Shown piece after piece: positions 1 through 64,000 of a stretch of 64,000 bases of DNA. The stretch is from positions 186,001-250,000 of the forward strand of contig JAFTJA010000004.1 of assembly GCA_017456605.1 (NCBI GenBank). The letters run 5' to 3'. A program made the position numbers and the translations under genes. The notes under the pieces are model-generated. The model was not told the origin of the DNA, ran no database searches, and was given only the letters and a program-made list of their open reading frames with translations. Source of the stretch: Clostridia bacterium (GTDB taxonomy: Bacteria > Bacillota > Clostridia > Monoglobales > Monoglobaceae). The stretch's first letter is position 1. Every line of letters starts with the position of its first letter.

Positions 1-197
1 ATCGACGCGATAGCTTTGATGTGAGGATTGACCTTAAGCATGTGAAAAATGTTTCGGCGGGGGATTTGATTTTCTTTGGTGAAATGGAACAGAACGATTT
101 TTCTGCTCATAAATGCAGGAGAATTGCAACGGTTGCCAAAAATGAAGCAGGGAGCTTCCCGCACTGGCATTTGCAGGCGGAGTATGAATACAGATAA
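1..197 (+). CDS. Phage structural protein, C-terminal fragment
   Basis: The reading frame is already open at base 3 and ends with TAA at 195-197, so only the last 64 codons are present and the start lies outside the window. The visible part is rich in charged and aromatic residues and shows no motif I can name. It is followed 21 bp later by the tail terminator-like gene and shares its strand. Position suggests a head-tail connector or minor capsid protein; that is inference from gene order only. Confidence 0.6.
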   Translation, partial: RRDSFDVRIDLKHVKNVSAGDLIFFGEMEQNDFSAHKCRRIATVAKNEAGSFPHWHLQAEYEYR

Positions 198-218
198 TGA
201 GCAAAAGGAGAGGTTTTT

Positions 219-632
219 ATGATTGAAAAAATGGCGGAATTTCTTTCGACCTGTCCGTATCTTGCAGAAAGCGGGGTCAAGGTGAATTATCTTGAGGCAG
301 AACCTTTTTCAGCGGCGCTTATTATGTGTGGCGAAGACATACCTCTCACCCGGTATACAGATGGCGGACAGATAAGAAGTATGAATTTTATTCTGGCACT
401 CAGACAGGAATACAGTGGAGCAAATACCCACAACAACCTGGCAGCAAAAAGGTGCGAGGAAATAGAAGAGTGGGTAAATGTGCAAAACGACAATGGAATT
501 TTGCCCGAGACAGAAGATAAAAGGCGGGTGATGTCTGTGTCAGTTGAAAAGGGGTTTGAAATAATCCATACCGGAAGTGTTGATGCAAGGTTTGAGGCAG
601 AAATAAAAGTGGTTTATTTTATGGAAAAATAA
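219..632 (+). CDS. Phage tail terminator / minor capsid-like protein
   Basis: This is a soluble 137-residue protein with no signal peptide or membrane segment. Its place directly before the tail tube gene is where siphoviruses encode the tail terminator (tail completion) protein, a ring that caps the finished tail and joins it to the head. The N-terminal part (residues 1-30) and the beta-rich C-terminus, ending in an alternating hydrophobic strand, fit that fold loosely. The ATG is preceded by AAAGGAGAGG. The role rests on synteny; a minor capsid protein is the main alternative. Confidence 0.6.
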   Translation: MIEKMAEFLSTCPYLAESGVKVNYLEAEPFSAALIMCGEDIPLTRYTDGGQIRSMNFILALRQEYSGANTHNNLAAKRCEEIEEWVNVQNDNGILPETEDKRRVMSVSVEKGFEIIHTGSVDARFEAEIKVVYFMEK

Positions 633-638
633 TTTTAT

Positions 639-684
639 GCAGAGGTGCAGAAGGATTGTATGGTCTCTGGCCTCTGCTTTTTTT
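639..684 (+). terminator. Intrinsic terminator-like hairpin inside the tail operon
   Basis: GCAGAGG (639-645) pairs with CCTCTGC (671-677) and is followed directly by seven T residues (678-684). The hairpin lies just after one tail gene and runs up to the ribosome binding site of the tail tube gene. Read as RNA it has the form of a Rho-independent terminator or attenuator, although the 25-nt loop is long. Confidence 0.55.
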
Positions 685-697
685 AAGGAGGATTTTT

Positions 698-1180
698 ATG
701 TCAGAAATAATTAAGAGATTTAAGCAGCTGGCGTTTTACGGCGTTCCGGCAGAGAATGGCGAAGGTTATACTTTTTTCAGAATGAAAGGCTTTGACGAGA
801 TTTCAACAGCCAAAAATCCCAAGGAATATTCAAGACAGTATATCGACGAAGAGTTTGAACAGACCGATGTGGTGGGATACACACCGTCGATTTCTTTTGG
901 ATTTGACAGATTTTTGGATGACGCGGTTCATGATGATATCATCTCCATATTCAATCACGAAAAGGTGGGTGCTGATGCGGTGCGACCCATAATTATGGTG
1001 GATATGGCTGACGACGAAAAAGGCGCTGTGATGCGTGATTTTTCGGTTATTGCCGAAAATGAGGGCAGTGGTATGGATGCCTATAAGTACAGCGGAACTT
1101 TCAGAGTCAAAGGCGAAAAGGCATTTGGAAAAGCAACCAGCACTGATGACTGGCAGACTTGTACCTTTGAAAAAAATTAA
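698..1180 (+). CDS. Phage major tail (tube) protein
   Basis: The 160-residue product has the size and composition of a siphovirus major tail tube protein, which polymerises into the tail tube. It contains FGFDRF near the middle and a C-terminal stretch, GTFRVKGEKAFGKATSTDDW, typical of Firmicute tail tube proteins. I chose the ATG at 698 because AAGGAGGA sits just upstream; an in-frame upstream start at 656 would read through the preceding hairpin and has no ribosome site. It lies between the tail terminator and the assembly chaperones, as in other siphoviruses. Confidence 0.75.
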   Translation: MSEIIKRFKQLAFYGVPAENGEGYTFFRMKGFDEISTAKNPKEYSRQYIDEEFEQTDVVGYTPSISFGFDRFLDDAVHDDIISIFNHEKVGADAVRPIIMVDMADDEKGAVMRDFSVIAENEGSGMDAYKYSGTFRVKGEKAFGKATSTDDWQTCTFEKN

Positions 1181-1193
1181 TATTTGCTGAAAA

Positions 1194-1225
1194 CTGCCCG
1201 CACAAAGGTTCGCTTATGCGGGCAG
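1194..1225 (+). other. Strong hairpin after the tail tube gene
   Basis: CTGCCCGCA (1194-1202) is perfectly complementary to TGCGGGCAG (1217-1225). No T-run follows, so it is not a classical terminator. A 3' hairpin after the most abundant tail protein could protect or process its mRNA, which is inference. Confidence 0.5.
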
Positions 1226-1256
1226 AAAATTCAAAAACAGTGACTTGGAGGTAAAA

Positions 1257-1580
1257 ATGGTTCTTGAGATATATGGTACGCAGGCGGAAATAAAGGAAAA
1301 TAAAAAGATTCTTTCCCTGTGCGGTGAAATAAAAGATTTGGCAGAGGTGCAGCTTAAGCAGATTGCTACATCAGAGGGAGACGAAAGGCACACGTGTGAC
1401 GGAGTAATGAAGTTTTTGGAGGACAGCCTTGAAAAGCTTGTGGGCAAGAGACAGGCAAAAAGAATTTTCAAAAACACAGAAAGGACAATCCCCAAGCTTT
1501 CGGGAGCGCTTTGTTACATTATTTCTGAAATTGGTCTGCGCCTTGGAAGAGCGGAGAGTGACGCGGATGATGAAAACTGA
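1257..1580 (+). CDS. Phage tail assembly chaperone-like protein (gpG position)
   Basis: This small acidic 107-residue protein occupies the slot between tail tube and tape measure that normally holds tail assembly chaperones. Those proteins coat the tape measure during tail assembly and are absent from the mature tail. TTGGAGG lies 6 nt before the ATG at 1257. The gene overlaps the next by 14 bp, a usual arrangement for chaperone pairs. No enzymatic motif is visible. Confidence 0.6.
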   Translation: MVLEIYGTQAEIKENKKILSLCGEIKDLAEVQLKQIATSEGDERHTCDGVMKFLEDSLEKLVGKRQAKRIFKNTERTIPKLSGALCYIISEIGLRLGRAESDADDEN

Positions 1581-2133
1581 GCTTTTAAACTGTGCTGAAA
1601 AGGTTGAAATAGACGGAGTTGAATATCCCATAAACACGGATTTTTCGGTCTGGATTGAGATTGAGCAGATTTTTCTTTTGAAAGAAGACAGCGAAAGGGA
1701 TGCGGCCAGAATTCTGACTCTTGCATATCCGCATCTTCCGCACGAGCCAAAGGCTGCTTTTGAAAAGGTATTTTGGTTTTATTCAGGGGGTGAGGGTTTA
1801 GAGAAAGCACCTTGCCGAAATTTGGGCGCGCCTCTTTATAACCTGAAAAAAGATTTCAAATATATTTGGGCGGATTTTTACGGGAAGTTTGGGATAGACC
1901 TCATTAAGACAAAAATGCATTGGTGGCAATTTCGGTTGTTGCTTTCGTCCTTGGATGAAAATTGCAGGTTTTCAAAAATTGTGGCATACAGGTCGGTTGA
2001 CACTTCAAAAATCAAGGATAAAGAGCTGAAGGGTTTTTATGAAAAAATGAAAAAGAAATATAAGCTCCTTGACGTGAGAACCGATCAGGAAAGAGAAGAA
2101 GAGCTGGCTTTTCATCTTTCGGGAGCATTTTGA
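1567..2133 (+). CDS. Bacteriophage Gp15-family protein
   Basis: The 188-residue protein resembles the Gp15 family found just upstream of tape measure genes in Firmicute siphophages. Supporting features are an N-terminal strand pair followed by WIEIEQIFLL, and a central aromatic segment containing FYGKFGIDL and HWWQFRLLLSSL. The tandem ATGATG at 1567-1572 overlaps the end of the preceding gene, so translation is probably coupled. The family is thought to act as a tail assembly chaperone. The C-terminus is basic (residues about 155-170). Confidence 0.75.
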   Translation: MMKTELLNCAEKVEIDGVEYPINTDFSVWIEIEQIFLLKEDSERDAARILTLAYPHLPHEPKAAFEKVFWFYSGGEGLEKAPCRNLGAPLYNLKKDFKYIWADFYGKFGIDLIKTKMHWWQFRLLLSSLDENCRFSKIVAYRSVDTSKIKDKELKGFYEKMKKKYKLLDVRTDQEREEELAFHLSGAF

Positions 2134-2183
2134 ACTTCTTGACACTGTTTTGACAGAAAAACAACTGATAAGGAAGGATTTAT

Positions 2184-3392
2184 ATGTCATTTGATTTTCA
2201 AAAATATATAGACAGCCTGGAAGAAAAGGCCGGTAAAAATGATATTGGAAAAATGATAGCATCCGGTATAGGGGTCGGGCTCAGTCAAAATTCTTATCTT
2301 GCTGTGACAGCCTTGGAAAATGTGTATGTTGAGCTTGAAACCGTTACCAAAAATGCTGCGAAAAATGCAGAAAAGCTTGAAAAAAAGCGTCAGGAAAGAG
2401 AACTCAGTAACCTCAAAAATTCACTTAAGCTTGAACTTATCAGCGAGCAGGAGTATTATGAAAAGCTGAAAAAGTACCGGGATGAAAACCTGAGAGAGGG
2501 CACTGACAGCTGGTACAAGTACACAGAGGAAATAATAAGCTATAACAAACGGCTTATGGATGAGGCAACGAAGCAACAGCTTGAGATGGTGGAAGAGATT
2601 CATAGCCTTCAAAAAGAGCTTGAAGAAAATCTCAAAGCAGATGATGGACCGTGGTTCTCATCTCTCAAAGTTCTCCTGAAAAATGTGAATTCTGACGGAA
2701 GCAGTCAGGGCTTTGTGTGGAACAATCTCAAAGACTTTGAAAAGGAAATTGACCTTTTGCAGCGTTATAGAAATGCAATTTTAGCTCTGAAAAATCTGGG
2801 GGATATTCCCGACGGGGTGTTTTCGGATATTGCAAATATGGATGTCTCTGAGGCTATTTCGGCAGCAGGTGTAATACTTTCAGCATCCGAAGAAACAAGA
2901 AAAAAGTTTGTTGAGGGATATACAAAACGGAATTCTCTGGCGGAAAGTATTGCTGCAGAGCTCAATGGGATATTGAACAAAGAAGCACTGAGTGAAGCGG
3001 GGATTTTCAGCGTTGAAGGTTTTGACGGCGGTTACCTAAAAGTTGACGGTCAGGGTGAAAATGTATTTATAAAAACCCTGGAGGAAAATTTTGATGTTGT
3101 ACCTGAAAGCTATTATCAGCTGGGGCTGGATTCGGGCGAGGCGTTTGGCAACGGTCTTAAAACCGAGATTTCTAGCGTAATGGTTGAAATAAGGTCTTCA
3201 ATGCTTTTGCAAATGGAAGAAATCGTGCTGGATATGCAAAAAATGATGGGAGAAATATCAGGTATCTCTACGAATAGCACAACCTACAAAACCACGTATA
3301 ATTTTAATGCATCAAGGGATACCACCACACAGCAGCTGACGGCTGCCAGAAATGCCGCAGCACTTGAGCGATTGAGAGGGGGGATTGATTGA
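2184..3392 (+). CDS. Short tape measure-like tail protein
   Basis: The 402-residue protein stands in the tape measure position, between Gp15 and the distal tail protein. Residues about 45-155 are heptad-rich and rich in Lys/Glu (predicted coiled coil), residues about 325-355 form a second helical segment, and the tail is polar. Tape measure proteins set tail length and are usually well over 600 residues with membrane-active hydrophobic segments. None is visible here, so this is a short or trimmed version. AAGGAAGGA precedes the ATG. Confidence 0.7.
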   Translation: MSFDFQKYIDSLEEKAGKNDIGKMIASGIGVGLSQNSYLAVTALENVYVELETVTKNAAKNAEKLEKKRQERELSNLKNSLKLELISEQEYYEKLKKYRDENLREGTDSWYKYTEEIISYNKRLMDEATKQQLEMVEEIHSLQKELEENLKADDGPWFSSLKVLLKNVNSDGSSQGFVWNNLKDFEKEIDLLQRYRNAILALKNLGDIPDGVFSDIANMDVSEAISAAGVILSASEETRKKFVEGYTKRNSLAESIAAELNGILNKEALSEAGIFSVEGFDGGYLKVDGQGENVFIKTLEENFDVVPESYYQLGLDSGEAFGNGLKTEISSVMVEIRSSMLLQMEEIVLDMQKMMGEISGISTNSTTYKTTYNFNASRDTTTQQLTAARNAAALERLRGGID

Positions 3393-4249
3393 TGGCGATT
3401 ACACTTACATATAAAAACGAGCTTGGCGAGGTTAAAATGAAAGGTAGCGGACAAGATTCGTTCTTTAAAATAACTGCGATAGAGGGCTTGGGGCTTGTTT
3501 CGAGAGAATATAATGCTGCAGTATATTCAGGCTATGACGGACAGGAAACTTTAAGCTCAAGGGCGACGGCACGAAGTATAACTATTGCACTTGAGGCGCT
3601 GGGCAAAAATGCTGCCGAAAGTGTGCGTGATGCCCTTGGTGTATTCAGCCAAAGCGGAATGCTGTATATAAAAAGTGATAACTTAGACAGGCGCATATAT
3701 TGCAATCAGGTGCAAATCCCTGATGTAACTCGCGTGCTTCGCGGACAAATTGCAACATTTGCCGTGCAGTTTGTGTGCGACAGTCCGTTTTTTGAAGATA
3801 GCATTGATACCGTTTTGCCGCTATATAAAAGGACAAAATTGTTGGCGGTGCCTTTTTCCCTTCCCGCAAAACTTGGCGAAATTGTTCTTGGTGGGGAGAT
3901 AGAGATAAAAGGTATGGTTTCGGTTGAGCCGATAATCACAATATATTATCCCGTGGCACTTGAGGGTGCGGAAAGCATTATCCTTACCAATGAAACCACG
4001 GGAAAGTCGGTACAGCTTGACTATGCACCGAAAAATGATGATATGGTAACCATTGACATCAAAAACCGAAAGATTATCAGCAGTGTCAGTGGAAATATAA
4101 TAAACAATCTTTCAACAGACACTTTTTTGGGAGATTTTGTCCTTGTTAGAGGCGTCAACGTAATTTCGGTCAACGTGGGCGATGTGACAGCGGGCTTTAC
4201 CATTGAATGTAAACACAATAATCTCTACAGCGAGGCGGTGATAGTGTGA
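3392..4249 (+). CDS. Phage distal tail protein (Dit-like)
   Basis: The 285-residue product fits the siphovirus distal tail family (phage tail component, PF05709-like). It has an N-terminal beta-rich ring domain with GYDGQETLSSR near residue 50, a repeated Ser/Thr-rich beta core, and the QFVCDSPFFED motif near residue 130, which is characteristic of this family. Dit forms the hub joining tail tube and fibres. The ATG at 3392 overlaps the tape measure stop (TGATG), so translation is probably coupled. Confidence 0.8.
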   Translation: MAITLTYKNELGEVKMKGSGQDSFFKITAIEGLGLVSREYNAAVYSGYDGQETLSSRATARSITIALEALGKNAAESVRDALGVFSQSGMLYIKSDNLDRRIYCNQVQIPDVTRVLRGQIATFAVQFVCDSPFFEDSIDTVLPLYKRTKLLAVPFSLPAKLGEIVLGGEIEIKGMVSVEPIITIYYPVALEGAESIILTNETTGKSVQLDYAPKNDDMVTIDIKNRKIISSVSGNIINNLSTDTFLGDFVLVRGVNVISVNVGDVTAGFTIECKHNNLYSEAVIV

Positions 4250-5406
4250 CAGATGTTTTATTTTACGGCTTTGACTTTAATCTACTTGCCGATTTTCCGC
4301 GGGTTATATCTGTCAATTTTACCAGAAACTACTGTGGCTACGGCACTTCTGAACTACATTTTTCGCTGACAGAGACAGAGATAATAACCCTGCTTGAGGA
4401 AAACCCGTATATGTTCTTTACCATGGGTGAAAATTCAGCCATAGTTACCGGCTGGAAGATAGGTGAGGATATTGCGGTGTTCGGCAGAACTCCTGAATGG
4501 CTGCTTACCAAAAGAGGTGTGCAGGCATTTTCACAGACCGGAGCGACAGCAGAAGAAATTGCAAGACATGCGGTGAGTATGGCAGCAGGGGACTTTGTGG
4601 TCTTGGACAATCTTGCGGGGGTTGGGACATCGCAGAGTTATTCCATCGACAAGGTGAAAATTCTTTATGATGTTGTTTGCGAGGTTTTGGATTCTCAAAA
4701 TCTTGGTTTCAGACTGATGCCGGATATAGAGAAAAAACAGTTTTTGTTTTCGGTGTATTCGGGGAATGAATCCTTGTGCATTATTTCGCCGTCAAACAGA
4801 ACGGCTTATGATATGACCTACACCGTAGAAAAGCAGGATATGGTTACAAATTCCGGTTGGTATGAACAAAGATTTACCAATATGGGTGGATGGGATGCAT
4901 ACAACAATTCACCGTCTTTGTCAGACAATCAAGCAGCAAACGCGTATACCTTTTATGAAATAACCTCGGATACGTACTATCAAAGTGGAAGTAAATATTA
5001 TCCTGTAGAGAGGTTTGATTATGCCTGTCCTAAGGGTTCATACCTGTATTCTGATACGCCTGACGGAAAGTGGAAGGTTACCAATGTAAAGCCTGATACT
5101 GTATGGGTATATCTTGGCACTTCATCACAATCAGGTGCAAAACGCTGGGATGCCGTACTTGTTGGTACAAAGACAAGAGCTGAGGCTCTTTTAGAACTGT
5201 CAAAGCTTAAAAGAGAGCAAAGAACAGAAAGCGAAACAAAGGGAATTGAATTTGGAACAGATTATGATTTGGGTGATATTGTAAGAGTGCAGACTGAGTT
5301 TGGTGATTTTAAAAAGGCAGAGAAAAAGAGGGTGACATCGGTGGGTATTTATTTTGATATTGACAAATCCGGCGTTACCCCGATACTTAGCAGATTGGAG
5401 GAATAA
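4246..5406 (+). CDS. Siphovirus ReqiPepy6 Gp37-like tail protein
   Basis: The 386-residue protein matches the ReqiPepy6 Gp37-like family (PF14594). It has an N-terminal FDFNLLADFPRVISVNFTRNY-like opening, GWKIGEDIAVFGRTPEWLL near residue 70, and a C-terminal GIEFGTDYDLGDIVRVQ motif. The family lies at the tail tip and is thought to be part of the tail hub or fibre attachment. Translation starts at GTG 4246, overlapping the previous stop as GTGA. A 70-residue aromatic insertion (about 200-280) is the variable part. Confidence 0.8.
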   Translation: MTDVLFYGFDFNLLADFPRVISVNFTRNYCGYGTSELHFSLTETEIITLLEENPYMFFTMGENSAIVTGWKIGEDIAVFGRTPEWLLTKRGVQAFSQTGATAEEIARHAVSMAAGDFVVLDNLAGVGTSQSYSIDKVKILYDVVCEVLDSQNLGFRLMPDIEKKQFLFSVYSGNESLCIISPSNRTAYDMTYTVEKQDMVTNSGWYEQRFTNMGGWDAYNNSPSLSDNQAANAYTFYEITSDTYYQSGSKYYPVERFDYACPKGSYLYSDTPDGKWKVTNVKPDTVWVYLGTSSQSGAKRWDAVLVGTKTRAEALLELSKLKREQRTESETKGIEFGTDYDLGDIVRVQTEFGDFKKAEKKRVTSVGIYFDIDKSGVTPILSRLEE

Positions 5407-5410
5407 AAAT

Positions 5411-6286
5411 ATGGGGATAAAATACAGCTTTATTGACAACATGGTTTATGGCCCTGAGGATATAAATGATATAACAAAAAGTCTGACGGGTGCAGGAATT
5501 GCACCATTTGCTTCAAAGGACAGCTATGATGCGTCTGATTTGAACGGATTGACTTCTGCTCTCGTTGAGGCCGGAGCTTCCCTTGATGGGTGTGAATGCT
5601 GCGTAGAAAATGCAGGAACTGCAGAAATGACAGTTGCTGTTTCTCAAGGGATTGTGTTTTTTGAAAGCGGAGTGCGATTGACCGTAGACGAAGACGGATA
5701 TACCATACCGGTGACGCCAAATACCGCGGGGTATGTTTATGCGCATTACAGCCCGTCGCTGCAAAAGGCTGATATTGTATTTGGTACAGAACTACCTACT
5801 GACGGAGAGTATGTAGTTTTGGCAAGGCTTGAGGAAGACGGCAGTTTAAAAGATAAAAGGGCATTTGCAAGGTCAAGGATTGCAACTTTTGGAAGCAATG
5901 CTGTGCATTCAATTTCTGAGGACAGGGTAACTGTTTATAATAGCTATGACGTCGCACCGAGCTACAGTGCTACAGAAAAAATTGTAGGGGAAATAGACTT
6001 AAGCGGTATTGATATAACAAAGTTTAACTACTTGATTTATCGATACCCCTATGGCGGTACAGGCTCTACAGCGCCAACCTATCAAGAAAAATACTTTAAT
6101 TTTATAAACAGCGAGAGGGAAAGCTTTTATATAAAAGGCTCTTTGTATTATCACAGTGCCCTGTGTGATATTATATTCGAGGGAAGCAAGTTTGTTGTTG
6201 TATGTGTTGACACAACCCAATACGGGGTATATGGTTGTTATTTAAGTGCTTTTAAATCAGCTATTCCATATTTTAAACTTGTGTAG
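5411..6286 (+). CDS. Phage tail-tip / fibre protein
   Basis: The 291-residue protein begins with a conserved baseplate-like segment (YSFIDNMVYGPEDIN) and a beta-rich middle (PVTPNTAGYVYAHYSP) seen in Firmicute phage structural proteins that carry fibres. The C-terminal half is aromatic and Ser/Tyr-rich, as expected for an exposed, variable tip domain. TTGGAGGA precedes the ATG at 5411. Receptor binding is inferred from position and composition. Confidence 0.65.
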   Translation: MGIKYSFIDNMVYGPEDINDITKSLTGAGIAPFASKDSYDASDLNGLTSALVEAGASLDGCECCVENAGTAEMTVAVSQGIVFFESGVRLTVDEDGYTIPVTPNTAGYVYAHYSPSLQKADIVFGTELPTDGEYVVLARLEEDGSLKDKRAFARSRIATFGSNAVHSISEDRVTVYNSYDVAPSYSATEKIVGEIDLSGIDITKFNYLIYRYPYGGTGSTAPTYQEKYFNFINSERESFYIKGSLYYHSALCDIIFEGSKFVVVCVDTTQYGVYGCYLSAFKSAIPYFKLV

Positions 6287-6297
6287 GGGGTGGTGAA

Positions 6298-6918
6298 ATG
6301 CTTAAATTTAAGATAACTAATCAAACAATTGAAAGAATTGATAATTTTAAGGTTGTTTCAGACAGCAGAAACTATTTGAAGGCTGTTTTTTCATTTTCAG
6401 AAGAATGGATTGGTGAAAAAACAGCCATTTTTGGGCACGGTGGTGAGTTTTTTAGCGTTTTGCTTGAGGATGACGGTTGCACTGTGCCGTGGGAAGTCAT
6501 AAAGGCTCCGCACTTTTCTGTATCAGTGGTCTGCGGTGACAGAATAACCACCAATGCGGTAAGTGTAAATGTTCAAAAGAGCGGTTATGTGGAAGGTGAA
6601 ACACCAAAGGAACCAACCCCTGATGTATATGAGCAGATTTTAAATTCAGCAAAGCCACCATTCATCGGCGAAAACGGAAACTGGTATGTATGGGATGTTG
6701 AAAGCAAAGCCTTTGAAGATAGCGGAGTTAAGGCAATCGGGCACCAAGGACCTCCAGGACCACAAGGTGAAGTTGGACCACAGGGGGAGCAGGGCATCCG
6801 GGGCGAAAAAGGCACAGACGGTTACACTCCCGTCCGCGGCACAGATTATTGGACCGAAGAGGACAAAGCCGAAATCAAGGCTTACGTTGACAAGGCAATC
6901 TTGGGGGGTGCGTGGTAA
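6298..6918 (+). CDS. Collagen-like phage tail fibre protein
   Basis: This 206-residue protein has a beta-rich N-terminal domain (1-100), then about eight Gly-X-Y triplets (residues about 150-175, GPPGPQGEVGPQGEQG) and a C-terminal GYTPVRGTDYWTEEDKAEI motif that is very common at the end of Firmicute phage fibre modules. Collagen-like triplets form trimeric stalks in phage fibres. A GGGGGTGG motif lies before the ATG. The next gene overlaps it as TAATG. Confidence 0.8.
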   Translation: MLKFKITNQTIERIDNFKVVSDSRNYLKAVFSFSEEWIGEKTAIFGHGGEFFSVLLEDDGCTVPWEVIKAPHFSVSVVCGDRITTNAVSVNVQKSGYVEGETPKEPTPDVYEQILNSAKPPFIGENGNWYVWDVESKAFEDSGVKAIGHQGPPGPQGEVGPQGEQGIRGEKGTDGYTPVRGTDYWTEEDKAEIKAYVDKAILGGAW

Positions 6919-7733
6919 TGGCAACAGTAAATGAGAAAATGACCGCTATTGCAGACGCTATCCGTAAATGGACTGGCGAAAAAGAACCCCTCACCCTTGA
7001 TGATATGGTAGCTGATGTTGAAAATGTTTACTCCAAGGGCGTAAATAATGGTTATCACTCTGGTCAACAAGCAGGATATGCCAACGGTAAAAAGGCACAA
7101 TATGACGAGTTTTGGGACAATTACCAAGATAATGGGGAAAGAGGCATATATATGTATGCCTTTGCGGGCGGTGGTTGGTCAAAAGATACGTTTAAACCAA
7201 AGTATAAAGTTGTTCCTACCACTGCTAACAGAGCAAAAGGGATGTTTTACTTGTTTGGACAAGGTGGAACAGAAGTACTGGATTACAGAACGATTGCTGA
7301 TATGGTTGATTTGTCGAAAATAACACAAGCACAAGACATATTTGCAAATGCACGTATGAACTATATCGAGGTTGACCTATCGAATTGCACATCATTAAAT
7401 GGGACGTTTAGGAATGATAGTATTACGGGTTATTTACCAACGCATATAACTCTTAAAGTGAGCGAAAAGTGTACCGATTACGGAAACTGTTTTCTAAATA
7501 TGACAGGGCTTAACCACTTGTTCTTTATGGAGGGCAGTGTTATTTCAACCGCCATTGGGACATTAGCAAAAGCACCGCTTGTTTTAGAAAGTGCACAAAG
7601 TGTAATAAACGCACTAAAAGATTATTCAGGCACAACCACAACAAGAACATTGACACTTCACGCAGAGGCAAAAGCAAGATTAAGTGATAGCGACATAGCA
7701 ATAGCAACACAGAAAGGATGGACAGTTGCATAA
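6918..7733 (+). CDS. Phage tail-associated protein, leucine-rich-repeat-like
   Basis: The 271-residue protein starts with a helical adaptor (residues 1-50, containing ADAIRKWTG and LTLDDM) common in Clostridia phage receptor-binding modules, followed by polar repeats resembling BspA-type leucine-rich repeats (DLSNCTSLNGTF, MTGLNHLFF). The C-terminal HAEAKARLSDSDIAIATQKGW resembles the final capping segment of BspA-like repeat proteins. A role in host recognition is inferred. Its start overlaps the fibre gene stop. Confidence 0.65.
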   Translation: MATVNEKMTAIADAIRKWTGEKEPLTLDDMVADVENVYSKGVNNGYHSGQQAGYANGKKAQYDEFWDNYQDNGERGIYMYAFAGGGWSKDTFKPKYKVVPTTANRAKGMFYLFGQGGTEVLDYRTIADMVDLSKITQAQDIFANARMNYIEVDLSNCTSLNGTFRNDSITGYLPTHITLKVSEKCTDYGNCFLNMTGLNHLFFMEGSVISTAIGTLAKAPLVLESAQSVINALKDYSGTTTTRTLTLHAEAKARLSDSDIAIATQKGWTVA

Positions 7734-7921
7734 TGGAAAAAACAAAAATTGAACTTATCAAAATCACCGCATCTGAAGGTATGACTCTCACCAACGGTGA
7801 GGCATACAGCAAGGAAATATATCTTGGCGTAAATGACAGTGCTGACAACTGGAGAGAGATAACAGATGCGGAATATGAGGAAATTTTAGAGGAGCAAAGA
7901 GAAAAGGAAGAAGCAGAATGA
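7733..7921 (+). CDS. Small phage protein of unknown function
   Basis: This acidic 62-residue protein overlaps both neighbours (TAATG at its start, ATGA at its end) and is therefore very likely translated. It contains YSKEIYLGVNDSADNW followed by a Glu-rich helix of about 20 residues. Small proteins of this kind often sit between fibre and holin genes in Firmicute phages. I do not recognise a function. Confidence 0.65.
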   Translation: MEKTKIELIKITASEGMTLTNGEAYSKEIYLGVNDSADNWREITDAEYEEILEEQREKEEAE

Positions 7922-8364
7922 ACATTCAGACAGTAAAGGTATATATCTGTACTGCTTTGGGAGTAGCGGGAAGCCTCATATCGCAGCTTTTTGGGGGCTG
8001 GACAGAGGATATGATAACTCTTATGATTTTTATGACTGTTGATTTTGTTATGGGACTGATTGTTGCGGGGGTATTTCACAAAAGCCGGAAGTCAGAAACA
8101 GGAGCACTCAACAGCCGTGCAGGGTGGAAGGGGCTTTGCAAAAAAGGCGTTGCATTGCTTTTTGTACTTGTCGCACATCGCCTAGACAGGCTTTTGGGTA
8201 CAGACTACATAAGAACAACTGCAATAATCGGCTTCATCATCAATGAATCAATTTCAATAGTTGAAAACGCCGGGCTGATGGGTGTGCCTTTTCCCGAGGT
8301 TATCACCAAGGCTATTGATATGCTGAAATCAAAAAAGGAGAAAGAAAACCGTGAAAATAATTGA
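7918..8364 (+). CDS. Phage holin (toxin secretion / phage lysis family)
   Basis: The 148-residue protein has three to four hydrophobic segments (about 7-25, 30-52, 75-95 and 98-115) and the pattern DFVMGLIVAG...NSRAGWKGLCKKG, which is diagnostic of the toxin secretion/phage lysis holin family. Holins open the membrane at the end of infection so that the endolysin can reach the wall. The C-terminus is a charged Lys/Glu tail. The gene overlaps its upstream neighbour by ATGA and the amidase downstream by 14 bp. Confidence 0.85.
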   Translation: MNIQTVKVYICTALGVAGSLISQLFGGWTEDMITLMIFMTVDFVMGLIVAGVFHKSRKSETGALNSRAGWKGLCKKGVALLFVLVAHRLDRLLGTDYIRTTAIIGFIINESISIVENAGLMGVPFPEVITKAIDMLKSKKEKENRENN

Positions 8365-8920
8365 TGTGGCTTATAAGTGGGCAGGTGCGCCGCAAAAAAG
8401 AAACAGCACAAAATATATAATTCTTCATCACAGAGCAGGCACGGGGGATGCCGAGAGTATACACAGGGGACACCTGAACAATGGCTGGTGCGGCATTGGT
8501 TATCATTTTTATGTGAGAAAAGATGGCAGTATATACCGCGGGCGGCCTATTGCGACCGAGGGAGCCCATTGTACTGGATATAACAAAGAAAGCATCGGCG
8601 TGTGCTTTGAGGGAAATTTTGAAAATGATGAGATGATGCCACTGAAACAGAAAAATGCAGGAAAACAGCTGATTTCTCATCTTTTGAGGCTTTATCCCAA
8701 GGCCATTGTCAAACGGCACAAGGATTTTTCAAGCACAGCTTGTCCCGGCAAAAACTTTCCCTTTGATGAAATAAAGAAAGGAGAATGTGATATGACAGTT
8801 GAAGAAGCGGTGGAAATCATTCAGGCGAAGGCAGGGATTGAAGACGGAACAGTTGAATTTTTGCTTTGCTACAAATACGGCGAAGAGCTGCTTTTGAAGC
8901 TTGCAGAAGCCATGGCATAA
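8351..8920 (+). CDS. Phage endolysin, N-acetylmuramoyl-L-alanine amidase
   Basis: This 189-residue enzyme belongs to the Amidase_2/PGRP fold, which cuts the amide bond between muramic acid and the stem peptide. Zinc ligands are visible: HH at residues 26-27, H123, and C131 in the TACPGKNFP motif. GIGYHFYVRKDGSIYRGRP is the family core. The last 45 residues form a small helical domain that may bind the wall. Translation starts at GTG 8351 inside the holin gene. There is no signal peptide, as expected for a holin-dependent lysin. Confidence 0.9.
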   Translation: MKIIDVAYKWAGAPQKRNSTKYIILHHRAGTGDAESIHRGHLNNGWCGIGYHFYVRKDGSIYRGRPIATEGAHCTGYNKESIGVCFEGNFENDEMMPLKQKNAGKQLISHLLRLYPKAIVKRHKDFSSTACPGKNFPFDEIKKGECDMTVEEAVEIIQAKAGIEDGTVEFLLCYKYGEELLLKLAEAMA

Positions 8921-8945
8921 ATTTTGACCATTTTATCTGTGTTCA

Positions 8946-8974
8946 TTGACAGAAAATTTCTGGTATTGTATAAT
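8946..8974 (+). promoter_or_regulatory. Consensus SigA promoter of recD2
   Basis: TTGACA (8946-8951) and TATAAT (8969-8974) are both perfect and separated by 17 bp. The start codon of recD2 lies 40 bp downstream. The promoter occupies the short gap between the lysin gene and the chromosomal gene. Confidence 0.85.
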
Positions 8975-9014
8975 ATATGAAAGAAATTTTTTGCACATAA
9001 AGGGGTGAACACAG

Positions 9015-11207
9015 ATGGAGCGGTTTGAAGGCATGGTCGAGGGTATTATATACGAAAACCAATCAAACGGTTATACTGTTTGTGACGCGTCATCAGGGGG
9101 ACATCTGTATACCCTGACCGGATATATGCCCGGGCTTTCCGAGGGCGAAAAAATAATCGCCATGGGCGAATGGAAGAACCACCCCGAATACGGTCAGCAG
9201 TTCAGCGTCAGCAGCTTTGAGAGAATTATGCCGAAAACCGAGAACGAAATCGAGCTTTACTTGGGCTCGGGGATACTTCCCCACGTAGGCAGAAGCACAG
9301 CCCGAAAAATCGTGGAGCTTTTTGGCAGTGATGCCCTTCAGGTGATTGAAGAAGAGCCCCAAAGGCTCACTGAAATAAAAGGAATTTCAAAAGCCAAGGC
9401 TGACGAAATTCACAAACGTTATGTGGAGCAAATCGGCATCAAAAACATAGTGGTTTTCTTCCAAAAATTCGGCGTATCCCCAAGCCTTGCGGTGAAAGCA
9501 TATCGCACCTTTGGTCAGGGCGTTGTGAGAGTAGCGGAAGAAAACCCCTTTGCACTTAGCGGTATCGACGGGTTTACTTTCAAGGTATGCGACCGCATCC
9601 GTGAAGAAATGAAGCTGCCCCCGACCTTTGAGCCGAGGATTTGTGCAGGGATAGTAAGCACACTCCTCAATGCAGCATACCTGAGCGGGCACACATACCT
9701 GCCAAAGGGTCAGCTTGTGGCACAGACCAAGGCGGTGCTTGAGATCGACGCAATGGGCGTGGAGGATGCAATTTCAAAGCTCTCTCTTGATGGTACGCTT
9801 AAAACAATAAGCTATGAAGAATTTGATGCGGTGTATCTTGATATGTTTTATGATGCGGAAAAGGGCGTTGCAAAAAGGCTCAGGGATATGAGTTCTCTTA
9901 TCTTTGATATTGACAGCCGCGAAATGGAAGAGGCTGTTGAAAAGGCAGAAAGTGAGCTTCAAATGGTGCTTGCCCCGGAACAAAAGGACGCGGTTTTTGC
10001 GGCGTTTGAGAATTCCGCTATGGTAATCACCGGCGGACCGGGCACGGGAAAAACAACCATAATCAATGCAATAATAAACATAATGAAAAGTCAAGGGAAA
10101 AAAGTGGTGCTTGCCGCCCCCACCGGGAGAGCCGCAAAGCGGATGTCCGAGGTGTCGGGAATGGAGGCAAAGACCATTCACCGTCTCCTTGAAAATCTGC
10201 CTTCTGAGGGCGGCAGAGTGTGCTTTGCGAGAAATGAAAAAAACAAGCTCGACTGTGATGCTGTGATTGTTGATGAAATGTCAATGGTTGATATTCTTCT
10301 TATGCACAGTCTGCTTCTTGCGTTGCCTGTGGGAGCAAGGCTTATTATGGTGGGTGACTGTGACCAGCTTCCGGCAGTTGGTGCGGGGAATGTACTTCGG
10401 GACATTATTGACAGCGAGTGCTTAGCATGTGTGAAGCTTACTGAGATTTTCAGGCAGGCAAAAAAGAGTATGATAATTGTCAATGCCCACCGCATAAACA
10501 GCGGACAGATGCCCTATACAAACAATCCCGAGGACGATTTCTTTTTGGTGAAATGCAGTGATGCAGAAAGCGTTGGTGAGATAATAGCAGACCTTTGTGA
10601 ACGGAGAATTCCAAACACCTATGGTGTGGACAAGGTATTGGATATTCAGGTGCTGACGCCCACGCGGAAGACCGCAATCGGCGTTCAAAGCCTCAATGAA
10701 ATTCTGCAAAGGCGGCTCAACCCCAAAAATGGCAGAATAAGTGAAAAAACAGTGGGGGGCTGCACCTTTCGTATCGGCGACAAGGTTATGCAGAACAAGA
10801 ACAATTACAACCTCCAGTGGACAAGGCTTTCGGACGGCGAAAAAGGCGAGGGAATATTTAACGGCGATGTGGGCTTTGTGTCAGATATAAATGTTCCAAA
10901 GCAGACAATGTCGGTGGTTTTTGATGACAAAAAGGTGGTCTATGACTTTTTGGATTTGACCGAAATCGAGCTTGCCTATGCACTCACGGTCCACAAAAGT
11001 CAGGGAAGCGAGTTTGATGTGGTGATAATGCCAATCTTTGACACACACCGCTTGCTTACCACAAGAAATCTTTTGTATACCGCGGTGACCAGAGCAAAAA
11101 AGCTGGTTGTTCTTGTGGGCAAGGAAGAAACCCTTTCGCAGTTTGTGAACAATGACAACGTGCAGATGCGCTATTCAGGTCTTCGTGAAAAGCTTATAAT
11201 AAGATAA
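9015..11207 (+). CDS. recD2: RecD2-type ATP-dependent DNA helicase
   Basis: The 730-residue protein is a RecD2 (YrrC) superfamily 1B 5'-3' DNA helicase, used in repair and replication-fork maintenance outside RecBCD. It has an N-terminal OB-like domain (1-75), helix-hairpin-helix repeats (about 85-190), Walker A GGPGTGKTT near residue 340, the DEMSMVD Walker B motif, and the C-terminal VHKSQGSEF and YTAVTRAKK motifs. The length is typical. AAAGGGGTG precedes the ATG. It is transcribed alone between its own promoter and terminator. Confidence 0.95.
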   Translation: MERFEGMVEGIIYENQSNGYTVCDASSGGHLYTLTGYMPGLSEGEKIIAMGEWKNHPEYGQQFSVSSFERIMPKTENEIELYLGSGILPHVGRSTARKIVELFGSDALQVIEEEPQRLTEIKGISKAKADEIHKRYVEQIGIKNIVVFFQKFGVSPSLAVKAYRTFGQGVVRVAEENPFALSGIDGFTFKVCDRIREEMKLPPTFEPRICAGIVSTLLNAAYLSGHTYLPKGQLVAQTKAVLEIDAMGVEDAISKLSLDGTLKTISYEEFDAVYLDMFYDAEKGVAKRLRDMSSLIFDIDSREMEEAVEKAESELQMVLAPEQKDAVFAAFENSAMVITGGPGTGKTTIINAIINIMKSQGKKVVLAAPTGRAAKRMSEVSGMEAKTIHRLLENLPSEGGRVCFARNEKNKLDCDAVIVDEMSMVDILLMHSLLLALPVGARLIMVGDCDQLPAVGAGNVLRDIIDSECLACVKLTEIFRQAKKSMIIVNAHRINSGQMPYTNNPEDDFFLVKCSDAESVGEIIADLCERRIPNTYGVDKVLDIQVLTPTRKTAIGVQSLNEILQRRLNPKNGRISEKTVGGCTFRIGDKVMQNKNNYNLQWTRLSDGEKGEGIFNGDVGFVSDINVPKQTMSVVFDDKKVVYDFLDLTEIELAYALTVHKSQGSEFDVVIMPIFDTHRLLTTRNLLYTAVTRAKKLVVLVGKEETLSQFVNNDNVQMRYSGLREKLIIR

Positions 11208-11216
11208 AAAACAAAG

Positions 11217-11247
11217 ACACGCCAACCGAAAGGTTGGCGTGTTTTTG
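11217..11247 (+). terminator. Terminator of recD2
   Basis: ACACGCCAACC (11217-11227) and GGTTGGCGTGT (11232-11242) form a perfect stem with a GAAA loop, followed by a T-run. Confidence 0.9.
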
Positions 11248-11302
11248 TAAAAGGGCCGCGCAAAGTAATTGGAAATTTACAAAAAACAAGGATTTGTTTA
11301 CA

Positions 11303-11333
11303 CAAAAAAAGTGCACGACCTGAGCCGTGCACG
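11303..11333 (-). terminator. Terminator for the minus-strand 144-residue protein gene
   Basis: On the minus strand CGTGCAC (11332-11326) pairs with GTGCACG (11317-11311) and is followed by seven T residues (11310-11304). It lies about 190 nt past the stop codon of the gene, leaving a long structured 3' untranslated region. Confidence 0.65.
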
Positions 11334-11353
11334 AAAAATGCAGGACTCTTTGT

Positions 11354-11455
11354 GCTAACAAATTTCCATGCAAATAAGATGCGTAGAATGAGCCTGCATT
11401 TTTTCCTGAAGGAAAAATGCTGCATCTTATTTTATTAAAATGAAAATTTGTTAGC
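11354..11455 (-). other. Long nested inverted repeat in a 3' UTR
   Basis: Three nested arms are visible: GCTAACAAATTT (11354-11365) with AAATTTGTTAGC (11444-11455), AATAAGATGC (11373-11382) with GCATCTTATT (11422-11431), and GCATTTTTTCC (11396-11406) with GGAAAAATGC (11411-11420) around a TGAA loop. About 100 bp can fold into one long interrupted hairpin. It lies between the minus-strand gene and its terminator. It could be a small structured RNA, an mRNA 3' element or a small non-autonomous repeat; the window holds no second copy that I saw. Confidence 0.5.
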
Positions 11456-11518
11456 CTACTCAATATATCACACTTTCAAAAAAATGTCAATATGAAAGAT
11501 GTAAAAAATTGTAACTTT

Positions 11519-11953
11519 TTACAGATAGTCCTGAACGTGTTGTCTTAGTCTTTCTTCAAGATTTATAATTCTTTTTGCCAAGTCCTGTGCTTCTTCCGAT
11601 GCTGATTCATATTGGTTTAGGTATCGGCTCAGGGACTTTATGCCCATATCACAGCCGTCGGTTATAACGCTTGCAATCTTTTTGTCCGAGTCTTCCATGG
11701 CAATAACCATATTTATTTTCATCCAGGACATACCCTTTGCCACGATATTTGGCTCTTTGCCCTCTTCGCCGCATTTGTCAAGATATTTGTGGGTTTCACT
11801 GCCGAGAGCCTGATGCTCTTCCTTTGATTCAATAAGGATTTGCTTGAATTTTTCGTCCGAAACCTTGTCCAGAACCTCGTCGATTGAGCATACTCCCATT
11901 TTCAGACCTGCATTACATTGTTTCAAAAGTTCTATTGTGTCGTGATTTATCAT
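11519..11953 (-). CDS. Uncharacterised helical protein, possibly ferritin-like
   Basis: The 144-residue soluble protein appears entirely helical with four likely helices (about 3-28, 32-60, 72-105, 112-142). Cysteines are at residues 13, 22, 61 and 101. The helix containing KEEHQALGSETHKYL recalls DUF2383/ferritin-like four-helix bundles, but I cannot assign metal ligands with confidence. I recognise it only as a conserved hypothetical protein of Clostridia. It is divergent from enolase and ends in a long structured 3' region. GAAAGGAAG precedes the ATG. Confidence 0.7.
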   Translation of the reverse strand: MINHDTIELLKQCNAGLKMGVCSIDEVLDKVSDEKFKQILIESKEEHQALGSETHKYLDKCGEEGKEPNIVAKGMSWMKINMVIAMEDSDKKIASVITDGCDMGIKSLSRYLNQYESASEEAQDLAKRIINLEERLRQHVQDYL

Positions 11954-11974
11954 ATTTTTCTTCCTTTCTGTTGA

Positions 11975-13387
<1,413 letters not shown>

Positions 13388-13396
13388 AAAATGAAA

Positions 13397-13425
13397 GTCA
13401 GGGCAAATACCCTGGCTTTTCTTTT
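13397..13425 (+). terminator. Terminator of eno
   Basis: GTCAGGG (13397-13403) pairs with CCCTGGC (13410-13416), using one G-U pair, and is followed by TTTTCTTTT. Confidence 0.75.
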
Positions 13426-13467
13426 GCTGAAACTGCCGATTTACAAAAATTTCCATTTATATGGCAT

Positions 13468-13501
13468 TTCGACAATTATCTCAGTACGGACTTTGTATAA
13501 T
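13468..13501 (+). promoter_or_regulatory. Spo0A box and -10 element upstream of spoIIE
   Basis: TTCGACA (13468-13474) is a perfect Spo0A binding box. A perfect TATAAT lies at 13496-13501, and no good -35 hexamer is present. The box therefore overlaps the -35 position, as at class II Spo0A-activated promoters such as B. subtilis spoIIE and spoIIG. Confidence 0.7.
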
Positions 13502-13545
13502 GAGGAAAAACAGTGGTGTTTGGGCTTTACAAAGGAGGAAGAATA

Positions 13546-15900
13546 ATGGCGGAATTGGAAATTTCAAGGTATAATGCCCCGAAAAATGATAAATCAAAGA
13601 GGACGAAAGTTTCAAAAAATTTTTCAAAGCAGGATTGGATCATACGGGCTTTGGGATTTTTTCTTGCTATGGCGATGCCCTATGGAGAAATGGCGCCTTT
13701 CGGGCTTTCGTTCCTTGCTCAGGAGCGTAAGCTGTCGGGCAAAACAGTTTTGTCACTGGTGGCAGTGAGCCTTGGGAGCATGGCGGTGTGTGACCGGATG
13801 GGGAGCACCAAATATATAGGGGCAGCGATTATTTATATTGCGGTTTTGTTTGTGCTTGAAAACGGAGTGGCGCTGAAACCCCTGACGGCGGGGATTGCAG
13901 CCGGGGCGTCAGTAGTCCTTTCGGGGCTTGTGACAGTATTCTGGGAGGGGTTTACCTTTGGCGGGCTTTTCCTCTTGCTGATTGAAGCCGTGGTGACGGT
14001 TTTTGGCGCATTGGTTTTTGAAAAAAGTGCAAAGCTTTTAAAAAGCGGAAAGCTTGTACCCGAAAAGCTGGGAACGGAAGAAAAATTGAGCATAGGTGCT
14101 GTGCTTGGAATTGCCGTTTTGAGCCTCAGGGAAATTTATATCGGAACAAACTTTTCGGTTATGAACTCTGTTGCGGCGGGAATTTTGCTGGTTATTTCGG
14201 CAAGCTGCGGCATGGGTTATTCCACCGGTGCAGGGGTGGTGCTTGGCATTATATGCGGAATTGGAAGTGACTTTTTTCTGCCGGTTTTGGGTGCGTTTTG
14301 CTTTTGCGGATTTTTGGCGGGACTTTTTTCAAGGTTTGGCAAGGGCGGTACCATTGCGGGGGTAATTCTTGCCAATGCGGTTTTGGTTGTGTATACCGAC
14401 GGAGCGATGGAGTCGATGCTCACCCTTTATGAAATTATGGCGGCGGCGGTAGCTTTTTCCTTTGTGAAACCAAAAGTGCTTCTGGCGGTTGAAGAGGTTG
14501 TGTGTCTTGATGCGGCAGAAAGGGCAGGGATAAAAAAGATAAAGGAAAATCTCAGGGCACGGCTTCGGTCAATAGCCGTATCTTTTGAGGCTATGGCAAA
14601 AACTCTTGAAAGACTTTCGGACAAATCAAACCAAGAAAACAGCGGAGACATAGCCACTTTCTTTGATATGGCGGCGGATAAGGTGTGCAAAAAATGCAGA
14701 AAAAGCGGGGTTTGCTGGGGAAAGGACTTTGATTTTACCTATAAGTCTCTGTTTCGGCTTATGGAGACCATGGACGAAAAGGGAATTCTGAACCCTTCGG
14801 ATGCAGAGCCACTTTTCAAGACCAGATGCATAGACCTCCCGCGGCTTGTGGAGGAGCTCAATCATCAGCTCAGCCTCCATCAGGTAAGGCGTGTATGGCA
14901 AAGCAAGCTGAAAGAAAGCAGGTCTCTTGTGGGGGAACAACTTTTTGGGGTATCAAATATAATAGGAAATTTATCCGAAGAAATTGAAAGTGATATTCGA
15001 TTTGACGATATTTCGGGAAAGGAAATAAAGCTGAAGCTTTCTGAAAACGGGATAAAGGTGAAGCATATAGAAACTTTCAGAGAACAACAGGGCAGGCACA
15101 GAGTGGAGCTTACCATAAAACGTGACCGACTGCAAAGGGACGAGATTGATGAGACAAAAAAGGTAATGAAAAATATTTTCCGGGGAGAGATTCATGTGGA
15201 AGAAAAATATCCTGAAGACGAAAGATATTTAAAGCTCCAGATAACCGAGGCTGAGAGATACCGGGTTGAAACGGATTTTGCAGAAAAAGCGGCGTCGGAA
15301 GAAAACGGCGACAATTACAGATTTTCGCATATAAGTGGCGGGAAGTATGTCATTGCATTGAGCGACGGAATGGGAACAGGCAGCCGTGCCGCCCGTGAAA
15401 GTCAGGCGATGCTTGAACTTTTGGACAGTTTCTTAAGAGCCGGTTTTGACAGCCGCACGGCGGTCAAGTTCATAAATTCTGTTATGCTATTAAAGTCTGA
15501 CGAAGAAGCCTTTGTCACCATTGACATTTGCATAATTGACCTGTATACCGGCGAGGCGGAATTTATAAAGACCGGGGCAGAGCCAAGCTTTATACTTCAA
15601 AAGACTGGAGTGAATACGGTGAAAGCGGCGTCGCTTCCGGTGGGGGTTATTGCAGAAATGGAGGCGGAGCGGACTTTCAAAACCATAACCGACGGGGATG
15701 TGATTGTGATGGTTACCGACGGCGTTGAAACAAGAGATAATGGAAGTATGTGGGTAAGCGAATTTTTGGAGGAGGCAAGAAGTATGGGCGAAGAAAAAAA
15801 TCTTGCCGAAAAAATTCTGTCCAAGGCAATCGAAAATCAAAAAGGCGAAATAACCGATGATATGACGGTGCTTTCGGTAAGGCTCAAGGAGGTAAGCTGA
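13546..15900 (+). CDS. spoIIE: Stage II sporulation protein E, SpoIIE phosphatase
   Basis: SpoIIE is the membrane PP2C phosphatase that dephosphorylates SpoIIAA and so releases SigF in the forespore; it also acts at the asymmetric septum. The 784-residue protein has about ten membrane segments (residues 25-320), a linker domain (about 330-560), and a C-terminal phosphatase with SDGMGTGSRA near residue 606, VTDGVET near 725 and the terminal DDMTVLSV metal motif. A CxxC-type cluster (CKKCRKSGVC) lies near residue 385. AAAGGAGGA precedes the ATG. Confidence 0.95.
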   Translation: MAELEISRYNAPKNDKSKRTKVSKNFSKQDWIIRALGFFLAMAMPYGEMAPFGLSFLAQERKLSGKTVLSLVAVSLGSMAVCDRMGSTKYIGAAIIYIAVLFVLENGVALKPLTAGIAAGASVVLSGLVTVFWEGFTFGGLFLLLIEAVVTVFGALVFEKSAKLLKSGKLVPEKLGTEEKLSIGAVLGIAVLSLREIYIGTNFSVMNSVAAGILLVISASCGMGYSTGAGVVLGIICGIGSDFFLPVLGAFCFCGFLAGLFSRFGKGGTIAGVILANAVLVVYTDGAMESMLTLYEIMAAAVAFSFVKPKVLLAVEEVVCLDAAERAGIKKIKENLRARLRSIAVSFEAMAKTLERLSDKSNQENSGDIATFFDMAADKVCKKCRKSGVCWGKDFDFTYKSLFRLMETMDEKGILNPSDAEPLFKTRCIDLPRLVEELNHQLSLHQVRRVWQSKLKESRSLVGEQLFGVSNIIGNLSEEIESDIRFDDISGKEIKLKLSENGIKVKHIETFREQQGRHRVELTIKRDRLQRDEIDETKKVMKNIFRGEIHVEEKYPEDERYLKLQITEAERYRVETDFAEKAASEENGDNYRFSHISGGKYVIALSDGMGTGSRAARESQAMLELLDSFLRAGFDSRTAVKFINSVMLLKSDEEAFVTIDICIIDLYTGEAEFIKTGAEPSFILQKTGVNTVKAASLPVGVIAEMEAERTFKTITDGDVIVMVTDGVETRDNGSMWVSEFLEEARSMGEEKNLAEKILSKAIENQKGEITDDMTVLSVRLKEVS

Positions 15901-15952
15901 GAGAAAAACAAAGAAATTTATACCGGCATTTTGGGACAAAATAGAAGTACAC

Positions 15953-15981
15953 TTGAAAAATGCTTGAAAGTGTGATACCAT
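15953..15981 (+). promoter_or_regulatory. Probable SigA promoter before the YjdF-like gene
   Basis: TTGAAA (15953-15958) and TACCAT (15976-15981) are separated by 17 bp, and a TG dinucleotide gives an extended -10. The start codon lies about 29 bp downstream. Confidence 0.5.
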
Positions 15982-16009
15982 ATGTTTTAAATAAGTGGGA
16001 GGGAAAGCT

Positions 16010-16852
16010 ATGTCAGTTCCAAAATGGGCGAATGCAAAACAGTATAAAGAACACATAAAACAAAACAAAATTCCGTTTTTGGTTTATATACTTCTTCGTG
16101 GATTTGTGATTTTATCTATGGTTATATCCTGCCTCAGGGGGAATTATGAAAACCTTTTCTTTTGTGCGCTCGCGCTGATTTTATTTTTGCTTCCGGCGGC
16201 TTTTGAAAAGAATTTTGGGATTGACCTTCCCAATACCCTTGAAATTGTAATTTTGCTGTTCATTTTTGCATCTGTCATCCTTGGTGAGATGGGCAGCTAT
16301 TATACAAAGGTGCCTTTTTGGGATACACTTCTTCATACGGTGAACGGCTTTTTGTGTGCGGCGATAGGCTTTGGACTCAGTGATATACTGAACAGAAACG
16401 ACAAGATAAAGTTCAAAATGTCGCCGGTTTTTCTTGCGGTGGTTGCTTTTTGCTTTTCTATGACAATCGGCGTTCTTTGGGAGTTTTTTGAATTTTTCTG
16501 GGACTTCTTTATGAAAACAGATATGCAAAAAGATGCGGTTGTTGGCTCGATAGTATCCACATACCTCGGAGAAAGCACAAAAGAGCCGAAAGTGATAGAA
16601 GATATAAAATCCATTGCAATAAACGGCACGGATATGGGGATTGGCGGGTATCTGGATATTGGCCTTTTTGATACCATGAAAGATTTGCTTGTGAATTTTG
16701 TGGGAGCGGTGGTGTTCAGTATCATAGGGTTTGTGTATGTGAAAAGCCGTGGCACAAGCAAAATTGCAAGGCATTTTATTCCCACAGTGGTTGCGGCGGA
16801 AGAAGAGGAACAAAAAGAAAAGAACGATGAAACTGAAAACGAAAGAAATTAA
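16010..16852 (+). CDS. YjdF/DUF2238-like integral membrane protein
   Basis: The 280-residue protein has seven to eight hydrophobic segments. It carries the motif WDTLLHTVNGFLCAAIGFGLSD (about 103-124) and LWEFFEFFWDF (about 155-165), which match the DUF2238/YjdF pattern of a conserved His/Asp pair followed by an acidic aromatic helix. The biochemical role of the family is unknown. The C-terminus is a charged cytoplasmic Glu/Lys tail. A GGGAGGGAAA site precedes the ATG. It overlaps bioY by 26 bp, so the two are probably co-transcribed. Confidence 0.65.
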   Translation: MSVPKWANAKQYKEHIKQNKIPFLVYILLRGFVILSMVISCLRGNYENLFFCALALILFLLPAAFEKNFGIDLPNTLEIVILLFIFASVILGEMGSYYTKVPFWDTLLHTVNGFLCAAIGFGLSDILNRNDKIKFKMSPVFLAVVAFCFSMTIGVLWEFFEFFWDFFMKTDMQKDAVVGSIVSTYLGESTKEPKVIEDIKSIAINGTDMGIGGYLDIGLFDTMKDLLVNFVGAVVFSIIGFVYVKSRGTSKIARHFIPTVVAAEEEEQKEKNDETENERN

Positions 16853-17357
16853 CTATGTGGCAATATCTGCCGCCATTATTGTGGTTTGCTCGTGGATTTG
16901 CCTGCCGGGGGCTGTGCCGTATACGCTCCAGACCTTTGGGGTGTTTTTTGTGGCAGGACTTTTTGGAGCTAAGAAAAGCGTGCTCTCGGTTTTGATATAT
17001 ATTCTGCTTGGAGTTGTCGGACTTCCGGTGTTCGCTGGCGGCAGAGGGGGACTTGGCACGATTATGAGCGAGAGCGGCGGATACATAATGGCTTTTTTGC
17101 CGGCAGCCTATCTTTGCGGCAAGGTTTGTGAAAAAAATCCCAAAAGCAACACAAAACAGTTTTTTGGTATGCTTTTGGGGCTTGGTGTTTGTTATGCACT
17201 TGGCACGTTGTGGGCATACGCGGTTTACCTAAAAGGCGTAGGTGCTGCCGGGTTGCTTATTATGCTCAGCCGATTTGTGTTGCCCTTTGTTCTTCCTGAT
17301 ATTGCAAAAATAATTCTTGCTCAAGTTTTAGCGAAAAAACTCAGAAAAACGATATAA
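16827..17357 (+). CDS. bioY: BioY-type biotin transporter S component
   Basis: BioY is the substrate-binding membrane subunit of ECF-type biotin importers. The 176-residue protein has six hydrophobic helices. It contains GAVPYTLQTFGVFFVAGLFG near the N-terminus, VGLPVFAGGRGGLG and SGGYIMAFLPAA, which are the defining BioY signatures. The ATG lies inside the preceding gene, consistent with coupling. No ECF ATPase or biotin synthesis gene is nearby, so it must use a shared energising module or act alone. Confidence 0.9.
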   Translation: MKLKTKEINYVAISAAIIVVCSWICLPGAVPYTLQTFGVFFVAGLFGAKKSVLSVLIYILLGVVGLPVFAGGRGGLGTIMSESGGYIMAFLPAAYLCGKVCEKNPKSNTKQFFGMLLGLGVCYALGTLWAYAVYLKGVGAAGLLIMLSRFVLPFVLPDIAKIILAQVLAKKLRKTI

Positions 17358-17392
17358 AAAATCCGCAGGTGGAGTTTTCCTGCGGATTTTTG
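17357..17392. terminator. Bidirectional terminator between bioY and tatD
   Basis: ATCCGCAGG (17361-17369) pairs with CCTGCGGAT (17379-17387), flanked by A and T runs, so it can end transcription from both strands. Confidence 0.85.
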
Positions 17393-17395
17393 TTG

Positions 17396-18166
17396 TTATA
17401 GTTCAATGCCGAAAAAACGAATGGCATTTTCTCTTGTGGTGCGGATAACTTCGTCCGTCGAAACACCCTTGATTTCTGCTATTTTTTCGGCTACGCGAAA
17501 GACCATGCTGCTGTCGTTTCGCGTTCCCCTGAACGGCTCAGGTGCCATATAGGGGCAATCGGTTTCAATGAAGAGTCGGTCAAGGGGAATTTCTTTCACA
17601 GCCTCAATGGCACGACGGGCGTTTTTGAATGTTACCACTCCCGTGAAGGAAATAAAATATCCCATTTTGAGAAGCTCTTTTGCAGTTTCGGCACTTCCTG
17701 AAAAACAGTGAAACACGCATTTTTTTATGCCTTTCTCACGGAGAATTTCGATACATTCGCCCTTTGATTCCCGGTCGTGGATTATCACTGGCATATCAAG
17801 CTCTTTGGCAAGGTCAAGCTGAGCCCGAAACCATTGTTTTTGAGTTTCTGGCTCGGTGTCATCATAGTGATAATCAAGCCCGATTTCGCCGATTGCAACG
17901 ACTTTGGGATGCTTTGAAAGCTCTTTCAAGGCGAGTATGTCCTCGTTTGTCATAGCTCCTGTACAGCTTGGGTGCACACCCACGGATGCATAAACAAAGT
18001 CGTATTTTTCAGCAAGGGCGATGGAGGCTTTTGAGGACTCCATGTCCGATGCAATGTTGTTGAGAAGCCCCACGTTTGAATTTTTGATTTTTTCAATCAC
18101 CGCATTACGGTCGCTGTCGAACATATTGTCGTCAAGGTGTGCGTGGGTGTCATATAAAAAATTCAT
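17396..18166 (-). CDS. tatD: TatD-family metal-dependent hydrolase
   Basis: The 256-residue TIM-barrel hydrolase belongs to the TatD DNase family. Metal-binding motifs are DTHAHLDD at the N-terminus, GEIGLDYH (around residue 90), VIIHDRES, CVFHCFSG and the terminal ETDCPYMAP. The ATG at 18166 is preceded by AAAGGTAAT; further upstream in-frame codons run into the preceding terminator and are unlikely. It follows the aminotransferase gene on the same strand but is separated by a terminator-like hairpin. Confidence 0.92.
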   Translation of the reverse strand: MNFLYDTHAHLDDNMFDSDRNAVIEKIKNSNVGLLNNIASDMESSKASIALAEKYDFVYASVGVHPSCTGAMTNEDILALKELSKHPKVVAIGEIGLDYHYDDTEPETQKQWFRAQLDLAKELDMPVIIHDRESKGECIEILREKGIKKCVFHCFSGSAETAKELLKMGYFISFTGVVTFKNARRAIEAVKEIPLDRLFIETDCPYMAPEPFRGTRNDSSMVFRVAEKIAEIKGVSTDEVIRTTRENAIRFFGIEL

Positions 18167-18186
18167 ATTTATTACCTTTCTTGTCA

Positions 18187-18212
18187 CAAACAAAAGGGCG
18201 GTTTTTCCGCCC
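18187..18212 (-). terminator. Terminator-like hairpin between the aminotransferase and tatD
   Basis: GGGCGG and CCGCCC (18196-18201 and 18207-18212) form a stem around a five-base loop. On the minus strand it is followed by TTTTGTTTG. It would end or reduce transcription before tatD. Confidence 0.7.
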
Positions 18213-18218
18213 GGTTTG

Positions 18219-19391
18219 TTATTGGATTTTTTTGATGAAACTTTCAATGCGGTTTAGTGCTTCGTTGATGCTGTTAAGAGAATATGCATAAGAACACCTG
18301 ATGTGTCCCTCGCCACAATCACCGAAAGCATTGCCGGGGATGACTGCGACCTTCATATCATAAAGCAGCTTTTCGCAAAAGTCATTTGACGAAAGCCCTG
18401 TGCTCTTGATTGACGGAAATGCATAAAAAGCACCCTGCGGTTCAAAACAATCAAGTCCCATATCGTTAAAGCCTTTAACAATGATTTTTCGGCGGTTGTC
18501 ATATTCCTCGCGCATAACCTCGATATCATTGTCACCGTTTCTCAGCGCTTCAATAGCCGCATACTGTGCGGTGGTTGGCGCTGACATAATGGCATATTGA
18601 TGAATTTTGGTCATCTGGGTGATGAGGGACGGATGCCCGCAAGCATAACCAAGACGCCAGCCGGTCATAGCATATGCTTTTGAAAAGCCGCTTACCAGAA
18701 CAGTCCGTTCATACATACCGTCAAGCTCTGCTATGGAGACGTGTTTCATTCCATAAGTGAGCTCGGAATAAATTTCATCACTCAAAACAAGGATGTTTGT
18801 GTCCCGGAGAACTTCTGCGATTTTTTCAAGGTCGCTGCGGGTCATTATTGCACCTGTCGGGTTGTTGGGATAAGGCAGTACCAATACCTTTGTCTTTGGC
18901 GTTATAGCAGCTTTCAAAACGTCTGCTGTAAGCTTGAAGTTGTCCTCGGCTCTTGTGAGCAGCGGAACGGCTTTGCCCCCGGTGAGTTGGGTGATTGGCT
19001 TGTAGCACACAAAGCTTGGCTCAGGAATAAGCACCTCATCGCCCGGTTCGATTACCGTACGGAGAAAGATGTCGATGGCTTCGCTGCCGCCGACAGTCAC
19101 TATTGACTGAGTTGCTGCATCATAGCTTAAGTTGAAGCGCCTTTTGAGATATTTTGATATTTCCTCTCGAAGCTCCATAAGACCTTTGTTTGAGGTATAA
19201 TGAGTATGTCCTTTTTCCAGAGAATATACACCCTCATCCCGGATGTGCCAGGGGGTAACAAAATCGGGCTCACCCACACCAAGGGAAATGACGTCATCCA
19301 TTTCAGCTGCGATGTCAAAAAACTTTCGTATTCCTGATGGTGGGATATTTGTCACAGCGCGGCCGAGAAGAAGTTCAGGGTTGAAACTCAT
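18219..19391 (-). CDS. Class I/II PLP-dependent aminotransferase
   Basis: The 390-residue enzyme is a fold-type I aminotransferase of the aspartate/PatA-like subgroup. The PLP lysine is K238 in SGFSKAYAMTGWRLGYACG. PYPNNPTG (173-180) and SDEIYSELTY (204-213) bind the cofactor, and the C-terminal RCSYAYS carries the arginine that binds the substrate carboxylate. The amino acid specificity cannot be read from sequence. It overlaps the upstream Lrp-type regulator by ATGA, so the regulator probably controls this enzyme. Confidence 0.9.
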   Translation of the reverse strand: MSFNPELLLGRAVTNIPPSGIRKFFDIAAEMDDVISLGVGEPDFVTPWHIRDEGVYSLEKGHTHYTSNKGLMELREEISKYLKRRFNLSYDAATQSIVTVGGSEAIDIFLRTVIEPGDEVLIPEPSFVCYKPITQLTGGKAVPLLTRAEDNFKLTADVLKAAITPKTKVLVLPYPNNPTGAIMTRSDLEKIAEVLRDTNILVLSDEIYSELTYGMKHVSIAELDGMYERTVLVSGFSKAYAMTGWRLGYACGHPSLITQMTKIHQYAIMSAPTTAQYAAIEALRNGDNDIEVMREEYDNRRKIIVKGFNDMGLDCFEPQGAFYAFPSIKSTGLSSNDFCEKLLYDMKVAVIPGNAFGDCGEGHIRCSYAYSLNSINEALNRIESFIKKIQ

Positions 19392-19888
19392 AAAGACATA
19401 ACCTCCCTGTCGTCCTCATTTTCTGTCTCGAAGACAACGCCGCCCTCTTTGTAGGTTTTAAGAACAAAGTGTGTGGAGGTGCTGAGGACAGCTTCCATAG
19501 GAGCAAGGTGTTCTGAAACAAAGAGTGAAATATCTTTGATGTTGTCACCCTCTACAGTGATGCCAAAGTCATAGCTTCCGCTCATAAGGTTCAGGCATTT
19601 AACCTGCGGATATTGATAAATACGTTCAGCCAGACGGTTGAAGCCGTTGTGACGTTGGGGCGTAACTTTAAGCTCTATGTATGCTGAAACAGTTTTGCGT
19701 TCGGGGACTTTGTTCCAGTTGACAATAGCTCCATATCCAACGATTACGCCGTCTTTTTCAAGCTGGTCAATGGCGGCTCCGGCCTCGGCAATGCTCATAT
19801 CTGCCATAGTTGCGATTTGTTCCAAAGAAAGTCTACAGTTGCTGTGAAGAATTTTAACTAATTTTTCTGCGTTTTTGATTTCGCTCAT
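19388..19888 (-). CDS. Lrp/AsnC-family transcriptional regulator
   Basis: The 166-residue protein has an N-terminal winged helix (about 8-60, LSLEQIATMADMSIAEAGAAI) and a C-terminal RAM domain (about 68-145), where SGSYDFGITVEGDNIKD matches the ligand-binding loop. Lrp-type proteins sense amino acids and often control their own operon. The gene is the first of a two-gene unit with the aminotransferase. CGGGAGGC precedes the ATG. Confidence 0.9.
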   Translation of the reverse strand: MSEIKNAEKLVKILHSNCRLSLEQIATMADMSIAEAGAAIDQLEKDGVIVGYGAIVNWNKVPERKTVSAYIELKVTPQRHNGFNRLAERIYQYPQVKCLNLMSGSYDFGITVEGDNIKDISLFVSEHLAPMEAVLSTSTHFVLKTYKEGGVVFETENEDDREVMSL

Positions 19889-19912
19889 AGCTTTTTGCCT
19901 CCCGGAGTTCTA

Positions 19913-19926
19913 CATAAAATTTTATG
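19913..19926. promoter_or_regulatory. Perfect palindrome in the lrp leader, candidate operator
   Basis: CATAAAATTTTATG is a perfect 14-bp palindrome about 20-30 bp downstream of the predicted start of transcription of the Lrp-type gene. Position suggests an autoregulatory site. No binding is shown. Confidence 0.4.
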
Positions 19927-19949
19927 CATTATTTTGATAATTACACCAC

Positions 19950-19978
19950 AGTATACCATTTTTTTCGGAATTAGTCAA
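19950..19978 (-). promoter_or_regulatory. SigA promoter of the lrp-aminotransferase unit
   Basis: On the minus strand TTGACT (19978-19973) and TATACT (19955-19950) are separated by 17 bp. The start codon is about 60 bp downstream. Confidence 0.7.
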
Positions 19979-20023
19979 CTTAAAGAGAAAAAAATACAGT
20001 ATGCAGCTTGCAACAAAAATCCC

Positions 20024-20052
20024 TTGATTTTTACAAAGAAATAGTGTAAAAT
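20024..20052 (+). promoter_or_regulatory. Probable SigA promoter of the M23 peptidase gene
   Basis: TTGATT (20024-20029) and TAAAAT (20047-20052) are separated by 17 bp. The leader to the TTG start is about 90 nt and very AT-rich. Confidence 0.5.
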
Positions 20053-20147
20053 AAAATGGATTGTAACAAAAATTTAACAATATATTTAAGATGGGTTAAT
20101 TTTTTATTGATATTATGAATAGGAAACAGTGTTAAAGAGGTGATTTT

Positions 20148-21671
20148 TTGAGTTTAAAAAACGAGACCGAGGAACATATAAATTTTATTTCAGACAAAGT
20201 GAAATCGGCACAGTCAAGGTTTTTTGATTTTTGTGAAAATATAGGTGAAAAGGTTTTGAATCTCTTCAAAATAAAAAAGCACACAAAACAACCGGCAAAA
20301 GAGATAAGTGCTTACGGTAAAAGTGTGAGGGCGCTGTGGCGTGAGTTTGGACGAAGCATTTTGAGCACTGCATTTTCAGCAGTTCTTGTTATTGCAATCT
20401 GCACAGTCACAAATCTTCTTGGCTGGAGTCTTGGCTATGAAGTTATCATTGATGGTGAAAACATTGGTATGGTTACTGACAAAAGCGTTGTCTGCGATGC
20501 AATAAGCGAGACTCGTGACGAGATAAAGCTTTATCTTGGGGATGAGGCTTATGAAAAAGAGGCGGCTTTTGTCCGCAGAATAGTGGATAAAGATTCTCTC
20601 AGCTCCAAGGATGACTTAAAACGTGCGCTCCTTTCAAACGTGGACATGATGGTTGAGGGATATGGCGTATATATTGACGGCAAGCTTACCATTGGTGTTT
20701 CAAGCATGGATGCCGCAGAATGGGTTCTTGCAAGCTACAAAAAGAAATTTGTCGGAGAGGACATTGCCGAGGATATGTCTGTTGACTTTTGCGAGAGTAT
20801 TGACATCAAAAAGGAATTTTTGCACATCGCTGTGCTCAACACGCCTGAGGAAGCTCTTGAAACCCTTTCGGGTGACACAAAAGAGCTTACGTCGTATACA
20901 GTAAAAGAAAATGACAGCTTGTGGAATATAGCAAAGAAATATGACACATCGGTTGAACATATACTGGCGATGAACGAGGAAATAACCGAAAACATCAAAG
21001 AAGGTATGGTCATCAAAGTTGAGGAAGCAGTCCCGCTGCTTTCTGTGCGCACAATGCAGACGGTGTCACAGGTGGAGCCCGTTCCTTATACTGTTGAAAA
21101 AATAAAGGATGACAGCATTTATGAGGGCAGAACAACGGTGAAACAAAAAGGTGTTGACGGAAGTGCAAAGGTTCTTGCCAGAGTTACCAAAATCAACGGT
21201 GTTGAAGTGAAAAGAGACGTGCTTGAAAGCGAAATCACCTCTGAACCAATATCCCAGATTGAAAAAATTGGAACCAAAAAACGCCCGCCCACTACCGGTT
21301 CGGGGACGTTTATGTCACCGACTTTTGGAACGCTTTCGTCGCGTTATGGCGGAAGATGGGGAAGACAGCACACCGGTATTGACATTGCAGGCAGTTATAA
21401 CTCTGATATAAAGGCGGCAGACGGAGGAATTGTGACCTACGCCGGCTGGATGTCCGGATACGGAAATTACATCATTATTGACCACGAAAACGGCTATCAA
21501 ACTGGTTATGGTCATTGTGCATCTCTTTGCGTAGGCGAGGGCGACAGAGTGGCAAAGGGTGACATCATTGCAAAGATGGGAAACACCGGTCGAAGCACAG
21601 GTACGCATCTTCATTTTGAAGTGAAAAAGAACGGGGAATATGTAAACCCCCTGAACTATGTAGGTTATTGA
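20148..21671 (+). CDS. Membrane-anchored LysM/G5/M23 peptidase
   Basis: The 507-residue protein has a cytoplasmic N-terminus, one membrane segment (about 70-92), a LysM domain (about 248-293, NDSLWNIAKKYDTSVEHIL), a G5 domain (about 305-375) and a C-terminal M23 peptidase. M23 zinc motifs are QHTGIDIAG and THLHFEVKKNG. M23 enzymes cut peptide cross-links in peptidoglycan. Translation starts at TTG 20148 behind AAAGAGGTGA. Immediately downstream is an OmpR-type regulator, which suggests joint control of wall turnover. Confidence 0.9.
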   Translation: MSLKNETEEHINFISDKVKSAQSRFFDFCENIGEKVLNLFKIKKHTKQPAKEISAYGKSVRALWREFGRSILSTAFSAVLVIAICTVTNLLGWSLGYEVIIDGENIGMVTDKSVVCDAISETRDEIKLYLGDEAYEKEAAFVRRIVDKDSLSSKDDLKRALLSNVDMMVEGYGVYIDGKLTIGVSSMDAAEWVLASYKKKFVGEDIAEDMSVDFCESIDIKKEFLHIAVLNTPEEALETLSGDTKELTSYTVKENDSLWNIAKKYDTSVEHILAMNEEITENIKEGMVIKVEEAVPLLSVRTMQTVSQVEPVPYTVEKIKDDSIYEGRTTVKQKGVDGSAKVLARVTKINGVEVKRDVLESEITSEPISQIEKIGTKKRPPTTGSGTFMSPTFGTLSSRYGGRWGRQHTGIDIAGSYNSDIKAADGGIVTYAGWMSGYGNYIIIDHENGYQTGYGHCASLCVGEGDRVAKGDIIAKMGNTGRSTGTHLHFEVKKNGEYVNPLNYVGY

Positions 21672-21697
21672 TTTTTTACCCAAAGGAGGGCGAAAAA

Positions 21698-22393
21698 ATG
21701 AGCAAAAAAATACTTATAGTTGATGACGAAAAACCAATCGTTGAAATACTGAAGATAAATCTTCAGAAAGAGGGGTATGAAACCCTTGAAGCATTTGACG
21801 GCGAGGCTGCTGTGAATATTGCTATGCAGGAAGAGCCTGACCTTATGCTGCTTGACGTTATGCTTCCAAAGCTTGACGGCTTTTCGGTGCTGAAAAAAAT
21901 CCGTGAGAAATCCTCTGTGCCAATTTTGATGCTTACTGCAAGAGAAGAAGAATTTGACAAGGTACTGGGGCTTGAGCTTGGTGCTGATGATTATATCACA
22001 AAGCCTTTCAGCATCCGTGAGCTTATGGCAAGGGTAAAGGCGCATATGAGAAGAACCGAAACTGCCTTTGCGGACAAGCAGGAGAAAGCAGCGGACAAGC
22101 TGGAGATTGGCTCATTTGTGTTTGATTACAACAGATATGAGCTTTACAAAAACGGTGAACATATTGAAATTACTATCAGAGAGTTTGAATTGATAAAATT
22201 CCTGGCAAGCCAGCCAAACAAGGTTTTTTCACGGCAGAGCCTTCTGGAAAGTGTCTGGGGATATGAATATTATGGCGACGACAGAACTGTTGATGTTACG
22301 GTAAGGCGTCTCCGTGAAAAGGTGGAGGATGACCCATCAGAGCCGCGTTACATAATGACAAAACGCGGTGTGGGTTATTATTTCCAGCCCTGA
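21698..22393 (+). CDS. OmpR-family response regulator (WalR/PhoP-like), no adjacent kinase
   Basis: The 231-residue protein has a receiver domain (1-120, phosphoacceptor D53 in LLDVMLPK) and a C-terminal winged helix (about 130-230). Sequence style matches WalR/YycF. CAAAGGAGGGCG precedes the ATG. It is followed by rlmH with a TGATG overlap and no histidine kinase, whereas WalR is normally encoded next to WalK. It may share the kinase encoded at 26711-28135 or use one elsewhere. Confidence 0.88.
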   Translation: MSKKILIVDDEKPIVEILKINLQKEGYETLEAFDGEAAVNIAMQEEPDLMLLDVMLPKLDGFSVLKKIREKSSVPILMLTAREEEFDKVLGLELGADDYITKPFSIRELMARVKAHMRRTETAFADKQEKAADKLEIGSFVFDYNRYELYKNGEHIEITIREFELIKFLASQPNKVFSRQSLLESVWGYEYYGDDRTVDVTVRRLREKVEDDPSEPRYIMTKRGVGYYFQP

Positions 22394-22875
22394 TGATTGG
22401 AATTACAATCCTTGCTGTGGGGAAAATGAAAGAAAAATTTCTTACCGATGCTATGGACGAATATTCAAAAAGGCTGTCGGCATATTGCAAGCTTGATGTG
22501 GTGGAGGTAAGGGACGAAAAAACTCCTGACAATCCGACAGAGACAGAAAAAAATGCCATACTTGACCGTGAAGGTCAGCAGATTTTGCAGAAAATCCCAA
22601 AAGGGGCAAAGGTGGTTTCGTTGTGCGTCGAAGGAAAACAGATGTCATCCCACCGCTTTGCGGATGTGATTTCAGGTATGGCGGTTAACGGATGCAGCAA
22701 AATTGTTTTTGTAATAGGCGGTTCGATGGGGCTTTCGGAAAAGGTGAAAGAAATTTCAGACCTGAGGCTCAGCTTTTCGGAAATGACCTTTCCGCATATG
22801 CTGATGCGTGTTATTCTTGCAGAACAGCTCTATCGCGGGTTTACCATTATGAACGGAAAAACCTATCACAAATAA
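22393..22875 (+). CDS. rlmH: 23S rRNA (pseudouridine1915-N3)-methyltransferase RlmH
   Basis: RlmH is a SPOUT methyltransferase that methylates pseudouridine 1915 in helix 69 of 23S rRNA. The 160-residue length is typical. FVIGGSMGLS near residue 105 is the SAM-binding knot and EQLYRGFTIMNGKTYHK is the conserved C-terminus. The ATG overlaps the stop of the response regulator. In many Firmicutes rlmH closes the walRK operon, so the pairing with a WalR-like gene may be a remnant of that arrangement. Confidence 0.95.
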   Translation: MIGITILAVGKMKEKFLTDAMDEYSKRLSAYCKLDVVEVRDEKTPDNPTETEKNAILDREGQQILQKIPKGAKVVSLCVEGKQMSSHRFADVISGMAVNGCSKIVFVIGGSMGLSEKVKEISDLRLSFSEMTFPHMLMRVILAEQLYRGFTIMNGKTYHK

Positions 22876-22880
22876 AAAGT

Positions 22881-22905
22881 CCGCCACGGTTTGTGGCGGT
22901 TTTTT
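22881..22905 (+). terminator. Terminator of rlmH
   Basis: CCGCCAC (22881-22887) pairs with GTGGCGG (22893-22899), followed by six T residues. Confidence 0.85.
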
Positions 22906-22907
22906 GT

Positions 22908-22938
22908 AAAAAAAGACCACCAAGGTGAACTTGGTGGT
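22908..22938 (-). terminator. Terminator of the 3D-domain protein gene
   Basis: ACCACCAAG (22916-22924) pairs with CTTGGTGGT (22930-22938); on the minus strand the stem is followed by a run of T residues (22914-22908). Confidence 0.85.
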
Positions 22939-22950
22939 CAAGATAAGCTT

Positions 22951-24033
22951 TTAGTTGAGAATATAGACTTTCATCTGTCGTCTGCCAAAACTTATGGCTT
23001 CGCCCCTTGTGTTGTAACAAAGGTCAATGCGGTTTCCCTTTATGGCGCCGCCGGTGTCTGCAGCGATTGCTGTGCCATAGACATAAGAGCCGTCGGCACT
23101 TTCAATATAAAGCTTTGTGCCAAGGGGAATAATGCTTGGGTCAACAGCCACAATTCCGTATCCTGCACGTCTGCCTGTTGCTGTTATGCCATAGGCGGGG
23201 TGGGATGGTGCCTTTCCGCAACTTGATGCGTCATAGGCGGTTGCGTTCACTGTGAGAACTCGGCTGTATGAAAGGTTGCCGCTACGTGAGGTTGTGACAG
23301 TTCCAGCGGATGCTATTGTATAACTGTCTATGGTCTTTTTGGGACCGACTTCAGTAATCTGGGCAACGGCATCGCGTATAACCTCTTCTTTGATGACTTC
23401 GCGTTTTACTTCAACGCCGTCCTCATAGTAGATTTTGTAAGAAACGTTTTTCTCGCCGGGTTTACCCTTTGATATAACCTTGCGTGCGCCTGTTGCTAAA
23501 GCTTTGTTTTCGCGCTGAGTGCTTTCGTAAGGGATTTCTTCAACAACATCTATGGTTTCTTCTTTTGTGCGAATAAGTGTGATTTCGTCAAATTCTGAAA
23601 CCTTTGCGGTGTACTGCGGGATTGTTTTGTCGGTTTCTTTTGCGTTGTAGCCAAGCTCGTTCAAAATCTCACCGACAGTACGGCGTGTTGCCACGTGAAG
23701 AGTGGTTTTTCCCTTTTCGGTAACGCTAACGTTAAACGCTCTGTATATTTCAATTTTCATGCTGTCTTTGAGCTTGTCATTTGGCTGTACGTTCATTTCG
23801 TCTTTGGTGCCAAGTGTAATGTTTTGAGCTTTCAAGACATCTTCAACATATCGATTAAATGTAATAACTTGTTTTGCGGAATTACCTCCGTCAATGATTG
23901 TTATTTGCTTGCACATCACAGATACAGTACAAATAATAGCGACTGCAACAACTGCAAAAACTGATGACAAAAGGATGTTCCGTTTGGCTGATGAGGACAT
24001 GTTAAGCATTCTATCCTTCAGACCATTCAGCAT
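22951..24033 (-). CDS. G5 and 3D domain cell-wall protein (YabE/YocH-like)
   Basis: The 360-residue protein has an N-terminal membrane anchor (about 17-42), two DUF348 repeats (about 50-160), a G5 domain (about 165-240) and a C-terminal 3D domain (about 265-360). The 3D aspartates are visible in TAYDASSCG, AVDPSIIPLG and AADTGGAIKGNRIDL. This architecture is that of YabE/Rpf-related wall hydrolases, probably lytic transglycosylases. I chose the ATG at 24033 because AGAGGTGATTTG precedes it. It faces rlmH tail to tail. Confidence 0.88.
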   Translation of the reverse strand: MLNGLKDRMLNMSSSAKRNILLSSVFAVVAVAIICTVSVMCKQITIIDGGNSAKQVITFNRYVEDVLKAQNITLGTKDEMNVQPNDKLKDSMKIEIYRAFNVSVTEKGKTTLHVATRRTVGEILNELGYNAKETDKTIPQYTAKVSEFDEITLIRTKEETIDVVEEIPYESTQRENKALATGARKVISKGKPGEKNVSYKIYYEDGVEVKREVIKEEVIRDAVAQITEVGPKKTIDSYTIASAGTVTTSRSGNLSYSRVLTVNATAYDASSCGKAPSHPAYGITATGRRAGYGIVAVDPSIIPLGTKLYIESADGSYVYGTAIAADTGGAIKGNRIDLCYNTRGEAISFGRRQMKVYILN

Positions 24034-24091
24034 CAAATCACCTCTGCTTGTATTAGATTTTGTCCCCCTCCGGTGAGACGAGACGGTTACC

Positions 24092-24121
24092 ATTATACAC
24101 AAATTTTTAGCAATAAGTCAA
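24092..24121 (-). promoter_or_regulatory. SigA promoter of the 3D-domain protein gene
   Basis: On the minus strand TTGACT (24121-24116) and TATAAT (24097-24092) are separated by 18 bp, with the start codon about 60 bp downstream. Confidence 0.7.
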
Positions 24122-24354
24122 ATTTGATTATCTTGAAATAACCCAAATTAACCTTTTTAATTTTGGAAAAGAGGACCTCAAAAAGTAAAACATTTCAAAA
24201 TTCTCCTGTTTTCTCTCGTTTTCTCTCGTTTCCTCTGACTCCAAAGGCGGAATTTCCAAAATATTACAATTTGCGACAAGGTAAACTTTGGACTTTCTTC
24301 AAATACAGTTTAATCAATATAGGACAAAAATATTCCATAAAAAGGAAATAAAAT
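24122..24354. other. Gene-free divergent spacer
   Basis: With the promoter at 24092-24121 this forms a 321-bp gap between divergent genes. It is AT-rich and contains a short tandem of TTTCTCTCGT around 24209-24238. An ORF at 24163-24351 lacks a ribosome site and is not credible. I see no strong promoter for the plus-strand cluster and no riboswitch-like structure. Confidence 0.5.
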
Positions 24355-25137
24355 ATGAAAAATATAAAAATTCACGATTATGAAAGGCTTGATGATCTTC
24401 AGACCAAAAACAATCTTATGCTTATACAAAACCCAAAATGGTTTTGTTTTGGCGTGGATGCGGTGCTGCTTTCACACTTTGCCTCAAAAACAGTCAAGTC
24501 TCACGCTACGGTGCTTGATTTATGCACGGGGAACGGGATTGTTCCGCTGCTGCTGTCTGAAAAAACCGGGGCCGACCGGATTTTCGGTGTTGAAATTCAG
24601 GAAAGCGTTGCAGAGATGGCGCAGCGAAGCGTGGCGCTGAACGGGCTGGAGGAAAAAGTATTCATATCCTGTGATGACCTTAAAAATGCAGAAGAGCTTT
24701 TTGGCAAAGAAGCGTTTGACAATATAACCTGCAATCCGCCGTACAAAGAGGTGATGGGAGGGCTCAAAAATTCCAGTGATGCAGTGACCATTGCCCGGCA
24801 TGAGATTATGTGTAACCTTCGTGACATAATCGAAGTTTCCGCAAAGTGCCTCAAGCCTTACGGAAAGCTGTGTCTTGTGCACAGACCCGAAAGGCTTGCG
24901 GATATTATCTGTCTTATGCGTGAAAACCGCATTGAACCAAAGCGGCTTCGGTTTATACATCCAAAAAAATCAAAAACGGCGAACATAATATTGATAGAGG
25001 GTGCAAAATATGGAAAGCCAAAGCTTTTTTTGGAACCGCCCCTTTATGTATATGATGAAAACGGGGAATATTCAAAAGAAATTGATGAAATTTACGGCAG
25101 AATGGAAACAAGCTGCAAGGAGGGAACCGAAAAATGA
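24355..25137 (+). CDS. TrmN6-like tRNA1(Val) adenine N6-methyltransferase
   Basis: The 260-residue protein is a SAM-dependent N6-adenine methyltransferase. It has the LDLCTGNGIVPLLLSE SAM motif (about 50-66) and the catalytic NPPY (about 124-127). KWFCFGVDAVLLSHFA near residue 30 matches the YabB/TrmN6 group, which modifies A37 of tRNA1(Val). AAAAGGAAATAAA precedes the ATG. It overlaps rsmI by ATGA, an arrangement close to that of Bacillus yabB-yabC. Confidence 0.88.
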   Translation: MKNIKIHDYERLDDLQTKNNLMLIQNPKWFCFGVDAVLLSHFASKTVKSHATVLDLCTGNGIVPLLLSEKTGADRIFGVEIQESVAEMAQRSVALNGLEEKVFISCDDLKNAEELFGKEAFDNITCNPPYKEVMGGLKNSSDAVTIARHEIMCNLRDIIEVSAKCLKPYGKLCLVHRPERLADIICLMRENRIEPKRLRFIHPKKSKTANIILIEGAKYGKPKLFLEPPLYVYDENGEYSKEIDEIYGRMETSCKEGTEK

Positions 25138-26000
25138 CGGGAACACTTTATCTTTGCCCCACTCCCATAGGAAACTTAGGTGATATAACAATCCGCACTC
25201 TTGAAGTGCTGAAGGGTGTTGACCTTATTGCTGCGGAGGATACGAGAAATACACTCAAGCTGCTTAATCATTTTGAAATTGAGGTGCCGCTTACCAGCTA
25301 TTATGAGCACAACAAGGCAAAAAAAGGCGGTGTACTTATTGACAAATTGAAAGCCGGACAAAATATTGCGGTTGTGTCTGATGCAGGTATGCCCGGTATT
25401 TCAGACCCCGGTGAGGATTTGGTGAAGAAATGCATTGAAGAAGGGATAACGGTTGTACCTCTTCCCGGAGCGTCGGCTTTCACTTGTGCCTTGGTTGGGT
25501 CAGGGCTGCCTGCCGGCAGATTTTCCTTTGAGGGCTTTTTGACGATGAACAAGCGAAACAGAAAAATTCATCTTGAAGAAGTGAAAAACGACACACGGAC
25601 CCTTATATTTTATGAAGCGCCTCACAAGCTAATTTCCACACTTTCGGATATGCTTGAGGTGTTTGGTGACCGTGATATTGTTCTTGCAAGGGAGCTGACA
25701 AAAAAGTTTGAAGAGTTTTTCCGTACCACAATCAGCGAAGCCCTCGAACATTACAGAGAAAACCCGCCCAAGGGCGAGTTTGTACTTATTATAAATGGAA
25801 AGAACAAAGAAGAGCTTTGCGAAGAACTCAAAAAGGAACTTCCCATGCCCCTTGAATTGTTGGAATATTATATGAACGAGGGGCTTCGTGGCAAGGAGCT
25901 TGTAAATCGCGTAGCGGAGGAACTGGAACTTCCCAAACGCGAGGTTTATGACTTGCATCTAAAACTGAAAGAAGAAAAGAAGAAGGAGGAAACACTGTGA
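25134..26000 (+). CDS. rsmI: 16S rRNA (cytidine1402-2'-O)-methyltransferase RsmI
   Basis: RsmI methylates the ribose of C1402 in the decoding centre of 16S rRNA. The 288-residue protein shows LYLCPTPIGNLGDIT at the start, AAEDTRNT, VSDAGMPGISDPG, PLPGASAF and FYEAPHKL, all diagnostic of the tetrapyrrole-methylase-fold RsmI family. It is linked by ATGA overlaps to the methyltransferase before it and the response regulator after it, so all three are translationally coupled. Confidence 0.95.
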   Translation: MTGTLYLCPTPIGNLGDITIRTLEVLKGVDLIAAEDTRNTLKLLNHFEIEVPLTSYYEHNKAKKGGVLIDKLKAGQNIAVVSDAGMPGISDPGEDLVKKCIEEGITVVPLPGASAFTCALVGSGLPAGRFSFEGFLTMNKRNRKIHLEEVKNDTRTLIFYEAPHKLISTLSDMLEVFGDRDIVLARELTKKFEEFFRTTISEALEHYRENPPKGEFVLIINGKNKEELCEELKKELPMPLELLEYYMNEGLRGKELVNRVAEELELPKREVYDLHLKLKEEKKKEETL

Positions 26001-26695
26001 AAACGCATGTTCTCATTGTTGACGATGAAAAAAACATCTGTGAACTTATAAGACTTTATGTGGAAAAAGAGGGCTTTGAAACCTCTGTTGCATATGACGG
26101 ACAGGAGGCCCTTGAAAAATTTCGTAAAGGTGAGCCTGACATAGTGCTCCTTGATATTATGCTGCCCCAAAAAGACGGCTGGCAAGTTTGCCGCGAAATT
26201 CGCACAGAGTCAAATGTGCCAATTATTATGCTTACCGCCAAAGGCGAGGTGTTTGACAAGGTTCTGGGGCTTGAACTTGGTGCAGATGATTATGTGGTAA
26301 AGCCCTTTGACCCAAAAGAACTTGTGGCAAGAATAAAGGCGGTTCTGAGAAGAAGTGGTCAAAGCGATGCCCAGGGCGATGCATCGGAAATTATTTTTGA
26401 CGGGCTCAGTATTAACCGAGAAACCTATGAAGTGCATCTAAACGGAAAAATCATTGAAATGCCTCCCAAGGAATTTGAGCTTTTACATTTTCTGGCAAGC
26501 AACAAAAACAAGGTGTTTACCCGTGACCAGCTGCTCAATGAAATCTGGGGCTATGAGTTTTTTGGGGATTCAAGAACCATTGATGTTCACATAAAGCGTA
26601 TACGCGAAAAAATTGAGACGGATGAAACAAAGGATACTTCCTGGCAGCTCAAAACCATCTGGGGCGTGGGTTATAAGTTTGAGGTTAAACAGTAA
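25997..26695 (+). CDS. OmpR-family response regulator paired with a histidine kinase
   Basis: The 232-residue protein has a receiver domain (D53 in LLDIMLPQ) and a winged-helix DNA-binding domain ending in KTIWGVGYKFE. AGGAGGAAAC precedes the ATG, which overlaps rsmI as GTGA-type coupling. The cognate kinase follows after 15 bp. It is similar to the regulator at 21698-22393 throughout, so the two may be paralogues. Confidence 0.9.
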   Translation: MKTHVLIVDDEKNICELIRLYVEKEGFETSVAYDGQEALEKFRKGEPDIVLLDIMLPQKDGWQVCREIRTESNVPIIMLTAKGEVFDKVLGLELGADDYVVKPFDPKELVARIKAVLRRSGQSDAQGDASEIIFDGLSINRETYEVHLNGKIIEMPPKEFELLHFLASNKNKVFTRDQLLNEIWGYEFFGDSRTIDVHIKRIREKIETDETKDTSWQLKTIWGVGYKFEVKQ

Positions 26696-26710
26696 AGCTT
26701 GGTGGAATTT

Positions 26711-28135
26711 ATGAAAAAGACAGTATTTTTTAAACTCTTTTTTAACAATATAATAATTATTATAATAAGCACGTTGATTCTTGCTATGTCGGGATATGTT
26801 CTTATTTCACATACCGTTTACCGAGAAAGAGTTGAAACACTCAAAGGAAGCGCTACGGCTATTTCGGGATTTATAAATAGCGACGTAGCACCTGAACGGC
26901 TGGAGAGTTTTATATACGGATTTTCTCACAGCACAGGAAACAGCATAATAATTATAGATAATAAAGGAAAAATCCTGATGGTATCAACTGTGGGGGATTT
27001 TTATTCAGACAATGTAGCGCAAATCAACATGGAATATTGCAAAGACGTGCTAAGCGGAAAAGATCACATAAACCGGGGGACTTTGGGCGGTGTGTATAAG
27101 ACAGAGATGTTTACCTTGCAGATGCCGGTTGTGTCGACAAGACCTAACAAGGTGGTTGGGGCAATTTTTATAAGCTCCCCGGCACCCAAAATGCTCAGGA
27201 TGCAGCTTTATCTTTATAGAACGCTGGGTATAGCCATCGTGTGCGTTTTGCTTTTGTCACTTTTGATTTCTTATGCGCTGTCAAAAAAGATTTCAAAACC
27301 TATAAAGGATATGGGAAAAGCCGCGAAAAAGTTTGCGAAAGGCGATTTTTCAAGCCGTGTTGAACCCGGCAAAAAGGGATATAATATTACTGAGATAGAA
27401 GAACTCACAAAATCTTTCAACGATATGGCGTTCAGTCTTGAAAAGGCAGAGGACATAAGAAACAACTTTATATCCGATGTTTCCCACGAACTCAGGACCC
27501 CTATGACCACAATAGGTGGGTTTGTGGATGGAATTCTTGACGGAACAATCCCCCCTGAGCGGCAGAATGATTATCTTGCGATAGTCAAGGATGAGGTATC
27601 AAGGCTTTCGGCTTTGGTCAACTCGTTCCTGGATGTCACCCGCAATGAATCGGGAGGAGCGTCACTTGAACTGAGCAATTTTGATGTAAATGAAATAATC
27701 CGCCGGATGATGGTAAATTTTGAAAGCAAGATTTCAGAAAAAGAAATTTTTGTGGACATTGACTTTGATGCAGAGCAATGTCTTGTAAAGGCGGACCTTG
27801 ATGCAATAAAGAGAGTTCTTACAAATCTTATAGAAAATGCCATAAAGTTCACCAACCAAAAAGGAATGATTAGGATTTCGGTAAAAACCAAACAGCAGAA
27901 TGCTGAAATTTCGGTATATAATACCGGATGCGGCATATCAGAGGACGATAAAAAGCTGATTTTTGAACGTTTTTACAAGGTGGACAAATCCCGTTCGCTG
28001 AACCGCGAGGGTACGGGGATTGGCCTTTATATAGTAAAGGAAATAATAAATCGTCATGGAAAGCATATCGAGGTGCGAAGCGTTGAGAATGAATATGCGG
28101 AATTTGTTTTTACCCTGGACAAGGGCAAGGGCTAA
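26711..28135 (+). CDS. Sensor histidine kinase with HAMP domain
   Basis: The 474-residue kinase has membrane segments at about 10-34 and 165-187, an extracytoplasmic sensor of about 130 residues between them, a HAMP domain (about 188-240), a HisKA domain with phospho-acceptor H259 in SHELRTPMT, and a HATPase domain with NLIENAIKFT, GCGISEDDK and GTGIGLYIVKEI. It has no PAS domain between HAMP and HisKA, unlike WalK. GGTGG precedes the ATG at 26711. The next gene encodes HtrA, suggesting an envelope-stress role. Confidence 0.92.
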   Translation: MKKTVFFKLFFNNIIIIIISTLILAMSGYVLISHTVYRERVETLKGSATAISGFINSDVAPERLESFIYGFSHSTGNSIIIIDNKGKILMVSTVGDFYSDNVAQINMEYCKDVLSGKDHINRGTLGGVYKTEMFTLQMPVVSTRPNKVVGAIFISSPAPKMLRMQLYLYRTLGIAIVCVLLLSLLISYALSKKISKPIKDMGKAAKKFAKGDFSSRVEPGKKGYNITEIEELTKSFNDMAFSLEKAEDIRNNFISDVSHELRTPMTTIGGFVDGILDGTIPPERQNDYLAIVKDEVSRLSALVNSFLDVTRNESGGASLELSNFDVNEIIRRMMVNFESKISEKEIFVDIDFDAEQCLVKADLDAIKRVLTNLIENAIKFTNQKGMIRISVKTKQQNAEISVYNTGCGISEDDKKLIFERFYKVDKSRSLNREGTGIGLYIVKEIINRHGKHIEVRSVENEYAEFVFTLDKGKG

Positions 28136-28180
28136 ATTTGATTTATTCTTTAAATATTATTCACAAAATTTTAATATTTC

Positions 28181-28191
28181 TGTGATATAGT
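28181..28191 (+). promoter_or_regulatory. Possible extended -10 promoter of htrA
   Basis: TGATATAGT (28183-28191) forms a TG-extended -10 (TATAGT at 28186-28191), about 32 bp before the ATG. No good -35 hexamer lies at the right spacing. Confidence 0.4.
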
Positions 28192-28222
28192 GAAAATATA
28201 GACTGTGAGGGGGTATTTTTCT

Positions 28223-29560
28223 ATGAACGAGTTTGAAGAAAAAAAATATAACACAGAAGAAAAATTTGATGATTATAAAGTTCACGAGGGCGAATTGCTT
28301 TCAAATCAAGAGCCACAGGAACACAAAAATATCTGGCACGCAGATGATTTTCAGCCGATCGATGATGCCAAAGCTTTGGCGGTCAAAGAAAAGCCGGCAT
28401 TCAAAGCTGCCCCCAAAAGGGGAATTAAAAAATATGTGGCGATTTTGGTTGCTGCTGCAATAGTGAATGTTGCGGCGCTTGGCGGTTTTTTTGCGGTAGG
28501 TTATAGCTTCGGTTCGGGCAAATTCAGCTTTTCAGGAAAGTCTGATGTTTTGACGCAGCTAAGAGAAGAACCGGTAAAGACAAATACAGCAAATGCAACC
28601 AATGCAGTGAGCACAGGTGCTGAACTCACAACCGTTGAAATCTCAAAAAAGGTTGGACCTGCTGTTGTAGGAATTACAAGCACAATTCAGGGAATGATGA
28701 GCATTTTCAATACAGCAACTGTCTCAGAAGGCACGGGCTCGGGCATCATAATCAGCAGTGACGGATATATTGTCACAAACAATCATGTTATTGACGGTGC
28801 TTCCTCGGTGAGAGTTACATTGAATACCGGAACAGAATATGAAGCGAAGATTATAGGAACAGACAGCAAAACAGACCTTGCGGTGCTCAAGATAACACCT
28901 GATGAAAAGCTCACTGTTGCAGAGCTTGGGGACTCTTCGGCTATTGAAGTGGGAGAGCGGGCTGTTGCCATAGGAAACCCTCTTGGTATGGAATTTTTCG
29001 GCAGCACAACTCAGGGTATCATCAGTGCTATCAACAGAACAATAACTGTGGACAACCGTACTATGAGCGTTATTCAGACAGATGCCGCAATAAACGAGGG
29101 TAATTCGGGCGGTGCATTGGTTAATGCATATGGTCAGGTTATTGGTATAAATGCAGTAAAGATTTTGTCTTCGACTGTTGAGGGTATGGGCTTTGCTATT
29201 CCGATTTCAGAGGCAAAACCGATACTTGAAGATTTGATAGAATTTGGATATGTCAAGGGCAGACCGGTTATTGGAATTTCCAGCCGCGATGTTACCGAAT
29301 ATATGTCAAACCGTCAGGGCTGGCCGGTAGGCGTTCAAGTAATGGCGGCACAGGTTGGCAGCGGAGCGGAAATTGCAGGGCTTGAACAGGGTGATATTAT
29401 CACAAAAGCTGACGGAAAAGCAGTCAAGACCACTGACGAACTCAACAAGATAAAGGATTCTCACAAACCGGGCGAGGTTTTACAGCTTGAAGTGTGGAAG
29501 TACGAAACAGGACTTACTAAAACCATATCTGTGAAACTCACCGAGGAGAGACCGGACTAA
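28223..29560 (+). CDS. htrA: HtrA/DegP-family membrane-anchored serine protease
   Basis: The 445-residue protein has an acidic cytoplasmic N-terminus (1-68), one membrane segment (about 69-94), a trypsin-like protease domain with the triad H188, D218 and S295 (NEGNSGGALV), and one C-terminal PDZ domain (about 345-440). HtrA degrades misfolded exported proteins. It follows the two-component pair after 87 bp, much as htrC follows walRK in Bacillus. The ATG at 28223 has GAGGGGG upstream; an in-frame GTG at 28205 is possible. Confidence 0.93.
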   Translation: MNEFEEKKYNTEEKFDDYKVHEGELLSNQEPQEHKNIWHADDFQPIDDAKALAVKEKPAFKAAPKRGIKKYVAILVAAAIVNVAALGGFFAVGYSFGSGKFSFSGKSDVLTQLREEPVKTNTANATNAVSTGAELTTVEISKKVGPAVVGITSTIQGMMSIFNTATVSEGTGSGIIISSDGYIVTNNHVIDGASSVRVTLNTGTEYEAKIIGTDSKTDLAVLKITPDEKLTVAELGDSSAIEVGERAVAIGNPLGMEFFGSTTQGIISAINRTITVDNRTMSVIQTDAAINEGNSGGALVNAYGQVIGINAVKILSSTVEGMGFAIPISEAKPILEDLIEFGYVKGRPVIGISSRDVTEYMSNRQGWPVGVQVMAAQVGSGAEIAGLEQGDIITKADGKAVKTTDELNKIKDSHKPGEVLQLEVWKYETGLTKTISVKLTEERPD

Positions 29561-29578
29561 ATTCAGATGAATAAAGGC

Positions 29579-29615
29579 TTTTAGCGGAGAATTTATTTCT
29601 CCGCTAAAATTTTTG
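29579..29615 (+). terminator. Terminator of htrA
   Basis: TTTTAGCGGAGAA (29579-29591) pairs with TTCTCCGCTAAAA (29597-29609) and is followed by TTTTT. Confidence 0.9.
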
Positions 29616-29781
29616 GAAATTTGTAGATTTTAACTTTTAAATATGTTATAATAAGTTTGCGTTTTAGACGATAAAGTGCTTGTTCAAACACGTGAAAAAA
29701 TTGGCTGAAAGGATGCCAGGTATTTGCATAATAACTTTCGACGGATTTGAACATAGCAACTTTTATGCGACTTAGGATGAT

Positions 29782-29811
29782 TTGACAAAAAACGTCTAAT
29801 CTCACTTTAAT
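29782..29811 (+). promoter_or_regulatory. Probable promoter of the cupin gene
   Basis: TTGACA (29782-29787) and TTTAAT (29806-29811) are separated by 18 bp. The ATG is 22 bp downstream. The stretch 29616-29781 before it holds no credible gene; TTAGACG near 29660 and CGTCTAA at 29793-29799 are complementary but far apart. Confidence 0.5.
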
Positions 29812-29833
29812 AATAGCGAAAGGAATATAAAAT

Positions 29834-30178
29834 ATGAATTCAAGAAAAAACAATCCCTTTGTCTTTGAGAAAGAATGTTGTTTCGAAGACCTTGGCAATG
29901 GAGTTAAAAGGAAAATATTAGCCTATGGTGACGGGCTTATGCATGTGGAGGTTCATTTTGAAGAGGGCGCAGAAGGTGCAATGCATTCTCATCCTCACGC
30001 ACAAACCACATACGTATTGGAGGGCGAATTTGAATTTACAATTGGCGGAGAGAAAGAATTTGTTAAAAAAGGGGATACCATGTACGATGCCCCAAATGTT
30101 TTGCACGGGTGTCGTTGCATAAAAAAGGGAGTTCTTCTTGATACGTTTTCGCCCATAAGAGAAGATTTCTTAAAATAA
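29834..30178 (+). CDS. Small cupin-domain protein
   Basis: The 114-residue single-domain cupin has motif 1 HSHPHAQTTYVLEGEFEF (about 55-72), with three histidines and a glutamate as metal ligands, and motif 2 around DAPNVLHG (about 90-97). Proteins of this size bind a metal and act in varied small-molecule roles such as sugar or amino-acid modification or sensing. The substrate cannot be read from sequence. AGCGAAAGG lies before the ATG. Confidence 0.8.
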   Translation: MNSRKNNPFVFEKECCFEDLGNGVKRKILAYGDGLMHVEVHFEEGAEGAMHSHPHAQTTYVLEGEFEFTIGGEKEFVKKGDTMYDAPNVLHGCRCIKKGVLLDTFSPIREDFLK

Positions 30179-30382
30179 AATATTAAATCGCAAGCAGATT
30201 CAAAAATATGGATAAAAAGGGGTATATGTATAGTTTTAGTGCAACAATTCATAAAAAGGAGATAAGAAAATAGAAGGCTGATTTAAATTATAAGTCGAGG
30301 AAAGATAGTGATAGGTCTGTTTGCTGTAGAATGAAAGTTTTTTACTCTCGACTCGACATGGGCCTATTGTTAAAAATATCGG

Positions 30383-30406
30383 CATCTAAATTATACAGTC
30401 TTTATA
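30383..30406 (+). repeat. Direct repeat copy 1
   Basis: CATCTAAATTATACAGTCTT plus TATA recurs with one mismatch at 31609-31632. Weaker similarity extends about ten bases on each side. Both copies precede a gene for an exported or membrane protein: this copy lies 27 bp upstream of the lipoprotein start. Confidence 0.6.
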
Positions 30407-30432
30407 TAAAGGATGTCAAAAAGGAGGGAAAA

Positions 30433-30936
30433 ATGCGCATTATTAAACTGTTTTTAATGATTATATTGTGTTTCGCAATAACAAGTTGCACTGACACAAA
30501 TAAACCAGTGCCAGAAAATAATATCATAATAGCAATATATCCTTGTGGAACAAACGAAGAAACATATTATTTCACATTAAGTGACAATGAATTAAATGTT
30601 AAACTTGGAACAAAAGAACATGAAAGCTCAGTTGGGATGACGGATCGTGAAAGCATAGCAAATACTTCGTTTATGAAGAAAGTTAAATCTGTAGAAACAA
30701 AACAGTTATCTGATTCTGATACAGACGGTATTATAGCTATTCTTGATAAACTTTATACTAATGATATAAATATTGAACCACCAGTGGTATTTGATTCTTG
30801 GGAAATTCAAATATATTATAAAGGTTCAGTCCTGACTCAAAATTGTTGGGAACCAGACTATGAAGAGATTAATCTTTTAATTGAAGAACTGAAATTTATA
30901 TCTCCTATAGAAATCAATCTGCACGGATGGGCATAA
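30433..30936 (+). CDS. Putative lipoprotein of unknown function
   Basis: The 167-residue protein begins with a lipoprotein signal (MRIIKLFLMIILCFAITSC), with the lipidated cysteine at residue 19. The mature part is polar, acidic and beta-rich, with no motif I can name; two cysteines (about 37 and 137) could form a disulfide. AAAGGAGGG precedes the ATG at 30433. Codon usage is visibly richer in ATA, TTA and AAA than in flanking genes, which hints at acquisition from elsewhere. Confidence 0.7.
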   Translation: MRIIKLFLMIILCFAITSCTDTNKPVPENNIIIAIYPCGTNEETYYFTLSDNELNVKLGTKEHESSVGMTDRESIANTSFMKKVKSVETKQLSDSDTDGIIAILDKLYTNDINIEPPVVFDSWEIQIYYKGSVLTQNCWEPDYEEINLLIEELKFISPIEINLHGWA

Positions 30937-30994
30937 AAATTTGTTTCAAATTTGATGTGAACTATATGGAGAAATTTATCGAAAGGAGCACATT

Positions 30995-31525
30995 ATGAAA
31001 CGAACTATTAAAATTGCATCTATAGTTTTAGTTATCAGTGTAATTGTATATGGTGTAGTTTGGTTATTTGATGATCCAAACAAACGCCCTATACGTCCAA
31101 CCGTAAGCGAACCAAATAAAATACTGATAACTTCAAATGCGTGTTGCTCGATGACTTATGATTTAAAACTAACATTGCATAATAAACAAACTGAAGAGAA
31201 TAGTGTGCTTTGTTCTGCCGAACAAGTGTCAGAATTTGATGTATTCAAATACAAAATACCAAAAGTAAATGTTGACGATTTTGAAATAATACTTTCTTGC
31301 GATGTTTATTATGGAGAAAATTATTTGTTTGATAAAAGCATTGTTGTTGGATCTGACTTTGATGAATTTAAAAAGTCAGGACTGTTAATCTATTTTCAAG
31401 AGGCAGACGGAATGTATGTAAATGTTGTCACTGCTAATCATCACGATACATATAAGCTTAAGTATGACGGAGAAGAGTTGTGGGAATTAAGAGATGAGCC
31501 AAATCAGGTTTTTGCAGAAGGTTGA
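30995..31525 (+). CDS. Membrane-anchored protein of unknown function
   Basis: The 176-residue protein has a single N-terminal hydrophobic segment (about 6-24) followed by an exported domain. CC near residue 50 and one cysteine in the middle are present. The beta-rich domain ends in NHHDTYKLKYDGEELWEL. I do not recognise a family. GAAAGGAGC precedes the ATG. With the lipoprotein before it, it forms an AT-rich pair unlike its neighbours. Confidence 0.65.
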   Translation: MKRTIKIASIVLVISVIVYGVVWLFDDPNKRPIRPTVSEPNKILITSNACCSMTYDLKLTLHNKQTEENSVLCSAEQVSEFDVFKYKIPKVNVDDFEIILSCDVYYGENYLFDKSIVVGSDFDEFKKSGLLIYFQEADGMYVNVVTANHHDTYKLKYDGEELWELRDEPNQVFAEG

Positions 31526-31608
31526 TTCTTATCCTGACTTAACACGAACTCTCTTTGAAAACAGACTGCATCTAAACCTTATGTGTCGCTATCTTTAAAA
31601 AATCTTGT

Positions 31609-31632
31609 CATCTATATTATACAGTCTTTATA
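31609..31632 (+). repeat. Direct repeat copy 2
   Basis: CATCTATATTATACAGTCTT plus TATA matches the copy at 30383-30406 in 23 of 24 positions and is about 90 bp upstream of the LtaS-like gene. The 195-bp spacer around it (31526-31721) holds no gene. Confidence 0.6.
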
Positions 31633-31721
31633 GTAAAGAAGATGTGTATATATTTGAATGTATGCACCTGACAATGATTGATTATGACCATTTTATGTAA
31701 ATTTTGAAAGGAGGGGTTTTT

Positions 31722-33524
31722 GTGAAAAAAGCATTTGGTATGCTAAAAGACCTTCATGAAAAACATAAGCAAGGCATAGGCGCGCTACTTTATGCTCTTT
31801 TAAATGCTGCGCTCATATATTATTGCATAGAGCTGGGGAACAAAAATCCGTTTTTCAATGGAGTGCTTTATACAGGCATAAACATCCTTTCGGTGTTTGT
31901 GCTTATGTCGGCAATATATTTTTTTGTGGGGAAATGGTGGGTTTCATCACTTGCGGTGTCAATTCCGGCTCTGGTGCTGAGCATTGCAAATTATTATACA
32001 CTGGCTTTCAGAAATTCGCCCATATCGACTCAGGATTTACATAATGCAAAAACTGCCCTTTCGGTGATGGGAAGCTACAAATTTTCTGTAAGCTTATATG
32101 TCATTGCTGTAATAGTGTTTTTTGTTCTTTCTCTTCTGGTGACGAGGGAGCTTTATCGCCACGAAAAGAAAAGGAAACAGTCGCTAAAAAAAAGACTTGT
32201 CCAAAATGCTTTGCTACTGGCTTTCGGCGTGGTTTTTGTGCATCAGGTATATCTCGCCGAAAACCCCATAAAACCCCGAAACACCTTTGTATGGTCCTGG
32301 GAGGACTCATACTATAAATACGGCTTTGTAGCAAGCTCGGTGGAGGTATTCCAAAACTCCATAAATATGGTGACAAAGCCCGACGGATATGACGAAGCAG
32401 AGCTTCAAAGAATGGCAGATAAAAAACCGGAAAGCAAGGTTGATGAGAGGACACCGGATATAACATTTATATTGAACGAAACCTTTTATGACCTGAGGGA
32501 TTTGGTGGATCTCTCAGGGACCGAGTCTGCTATGCCGTTCATTGACAGTCTGCCGGAGGGACAGAAGGGAAAAGCGGTTGTCGCCGGAACAGGCGGAGGT
32601 ACCAACAAAAGCGAATACGAATTTTTGACCAGCAATTCCGTTCAGCTTATGTCGGGGATAACGCCTTTCAACTATCTTGAATTTGATGAGGCGAACAGCA
32701 TAGTCAGTCATCTTAACTCTTTGGGTTATTCAAGCTGGGCGGGACATTGTGCAGAGGCACTCAATTATTCAAGAGGAATTGTATATCCAAAGCTTGGGTT
32801 TGATAACATTTTGTTCAGGCAGGAATTCGGTGAGGCAGAAAAGTATGGAAAAAGACCATATGCAACAGACGAATTCTGCTATGATAAAATGCTTGCGGAC
32901 TATGAAAATATGGGGGACGGACCTCGGTTTATGTATCTTCTCACCATCCAGAATCACGGCGGCTGGGACATAAACCCAAAAGAAGAGGACATAATAAGCG
33001 TATCAGAGGATTTTGGAGATAATACGGATATTGTTTCGGAGTTTTTATCCTGCGTGAAGCTCAGCGACAAGGCGTTTCGGGATTTAACCAAATACTTTGA
33101 AAATTCCGACCGTGAGGTAATAATATGTATGGTTGGCGACCATGCCCCGTCCTTTGCTACCGAGCTGGTTGAAAATATTGATTTGGAAACGACATTCAAC
33201 CTCCGTACCACGCCTTATGTTGTGTGGGCGAATTTTGAACTCCGAAAGGAATTTCCGGAGTTTACGTCTATTCCGTATATGGCACCTATGGTGCTGAATG
33301 CGGCGGATTGTCCCACAACGCCATTTTATGATTATATGGCTGATATGCAAAGGAGAGTGCCGGTTATAACAGCATTTTCACTTTATAAAACAGATAAGGG
33401 CGAAATATTTAATTATGAAGATGAAAATGAATATAAAGACACAATAGACACATATTTTGATATGGTTTATAACAATGCAAGTCCAGATGCAAAACAGATA
33501 CAAAAATTGTTTGAGCCTAATTGA
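31722..33524 (+). CDS. LtaS-like sulfatase-domain membrane transferase
   Basis: The 600-residue protein has about five N-terminal membrane helices (residues 15-180) and an extracellular alkaline-phosphatase/sulfatase domain (about 240-560). Landmarks are ITFILNETFYD, TGGGTNKSEYEFLTSNS with the likely catalytic threonine, WAGHCAEALNYSRG and MVGDHAPSF. Members transfer glycerol-phosphate or related groups to make lipoteichoic acid or membrane-sugar modifications. Translation starts at GTG 31722 behind AAAGGAGGGG. Confidence 0.88.
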   Translation: MKKAFGMLKDLHEKHKQGIGALLYALLNAALIYYCIELGNKNPFFNGVLYTGINILSVFVLMSAIYFFVGKWWVSSLAVSIPALVLSIANYYTLAFRNSPISTQDLHNAKTALSVMGSYKFSVSLYVIAVIVFFVLSLLVTRELYRHEKKRKQSLKKRLVQNALLLAFGVVFVHQVYLAENPIKPRNTFVWSWEDSYYKYGFVASSVEVFQNSINMVTKPDGYDEAELQRMADKKPESKVDERTPDITFILNETFYDLRDLVDLSGTESAMPFIDSLPEGQKGKAVVAGTGGGTNKSEYEFLTSNSVQLMSGITPFNYLEFDEANSIVSHLNSLGYSSWAGHCAEALNYSRGIVYPKLGFDNILFRQEFGEAEKYGKRPYATDEFCYDKMLADYENMGDGPRFMYLLTIQNHGGWDINPKEEDIISVSEDFGDNTDIVSEFLSCVKLSDKAFRDLTKYFENSDREVIICMVGDHAPSFATELVENIDLETTFNLRTTPYVVWANFELRKEFPEFTSIPYMAPMVLNAADCPTTPFYDYMADMQRRVPVITAFSLYKTDKGEIFNYEDENEYKDTIDTYFDMVYNNASPDAKQIQKLFEPN

Positions 33525-33541
33525 TGAAAAGAGGAACACTT

Positions 33542-34978
33542 ATGATTGATTTGAGATATGATGAAAAAATAAAGGACTGGATAGAAGAAAACAAAGAGGA
33601 AATTTTGGAAAAATGGATTGAAATTTCCAAAATTCCTGCCATAAAGGGCGAAGCAAACCCAAATGCGCCTTTTGGTGAGGAATGTGCAAGAGCTCTCAAA
33701 GCTTGTAGTAAACTTTTTGAGGACAGCGGCTTTGAAACAAAGCTTTTTGAAGAATCGGGGTATGCGGTGGCGGACTTTGGTGATGGCGAAAAGACCATAG
33801 GGCTTTTTGGACACAGCGACGTTGTTCCGGCAGGGGATGGTTGGCTTTATACCAAGCCTTTTGAACCTGTGATAATTGACGGAACCCTTATTGGCAGAGG
33901 TGTAGAGGACAATAAGTCAGGGATAATGGCTGCTTTTTGCGCTATGCAATTTTTGAGAGAAAATAACGTTCCGCTGAAAAGCAAAATCAGGGCATTCATT
34001 GGCTCGGAGGAAGAGAGTGGAATGTCTGACATCAAAGCCTTTGTCAAAGAACAAAGGATGCCCGACATATCGCTGATTCCTGATGCAGACTTCCCGTGTA
34101 GCGTTGGAGAAAAGGGAATTTGTCATTTTATGGCGTCAAGCGGTGCAAAATGTCAGGAAATTATTGATGTCAGCGGTGGCGAGGCATTTAACACAGTTCT
34201 TGACAAAGTGAAAATTGTTATCAAATATTCAGAAAGTCTTGAAAAGGAACTTGCACAGAAAACCGACGGTACGGAGGCCTTTGAGCTTGAGAAAAAAGAT
34301 GAAAATATAATTCTGTGGGCAAAAGGCATTGCAAAGCATGCGGCTGAACCTGAGGGATCAATAAACGCTATGCACAGTGCGGCAAAGCTCCTTGCTGCTT
34401 GTCTTTCTCTTTGTGAAAATGACAGAAAAATTATGGCAGAGGTAGAAACAATCTTAGGCTCTCCCTTTGGCACGACCATGGGGATTGACCATGATGACAT
34501 AAGGTTTGGCAGACTCACTTTCGTGAATGGAATGGCATCGCTTAAAAATGGCTGCGTTGAGCTTTCGTTTGATACAAGGTACGGCTCAACGTTATGTTCT
34601 GACGTGCTTGAAAAGAATGTAACAGAAAGTTTTGAAAACTTAGGTTGGAAAGTGTCTGTAAAGAGCAATATGCCCGGATTTTCCATTGCGGATGACAGCC
34701 CGCTTCCTGAAATTCTGACCGATGTATATAATAAGGTTACCGGATTTAACAAAAAACCTGTCCGTCTTGGCGGCGGAACCTATGCACGACACCTTAAAAA
34801 TGCATTTTCTGTGGGAACAGTAACTATGCGTGCTGACCGAACAACACCTTTGATGGAAATGCCCACGGGTCACGGAGGTGCTCATCAAAAGGACGAAAAA
34901 ATTGACGTCGAAGGATTTTTCGATGCCCTGAGAATTATTATACATTATATAATAAACATTGATGGTTGCATAAACTAA
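33542..34978 (+). CDS. M20-family dipeptidase, PepV-like
   Basis: The 478-residue enzyme is a zinc M20 metallopeptidase of the PepV/carnosinase type. Ligands and catalytic residues are seen in LFGHSDVVPAGDGW (His, Asp), GRGVEDNKSG (Asp), GSEEESGM (Glu pair), DADFP, and the C-terminal TGHGGAHQKDE. An internal lid domain spans about 190-330. GAGGAACACTT precedes the ATG at 33542; an earlier ATG at 33524 lacks a good ribosome site. It releases amino acids from dipeptides in the cytoplasm. Confidence 0.9.
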   Translation: MIDLRYDEKIKDWIEENKEEILEKWIEISKIPAIKGEANPNAPFGEECARALKACSKLFEDSGFETKLFEESGYAVADFGDGEKTIGLFGHSDVVPAGDGWLYTKPFEPVIIDGTLIGRGVEDNKSGIMAAFCAMQFLRENNVPLKSKIRAFIGSEEESGMSDIKAFVKEQRMPDISLIPDADFPCSVGEKGICHFMASSGAKCQEIIDVSGGEAFNTVLDKVKIVIKYSESLEKELAQKTDGTEAFELEKKDENIILWAKGIAKHAAEPEGSINAMHSAAKLLAACLSLCENDRKIMAEVETILGSPFGTTMGIDHDDIRFGRLTFVNGMASLKNGCVELSFDTRYGSTLCSDVLEKNVTESFENLGWKVSVKSNMPGFSIADDSPLPEILTDVYNKVTGFNKKPVRLGGGTYARHLKNAFSVGTVTMRADRTTPLMEMPTGHGGAHQKDEKIDVEGFFDALRIIIHYIINIDGCIN

Positions 34979-34982
34979 ATAA

Positions 34983-35006
34983 AACGGATGCCTGAAGGCA
35001 TCCGTT
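34983..35006. terminator. Bidirectional terminator
   Basis: AACGGATGCC (34983-34992) pairs with GGCATCCGTT (34997-35006) around a TGAA loop, between two convergent genes. Confidence 0.8.
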
Positions 35007-35009
35007 TCG

Positions 35010-36369
35010 TTATTGTAGCAAGTTTTTTTTGAAAATTTTCCGTCGAACAAAGAAATAAACAATCATTGCGACAATGCTTGACGAGCCCCAGGTCAGCGGG
35101 TATGAATAATAGACCATTTGAAGCGTGGGATTGAGAGGATATGCACAGAAAATCCACAATACCCTGAGGAGACAGATGCATATTATGTTTATACACATTG
35201 AAATAACAGCTCTGCCGGTACCTTTGAGGACACCACCTAGCACCTGATTGGGAACGTGGAAAATGAAACTGTAAATAACCACGGTCATTTTCAGAGTTGC
35301 AGCACTTACAACTGCCTCACGGGATGCGTCATCAGCAAAAAGACCAAGAATATTGCGCCCGAAAAGAATCATTAAAAGTGCAAAGGTGCCGACTCCTACA
35401 AAGGCTGCACACATAGCCACTTTTGTGACAGAGTCAATACGTTTTGGCTTTCCTGCCCCCATATTCTGACCCACGAAGGTTATAACACCTTGCTCCACCG
35501 ATGACAAAATCAAAAAGCCGAATATTTCTACATTTCCGGCAACAACATTGCCTGCAATTGCGATTTTTCCAAAGGAATTGATGGCGGTCTGGATAATAAC
35601 ATTTGAAAGACTGAACATACAGCCGTTCACTCCCGATGGGATACCCGTCGCTGCAACTTTAAGGAGCTGATTTTTGTGGATGCGGACATCAGAAAATTTC
35701 AATTTGAATTCATTCTTTGTTTTTGCAAGAATTGTGATGACACAAGCCGCAGAAATCACTTGAGACGCAACAGTTCCCAGAGCAACACCGACAACGCCAA
35801 GCTTTAGGACGATGACACAAAACAAGTTCAGCGCAACATTTGCAATTCCTGAAAAAGCCAGTATGTAAAGAGGCCTCTTTGTGTCACCTGCTGCACGGAG
35901 AATGGCCGCACCGAAATTGTAAAGAAGAGAAGCAGGAGAGCCAAGAAAAAAGAGCTGCATATAGATTGTTGCCTGGTCTATTACGTCATCCGGAGTTGAC
36001 ATAAGGCGCAAAAACTTTCCGGAGAAGAAAAAGCCGATGAAAGCCAAAAAAAAAGCCTGAAATTATTGCCAGGGCAACAGATGTGTGTATAGCCTTTTGA
36101 AGACTTTCCTTGTCACCGGCACCAAAGTGCCTTGCGCAAACGACATTCGCACCCACCGAGAGGCCAATGAAAAGATTGAGTATAAGGTTTGTGAGAGCAA
36201 CTGTCGAACCAACAGCGGCCAAAGCCGTATCACCGGCAAATCTGCCCACGACCATAGTGTCAGCTGTGTTGTAAAGCTGTTGAAGAAAACCGGAGAGAAT
36301 TATCGGCACAATAAAAAACACAAATTTTTTAGTTATAGGTCCTTCGGTCAGGTCACTGCCGAATTTCAT
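35010..36369 (-). pseudogene. MATE-family efflux transporter split by a frameshift
   Basis: Two consecutive minus-strand frames encode one multidrug/toxin extrusion transporter. The first (from ATG 36369, behind AAAGGAAG) encodes helices 1-3 with NTADTMVVGRFAGDTALAAVGS; the second encodes the remainder from LAFIGFFFSGKFLRLMSTP. They are offset by one base at a run of nine A (36046-36054). Reading eight A restores a protein of about 452 residues, the normal MATE length. It may be a real mutation, a phase-variable tract or a sequencing or assembly error. The remainder shows no other lesion. Confidence 0.85.
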
Positions 36370-36407
36370 AGTTGACACTTCCTTTTGTTGATTTTCTTAT
36401 CAAAGTA

Positions 36408-36435
36408 ATTTTATCACTATAAAAATTTTTGTCAA
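36408..36435 (-). promoter_or_regulatory. Promoter of the MATE transporter
   Basis: On the minus strand TTGACA (36435-36430) and TAAAAT (36413-36408) are separated by 16 bp, about 40 bp before the start codon. Confidence 0.55.
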
Positions 36436-36464
36436 TAGCCATTTCGGGATTTGTCTGGCGTTTT

Positions 36465-36494
36465 GTAACATTTTGTCGGGATTTTTCATAGTAT
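36465..36494 (+). promoter_or_regulatory. Candidate SigE-type promoter of cotJABC
   Basis: CATAGTAT (36487-36494) resembles the mother-cell SigE -10 (CATACANT). GTAACATT (36465-36472) lies 14 bp upstream at -35 distance but is a weak match. In Bacillus cotJ is SigE-dependent. Confidence 0.45.
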
Positions 36495-36554
36495 AAATTA
36501 AGCTCATTTTTTGTCGGTTTTCCGGCAGTAAAGTAAAAGAAAGGAATGAAGCTT

Positions 36555-36746
36555 ATGTTTGATATGCAATGGATGTATCCTGAGGGTTATGCTTATGTAC
36601 CCATTCAGGTTGCAAATGACAGAAATCTGTATAGCCCCGAAATGGGTCTTTCGAGGGGAACAATATTCCCGACACTTGACCTTCCTCTGGGCGTTTACGG
36701 AAACCAGTCTTTAGATAGGGAGGATGATAGCTGTGACAGAAAGTAA
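36555..36746 (+). CDS. cotJA: Spore coat-associated protein CotJA
   Basis: The 63-residue protein has the CotJA pattern: an aromatic N-terminus and the core AYVPIQVANDRNLYSPEMGLSRGTIFPTLDLP. CotJA is a minor component of the inner spore coat whose assembly needs CotJC. I chose the ATG at 36555 because AAAGGA lies 9 nt upstream; an in-frame ATG at 36546 is too close to that site. It overlaps cotJB. Confidence 0.88.
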   Translation: MFDMQWMYPEGYAYVPIQVANDRNLYSPEMGLSRGTIFPTLDLPLGVYGNQSLDREDDSCDRK

Positions 36747-36978
36747 CAAGCTTATGAAAGAAATCATGGCATATTCCTTTGCGGCATATGACTGGAATCT
36801 TTATCTCAACACACATCCCAATGACCGTATGGCGCTTATGCAGTTCCGCAAAATGACTGAAAAGGCGACAGAACTGAAAAAAGAATATGCCAAAAAATTT
36901 GGACCGATAGTTGCCGGTGATGTAACTGACACACAAGCATGGACCTGGGTAAATGACCCATGGCCATGGAATAATTAA
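36733..36978 (+). CDS. cotJB: Spore coat protein CotJB
   Basis: The 81-residue protein matches CotJB: a helical YSFAAYDWNLYLNTHPNDR motif, a Lys-rich helix, and a C-terminal tryptophan-rich WTWVNDPWPWNN. GGGAGG lies 9 nt before GTG 36733, which I prefer over the in-frame ATG at 36724 that directly abuts the same site. It sits between cotJA and cotJC and is probably translated with both. Confidence 0.88.
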   Translation: MTESNKLMKEIMAYSFAAYDWNLYLNTHPNDRMALMQFRKMTEKATELKKEYAKKFGPIVAGDVTDTQAWTWVNDPWPWNN

Positions 36979-36993
36979 GGAGGTGCTCACTTT

Positions 36994-37590
36994 ATGTGGA
37001 CTTATCAAAAACGTTTGCAGTACCCCATAAATATAAAAAACCCAAACCCAAAGCTTGCTAGCTTTATCGTGAGCCAATATGGCGGACCCAATGGCGAAGC
37101 TAATGCGGCGCTCAGATATTTGTCTCAGCGCTTTTCAATGCCCAACGGCATCACAAAAGCAACGCTGACGGACGTGGGCACCGAGGAGCTTGCGCATCTC
37201 GAAATGGTAGGGACTATTATACACCAGCTTGCAAAAAATGCTACAACAACCGAAATAGAAAACAGCCCTATGGCACCATATTTTATTGATCATGGCAGAG
37301 GAGTTTATGCAATCTCAGCAGGCGGAAATCCCCAGAAGGCAGAGGAGTTTGCGGTCACTGGCGACCCGATAGCTGACCTTGTTGAGGATTTGGCAGCAGA
37401 ACAAAAGGCAAGGGCGGTTTATGATAATATCTTGAGGGTTTCGGATGATCCGGATGTCAATGATGTAATAAAATTCCTGCGTGAACGCGAGGTTGTACAC
37501 TTTCAGCGTTTTGGCGAGGCGCTTGACTCAATCCAGAACAAACCCGCAAGCCGCAACAAATTTTATATGTGCTCGAAAAACAACAGATAG
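36994..37590 (+). CDS. cotJC: Spore coat protein CotJC, manganese catalase family
   Basis: The 198-residue protein has the ferritin-like manganese catalase fold. Metal-binding glutamates and histidines appear in GEANAALRYLSQRF, EELAHLEMVGTIIHQL, EDLAAEQKARAVYDNIL and REREVVHFQRFGEAL. CotJC belongs to the spore coat and may break down peroxide. TAAGGAGGTG precedes the ATG. It ends the cotJABC operon, followed by a terminator. Confidence 0.93.
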   Translation: MWTYQKRLQYPINIKNPNPKLASFIVSQYGGPNGEANAALRYLSQRFSMPNGITKATLTDVGTEELAHLEMVGTIIHQLAKNATTTEIENSPMAPYFIDHGRGVYAISAGGNPQKAEEFAVTGDPIADLVEDLAAEQKARAVYDNILRVSDDPDVNDVIKFLREREVVHFQRFGEALDSIQNKPASRNKFYMCSKNNR

Positions 37591-37609
37591 TTAAAAAAGG
37601 CAGAATTTA

Positions 37610-37643
37610 GGCGGTTCATCCACAAGCTGAACCGCCCTTTTTG
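37610..37643 (+). terminator. Terminator of cotJABC
   Basis: GGCGGTTCA (37610-37618) pairs with TGAACCGCC (37628-37636) and is followed by CTTTTTG. Confidence 0.85.
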
Positions 37644-37754
37644 CCTTGTTTTTCGTTATATAAATTTGTAGGTAGTCACAGTGTCATATTTTTAATATTC
37701 TTCCTGTATGGAAATCATTTTAACATATCAAAAACTGCCCGTCAACAGTTTTCA

Positions 37755-38564
37755 TCAAAGACTTTTCTTGTATTTGGAATATTTGTAAGGGGTCGTTCCC
37801 TTGATTTTTTTGAAGACCGAAGAGAAATAATTGCTGTCATTAAACCCGCACATTGATGAAATTTTGGTGAGGGAAAAATCGGTCCTTGAAAGGAGCTTGG
37901 CTGCATTGTGAATTCGCACAAAGGTGATATATTCACAAAGCCCCATGCCGGAGATTGCCTTGAATTTTCGGGATAGATGCCCTTCACTCATGGCAAATTT
38001 GCGGCTTAAGGATTTGAGCGTCAAGTCCTGATCAAAATTCTGGTTTATGTATTCTGAGATTGACTGAATTATCCGCTCTGTTTCATCCAGGTCTCTTGTG
38101 CTTGTTTCTTTCAGTCTGCACAAAAGGAGCAGAATTTCCATGGTATAAAGGCTCACTAACTCCCTTGAAAAATTCAAATTATCCGAATATTCCTTTTTGA
38201 TCTTTTTAAGCAATTCTTCGATAATATGCCGATGCTTTTTCGGCACATAAATAAGCTTTTCCTTTGACAGCTCTTTTATATGCTCCGAGGCTTCGGCTGT
38301 CAGGATGCTGTCGCCAAAGCTCAGGAGGATTCGTTCATTGTCAAGACATTCTTCACTGTCGGTTTTGTGTATTACACCCTTTGGAACAAAAACAAAATCC
38401 CCTTCTTTGACCTTGAAAATTTCATCGCGGATGAAATAATTTGTTTCACCGCGAACAAGGTAATAAAGCTCATATTCATCGTGGTAATGAACCTTTGAAA
38501 CTATCCTTTTGTTTGAGATTATTGTATGTGAAAATTCCCGGTTTTTATATCTTTCAACTTCCAT
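37755..38564 (-). CDS. AraC-family regulator with cupin sensor domain
   Basis: The 269-residue protein has an N-terminal cupin (about 20-90, with VHYHDEYELYYLVRGETNYFI as ligand fold) and a C-terminal double helix-turn-helix (about 170-268, ending in FKKIKGTTPYKYSK). Such regulators usually respond to a sugar and activate the catabolic genes next to them. It is divergent from uxaB, so it probably controls the galacturonate operon. The inducer, likely an intermediate such as tagaturonate or a galacturonide, is inferred. Confidence 0.88.
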   Translation of the reverse strand: MEVERYKNREFSHTIISNKRIVSKVHYHDEYELYYLVRGETNYFIRDEIFKVKEGDFVFVPKGVIHKTDSEECLDNERILLSFGDSILTAEASEHIKELSKEKLIYVPKKHRHIIEELLKKIKKEYSDNLNFSRELVSLYTMEILLLLCRLKETSTRDLDETERIIQSISEYINQNFDQDLTLKSLSRKFAMSEGHLSRKFKAISGMGLCEYITFVRIHNAAKLLSRTDFSLTKISSMCGFNDSNYFSSVFKKIKGTTPYKYSKYKKSL

Positions 38565-38582
38565 TTCATCACCGCCGAATTC

Positions 38583-38611
38583 ATTTTAACACACTTTTGC
38601 CCCCAAATCAA
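38583..38611 (-). promoter_or_regulatory. Probable promoter of the AraC-family gene
   Basis: On the minus strand TTGATT (38611-38606) and TAAAAT (38588-38583) are separated by 17 bp. On the plus strand a TATAAT (38677-38682) without a good -35 precedes uxaB, as expected for an activator-dependent promoter. Confidence 0.5.
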
Positions 38612-38718
38612 TCATTTTTTTTGTGTTTTGAATGAAAAATAGCAAAATTTTAAAGGAAAACAAGATATTTTTGATTTATAATGAACTTGTAAATTATACT
38701 TGAAAGGAATAGTGTTTT

Positions 38719-40014
38719 ATGTTTACTAAACCCCAAAGATGCGAAAAGTTTATACAGTTTGGTGAGGGCGGCTTTTTGAGAGGCTTTGTTGACTGGATAA
38801 TCCAGCTTACAAATGAAAACTCTGATTTTGATGCCGGCGTTGTTGTGGTACAGCCCATCGAAAACGGAATGTGCCATATGCTTGAAGCACAGAACTGTGT
38901 TTATACCCACGTTATGCGCGGAATAAAGGACGGCGTTCCCACAGTTGATAAAAAAATTGTGGATGTTATTTCAAGAACGGTTGAGCCTTACAAAGATTTT
39001 GATGCATACCTTGCACTCGCTGAAAACCCTGATTTTCGGTTTATTGTTTCAAACACAACCGAGTCGGGAATTGCTTTTTCAGAGAGTGATGCTCCGGATA
39101 ACGCACCAAATGTTACATTCCCCGCAAAAGTTACACTTCTCCTCAAGAAACGTTTTGATTTGGGTCTTGGCGGATTTATTTTCCTGCCTTGTGAACTCAT
39201 TGACAAAAATGGTGAAACACTCAAGAAGTATATTCTTCAGTATGCTGACAAGTGGAGCCTCGGTGAAGATTTCAAGCTTTGGGTTGAAAAAGAGAATATT
39301 TTCTGCAATACTTTGGTTGACAGAATTGTTACCGGTTATCCCAAGGGCGAGGATATGGAGCTTGGCTATGAAGACAATATGGTCAACACCAGCGAAATCT
39401 TCCATCTTTGGGTTATTGAAGGACCAAGCAGCATCACAAAGGAATTCCCCTTTGACAAAGCAGGCCTCAATATAATCGTTACCGACAACTTGGAAAGATA
39501 CAGAACAAGAAAGGTTCGCATACTTAACGGCGCACACACATCAATGATTCCTTATGCTATGCTTTTGGGGGTTGAAACTGTGGGCGATTGTATGGAACAC
39601 GAAACTTTGAGCAAGTTTGTGAAGGAATGTGTTTATGACGAAATAATTCCTACCCTTGACCTTTCAAAGGAAGAGCTTGTGGATTATGCTGACAATGTAT
39701 TTGAAAGATTCTGCAATCCTTATATCAAGCATCTTTGTGCATCCATTTCGCTCAATTCGGTGAGCAAGTTCAAGGTGAGAGTTCTGCCGTCAATTCTTGA
39801 ATATATAAAGCGCAAGAATGAAATGCCTGACAAGCTTCTTACATCTTTTGCAAAGCTTATTGAATTTTACAAAACGGATATGCCCAATGATGACAAGGCA
39901 GTTATGGAATTTATGAAAAATGCATCTGTTGAGGAAATTCTGGCAAACACAAGTCTTTGGGATGAGGATTTGTCATTCCTTGCCGATGCAGTGAAGGAGA
40001 GAATGGGCCAATGA
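38719..40014 (+). CDS. uxaB: Tagaturonate reductase (altronate oxidoreductase)
   Basis: The 431-residue protein is a polyol dehydrogenase of the mannitol dehydrogenase family and fits the UxaB branch, which reduces tagaturonate to altronate with NADH. It opens with FIQFGEGGFLRGFVDW, the UxaB-type nucleotide-binding segment, and has the catalytic RKVRILNGAHTSMIPYA motif (about 256-272). It lacks the longer C-terminus of E. coli UxaB. Its overlap with uxaA (ATGA) supports the assignment; fructuronate reductase UxuB is the alternative. Confidence 0.87.
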   Translation: MFTKPQRCEKFIQFGEGGFLRGFVDWIIQLTNENSDFDAGVVVVQPIENGMCHMLEAQNCVYTHVMRGIKDGVPTVDKKIVDVISRTVEPYKDFDAYLALAENPDFRFIVSNTTESGIAFSESDAPDNAPNVTFPAKVTLLLKKRFDLGLGGFIFLPCELIDKNGETLKKYILQYADKWSLGEDFKLWVEKENIFCNTLVDRIVTGYPKGEDMELGYEDNMVNTSEIFHLWVIEGPSSITKEFPFDKAGLNIIVTDNLERYRTRKVRILNGAHTSMIPYAMLLGVETVGDCMEHETLSKFVKECVYDEIIPTLDLSKEELVDYADNVFERFCNPYIKHLCASISLNSVSKFKVRVLPSILEYIKRKNEMPDKLLTSFAKLIEFYKTDMPNDDKAVMEFMKNASVEEILANTSLWDEDLSFLADAVKERMGQ

Positions 40015-41390
40015 TTATCAACAAGCTTGACAATGTTGAAATAAACCTTGAAAATGGTCATAAATATGCGCTGAAGGATATAGAAAACGGCGAAAATATC
40101 ATAAAATACGGAAACCCCATAGGTCACGCAACTTGTGATATAAAAAAAGGTGAGCATATTCATTCACACAATATGAAGACCAATCTTTCGGGGAATCTTG
40201 AGTATGTTTATGAGCCTGATTTTGTGCCGGTTAAAAAGATTGATACAGACAAAACATTTATGGGTTATGTTCGCAAAAACGGCGATGTGGGAATCAGAAA
40301 CGAAGTGTGGATTATAAACACCGTTGGCTGTGTGAATAAGATTTCAAAGCGACTTGCAGAAATCACAGGCGTGAAACATTTTGAGCATCCCTTTGGCTGT
40401 TCTCAGCTTGGTGATGACCAGAAGATTACCCAGCTCATTTTGAAAGGACTTATCAATCACCCAAACGCTGCGGCAGTGTTGGTTTTGGGCCTTGGTTGTG
40501 AAAATAACAATATTCCTGTTTTCAAAGAGGTTCTTGGGGAATATGATGAAGAAAGAGTTAAGTTTCTGAACGTTCAGGATGTGGAAGACGAAATTGAAGA
40601 AGGTGTTCGCATAATTGGAGAACTTAAGAAATATGCGGATACATTCAAGCGTCAGCCGATTCCTGTGTCAAAACTCAAAATTGGTCTTAAGTGCGGTGGC
40701 AGTGACGGCTACAGCGGAATAAGTGCAAACCCGCTTGTTGGAAGCCTCTCTGACAAAGTGATTTCTTACGGAGGCAGCTGTGTGCTTTCTGAAGTCCCCG
40801 AAATGTTTGGCGCGGAGCATCTTCTTATGAAGCGTTGCCCTACCAAAGAATTGTTTGACAAGACTGTTGCACTGATTAACGATTTCAAAGACTATTTCAC
40901 AAAGCATAATCAGGTTATATACGAAAACCCGTCGCCGGGAAATAAGGCAGGCGGAATTACCACTTTGGAAGAAAAATCTCTTGGCTGTGTTCAAAAGGGC
41001 GGAATGAGTGAGGTTGTTGACGTCTTGGACTATGGTGATGTACTTACTAAAAATGGTCTTTCGCTTCTTAACGGTCCGGGCAATGACATTGTTGCAATCA
41101 CAAACCTCTCGGCTGCCGGAGTCCATATGATTCTTTTCACAACCGGCAGAGGCACACCTGTGGGCGGACCTGTTCCCACAATAAAGGTTGCAACAAATAA
41201 TGCTCTCGCTGAAAAGAAAAAGGGCTGGATTGATTTTGATGCGTCACCTGTCCTCAGCGGCACAACAATGGATGAACTGACAGAAAAGTTCTTTGACTAC
41301 ATAATCTCTGTTGCATCAGGTGAAGAAACAGCAAACGAAAAGAACGGTTACAGTGAAATTTCTATTTTTAAGGACGGCATTGTTCTTTAA
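40011..41390 (+). CDS. uxaA: Altronate dehydratase
   Basis: UxaA dehydrates altronate to 2-keto-3-deoxygluconate. The 459-residue protein has an N-terminal SAF domain (about 1-75, AFDxx-type with HAT and HIHSHNM) and a C-terminal catalytic region with GYVRKNGDVGIRNEVWI, FGCSQLGDDQ, GLGCENNN and LKCGGSDGYSGISANP. The start overlaps uxaB by four bases. It is a full-length fused protein, unlike the split forms (uxaA1/A2). Confidence 0.93.
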   Translation: MIINKLDNVEINLENGHKYALKDIENGENIIKYGNPIGHATCDIKKGEHIHSHNMKTNLSGNLEYVYEPDFVPVKKIDTDKTFMGYVRKNGDVGIRNEVWIINTVGCVNKISKRLAEITGVKHFEHPFGCSQLGDDQKITQLILKGLINHPNAAAVLVLGLGCENNNIPVFKEVLGEYDEERVKFLNVQDVEDEIEEGVRIIGELKKYADTFKRQPIPVSKLKIGLKCGGSDGYSGISANPLVGSLSDKVISYGGSCVLSEVPEMFGAEHLLMKRCPTKELFDKTVALINDFKDYFTKHNQVIYENPSPGNKAGGITTLEEKSLGCVQKGGMSEVVDVLDYGDVLTKNGLSLLNGPGNDIVAITNLSAAGVHMILFTTGRGTPVGGPVPTIKVATNNALAEKKKGWIDFDASPVLSGTTMDELTEKFFDYIISVASGEETANEKNGYSEISIFKDGIVL

Positions 41391-41431
41391 TAATGAAACA
41401 TATTAAAATTTTTATATAGGAGTGAAGAAAA

Positions 41432-42826
41432 ATGAAAATTGAAAACGGAAAAGCTACAGGCATAAAAATAGCTTATGTCGGCGGCGGATCAAAGAACTGG
41501 GCTTGGAATCTTATGAGTGACCTTGCTCAGGAAAGTGCACTCAGCGGTGATGTATATCTTTATGATATAGACAAAGAACCAGCAATCCAGAACGCACAAA
41601 TCGGTAACGGCATCGGAAAGCTTGATGACAAGCTTGACAACTGGAAATATTTTGTATCAGATACACTTGAGGATGCTCTCAAGGATGCAAACTTCGTTAT
41701 TATCTCAATTCTTCCCGGTACATTTGAAGAAATGAGAAGCGACGTTCATACACCTGAAAAGTATGGCATTTATCAATCAGTTGGCGACACAATGGGTCCT
41801 GGTGGTATCATTCGTGCTCTCCGTACAATTCCTATGTACGAGGTTATTGCAAACGGCATCCGTGAAAACTGCCCCGATGCATGGGTTATCAACTATACAA
41901 ACCCAATGACAATGTGTACAAGAGCACTTTACAAGGTGTTCCCCGAAATCAAGGCTTTTGGCTGCTGCCACGAAGTTTTTGGAACACAGAAATTCCTTGC
42001 AAAAGTTCTTGAAAAGAAGCTTGGTATCAAAGACATCAAGCGCGAAGATATCCGTTGTGAAGTTATGGGTGTTAACCACTTTACATGGCTTAAAAAGGCT
42101 TACTATCAGGATATTGATATATTCCCGATTTACAAGGAATTCTGTGAAGAATATGCAAAGGTTGGATTTACTGAGGGCGCTGATGACAACTGGCTCAATC
42201 GTGTATTCCAGTCAAAGCAGATGGTAAAGATGGACCTTTTCCTCCGCTATGGTTATATCGCAGCAGCAGGTGACCGTCATTTGGCTGAAGCTTGTCCAGG
42301 AAAATGGTATCTTGAAAGTCCCGAATGTGTTGAAAGCTGGGGATTTGGTCTTACCAGTGTTGACCACAGATATAAGCTCCTTGACGATGCTCTTGAAAGA
42401 CGAAGAAAGTACATTTCAGGGGAAGAAACCTTTAAGATTACACCCTCTGGCGAAGAGGGCGTAAAGCAGATGAAGGCTATCCTTGGTCTTGGCAGCTTTG
42501 TAACAAACGTAAATATGCCAAACCGCGGTCAGATTACAAACCTTCCTATGGGTGCTGTTGTTGAAACAAATGCATCATTCACATCAAATACAGTTGCTCC
42601 TGTTACTGTTGGTGAGCTTCCTCCCGCAGTATTCGCTCTCACAATCGACCATGTTGCTGTTCAGGAAATGGTTGTTGAAGCTGCTGTTACTCGTGACCTT
42701 GACCTTGCTTTCCAGGCATTTTGCAAAGATCCGCAGGTTAAACGTCTTAACCTTACTGAAGCAAAGGCGCTCTTTGATGAAATGATTGAAAACACCAAAG
42801 AATACCTCACAATGTATAATATCTAA
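41432..42826 (+). CDS. GH4 alpha-galacturonidase (LplD-like)
   Basis: The 464-residue enzyme is a glycoside hydrolase family 4 member that uses NAD and a divalent metal. Visible are the Rossmann motif AYVGGGSKNW (14-23), NYTNPMT (154-160), the metal ligands C179 and H180 in GCCHEVFG, and GVNHF (213-217). The CHEV signature and the uxa context favour LplD-type alpha-galacturonidase, which releases galacturonate from oligogalacturonides. ATAGGAGTGA precedes the ATG. No signal peptide is present, so it acts on imported sugar. Confidence 0.87.
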   Translation: MKIENGKATGIKIAYVGGGSKNWAWNLMSDLAQESALSGDVYLYDIDKEPAIQNAQIGNGIGKLDDKLDNWKYFVSDTLEDALKDANFVIISILPGTFEEMRSDVHTPEKYGIYQSVGDTMGPGGIIRALRTIPMYEVIANGIRENCPDAWVINYTNPMTMCTRALYKVFPEIKAFGCCHEVFGTQKFLAKVLEKKLGIKDIKREDIRCEVMGVNHFTWLKKAYYQDIDIFPIYKEFCEEYAKVGFTEGADDNWLNRVFQSKQMVKMDLFLRYGYIAAAGDRHLAEACPGKWYLESPECVESWGFGLTSVDHRYKLLDDALERRRKYISGEETFKITPSGEEGVKQMKAILGLGSFVTNVNMPNRGQITNLPMGAVVETNASFTSNTVAPVTVGELPPAVFALTIDHVAVQEMVVEAAVTRDLDLAFQAFCKDPQVKRLNLTEAKALFDEMIENTKEYLTMYNI

Positions 42827-42838
42827 ATCATACATAAC

Positions 42839-42870
42839 AAAAGCCCTTGGCGAACGCCAAGGGCTTTTTG
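42839..42870. terminator. Bidirectional terminator
   Basis: AAGCCCTTGGCG (42841-42852) pairs with CGCCAAGGGCTT (42855-42866), flanked by A and T runs between convergent operons. A loop of only two bases means the inner pair probably opens. Confidence 0.85.
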
Positions 42871-42880
42871 CTATTTCAGG

Positions 42881-44248
42881 TTACAAAGTTTTTTTATAAT
42901 CGTCTATTATTTTTTTCATTGTTTCAGCGGCAGGTCCGCCAATTATCTTTCTTTGATTTACACAGGTTTCAAGGGAAATGGCTTCATAAATATCCTCATC
43001 AAAAAGAGGGGAGAAATCCTTGAATTCTGCCATGGAAAGTTCTTCAATAAATTTGCCGGCATCAAGACAAAAGGCAACCATTTTTCCAACAACAGCATGA
43101 GCATCACGGAAAGGAAGACCTTTCTTCACCAGATAGTCCGCTACGTCTGTTGCATTGGTGAAACCACCCTTTGCGCCTTTTTCCATAGCGGATTTGTTTA
43201 TGGTCATGGTCTTGAGCATTCCTGAGAATACCGGGAGGCACATTTTTACGGTGTCAAGGGCGTCAAAAATCTGCTCCTTGTCTTCCTGCATATCTTTGTT
43301 ATAAGCCAGTGGAAGACCTTTCAGCATAGTGAGAAGCCCCATAAGGCTTCCGAAAACCCTGCCGGATTTGCCCCTTGCAAGCTCTGCAATGTCGGGGTTT
43401 TTCTTTTGTGGCATTATGCTTGAGCCGGTGCTGTACGCATCGTCAAGGGTGATAAAGCCGAATTCATTTGAACTCCAAAGGATAATCTCTTCAGAAAAAC
43501 GGCTGAGGTGAACCATTATCATTGAAAGCACAAATGCCATTTCGCAAACAAAGTCGCGGTCAGAAACCCCGTCAATGCTGTTTTTTGTTATGTCGCAAAA
43601 CTCTAGCTCTTTTGCCACAAAGTCACGGTCAAGGGGATAGGTTGTGCCCGCCAGAGCACCGCTTCCAAGTGGCATAACGTTCATACGCTTTTTCCAGTCG
43701 GAGAGCCTTGATAAATCCCGTGAAAACATTTCATAGTATGCCATAATGTGATGGCTGAAGGTGATGGGTTGCGCCTTTTGAAGATGTGTGTAACCGGGCA
43801 TAATGGTGTCGAGATTGTTTTCTGCCAAAGAGAGAATTGTCTTTTGCAAATCGGTGAGCATAGCAAAAAGTTCTTCTGCCTCGTCACGGAGGTAAAGCTT
43901 TCCGTCAAGAGCCACCTGGTCGTTTCTGCTTCTGCCGGTGTGCAATCTTTTGCCCACATCGCCGATGCGCGAAATCAGTATTGTTTCAATATTCATATGA
44001 ATATCTTCAGCGTCAATGGTGAATTCAACCTTGCCGTCTTCAATGTCTGCAAGAATTTCGCCCAGAGTTTTTACAATCAAATCAGCGTCTGCCTGAGGAA
44101 TGATACCTTGTTTTCCAAGCATCTTTGCGTGTGCCTGACTGCCACGGATATCTTGTGCGTACATACGTGAGTCAAAGCGGATTGAGGAGTTGAAATCGTC
44201 AACCGATTTGTCTGTTGATTTTGAAAATCTTCCGCCCCATAATTTCAT
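42881..44248 (-). CDS. argH: Argininosuccinate lyase
   Basis: ArgH splits argininosuccinate to arginine and fumarate. The 455-residue protein has [10 protein letters not shown] at the N-terminus, [24 protein letters not shown] and the family signature [12 protein letters not shown]. It is the second gene of the argGH operon, 59 bp after argG. A hairpin lies in the spacer. TAGGAGACTT precedes the ATG at 44248. Confidence 0.96.
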
Positions 44249-44267
44249 AATATTAAGTCTCCTATAC

Positions 44268-44299
44268 AAAAATTCAGGGGTATCAGAGAGATACCCCTG
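44268..44299 (-). terminator. Hairpin between argG and argH, possible attenuator
   Basis: CAGGGGTATC (44275-44284) pairs with GATACCCCTG (44290-44299). On the minus strand the stem is followed by AATTTTTG, so it could partly terminate transcription after argG. Confidence 0.6.
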
Positions 44300-44307
44300 T
44301 TTGATTT

Positions 44308-45525
44308 TTACTGTTCGCCGTTCTTTTTCTTCATCATTGCACGGACCTTGAGAGGAAGACCAAAGAGATTGATAAAGCCCTCGCTGTCCTTGTGGCTGTA
44401 AAGCTCTTTGCTATCACCGAATGATGCGATATCTTCGTTGTAAAGTGAATATTTTGATTTCGCACCGGCAGGTGTGCAGTTGCCCTTGTAGAGCTTGAGT
44501 CTTACTGTACCGGTAACGTATTTATCCATTTCGTCATACATAGCAGACATAGCCTCGCGGAGAGGTGTGAACCACTTTCCGTCATAAACAAGCTGTGAGA
44601 ACTGTGTCTGTGTTGTTCTCTTGAATGCCTGAGTGTCACGGTCAAGACAGAGGAATTCAAGTTCCTGAATTGCGGTGTAAAGAATTGTGCCGCCGGGAGT
44701 TTCATAAACGCCACGTGATTTCATACCAACAAGACGGTCTTCAACGATATCGGTGATACCTACGCCGTTTGCGCCGCCAAGGGCGTTGAGCTTTTCAACC
44801 AAAGCAACGGGTGAAAGCTTCTCGCCGTCAACAGAAACAGGAACACCTGCTTCGAAACCGATTTCTACATAAGTAGGTGTATCAGGGGCCTGTTCGGGAG
44901 ATACGCCAAGCTTCAAAAGGCTGTCGTACTGTGGCTCGTTCCATGGGTCTTCAAGGTCCATACCCTCGTGGCTTATGTGCCAGATGTTGCGGTCACGTGA
45001 ATAAAGGTCTTTTTTGGTAACGGGAATTTCAATGCCGTGAGCGTTTGCATAGTCAACAGCGTCTTCACGTGATTTGATGTCCCAGATTCTCCAAGGAGCG
45101 ATGATTTTGAGTGATGGGTCAAGAGCCTTTATTCCAAGCTCAAAACGCACCTGGTCGTTGCCCTTTCCGGTAGCACCGTGGCAGATAGCAACAGCGCCTT
45201 CTTTCTGCGCGATTTCAACCAATCTTTTCGCAATAATCGGTCTTGCGTGAGATGTGCCGAGGAGATACTTGCCCTCGTATGCTGCTCCTGATTTGAGCGT
45301 GGGGAAAATGTAGTCTTTTACATATTCGTCCCTCAAATCTTCTATGTAACATTTGATTGCGCCTGATTTGATAGCACGTTCTTCGAGTCCGTCTGTTTCC
45401 TTGCCCTGACCTACATCTCCGCACACGCACACAACGTCATAGTCATAATTTTCCTTGAGCCATGTGATGATGATTGATGTGTCAAGACCGCCTGAATAGG
45501 CGAGTACAACCTTATCTTTTGCCAT
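44308..45525 (-). CDS. argG: Argininosuccinate synthase
   Basis: ArgG joins citrulline and aspartate with ATP to give argininosuccinate, the step before ArgH. The 405-residue protein has the PP-loop motif [29 protein letters not shown] and [20 protein letters not shown] lies before the ATG. Two ARG boxes and a SigA promoter lie upstream, so arginine repression is expected. Ornithine and carbamoyl-phosphate genes are not in the window. Confidence 0.97.
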
Positions 45526-45601
45526 TTTAAAAACCTCCTGAAAATTAAAAGCACAGCAAAAAAAATGCTTGCCTTATTTCGTTTTTTATATTACAATATG
45601 T

Positions 45602-45630
45602 ATTATAATCCTAAATATAGAAAAATGCAA
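45602..45630 (-). promoter_or_regulatory. SigA promoter of argGH
   Basis: On the minus strand TTGCAT (45630-45625) and TATAAT (45607-45602) are separated by 17 bp. The start codon is about 75 bp downstream. Confidence 0.7.
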
Positions 45631-45646
45631 CAGTTTTTTTTGAAGT

Positions 45647-45684
45647 TATGCATTTTTATGCAAAAAAATGAATTTTTATGCATT
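45647..45684. promoter_or_regulatory. Tandem ARG boxes (ArgR/AhrC operator)
   Basis: TATGCATTTTTATGCAAA (45647-45664) fits the ARG box consensus TNTGNATWWWWATNCANA at every position, and AATGAATTTTTATGCATT (45667-45684) fits its core. The boxes are two bases apart, the spacing at which one ArgR hexamer binds both. They lie just upstream of the argG -35 hexamer and between argG and the divergent ruvC. Confidence 0.7.
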
Positions 45685-45723
45685 TTATAAACCGAATATG
45701 TATAAAATGCGAAAGGAAACGTT

Positions 45724-46206
45724 ATGAGAATCATAGGAATAGACCCGGGCTATGCCATTGTGGGGGTTGGATGCGTTGATTACGAAGGCAACAAATTCAA
45801 GGTTGTGGAATACGGCGCAATCACCACCGAGGCAGGGGAGGATATGTTTGACCGGCTGAAGAAAATTTATGACGAGGCGGTAGACCTTATCACCAGAACA
45901 AAGCCCGATGCCGTGGCAATTGAAGAACTTTTCTTCCAGAATAACCAAAAAACTGCAATAAATGTGGCTCAGGCAAGGGGTGTCCTCGTTCTGGCGGCAA
46001 AGAACCTTGGCGTTCCGGTTTTTGAATACACACCTCTTCAGGTGAAACAGGCGGTAGTTGGCTATGGCAGAGCGGAGAAAAAACAGGTCCAGCAGATGAC
46101 CAAGGCGATACTCAATTTAAGCGAAATTCCAAAGCCTGACGATACAGCTGATGCCCTTGCTCTTGCGGTGTGCCACGCCCACACCGGCGGAAGGCTTATG
46201 TGGTGA
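45724..46206 (+). CDS. ruvC: Holliday junction endonuclease RuvC
   Basis: RuvC cuts Holliday junctions during recombination. The 160-residue protein has the RNase H-like fold and acidic active site: D7 (GIDPGYA), E67/E68 (AIEELFF), D140 and D143 ([10 protein letters not shown]). GAAAGGAAAC precedes the ATG. It is 95 bp ahead of ruvA, which has its own likely promoter. Confidence 0.95.
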
Positions 46207-46236
46207 TTAAGATACATAAAAACTCACATTTTGGAC

Positions 46237-46265
46237 TTGTTTTTTGAATAAAAAAGTAGTATACT
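46237..46265 (+). promoter_or_regulatory. Probable SigA promoter of ruvAB
   Basis: TTGTTT (46237-46242) and TATACT (46260-46265) are separated by 17 bp, 36 bp before the ruvA start. I see no LexA/DinR box. Confidence 0.6.
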
Positions 46266-46301
46266 AATAGAATAGGAAATTTTGGGAAAGGCAGAAAGGC
46301 T

Positions 46302-46907
46302 ATGTTTTATTATATTTCAGGCAAAATAGCACACAAAAGTGACAGCTTTGTTGTGATTGATGCATCTGGCATTGGCTACAGACTTTATGCAAGCTCAAAA
46401 ACCCTTGAACTGCTGGGCAGCGAGGGTGATTTTGCAAAGCTTTATACCTATGCAAATTTCAAAGCGTCAGCGGATGTTTTTGATATTTATGGCTTTGCCA
46501 AAAAAGAAGAGCTTGACCTTTTCTGTATGATAATCGGTGTATCCCGTGTGGGTGCAAAGACGGCGATTGCGTTGCTTTCAAACATTTCCCCGTCAAAGTT
46601 TGCCTTGTGCGTTGCCACAAATGATTATAAATATATAGCCAACAACACTCCGGGACTTGGCGCTAAAGGTGCTGAGAGGATTGTGCTTGAACTCAAGGAT
46701 AAGTTCAAAAACTTTGATATAGGCGATGTGACAAATGACGATGCAATCGAGGTATACCACGGTGGCGGGACAGAGCAGAGCGAAGCTGTTTCGGCGCTCA
46801 TTGCCCTCGGCTATTCACAAAGTCAGGCAAAGACAGCTCTTTCGGGTGCTCACGGCACAGTTGAAGAGCTTGTAAAAATCGGCCTTAAAAATTTGATGAA
46901 AGGTTAA
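46302..46907 (+). CDS. ruvA: Holliday junction branch migration subunit RuvA
   Basis: RuvA binds four-way junctions as a tetramer and loads RuvB. The 201-residue protein has an N-terminal OB domain (1-62, IDASGIGYRLYAS), tandem helix-hairpin-helix motifs (about 70-140, IGVSRVGAKTAIALLS and TPGLGAKGAERIVLELKDK) and a C-terminal RuvB-contact domain (about 155-200, ALIALGYSQSQA). It is six bases from ruvB. Confidence 0.95.
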   Translation: MFYYISGKIAHKSDSFVVIDASGIGYRLYASSKTLELLGSEGDFAKLYTYANFKASADVFDIYGFAKKEELDLFCMIIGVSRVGAKTAIALLSNISPSKFALCVATNDYKYIANNTPGLGAKGAERIVLELKDKFKNFDIGDVTNDDAIEVYHGGGTEQSEAVSALIALGYSQSQAKTALSGAHGTVEELVKIGLKNLMKG

Positions 46908-46913
46908 AGCCTT

Positions 46914-47957
46914 ATGGAATTTGAAAACGAAAACAGGATTATTTCCACCGGCGCAATAAACGGGGATAATGAAATTGAATATAGCTTAAGGCCAAAGCTT
47001 CTGGACGATTATGTGGGTCAGAAAAAAGCGAAAGAAAATCTCAAGATTTTTATGGAAGCGGCGAAAAAGAGAAATGAGTCCCTTGACCACGTTCTTCTTT
47101 ACGGACCTCCAGGACTTGGAAAGACCACTCTGGCGGGGATAATTGCCAACGAGATGGGAGTAAATATCCGCATTACATCAGGTCCGGCTATTGAAAAGCA
47201 GGGCGACCTTGCGGCGCTGCTTACAAACCTTTCTGACAACGATATTTTGTTCATTGACGAAATTCACCGTCTCAACCGCAGCGTTGAAGAAATTCTCTAT
47301 CCCGCTATGGAAGACGGGGCACTTGATATCATTATAGGCAAAGGCCCGTCAGCCCGGTCGATACGCCTTGAACTTCCGCGGTTTACCCTTATCGGGGCGA
47401 CAACCAAGGCGGGTGCACTCACAGCACCCCTTCGTGACAGATTTGGTGTTATCAGCCGCCTTGAGATGTATACAAATGATGAGCTTGAAATGATTATAAA
47501 GCGTTCAGCCGGTATTTTGGGCATCGAAATCACCAATGGGGGTGCAGCAGAGATTGCATCAAGGTCGAGGGGTACCCCAAGAATTGCAAACAGGCTTTTA
47601 AAGCGCGTTCGTGACTTTGCTCAGGTCGAATCTGACGGATGCGTAACCGACCATATAGCGGATTATGCACTTAAAAAGCTTGAGGTTGATGACCTTGGGC
47701 TTGATGCAACGGATAAAAAGATGATTGAAGCTATCATAAAGTTTTATGACGGCGGACCGGTTGGCCTTGACACAATAGCCGCAACGGTGGGCGAAGAAAG
47801 TGAAACCATAGAGGATGTTTATGAACCATACCTTATGCAGATTGGTTTCATAAACCGCACTCCACGAGGCAGAGTGGTAACACGTCTTGCTTATGAGCAT
47901 TTCGGTATGCCCTTTGGGGGCGGAGACAGCGAATTTGATATAAAAATCTGTGACTAA
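46914..47957 (+). CDS. ruvB: Holliday junction branch migration ATPase RuvB
   Basis: RuvB is the hexameric AAA+ motor for branch migration. The 347-residue protein has [13 protein letters not shown], Walker [12 protein letters not shown] (about 62-72), Walker B DEIHRLNR, sensor 1 [15 protein letters not shown] and a C-terminal winged helix ([13 protein letters not shown]). Length and all motifs are typical. Confidence 0.97.
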
Positions 47958-47977
47958 ATTTTGAAAGGATAAATATA

Positions 47978-49906
47978 ATGGAAAAGAAAAAGTTTTATCT
48001 GACAACAGCCATTGCATATACGTCAAGAAAACCTCATATAGGAAATACCTATGAGGTAGTACTTTCGGACGCTATTGCCAGGTTCAAAAGATATCAGGGC
48101 TATGACGTGTTCTTCCTTACTGGAACAGACGAACATGGCCAAAAAATTCAGCAGCTTGCAGAGGAAAACGGAATTTCGCCACAATCTTACGTTGACGGGG
48201 TTGCGGGAGAAATCCGCACCATCTGGGACCTTATGAACGCATCGTATGACAAGTTTATAAGGACAACAGATGATTATCATGTAGCAAGCGTACAGAAGAT
48301 TTTCAAAAAGCTTTATGACCAGGGAGATATTTACAAGGATTCGTATACCGGTTGGTATTGTACGCCTTGTGAATCATTCTGGACCGACACCCAGCTTGTG
48401 GATGGGAAATGCCCTGACTGCGGCAGAGAAGTTCACAAGGGCAATGAAGAAGCATATTTCTTCAAAATGAGCAAGTATCAGAAAGCCCTTGAAAAGCACA
48501 TCGAAGAAAATCCTGATTTCATTCAGCCGGAATCCCGAAAAAGAGAAATGATAAACAACTTCATAAAACCCGGAATTCAGGACCTTTGTGTGTCAAGAAC
48601 AAGCATCAGCTGGGGAATCCCGGTAAGCTTTGATGAAAAGCACACTGTTTATGTGTGGCTTGATGCCCTCACAAACTACATCAATGCTCTTGGTTATACG
48701 CCGGATGAAAAAGGTGAGCTTTACGCAAAATACTGGCCTGCTGATGTTCATATTATCGGCAAGGATATTTTGAGATTCCACACCATTTATTGGCCAATCT
48801 TCCTTATGGCACTTGGTGAGCCCCTTCCAAAGAAGGTCTTTGGACATCCGTGGCTCTTAAGCGGCGAGGACAAAATGAGCAAGTCCTTGGGCAACGTTAT
48901 TTATGCTGATGATTTAGTTCGTCACTTTGGTTGCGATGCAATAAGATATTATCTGCTTCGCGAAATGCCATACGCTCAGGACGGAACAATCACCTATGAA
49001 AAGATTGTAAATTCCTACAACACCGACCTTGCAAATGTTTTGGGCAACCTTGCCAACAGAACTGTTGCTATGGTGAACAAATATTTTGACGGCGTTGTAC
49101 CTGAAAAAGAAACAGCGACAGATTTTGATGCTGACCTTGGCTTGACAGCCGAAAAGGCAAAGGCGGATGTTGTGAAATTTATGGAAGAATTCCGCACGGC
49201 AGATGCTCTTGATGCACTTTGGACCATTGCAAACCGTGCCAACAAATATATTGACGAAACCATGCCTTGGGCACTTGCCAAAGATGAGGCACAGATTGGA
49301 ACGCTGAAAACTGTTATGTATAATCTGGTTGAGGCACTTCGCTGGATTGCATCACTTCTTTCGCCCTTTATGCCCGAAACTGCCGAAAAGCTCATAGAGG
49401 CGCTTGGTGCAAAGGCGTATGCTTTTGACGAGCTTGAAAGTTTTGGAAAGACAGTGGGCGGACAAAAAGTTGGTGAAGCGGCAATGCTCTTTGCAAGACT
49501 TGATGCAGAAAAGAAGCTTGCTGAAATTGAAGAAGAAACCAAGCAAAACCAAGCCCCCAAAATCGAGATTGAGCCTTTCAAAAAAGATATTGATTTTGAA
49601 AAGTTCCTTGAACTTGACATCCGTGTGGGCAAGGTGCTTGAATGCGAGGCTGTTCCCAAATCTTCAAAGCTCCTTCGTTTCACCATTGAAACGGGCAGCG
49701 AGACAAGACAGATTTTGTCGGGAATTGCTAAATATTATAAGCCTGAAGATTTGATTGGGAAGAATGTTCTCTTTATCGCAAACTTCCCGCCCAGAAAGAT
49801 GATGGGACTTGAATCTCAGGGAATGATTTTGAGTGCAGAGCACGATGGAAAACTGGTGGTTACCACCACACTCGATGATATCCAGAGTGGTGCACAGATA
49901 GTATAG
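47978..49906 (+). CDS. metG: Methionyl-tRNA synthetase
   Basis: MetG charges tRNA-Met. The 642-residue protein has the class I HIGH-like motif KPHIGNTY, the zinc cluster CTPCESFW/CPDCG (about 128-150), KMSKS within GEDKMSKSLGN, an anticodon-binding helical domain, and a fused C-terminal EMAP-type tRNA-binding domain (about 540-642, LDIRVGKVLECE). GAAAGGATA precedes the ATG. It follows ruvB after 20 bp, so it is probably co-transcribed. No T-box precedes it. Confidence 0.96.
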   Translation: MEKKKFYLTTAIAYTSRKPHIGNTYEVVLSDAIARFKRYQGYDVFFLTGTDEHGQKIQQLAEENGISPQSYVDGVAGEIRTIWDLMNASYDKFIRTTDDYHVASVQKIFKKLYDQGDIYKDSYTGWYCTPCESFWTDTQLVDGKCPDCGREVHKGNEEAYFFKMSKYQKALEKHIEENPDFIQPESRKREMINNFIKPGIQDLCVSRTSISWGIPVSFDEKHTVYVWLDALTNYINALGYTPDEKGELYAKYWPADVHIIGKDILRFHTIYWPIFLMALGEPLPKKVFGHPWLLSGEDKMSKSLGNVIYADDLVRHFGCDAIRYYLLREMPYAQDGTITYEKIVNSYNTDLANVLGNLANRTVAMVNKYFDGVVPEKETATDFDADLGLTAEKAKADVVKFMEEFRTADALDALWTIANRANKYIDETMPWALAKDEAQIGTLKTVMYNLVEALRWIASLLSPFMPETAEKLIEALGAKAYAFDELESFGKTVGGQKVGEAAMLFARLDAEKKLAEIEEETKQNQAPKIEIEPFKKDIDFEKFLELDIRVGKVLECEAVPKSSKLLRFTIETGSETRQILSGIAKYYKPEDLIGKNVLFIANFPPRKMMGLESQGMILSAEHDGKLVVTTTLDDIQSGAQIV

Positions 49907-49914
49907 GAGGACTT

Positions 49915-51117
49915 ATGAGTATTTTCAACAAGGCAGATATCTTGCTGCCGGAATGCGTCGATATGGAAAAGTGGAGCGTGGTAGCCTGTGACCAGTATAC
50001 CGCCCAGCCAAAGTATTGGGAGGATGCGGCAGAGTTTGTGGGTGACAGTCCGTCTACCCTTAATATTGTTTACCCCGAAGCTTTTTTGTCGGAGGGAGAG
50101 AGCAGAATTGAAAAAATAAACAGCAAAATGCATGAATATCTTGAAAAAGGCATTTTTGCAACCCTTAAGGATAGCCTTATTTATGTGGAAAGAACAATGA
50201 ACAGCAGCAAAATAAGACGCGGAGTGGTGGGAACCATTGATTTGGAAGAATATGATTTTTCGAAAGGGTCAAAAAGTGCAATTCGTGCAACCGAGGGGAC
50301 AATTTTAGAACGAATCCCACCCAGAGTGAAAATCCGTGAAAATGCACCCCTTGAACTTCCCCACGCGATACTTCTTCTCAATGATGAAAACGACCATATT
50401 TTGGGCAGCATAGAAAAAGAAAAACCTCTTTATGACTTCGATTTGATGGCGGGTGGCGGACATATTGCAGCATGGCACATCTTTGGTGATGCGGCAGATG
50501 GTGTGATTGCAAAGATTGACAAGTTTGCAAAGACAGCAAAAGATAATTTGGTTTTTGCCGTAGGTGACGGAAATCACTCACTTGCTACTGCAAAGACCTG
50601 TTGGGAGAACCTCAAAGGAAAGCTTTCTCTGGAAGAAAGAAGCACACATCCCGCAAGATTTTGTCTTGTGGAAATTGAAAATATTCACGATGCGGCTCTT
50701 GAATTTGAGCCGATACACCGAGTGGTGTTTGGAAAAACTTTTGAGGTGGTAAAAAATGACCTCAAGAATTATTATCAGACAAGCGATGAGCCGGTGAGCG
50801 GCGCTCAGGAGATAGTTATGGTGTCAGGGGATAAGACCGAAAACATTTTTGTGAAAAACCCGGCTTCAAATCTGACCGTTGGAACGCTCCAGAAGTTTTT
50901 GGATGATATGCGTTACAACCTTGACTATATCCACGGGGATGACGTGGTAAGAGAGCTTTCAGACAGACCTGATGCTGTGGGTTTCATTCTTCCGTGTCCA
51001 GAGAAAAGCGACCTGTTTGAGACTGTAATTCTTGATGGAGCGCTTCCAAGAAAGACTTTTTCAATGGGTGAGGCAAACGAAAAGCGTTTCTACCTTGAAG
51101 CCAAAAAAATTGTATAA
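49915..51117 (+). CDS. DUF1015-family protein
   Basis: The 400-residue protein matches DUF1015, with the characteristic VACDQYTAQPKYW near residue 22, IRATEGTILERIPPR near 122, GGGHIAAWHI and GDGNHSLATAK near 222. The family is widespread in anaerobes and often found near amino-acid or tRNA-related genes; its function is not established. A role related to serine or phosphoserine metabolism has been suggested from context only. The start is 9 bp after metG with AGGAGG. Confidence 0.88.
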   Translation: MSIFNKADILLPECVDMEKWSVVACDQYTAQPKYWEDAAEFVGDSPSTLNIVYPEAFLSEGESRIEKINSKMHEYLEKGIFATLKDSLIYVERTMNSSKIRRGVVGTIDLEEYDFSKGSKSAIRATEGTILERIPPRVKIRENAPLELPHAILLLNDENDHILGSIEKEKPLYDFDLMAGGGHIAAWHIFGDAADGVIAKIDKFAKTAKDNLVFAVGDGNHSLATAKTCWENLKGKLSLEERSTHPARFCLVEIENIHDAALEFEPIHRVVFGKTFEVVKNDLKNYYQTSDEPVSGAQEIVMVSGDKTENIFVKNPASNLTVGTLQKFLDDMRYNLDYIHGDDVVRELSDRPDAVGFILPCPEKSDLFETVILDGALPRKTFSMGEANEKRFYLEAKKIV

Positions 51118-51132
51118 AAAATCATTTTATCG

Positions 51133-51150
51133 GGGCGGTATTTACCGCCC
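51133..51150 (+). other. Hairpin after the DUF1015 gene
   Basis: GGGCGGT (51133-51139) pairs with ACCGCCC (51144-51150) around a four-base loop. No T-run follows, so at most it is a weak or processed 3' end. Confidence 0.45.
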
Positions 51151-51174
51151 TGAAAATATGTATGGTGAATGAAA

Positions 51175-52377
51175 ATGAGTAAAAAACTAAACTTTGAACA
51201 TACCAAAATGGCCTGCTATATAGCAGGCTTTACGCAGGCTGTTGTTTGTGGGTTTTTGCCGCTTTTGTTTGTAACATTCAATCAGATGTACCAAATTCCG
51301 CTCACTCTCATAACCTTATTGGTGGCGGTGAATTTCATTGTCCAGTTCGGAATGGACTTTGCGGCACTTTTTTTTGTGGACAAGGTGAGCTATCGAGGGG
51401 TGGTTGTTGCAGCGCATATCCTCATAAGTATTGGCCTTTTATTGCTTGGAACGCTGGTTCATGTTGCGAAAAATACTTATCTGGCAATTTTCCTTGCTAC
51501 CTTGTTGTTTTCCGCAGGGGGCGGACTCCTTGAGGTTATGACAAGCCCTATTATGGAGGGGTGTCCGTCGAAAAATAAAGCAGCAGCAATGAGCCTTCTT
51601 CATTCTATGTTTGGGTTTGGCTCGGTGGCTGTGGTGATTTTGACAAATGTGCTGCTTTTCGCTCTGGGCAGAGAAAAGTGGTATCTGATAGCCATTGTGT
51701 GGGCTTTTGTACCGGCTTTAAATGCTATGCTGTTTTCCCTTGTCCCAATAAACAAAATAGTGTCGGATGATGAAAAAGTGCCGATTTTAAGATTGTTTAA
51801 AGGGAAAAGCTTTTTGATTTTTCTCTTGATAATGGCCTGCAGCGGCGCGTCTGAAATAGGAATGAGCCAATGGGCGTCTGCTTTTGCGGAAACGTCGCTT
51901 GGTGTATCAAAGGCTGTAGGCGATATTTTGGGTCCCTGTATTTTTGCGCTGATGATGGCGCTTTCGAGGCTTTTTTATGCAAAAATCGCTGACCGGATAA
52001 ATTTGGTCAGATACATAATGATTTGCGGAAGCCTTACCGTGGTGTGCTTCCTTTTTGCGGCACTTTTGCCCTTCCGGTTTGCGGCGCTGCTGGCGTGCGG
52101 ATTTTGTGGATTTACTGTCGGCATAATGTGGCCGGGAACCCTTTCCCTTGCGGCAAAGGTGTATCCTGCGGGCGGTGCAACAATGTTTGGAGTATTGGCA
52201 CTTGCGGGAGATTTTGGATGTACAACAGGGCCATCAATTGTAGGGTTTATAGCATCAATGTTTGGCGGTGAGCTCAGAACAGGACTTTTGGCTGCCACGG
52301 TTTTTCCGTTGATTTTGGTGCTTGGTGCATTTCTTCTTATAAGACGTGAAAAAAGGCATCCTGCCAAGTATTTTTAA
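51175..52377 (+). CDS. MFS transporter
   Basis: The 400-residue protein has 12 hydrophobic helices in two halves, with a cytoplasmic loop near residue 200 and a short basic C-terminus. MFS signatures are weak; the overall pattern (SAGGGLLEVMTSPIMEG, SLLHSMFGFGS) resembles the FucP/sugar-type group. The substrate cannot be assigned. I chose the ATG at 51175 because GGTGA lies 7 nt upstream; an in-frame ATG at 51169 is too close to that site. Confidence 0.8.
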   Translation: MSKKLNFEHTKMACYIAGFTQAVVCGFLPLLFVTFNQMYQIPLTLITLLVAVNFIVQFGMDFAALFFVDKVSYRGVVVAAHILISIGLLLLGTLVHVAKNTYLAIFLATLLFSAGGGLLEVMTSPIMEGCPSKNKAAAMSLLHSMFGFGSVAVVILTNVLLFALGREKWYLIAIVWAFVPALNAMLFSLVPINKIVSDDEKVPILRLFKGKSFLIFLLIMACSGASEIGMSQWASAFAETSLGVSKAVGDILGPCIFALMMALSRLFYAKIADRINLVRYIMICGSLTVVCFLFAALLPFRFAALLACGFCGFTVGIMWPGTLSLAAKVYPAGGATMFGVLALAGDFGCTTGPSIVGFIASMFGGELRTGLLAATVFPLILVLGAFLLIRREKRHPAKYF

Positions 52378-52402
52378 AACAAAAAATGTTAAACATTCAA
52401 TG

Positions 52403-52431
52403 TTGACATTATAATTTAAATAATATATAAT
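52403..52431 (+). promoter_or_regulatory. Perfect SigA promoter of the OLE RNA
   Basis: TTGACA (52403-52408) and TATAAT (52426-52431) are perfect and 17 bp apart. A second TATAAT starts at 52432. Predicted transcription starts near 52438-52442, exactly where the structured RNA begins. Confidence 0.85.
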
Positions 52432-52437
52432 TATAAT

Positions 52438-53055
52438 GAGAAATTAGGGTAACGGTATTCTAGTCGATCACTTCGTTTCCCAGGGCGGGCCTAAAAATTC
52501 GCCGAAGGGCATATCGATGAAGTTCCTTGTGCGTGCTCGCGACGCCCAGTCGTGGGTGTGTGCTGGGAGTTAAGGTTTAGGGGCGATCCGCAACGGCATG
52601 TGGGCGTTGACCCCTTTTCCGTGGAGGCCTGTGACCGTGTAACGGATGGGACATCCCGCCGCTATACGTATCAGGTTAAAACCTGCGTTGCGGTACCGAT
52701 TCAGGTGCTGTGGGCAGTGTAGCCTGCCTTGAGTGGGCATGGTGGATAATTGTTCAGACCATTATCTCACGGCCATGGGATGATGTGTTATTGCTTTTTG
52801 AAACCATGTTTGCAAAAGAGGCTAAGAAACGATTGTGATTGTCGAGGAAAACTCCTAGACCGGTCTTGGACGTTTGGTCCGGTGCATATACAGGATTGTA
52901 GTGTGTACTCAGTGGCAATCAGGTAACGCCTTTTCGGTAACGATGCGTGACGGGTTTTAAAAGGGAACTTCCCTTTCGGCGACGATTGGGAAACCCGTCG
53001 GGAAAGCCAACCTGACCTATGACACAAAATTTACTGTATATGCTACCCTTTTAAT
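52438..53055 (+). ncRNA. ole: OLE RNA (ornate, large, extremophilic)
   Basis: About 615 nt without a credible ORF are much more GC-rich than the AT-rich flanks and full of stems. The ends pair: AGGGTA (52446-52451) with TACCCT (53044-53049). Clear internal hairpins are 52738-52777 (CATGG/CCATG with GATAAT/ATTATC) and 52950-52998 (ACGGGTTT/AAACCCGT, with AAAGGG/CCCTTT inside). Size, a promoter immediately upstream, and the following OapA-dxs-tlyA-recN genes match OLE RNA. OLE forms a membrane-bound complex with OapA and affects tolerance of alcohol, cold and magnesium stress in Alkalihalobacillus. Boundaries are inferred. Confidence 0.87.
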
Positions 53056-53086
53056 TTTTTAAAATAATTATGGAGATGAAGATTCT

Positions 53087-53671
53087 TTGAAAGATGATGT
53101 GCCTCGAAAGCGAAAAGTAAAGTTCAAACCCACAAAGTTCAAAAAGTCGGACAAAAGCTGGGTTATAAAAACCATTGTAATCACCTTTGTTTTGTCGGGC
53201 TTTTTCAACATTTTGTCCAGCGGCGTTATGCAAATGGTAAATATATGGCTGGCAGTTTTTATATTGCTTGTTATTGTGTTTATCGGAATATTGTTTGATA
53301 TAATCGGTATGGCGGTCACCACCGCAGATGAAGCGCCGTTTCACTCTATGGCGGCGAAACGCGTGAAATATGCTGACCGTGCCATCGCACTTATCAAATC
53401 AAAGGACAAGGTTTCAAACTTCTGCAATGATGTTATCGGTGATATTTGCGGCATTATCAGCGGCTCTGCGGCTGCTGCGGTTGTTGCATACATTATAAAT
53501 ATTTCTCAAAATCTCAGCAGTGTGCTACTTAGCCTTGTGATTACTGCGTCGGTTGCGTCACTTACTGTGGGCGGAAAGGCTGTGGGAAAGACTATTGCAA
53601 TCAAATACAGCAGTTTTATTGTTTACAACTCAGCGAGGATAATATCTGTTTTGAAATTCTGGAGCAAGTAA
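53087..53671 (+). CDS. oapA: OLE-associated membrane protein OapA
   Basis: The 194-residue protein has a basic N-terminus (1-25), four likely membrane segments (about 26-47, 52-79, 118-137 and 145-163) and a cytoplasmic loop FHSMAAKRVKYADRAIAL. D115 and D119 in CNDVIGDICGIISG form the DxxxD motif known from OapA, where mutation of both aspartates is dominant-negative. OapA anchors OLE RNA to the membrane. Translation probably starts at TTG 53087, with GGAG at 53072; a six-codon ORF (53070-53090) ends across this start. Confidence 0.9.
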   Translation: MKDDVPRKRKVKFKPTKFKKSDKSWVIKTIVITFVLSGFFNILSSGVMQMVNIWLAVFILLVIVFIGILFDIIGMAVTTADEAPFHSMAAKRVKYADRAIALIKSKDKVSNFCNDVIGDICGIISGSAAAAVVAYIINISQNLSSVLLSLVITASVASLTVGGKAVGKTIAIKYSSFIVYNSARIISVLKFWSK

Positions 53672-53686
53672 AAAAACGGTGTGCTT

Positions 53687-55552
53687 ATGAAAAAAATATT
53701 GGATGAAATCAATTCATCGGCTGATTTAAAAAAACTGAATATTCTTGAACTTGAAATTCTTGCGGATGAAATCCGTGAATTTTTGGTTGATGTTGTTTCA
53801 AAGAATGGGGGACATCTGTCCTCAAACCTTGGCACGGTAGAGCTTACGCTTGCTATGCACAAGGTTTTTGACTTTTCTTTGGATAAAATTGTCTGGGACG
53901 TGGGGCATCAGTCTTATACCCACAAAATAATAACCGGCAGAAAAGAAAGGTTTGAGAGTCTGCGTCAAAAAGGCGGTATAAGCGGCTTCCCCAAAACAGA
54001 AGAAAGCGAGACTGATGCGTTTAATACGGGACATTCTTCGACTTCGGTCTCGGCGGCTCTTGGCTTTGCAACAGCCTTTGCAATGGCAAAAAGCGATGCC
54101 CGTGCCATTGCAGTAATCGGCGATGGAGCACTCACCGGTGGCATGGCATATGAAGCCCTCAATCATGCCGGGAGCAGCTGCTTGCCGCTCATTGTGATTT
54201 TGAATGACAATGGCATGTCTATTTCTCAGAATGTAGGCGGACTTTCTCAGTATTTAAGACGCGTTACAAGTAAATCAAGATATATAAACGCTAAGGTTTC
54301 AGCGAACAGCTTTCTTAAAGGTCTTCCCGTGGTGGGCGAGCCTTTCAGAAAATTTGTGCATAAAAGCAAGAGATTTGTCAAAAAAGTGCTTTTGCAAAAG
54401 AAGCTTTTTGAAAATATGGGGCTTGAATATCTTGGCCCTGTTGACGGACACGACCTCAAAGAGCTTATCACCATTATGAATTATGCAAAAAGCCTCCAGA
54501 AACCGGTAATCATACATACGGTTACTCAAAAAGGAAAGGGCTATGCTCCGTCTGAAAATGACCCTGCGCGATTTCACGGCATCGGAAAGTTCGACCCCGA
54601 AACCGGCGAAGCTCCGTTGTGCCAAAAAGACACTTATTCCAAGGTGTTCGGCAGGGAAATAACAAGGCTTGCAAGAGATAACGAGAAGATTGTATGTATT
54701 ACTGCGGCAATGCCTGACGGCACGGGGCTTACCGATTTTTCAGAGGAATTCCCCGACAGATTTTTTGATGTAGGCATTGCAGAGGGACATGCTGTTACTT
54801 TTTCAGCGGCGTTGGCAAAGTCAGGACTTGTGCCAATTTTTGCGGTGTATTCAACATTTCTTCAAAGGGGCTATGACCAGATTATTCATGATGTTGCGTT
54901 TCAAAATCTTCATACGGTTTTTGCCATTGACAGAGCCGGAGCGACAGGAAATGACGGTGAAACCCATCAGGGGATATATGATTTTTCATATCTTTCACAT
55001 ATACCAAATATGAGAATTCTCGCTCCGTCATCGGGCGAAGAGCTTGGAGCAATGCTCAAATTCGCTGTCTGTGAATGCAGCGGTCCGGTTGCTATCCGTT
55101 ACCCAAGAGGAAGTGCCGGAATTGACAGAAAGATGTTATCCGAAATAAAGGACGGTGCGGGTATATTGGAAAGAGACGGAAGCGATGTGCTGATTGTGGC
55201 GATAGGCAGTGAGGTGGGCGAAGCGGTGATTGCTGCCGAAATTTTGGAGAAAAACGGTATTTCTGCCGCTGTTATGAATGCGAGATTTTTGAAGCCCTTT
55301 GACGAAACTCTTTTGAAAAATTTGGCAAGGGGCAAAAAACTGATTGCTACCTGCGAGGATAATGTCGCAAATGGTGGGCTTTCGGATGTTGTGAGAAAAA
55401 TTTTGGGAAGAGAAATTCTTGAAATTGCCTTTCCTGATGAACCGCTCAAGTGTGCGGGAATTGATGAGCAAAAGAGAGATGCAGCCCTTGATGGTGAGGG
55501 TATTGCAGAAAAGATAATGATGGGTCTTAGCGAAGGTGATAAAATTGAGTAA
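53687..55552 (+). CDS. dxs: 1-deoxy-D-xylulose-5-phosphate synthase
   Basis: Dxs condenses pyruvate and glyceraldehyde 3-phosphate with thiamine diphosphate, the first step of the MEP isoprenoid route. The 621-residue protein has VWDVGHQSYTHKI, the cofactor motif GDGALTGGMAYEALNHAG, ILNDNGMSISQN, the transketolase-type GIAEGHAVTFSA and RAGATGNDGETHQG. The ATG at 53687 is preferred to GTG 53681. It is 15 bp after oapA, so the OLE transcript probably reads into it. Confidence 0.96.
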   Translation: MKKILDEINSSADLKKLNILELEILADEIREFLVDVVSKNGGHLSSNLGTVELTLAMHKVFDFSLDKIVWDVGHQSYTHKIITGRKERFESLRQKGGISGFPKTEESETDAFNTGHSSTSVSAALGFATAFAMAKSDARAIAVIGDGALTGGMAYEALNHAGSSCLPLIVILNDNGMSISQNVGGLSQYLRRVTSKSRYINAKVSANSFLKGLPVVGEPFRKFVHKSKRFVKKVLLQKKLFENMGLEYLGPVDGHDLKELITIMNYAKSLQKPVIIHTVTQKGKGYAPSENDPARFHGIGKFDPETGEAPLCQKDTYSKVFGREITRLARDNEKIVCITAAMPDGTGLTDFSEEFPDRFFDVGIAEGHAVTFSAALAKSGLVPIFAVYSTFLQRGYDQIIHDVAFQNLHTVFAIDRAGATGNDGETHQGIYDFSYLSHIPNMRILAPSSGEELGAMLKFAVCECSGPVAIRYPRGSAGIDRKMLSEIKDGAGILERDGSDVLIVAIGSEVGEAVIAAEILEKNGISAAVMNARFLKPFDETLLKNLARGKKLIATCEDNVANGGLSDVVRKILGREILEIAFPDEPLKCAGIDEQKRDAALDGEGIAEKIMMGLSEGDKIE

Positions 55553-56336
55553 GGAACGGCTTGACGTATATATGGTGGAACAGGGTATGGCGCCCAGCCG
55601 GAGCGCAGCGCAGGCCATGATTATGGCGGGCGATGTGTATATTGACAACCAAAAGGCTATGAAGGCGGGCGAAACCATAAAAGGCACCGAAAAAATTGAA
55701 ATCCGCAGCAAGGGTCCAAACTTTGTAAGCCGCGGCGGGCTCAAGCTTGACAAGGCGATGAAGGTTTTCCCTATCACTCTCTCGGATAGCGTGTGTATGG
55801 ACATTGGTGCATCAACCGGAGGTTTTACTGACTGTATGCTTCAAAGCGGGGCAAAAAAAGTGTATTCGGTGGATGTAGGTTATGGTCAGCTGGCGTGGAA
55901 GCTCAGACAGGACGCGCGAGTTGTCAATATGGAACGGACCAATATCCGGTATATTGACAAAGAACTTATTGAAGAACCGTTGGACTTCTTTTCGGTGGAC
56001 GTTTCGTTTATATCATTAAAACCGGTTTTGCCGGTGGCGTTTGACCTTTTGAAAGACGGCGGATGCGGCGTTTGTCTTATAAAACCTCAGTTTGAAGCGG
56101 GCCGCGAAAAGGTGGGCAAAAAAGGTGTAGTCAGGGAAAAGTCAACTCACATCGAGGTGATTGAAAAGGTTCTTGGCTTCACGAAAGAAATCGGCTTTTC
56201 GGTGAAAGGTCTTGATTTTTCACCCATAAAAGGTCCTGAGGGAAATATTGAATACCTTATGTATATTAAAAAAACAGTGGATGAGAGCGAAAGCTTTGAT
56301 ATAGAGGCACTTGTTGAAAGGTCACACAATCTTTAA
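55545..56336 (+). CDS. tlyA: TlyA/YqxC-family rRNA methyltransferase
   Basis: The 263-residue protein has an N-terminal S4 RNA-binding domain (1-60, RLDVYMVEQGMAPSRSAA) and a C-terminal RrmJ-like methyltransferase domain with DIGASTGGFTD (about 85-95). TlyA 2'-O-methylates ribose in 16S and 23S rRNA; whether this one does is inferred. I chose TTG 55545, since AAGGTGA is 6 nt upstream and the family begins at this point; the start overlaps dxs. Confidence 0.92.
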   Translation: MSKERLDVYMVEQGMAPSRSAAQAMIMAGDVYIDNQKAMKAGETIKGTEKIEIRSKGPNFVSRGGLKLDKAMKVFPITLSDSVCMDIGASTGGFTDCMLQSGAKKVYSVDVGYGQLAWKLRQDARVVNMERTNIRYIDKELIEEPLDFFSVDVSFISLKPVLPVAFDLLKDGGCGVCLIKPQFEAGREKVGKKGVVREKSTHIEVIEKVLGFTKEIGFSVKGLDFSPIKGPEGNIEYLMYIKKTVDESESFDIEALVERSHNL

Positions 56337-56354
56337 AAAATGGAGGGATGCTGA

Positions 56355-57206
56355 ATGAAGAATATTGCACTTTTTGTCAACAGGGACAGAGATACTCACC
56401 TTGTGACAACAAAAGAGGTAATTTCACTCCTGAAAAAATATAATAAGAATATTGTTCTTGATGAATCACTCAAAGCTCATGTGTGTGCAGAAGATGGTGT
56501 GACATTTGTTTGTGGCGATGAAATGTTTGAGAAATGTGATTTGGTGATTGCCCTTGGCGGTGACGGCACGATACTGAAGATTGTCAATCAGGCGGCGGAA
56601 TATAATGTCCCCATTGCCGGAATAAACCTCGGACATCTGGGCTTTTTGACCCAAGCGGAAAAAGATGACCTTTCAAACTTAGTGAAAATTCTTGAGGGCG
56701 AATTTTCTGTTGAACACAGAATGATGCTTGATGCAAGAGTGAAAAAGGGCAAGGAGGTTTTGGAAACTTTCAGCGCTCTCAATGATATAATTATCCGTGG
56801 CGACCAGGCAAAGATGATTTCCCTCACGGCAGAAGTCAACAAAACAGAGGCAAGCCGTTATCTCGCTGATGGAATCATTATTGCCACATCAACAGGCTCG
56901 ACGGCATATTCGCTGTCTTGCGGAGGCCCTATTGTGCACAAGGGTCTTGACTGTATGATTATGACGCCCATTTGTCCCCACACTATGAAATCCAGATGTA
57001 TAGTAATCCCGCCAGAGTTCAGCGTTGCGGTTCGCTTTGATGCATCTTATTGCAGCGAGGTTGACCTCAAGGTTGACGGGATTTCTGCAAAGCATCTTGG
57101 AAAAGATGAATACATAGAGGTGGTGCGCAGCGAAAAGCGTGTTCCGCTGGTGAATGTAAATTCAAGAGGCTATTTTGACGTAATAAGTCAAAAGCTTTCG
57201 GATTAG
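56355..57206 (+). CDS. nadK: NAD kinase
   Basis: NadK phosphorylates NAD to NADP. The 283-residue protein has the GGDGT motif (IALGGDGTILKIVN, about 68-79), NLGHLGFLTQ, ADGIIIATSTGSTAYSLSCGGP and the C-terminal VDGISAKHLGKDEY. GGAGGGATG precedes the ATG. It sits between tlyA and recN; in Clostridia argR usually follows nadK, but here it is missing. Confidence 0.96.
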   Translation: MKNIALFVNRDRDTHLVTTKEVISLLKKYNKNIVLDESLKAHVCAEDGVTFVCGDEMFEKCDLVIALGGDGTILKIVNQAAEYNVPIAGINLGHLGFLTQAEKDDLSNLVKILEGEFSVEHRMMLDARVKKGKEVLETFSALNDIIIRGDQAKMISLTAEVNKTEASRYLADGIIIATSTGSTAYSLSCGGPIVHKGLDCMIMTPICPHTMKSRCIVIPPEFSVAVRFDASYCSEVDLKVDGISAKHLGKDEYIEVVRSEKRVPLVNVNSRGYFDVISQKLSD

Positions 57207-57233
57207 AAAATTTAAGAGAAAGGCTGTGAGAAA

Positions 57234-58937
57234 ATGCTTAAAGAATTACATATAAAGAATATTGCTGTTATTGATGAAGTGCATATTGAATTTTCTCCCG
57301 GCTTTAACGTTCTTACGGGTGAAACAGGAGCAGGCAAGTCAATCCTTATAGATTCAATCGGTATGGCACTTGGCAGACGGACAAGCCACGATTTGTTGCG
57401 CACAGGATGCGATGCGGCTGTGGTAAGTGCCTGCTTTTTTGTGTCCGATAATGAAGTTCTTGAAAAAATATCTAATATGGGCATTGATTGTGACGATGGT
57501 ATGGTGCTGATAAACCGCAGACTCACCGATGACGGAAAGTCTGTTTGCCGCATAAACGGCGTCACTATGCCTCAGGGCGTTGTCCGTGAAATTTCAGCTA
57601 TGCTGGTTGACATACACGGACAAAGTGACAACCATTCGTTGCTTGACGAAAAAAAGCATCTTGGGCTCTTGGATGAATTCGGGAACATAAGAGACGCCTT
57701 AGAAGATTATAAGAAAATTTACAGAAAAATGAAAGAGCTCTCAAAGGAAAGAGACAGCCTTTCTGCGTCAAGGGATGAAAAAACCCACAGAATGGAGCTA
57801 CTCAGTTTTCAGATTGATGAGATAGATGCGGCAAAGCTGAAACCAGGGGAGGACCAAAGCCTTGAAGAACGCCGCGAATATCTTTACAATATGGAAAGCA
57901 TAACAAAAGGTGCAGGGATGGCATACGGCGCCCTTTACGGCGGTGAAGAGGCTTCTGCCTATGACCTTTTGAAACAGGCGCAAAAGAGCATTTTGGACAT
58001 AAGCCGCTTTTTGCCAAAACTGGAAGAATGCAGCGCTCGGCTTGACGGCATTATCGCAGATGCCGAGGACATTGCGTCTGAAATAAATGCATATGTCGTG
58101 GGTACAGAATTTAGTATGGCGGAGCTTGACTTTATTGAAGAACGCCTTGATACCATAAACAATTTAAAACGCAAGTACGGAAGTTCTATTGAGGCTATTT
58201 TGGAATATGGCGAAAAGGCACGAATAGAGGCTGAGTCTCTTGAAAAAAGTGACGAGCGACTGTTAGAAATTGAAACTGAACTCTCTGAAGTAGAGGGAGA
58301 ACTGAAAATAGCGGCAGAAAACCTTACAACTTTGCGGCTTAGCTCTGCCGTAGAGCTTGAAAGGCAGATAATGAACGAGCTTTTTGAGCTTGATATGCCA
58401 AAGGTCAGGTTTGCTATTGAAATTGTGGACAGGAAAGATGGAGAGGACATTTCTTATTCAGAAAGCGGCAAAGACAAGGTTCGGTTTTTGTTCTCCACCA
58501 ATCCAGGCGAGGATTTAAAGCCAATGTCAAAGATTGCATCGGGCGGTGAGCTTTCAAGAATTATGCTTGCGGTCAAATCGGTGCTTTCGGACACTGGGAC
58601 TCAGGACACTATGATTTTTGACGAAATTGACACCGGCGTCAGCGGAAGAGCGGCACAGAAGATTGCTGAAAAGTTATCCGCTTTGGCAGAAAAGAAGCAG
58701 GTATTTTCCATTACGCATCTGGCACAGATTGCAAGTATGGCGGATAGCCATTTTCTTATACAGAAAAATTCCACCGACAGCAGTACTCAAACAGAGGTTA
58801 TATGTCTTGACGAAGAGGGAAGAACGGACGAGCTTGCCCGCATAATCGGCGGCGTATCTGTTACCGACCTTACACGCAGAAGCGCTCTTGAAATGCTTGA
58901 TATGGCAAAAAAGAAAAAGGAAAATCAGAATATATGA
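57234..58937 (+). CDS. recN: DNA repair protein RecN
   Basis: RecN is an SMC-like ATPase that acts early in double-strand break repair. The 567-residue protein has Walker A TGETGAGKSILIDS near residue 28, coiled-coil arms (about 150-360), and the C-terminal ASGGELSRIMLA signature with MIFDEIDTGVSGRAA. GAAAGGCTG precedes the ATG. It overlaps the RseC-like gene by ATGA. Confidence 0.96.
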   Translation: MLKELHIKNIAVIDEVHIEFSPGFNVLTGETGAGKSILIDSIGMALGRRTSHDLLRTGCDAAVVSACFFVSDNEVLEKISNMGIDCDDGMVLINRRLTDDGKSVCRINGVTMPQGVVREISAMLVDIHGQSDNHSLLDEKKHLGLLDEFGNIRDALEDYKKIYRKMKELSKERDSLSASRDEKTHRMELLSFQIDEIDAAKLKPGEDQSLEERREYLYNMESITKGAGMAYGALYGGEEASAYDLLKQAQKSILDISRFLPKLEECSARLDGIIADAEDIASEINAYVVGTEFSMAELDFIEERLDTINNLKRKYGSSIEAILEYGEKARIEAESLEKSDERLLEIETELSEVEGELKIAAENLTTLRLSSAVELERQIMNELFELDMPKVRFAIEIVDRKDGEDISYSESGKDKVRFLFSTNPGEDLKPMSKIASGGELSRIMLAVKSVLSDTGTQDTMIFDEIDTGVSGRAAQKIAEKLSALAEKKQVFSITHLAQIASMADSHFLIQKNSTDSSTQTEVICLDEEGRTDELARIIGGVSVTDLTRRSALEMLDMAKKKKENQNI

Positions 58938-59320
58938 AAAAATTCGGTACAGTAACAAAAACAGAGGGTGACAAAGCGGTTGTCACGATTATACGCGATT
59001 CGGCATGCGGCGAAAATTGTGCGGCATGCGGTATCTGCAAAAACAGCAAGGAAATGACCATAATTATACCAAACGAGGGCTTTAATGTTGGAGACAAGGT
59101 GTGCCTTACCACCGACGACAAGACTTTTTTGAAATCTTCGGCCCTTGGGTACCTTTCACTTACGGCACTTTTGATTGCGGGCGGCGCAATAGGCGGAAAG
59201 TTGGGCGGCGACTGGACGGCATTTCTTGGTGCGCTAATAGGGGTTCTTTTGGGAGTTGTTCTTATCAGGTGTTTTTTTGCCGAGAAAATTGAAATTAAGA
59301 CAGAAAAAGTTGAGAGGTAG
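58934..59320 (+). CDS. RseC/SoxR-reducing system-like membrane protein
   Basis: The 128-residue protein has an N-terminal domain with four cysteines in the pattern CGENCAACGIC (about 25-35), followed by two membrane helices (about 70-90 and 95-113). This is the RseC/MucC layout, linked to electron transfer to an Rnf-type complex and to redox-sensor reduction. The cysteines could bind an iron-sulfur cluster. It starts inside recN (ATGA). Function here is inferred from the family. Confidence 0.8.
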   Translation: MKKFGTVTKTEGDKAVVTIIRDSACGENCAACGICKNSKEMTIIIPNEGFNVGDKVCLTTDDKTFLKSSALGYLSLTALLIAGGAIGGKLGGDWTAFLGALIGVLLGVVLIRCFFAEKIEIKTEKVER

Positions 59321-59323
59321 ACA

Positions 59324-61249
59324 ATGCTGATAACCATTGAGGCCTTAAGCAAAAGCTTTGGCCAGGATGAAATATTAAAAGATGTGAAAATGACCATAAA
59401 CGAAAAAGGGCGTTATGGTCTTATTGGCGTTAATGGGGCAGGCAAGTCCACACTTCTCAAGATTATTATGGGCGAGCTTGAATTTGACAGCGGTGATTTG
59501 GTGAAAAAACCGGGACTCCGTGTGGGTTATCTAAAGCAAAACAATGGTCTGGAGCGTGATAGCTCAATAATATCTGAAATGCGGAAGGTTTTTGAGGATG
59601 TCTTTTTGGCAGAAGAAAATATGCGCCGACTTGAAAAAAAGATGACAGAAATTCAGGATGGGGACAGTGCTGAATACAGAAGGATTTCTTCTGAATATAC
59701 CCGTGCGCAAAGCTATTTTGACAGCCGTGACGGCTATAACATTGATGTAAAAATAAAAACAGTCCTTTCGGGCATGGGCTTTGGCGATAAGGACCTTGAG
59801 ACAGTTATTTCAACCCTTTCAGGCGGCGAGAAAACACGCCTTGCCATTGCAAGACTTCTTCTTGAAGAGCCTGAACTTCTTATCCTTGACGAGCCGACCA
59901 ACCACCTTGATTTTAAAACTCTTAAGTGGCTTGAAGAATATTTGATTTCGTATAATGGCGCAATTCTTACGGTTTCTCATGACCGATATTTCTTAGATAA
60001 AACCGTTTCGCACATCTATGAGGTGGAGCGGGGCAGGGTCTATTCTTATGCGGGGAATTATTCAAAGTATCTTGTGGAGAAAGAACAGAGAAGAATCCGC
60101 GAAGAAAAGGAATATGAAATTCAGCAGATGCAGATTGCATCACTTCAGACCTATGTAGATAAGAATATCGCCAGAGCATCCACGTCGCAAAGTGCAAAGT
60201 CCCGACTTAAAACGTTGGAAAATATGAAGGTCCTTGAAAAGCCTGACGGAGATTTAAAGCCCATGCGGCTGAAATTCGAGCACACAAAAGAGCCGTACAA
60301 GGACGTTTTGACAGTTGATGGTCTTGATATAGTGGTGGGGGATGAAGAAAAACTTCTTTGCCGCGGCGTGGACCTTCAGGTGAAAAAACACGAAAAAATT
60401 GCAATTATCGGTTCAAACGGCGTGGGCAAATCTTCCTTCCTCAAAATAATTCAGGGGCTTATTCCTTACACAACCGGCACGGTTGAGTGGGGCAAAAATG
60501 TGTCAATCAGTTATTACGAACAGGAAAATTTGAATCTCAATCAGGAAAAAATTGCACTTGACGAGCTGTGGGACAGGTTTCCCCAAGTTCCTGAGGCAGA
60601 AATCCGCAGAGTTCTTGGGAATGTGCTGCTCACAAAAGAGGATGTTTTCAAACCGGTGAAAATCATCAGCGGCGGAGAACGGGCAAAACTTGCTTTTTGT
60701 ATAATTATGCTTGAAAAATCAAACGTCATCATCCTTGACGAGCCCACAAACCATCTTGACCTTTCATCAAAGGAAGTGCTTGAGGCGGCACTTTCAGAAT
60801 ACGGCGGAACCCTTATATTCGTATCGCATGACCGGTATCTTCTCAACAAAGTTCCTGACAAAATTGCAGAGCTTACAGAAGACGGACTTCGGGTATATGG
60901 CGGAAAATATGACTATTACCTTGAAGTGACTCAGCGTGAGGCTCAGCAAGCGGCGGAGGAAGAAAGACTTGAGGCGGCAGAAAAGGCTGCGGCCGCCCTT
61001 AAAGACAAAAAAGAGCAAAGTTACCGCTCAAAAGAGCAACGTCGTCTTGAAGCACAGAGGAAAAACCGCATAAGAGAGCTTGAAACCCTGATAGAAGACG
61101 CAGAGGAACGGCTTTTGGAGCTTGAATGTGAAATGACAAAGGAAAAAGTCTTTTCGGATTACAAGCTTATGGCGGAAAAATGCTCCGAGGCAGAGGAACT
61201 CCGCAAAAAGCTCGAAGAATATTATGATGAATGGAGCAACCTTGAATAA
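59324..61249 (+). CDS. ABC-F family ATPase
   Basis: The 641-residue protein has two ATP-binding cassettes (about 1-255 and 325-540), with Walker A GVNGAGKSTLLK and GSNGVGKSSFLK, signatures LSGGEKTRLAIA and ISGGERAKLAF, and two LDEPTNHLD Walker B motifs. No membrane domain is present. A charged coiled coil follows (about 550-640). ABC-F proteins act on the ribosome, as translation factors or in antibiotic protection. The interdomain linker is not diagnostic of a resistance type; YdiF/Uup is the nearest style. It starts 4 bp after the RseC-like gene. Confidence 0.92.
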   Translation: MLITIEALSKSFGQDEILKDVKMTINEKGRYGLIGVNGAGKSTLLKIIMGELEFDSGDLVKKPGLRVGYLKQNNGLERDSSIISEMRKVFEDVFLAEENMRRLEKKMTEIQDGDSAEYRRISSEYTRAQSYFDSRDGYNIDVKIKTVLSGMGFGDKDLETVISTLSGGEKTRLAIARLLLEEPELLILDEPTNHLDFKTLKWLEEYLISYNGAILTVSHDRYFLDKTVSHIYEVERGRVYSYAGNYSKYLVEKEQRRIREEKEYEIQQMQIASLQTYVDKNIARASTSQSAKSRLKTLENMKVLEKPDGDLKPMRLKFEHTKEPYKDVLTVDGLDIVVGDEEKLLCRGVDLQVKKHEKIAIIGSNGVGKSSFLKIIQGLIPYTTGTVEWGKNVSISYYEQENLNLNQEKIALDELWDRFPQVPEAEIRRVLGNVLLTKEDVFKPVKIISGGERAKLAFCIIMLEKSNVIILDEPTNHLDLSSKEVLEAALSEYGGTLIFVSHDRYLLNKVPDKIAELTEDGLRVYGGKYDYYLEVTQREAQQAAEEERLEAAEKAAAALKDKKEQSYRSKEQRRLEAQRKNRIRELETLIEDAEERLLELECEMTKEKVFSDYKLMAEKCSEAEELRKKLEEYYDEWSNLE

Positions 61250-61280
61250 TAAAACTCCTTTTTTTAAAAGAGGTGAAAAA

Positions 61281-62510
61281 ATGAACTACTTTGAATTTAC
61301 TCCCGGTGAGAAAAAATATCTTGAAGAAATAAACGAGTCGTTTGACAGCCAACTTTCAAAATACGCTACAAAAAACAGTGATGCAAAGCGTTTTGCAAAG
61401 AAACCCCGGCACGATATAATCAGGCCACCATATTCCTATGACGTTGACTGTATAATTTACAATCCATTTTACAACAGATACACCGACAAAACGCAGGTTT
61501 TTTCATTTTATAAGAATGACGATGTGACAAGACGTGCTCTTCACGTACAGTTGGTTTCAAAGATTGCCAAAACTATCGGCAGGGCACTTCGGCTGAACCT
61601 TGATTTGATTGAGGCCATTGCCCTTGGTCACGATATGGGGCATACCCCTTTTGGACACAAGGGTGAGGAGTTTTTGAGCGAATGTTACAGTGAAAATACG
61701 GCTAAACACAGTGGCGTGGCGAGGTATTTCAACCACAATGTCCACAGTGCAAGAATTTTCAGGCATATCTTAGATACTGACCTGACACTTCAAACACTCA
61801 GCGGAATTATCGCTCACAACGGCGAGCGAATCTGCCGTGAATATACCCCGTCAAAAATAGATACTTTTAAAGAATTTGACAGCATAATGGAAAGCTGTTA
61901 TCTTGAAAATAATTTCCACAAAAGTCTAAGGCCAAACACTTTAGAGGGCTGTGTTGTTCGCATAAGCGATATGATTGCTTATGCCGGAAAGGACAGACAG
62001 GACCTTTATCGGGTGAAGCTGATTACCGATGAAAGCTTCAAGACGAAAAGACTTATCGGCACACGAAACAGCGACATAATTTCAAACGTGATAATAAATA
62101 TCATAAAGAACAGTATCGATTCGCCCTCTCTCAATATGGACACAGAGGTTTTTGAGGATTTGAGGGATTTGATTGCAGAAAATACAAGGCTCATATATCT
62201 TGCTGAAGATGTGAAAGAGCCATATCACGAAAGTATTCAGCCCCTTATGAAAAAGCTTTATATGAGGCTATACAGTGATGTTGAGGAGCGGAATTTCAAA
62301 TCACCGATATTTGTGCATTACTTAAACGACTTTGTTCTTGGCGAAAGCTATCGAAACAAAGCCACACGAAAAATTGTGGGTGATACAGACGAGATTGTCA
62401 CCGACTTTATTGCTGCGATGACCGATGATTATTTTGTTGATATATGCAACGAGCTTCACATTGATGACGATGCCCTCGCTCATATAAAATACCACAGCTA
62501 TTTTGAATAA
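61281..62510 (+). CDS. dGTP triphosphohydrolase-like HD-domain protein
   Basis: The 409-residue protein matches the dNTP triphosphohydrolase (dgt) family, which converts dGTP to deoxyguanosine and triphosphate. HD metal ligands are visible in ALGHDMGHTPFGHKG (about 114-128) and NHNVHSARI, and YNPFYNRYTDKTQVF is the N-terminal family signature. AAAAGAGGTG precedes the ATG at 61281. It follows the ABC-F gene closely; an upstream in-frame start at 61224 would overlap that gene and lacks a ribosome site. Specificity for dGTP is inferred. Confidence 0.87.
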   Translation: MNYFEFTPGEKKYLEEINESFDSQLSKYATKNSDAKRFAKKPRHDIIRPPYSYDVDCIIYNPFYNRYTDKTQVFSFYKNDDVTRRALHVQLVSKIAKTIGRALRLNLDLIEAIALGHDMGHTPFGHKGEEFLSECYSENTAKHSGVARYFNHNVHSARIFRHILDTDLTLQTLSGIIAHNGERICREYTPSKIDTFKEFDSIMESCYLENNFHKSLRPNTLEGCVVRISDMIAYAGKDRQDLYRVKLITDESFKTKRLIGTRNSDIISNVIINIIKNSIDSPSLNMDTEVFEDLRDLIAENTRLIYLAEDVKEPYHESIQPLMKKLYMRLYSDVEERNFKSPIFVHYLNDFVLGESYRNKATRKIVGDTDEIVTDFIAAMTDDYFVDICNELHIDDDALAHIKYHSYFE

Positions 62511-62532
62511 AATCAAAGAAAGGAAAAGCAGA

Positions 62533-63372
62533 ATGAAAAAGATAATCGCAGTATTTTTAACGGTTTGCTGCCTGATGATGGGCGTATATGCTGAGAGCGG
62601 TGATGCAAAAAGAGTTCCCGTTCTTATGTATCATTCGGTGTCCAATGGGCAAAATGACGTAACCATCTCGCCTGAAAATTTCAGAAAACATCTGGAAGTG
62701 ATGCAGGACAACGGCTTTACGCCGATTTCGGTTTCGGATATGATTGAATTTGTGGATAACGGCAAAGAGCTTCCCGGGAAACCGGTGTGCATAACATTTG
62801 ACGACGGTTACAGCGATAATTTTTCAAATGCGTTTCCACTCCTTGAGGAATTTGGCTTTAAGGCAACAATATTTATCATTGGCAGCTCGGTGGGAAAGGA
62901 TACCTACAAAGATACCGGCTTTGGTATAAATGCCCACTTTGACTTTGGTCAAGCAAAGGAAATGTATGAATCAGGCCTTGTTTCAATCCAGAGTCACAGC
63001 TTTGATATGCATCAGTGGGAGGGCGGCGAAAATTCACTGTCTGTCAGGAAGAATGTTCTTCCCTTTGACGGTGAAAATATTTTTGATTATGTAAATGCTT
63101 TCCAAAATGACTTCAAAAAGAGCAAAGCGGACATAGAGGAAAACGTAGGAAATGAGGTGGTTGCCTTTGCATACCCAACGGGCAGATACAACGCCCTGTC
63201 GGAGTTTATTCTTAAGCAAAATGGTGTCAGGGTGACAATGGCGACATCGGAGGGGCCCAATTATATAAAAAAAGGCGACAAAGAAAGTCTTTACAAGCTT
63301 AATCGCTATAATGTAGGCGACCAGATCAGCGAAGAACATCTTTTAAAATGGCTCAATGAGGGAAGTTTATGA
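62533..63372 (+). CDS. Secreted polysaccharide deacetylase
   Basis: The 279-residue protein has a signal peptide (1-21, cleaved near VYA-ES) and a NodB-homology domain. The metal and catalytic motifs are TFDDGYSDN (about 88-96), HSFDMHQWEG (about 157-166, two histidines) and FAYPTGRYN. Such enzymes remove acetyl groups from peptidoglycan or other glycans. AAAGGAAAAGC precedes the ATG. It overlaps the next, secreted, protein by ATGA. Confidence 0.9.
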   Translation: MKKIIAVFLTVCCLMMGVYAESGDAKRVPVLMYHSVSNGQNDVTISPENFRKHLEVMQDNGFTPISVSDMIEFVDNGKELPGKPVCITFDDGYSDNFSNAFPLLEEFGFKATIFIIGSSVGKDTYKDTGFGINAHFDFGQAKEMYESGLVSIQSHSFDMHQWEGGENSLSVRKNVLPFDGENIFDYVNAFQNDFKKSKADIEENVGNEVVAFAYPTGRYNALSEFILKQNGVRVTMATSEGPNYIKKGDKESLYKLNRYNVGDQISEEHLLKWLNEGSL

Positions 63373-64000
63373 AAAGGATAATTTTGATAACACTTGCGGT
63401 TTTGCTGCTTTTTCAAAACGTGACTTTTGCAGCAAAGAATGAAGTGACAGAATATGAAATAGTATATGTGACCGACAGCGAAACAGAAATCAATCCGTCG
63501 TCGGTGAAAACATCTTCAAAGTCTGCAAAAATAGAAATCACCAAAACAGTGCCGCAAAAGGACGGCTATGAGTTTTTGGGTTGGAGCCGCGACTATGGCT
63601 ATGATGCGGGACCTGAGTATCAGGCGAAGCAAAAAATAGAAATAAGCGAGCCGACGGTGGTGCTTTATGCCGTATGGAAAAGAACAGACGCAAAAAAGCT
63701 TTCATACAAAGATGGAGACGATAGCCTCTTGCCTACTCAGGTTGTGCTGACAGAAGAGGCGGTTGTTTCGGAAACCATTCCGCAAAAAGACGGGTATGTC
63801 TTTGGCGGTTGGCAGATAAGCAAAGAGAAAACTGTAAAACCCGGTGAAAAAATTGCTGTGAAAAAGGACACAACACTCACTCCAATATGGCACAAAGGAA
63901 GCCTTAGTACACCTGAAATTTTGGTGTGGAGCAATGAGGGTGGACAGGTGCTTTTTTCAGCGGGGAATTTGGCGGATTTTGACAATTTCAGCCTTACAGT
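63369..64000 (+). CDS. Secreted InlB B-repeat (Flg_new) protein, 5' part
   Basis: The gene begins at ATG 63369, overlapping the deacetylase stop, and runs off the window end after about 210 codons. Residues 1-21 form a signal peptide (MKRIILITLAVLLLFQNVTFA). Two Listeria-Bacteroides/InlB B-type repeats follow (about 60-105 and 135-175), with the motifs PQKDGYEFLGW and PQKDGYVFGGW. These beta-grasp repeats occur in surface-exposed proteins. The rest of the protein is outside the window. Confidence 0.8.
   Translation, partial: MKRIILITLAVLLLFQNVTFAAKNEVTEYEIVYVTDSETEINPSSVKTSSKSAKIEITKTVPQKDGYEFLGWSRDYGYDAGPEYQAKQKIEISEPTVVLYAVWKRTDAKKLSYKDGDDSLLPTQVVLTEEAVVSETIPQKDGYVFGGWQISKEKTVKPGEKIAVKKDTTLTPIWHKGSLSTPEILVWSNEGGQVLFSAGNLADFDNFSLT

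Follow-up and report, generated by a model that had tools for sequence, protein, structure and literature searches.

The OLE RNA, a large non-coding RNA of bacteria, acts together with the membrane protein OapA. To our knowledge, no biochemical function of the class has been established after about twenty years. The published OLE particle is a membrane-bound ribonucleoprotein (RNP) containing OapA and a dimeric RNA core, and it helps the cell to withstand stress from Mg2+, ethanol, cold, and carbon sources (PMC12265935, PMC12286853, PMC9723947, PMC12054373). A GTDB-wide census recorded 2,822 OLE genomes in Bacillota, including gut clades, and an anticorrelation between OLE and the magnesium transporter MpfA has already been published (PMC11332333).

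The OLE RNA gene and its promoter

The window, a stretch of 64,000 nucleotides from a Clostridia bacterium, was scanned in full with Rfam. The OLE family (RF01071) matched positions 52431–53065 of the + strand with 478.5 bits against a cut-off of 50 (E 2.5e-137), covering positions 1–616 of the 616-position model, and no other family exceeded its gathering score anywhere in the 64-kb window. This search had been set beforehand as the check on the initial annotation, which had placed an OLE RNA at 52438–53055; the identity was borne out over the full length and the coordinates were correct to about ten bases. The stretch was also structured and ORF-free, as had been claimed. Its MFE was −239.9 kcal/mol, compared with −204.7 ± 8.4 kcal/mol in 20 shuffles (z −4.2), and the program-made ORF list contained no sense-strand ORF of at least 60 aa within it, the sole entry being a 79-aa antisense frame with a TTG start (52788–53027). 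The locus is, with virtual certainty, a genuine, full-length OLE RNA gene. The RNA itself was expected and is one more representative of an established class. The features of the locus were as follows.

52403–52431, + strand: sigma-A type promoter, TTGACA-N17-TATAAT, matching the consensus at 12 of 12 positions
52431–53065, + strand: OLE RNA gene, as the extent of the Rfam match (RF01071, 159 model pairs); the RNA is probably about 52438–53055
52446–52451, + strand: 5' arm of P1, AGGGTA, pairing with 53044–53049; pairing kept and sequence changed in relatives
52484–52503, + strand: hairpin with an A-rich loop (CCUAAAAA), presumed P4; model helix 98% paired
52507–52522, + strand: presumed J4a/5 strand (GGGCAUAUCGAUGAAG), k-turn and OapC-site region; conserved in the alignment of 21 OLEs
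52771–52774, + strand: palindromic GGCC of the P9 kissing loop; palindrome in 21 of 21 aligned OLEs
52968–52992, + strand: 3'-domain hairpin with a GGCGAC loop, presumed P13 and OapB site; helix 20 of the covariation analysis
53044–53049, + strand: 3' arm of P1, TACCCT, pairing with 52446–52451; unpaired in the Rfam model
53087–53671, + strand: oapA, a 194-aa membrane protein with DVIGD (DxxxD); follows OLE, assigned with the motif and an AlphaFold model
53681–55552, + strand: dxs, isoprenoid synthesis (TIGR00204 equivalog, 737.8 bits)
55536–56336, + strand: tlyA (TIGR00478, 257 bits)
56355–57206, + strand: nadK (NAD kinase Pfam domains)
57234–58937, + strand: recN (TIGR00634, 534.7 bits)

The promoter was composed of a TTGACA box (52403–52408), a 17-nt spacer, and a TATAAT box (52426–52431), in agreement with the consensus SigA promoter first proposed. 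A promoter with 12 of 12 matches was also located upstream of OLE in five relatives (L004, L005, L006, L038, and L035) and one with 9 of 12 at the corresponding place in L008, while no good match was found at that place in G028. The position of the boxes fits an RNA start near 52438, and this strong housekeeping-type promoter would give an OLE RNA of roughly 615 nt.

A second OLE copy in the assembly (G000:C20:300-934) was considered as a paralogue and rejected. It is a redundant strain contig, because over 2434 bases it aligned collinearly with the window at 99.9% identity, and the bin therefore contains two strain variants of the OLE locus. This contig (G000:C20:1-5067, L003) carried C for T at window position 52622, inside OLE.

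Fold and conserved elements of the RNA

The secondary structure of the window OLE is backed by covariation in its relatives. In an alignment of 21 OLEs, with the 159 pairs of the model projected from the window row, 87.4% of the cells over these pairs were paired. Double changes, in which both sides of a pair differed, occurred in 105 of the 159 pairs, a number reached by none of 500 shuffles. Covariation was 0.495, compared with 0.200 in shuffles and 0.11–0.13 with slid partners; the projection from one row somewhat favours the unslid version, and the double changes are independent of it.

The two ends of the RNA had been reported to pair as AGGGTA/TACCCT, and this pairing proved real, since the relatives kept the helix with different pairs. 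At the equivalent place, GACGGC/GCCGTC was found in L022 and GAGGTGGTG/CACCACCTC in Haloimpatiens. The support for P1 comes from these relatives because the helix is weak in single sequences, the best end helix in the window sequence alone being only marginally above shuffles (~6%). The P1 positions are unpaired in the Rfam model, and the support is therefore independent of the model.

The elements known from the OLE particle were located along the window RNA. The presumed P4 hairpin corresponds to the helix responsible for dimer contact B1 of the known OLE structure (PMC12286853), and the presumed J4a/5 strand to the k-turn and OapC-site region (PMC9723947, PMC12286853). The P9 tetranucleotide, which was GGCC in 19 and AGCU in 2 of the aligned OLEs and palindromic in every case, would make dimer contact B3, and its palindrome is required by the published dimer model (PMC12286853). 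The hairpin at 52968–52992 is presumed to be P13 with the OapB site by analogy with the published assignment (PMC9723947). The CCUCCU anti-Shine-Dalgarno mimic, found at the bS21 site of the H. halodurans OLE, was not present in P6 of the window RNA.

Three other readings of the stretch were weighed. The first, that a long structured 5' leader regulates oapA-dxs expression here and no separate RNA is made, draws on the position of the OLE gene in line with oapA-dxs and on the intrinsic terminator that was looked for and not found between OLE and oapA. However, the stretch matched a class that accumulates as a separate RNA of ~630 nt in H. halodurans (PMC9723947), its two ends pair with each other, and its conserved features correspond to the dimer and protein sites of OLE and not to a switch beside the ribosome-binding site, so that a mere leader is very unlikely. 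Still less probable is a decayed OLE pseudogene that is out of use. Among the strongly conserved consensus positions, 226 of 249 were kept in the window RNA and 23 differed, but most of these differences were common to the genus and several were compensatory, as in P1; the match was full-length, promoter and oapA were intact, and OLE was shared by 8 of the 9 genomes in the genus. Another large RNA class (e.g., raiA/ModT, GOLLD, or ROOL), to which size and stem density alone would point, is refuted by RF01071 being the sole family above its gathering score. An ole-oapA locus making an OLE RNA of the published kind is the best overall explanation, and we hold it with high confidence.

OapA and the other partner proteins

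Downstream, the gene context was as initially annotated, with oapA, dxs, tlyA, nadK, and recN, and an MFS gene lay upstream. Between recN and the ABC-F gene, an RseC/MucC-family protein was encoded (window 58934–59320; Pfam, 72.6 bits), and its position was kept in relatives.

The identification of the gene after OLE as oapA, with a CNNM-like fold, is supported by sequence, motif, and predicted fold. Residues D115, G118, and D119 of the DxxxD motif, which has been named as the hallmark of OapA (PMC11332333), were invariant in 21 sequences. With its 194 aa, DxxxD, and co-occurrence with OLE, the product fits the description of OapA as a membrane protein of about 21 kDa. The protein had no family in Pfam or NCBIfam and no solved homologue by sequence, and its match to the CNNM profile was weak (23 bits). 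The six best PDB matches of the AlphaFold model, which was of medium confidence (pLDDT 74, pTM 0.61), were all CNNM/CorB/CorC transporter domains, with E values of at least 0.036 and probabilities of 0.72–1.00. Orthologues of oapA followed OLE in nearly all relatives' loci checked; in L007, OLE was cut by the contig end.

The exception was an uncultured Bacilli MAG (Lapin-026__bin71; L016, ~3200–4552), where an OapA relative with DVIGD was preceded by an apparent glycosyltransferase gene in place of OLE, and no Rfam OLE match was obtained upstream of it at E 1. OLE is encoded at another place in that genome, or else oapA occurs there without it, which would break the published OLE–OapA pairing.

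The three other published partners were also encoded in the window genome. The OapB homologue was located between map and infA (L040, 13429–13707) and matched PDB 7k9b, 'OLE-associated protein B', with E 5.1e-13. The OapC/YbxF homologue was located just upstream of rpsL (L041, 9957–10202) and matched the YbxF-like 3v7e with E 6.7e-10. The bS21 gene (G000:C1:255537-255701) shared its contig with OLE and lay about 16 kb further downstream. KOW profile matches in the genome were rejected as OapB, being L24 and NusG by size, and OapB was identified by position. The window OLE is thus full-length, and the genome encodes every one of the four published partners. OapB and OapC were also present in most OLE-less members of the family, and their presence alone is therefore no proof of action on OLE here.

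By analogy with published work on Halalkalibacterium and with the Clostridium cryo-EM structures, the window RNA would dimerise. From published work, it would bind OapA at the membrane, with OapB, OapC, and bS21 as further protein partners, and the resulting particle would act in the stress response, linked to the handling of divalent metal (Mg2+). That the locus gives a working RNP of the published kind is quite probable.

OLE and MpfA in the host family

The host had been described as a spore-forming, possibly gut-associated Clostridium relative in which OLE is little studied. The gut association is supported through relatives, as the nearest OapA matches of recorded origin were MAGs from the colon of ruminants (sheep, goat, and water deer). 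Spore formation is plausible from the Spo0A present in the genome, although Spo0A is no proof of sporulation. 'Clostridium relative' is loose, as the named relatives that matched best were MAGs carrying the label Clostridia or Oscillospiraceae rather than Clostridium. 'Little studied' is only partly right, as the GTDB-wide census already covers gut clades.

OLE was detected in 10 of 38 genomes of the family, namely in 8 of 9 in the genus of the window (g1) and in 2 of 2 in genus g5. In the CNNM search of the 38 genomes, a weak OapA-type match was obtained in each of the 10 genomes with OLE but in none of the 28 without it, whereas at least one MpfA-type match above the cut-off was obtained in 27 of the 28 and in none of the 10. 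The remaining OLE-less genome, G001 (79% complete), gave no MpfA-type match. A third CNNM match in the window genome (G000, C11:6602-6943, 18.7 bits) was rejected as MpfA, being a YqhQ/DUF1385-like protein by eye. The exclusion of OLE and MpfA had a Fisher p of 2e-8, uncorrected for kinship, with the tree pointing to a small number of independent events. This pattern agrees with the published anticorrelation (PMC11332333), and its strictness supports the metal-handling part of the explanation. An overlap in function between the OLE particle and MpfA is fairly probable. The OLE genomes were also smaller, with a median completeness-corrected size of 1.66 compared with 2.28 Mb (p 0.004), a difference confounded by kinship. 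The genus g8 genomes G031 and G032 gave no dxs match at 1e-60, which is explained either by incomplete assemblies or by an alternative route to isoprenoids.

The one OLE-less genome of genus g1, G029, was grouped with the OLE carriers G024, G025, and G028 inside the genus in the dxs and tlyA tree (support 90). Its dxs-tlyA-nadK-recN-RseC-ABCF genes were in the order of the window, but argH lay directly before dxs. The block argH-argG-ruvC-ruvA-ruvB-metG-DUF1015-MFS was inverted relative to the window (G029:C32:1-18000; L075, L121), and ole-oapA was missing at the inversion breakpoint beside dxs. Both new junctions were within one contig, with argH beside dxs at one and, at the other, MFS beside a hairpin and a small ORF that is unrelated; no match to OLE appeared at either, even with the threshold at E 10. 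The genome kept oapB and oapC, in line with roles of these proteins outside OLE.

The G029 mpfA gene (L076, 5945–7264; G029:C52) encoded 439 aa with a CNNM match and reads as the full CNNM-CBS-CorC type, the later domains being judged by eye. It adjoined ntpD and a tRNA-Lys(CUU) gene. In four OLE-carrying congeners, ntpD and tRNA-Lys were present without mpfA, and in six in all, ntpD was without mpfA in the stretch read; the tRNA gene may therefore be an insertion site. The mpfA contig, of 146 kb, belongs to genus g1, because its ntpB, beside mpfA, was 87–88% identical to that of the congeners. The mpfA sequence was 76–77% identical to mpfA of genus g8 and 31–41% identical to the others sampled, which suggests, without proving, a horizontal gain.

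The incompleteness of MAGs is the main caveat on the comparative results. The members of genus g1 are all draft MAGs (68–89% complete) and the inversion break adjoins the very site in question, so that the OLE-less G029 and the OLE/MpfA split might be artefacts of incomplete or contaminated assemblies. Such an origin is unlikely: both junctions were continuous in one contig with other sequence in place of OLE, the contig with mpfA carried the ntpB of the genus, and OLE missed in 28 genomes with MpfA in 27 of them is unlike random gaps. We lean slightly towards the OLE–OapA particle and MpfA being interchangeable occupants of one role in the family, with G029 as a natural replacement in which mpfA was gained beside tRNA-Lys, ole-oapA was lost at the inversion breakpoint, and oapB and oapC were kept.

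The OLE class gains one more well-supported member, and the present lineage a full-length OLE accompanied by the genes of all four partners. The comparative part carries the novelty, as an exclusion of OLE and MpfA within a family with one well-resolved replacement. It is more useful than the new RNA, since it gives a species-level loss of ole-oapA where mpfA is present, with synteny and phylogeny. Such a loss is what one would predict if the RNA particle performs the task of a protein magnesium transporter, and with a close pair of lineages named, species-level replacement becomes testable.

Compared with the OLE class (RF01071), the window RNA shared the full match to 616 positions, the conserved nucleotides, the covarying helices, P1, the P9 palindrome, the adjoining oapA, and the dxs-tlyA-nadK-recN neighbours. 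It differed in its lineage-specific P1 (GGGTA/TACCC), in AC[G/A] replacing GCA in the strand that follows P1, in a P6 lacking CCUCCU, and in a host near gut Clostridia instead of an extremophile. Compared with MpfA and the other CNNM-CBS-CorC magnesium transporters, OapA shared a CNNM-like fold, whereas it was without the CBS and CorC domains and carried DxxxD; we know of no RNA partner of MpfA. In OLE variants 1 (TANB77) and 2 (RF39), P7–P9 are shortened or P7 and P8 missing, and OapB and OapC are mostly absent (PMC11332333). The window genome resembled those of these variants in its small size (1.41 Mb assembled at 85% completeness) and in its close relatives from gut metagenomes. The window RNA belongs to neither variant, as its match extends over the full model and takes in the regions that variant 1 has shortened or variant 2 lacks, and both OapB and OapC are encoded in its genome.
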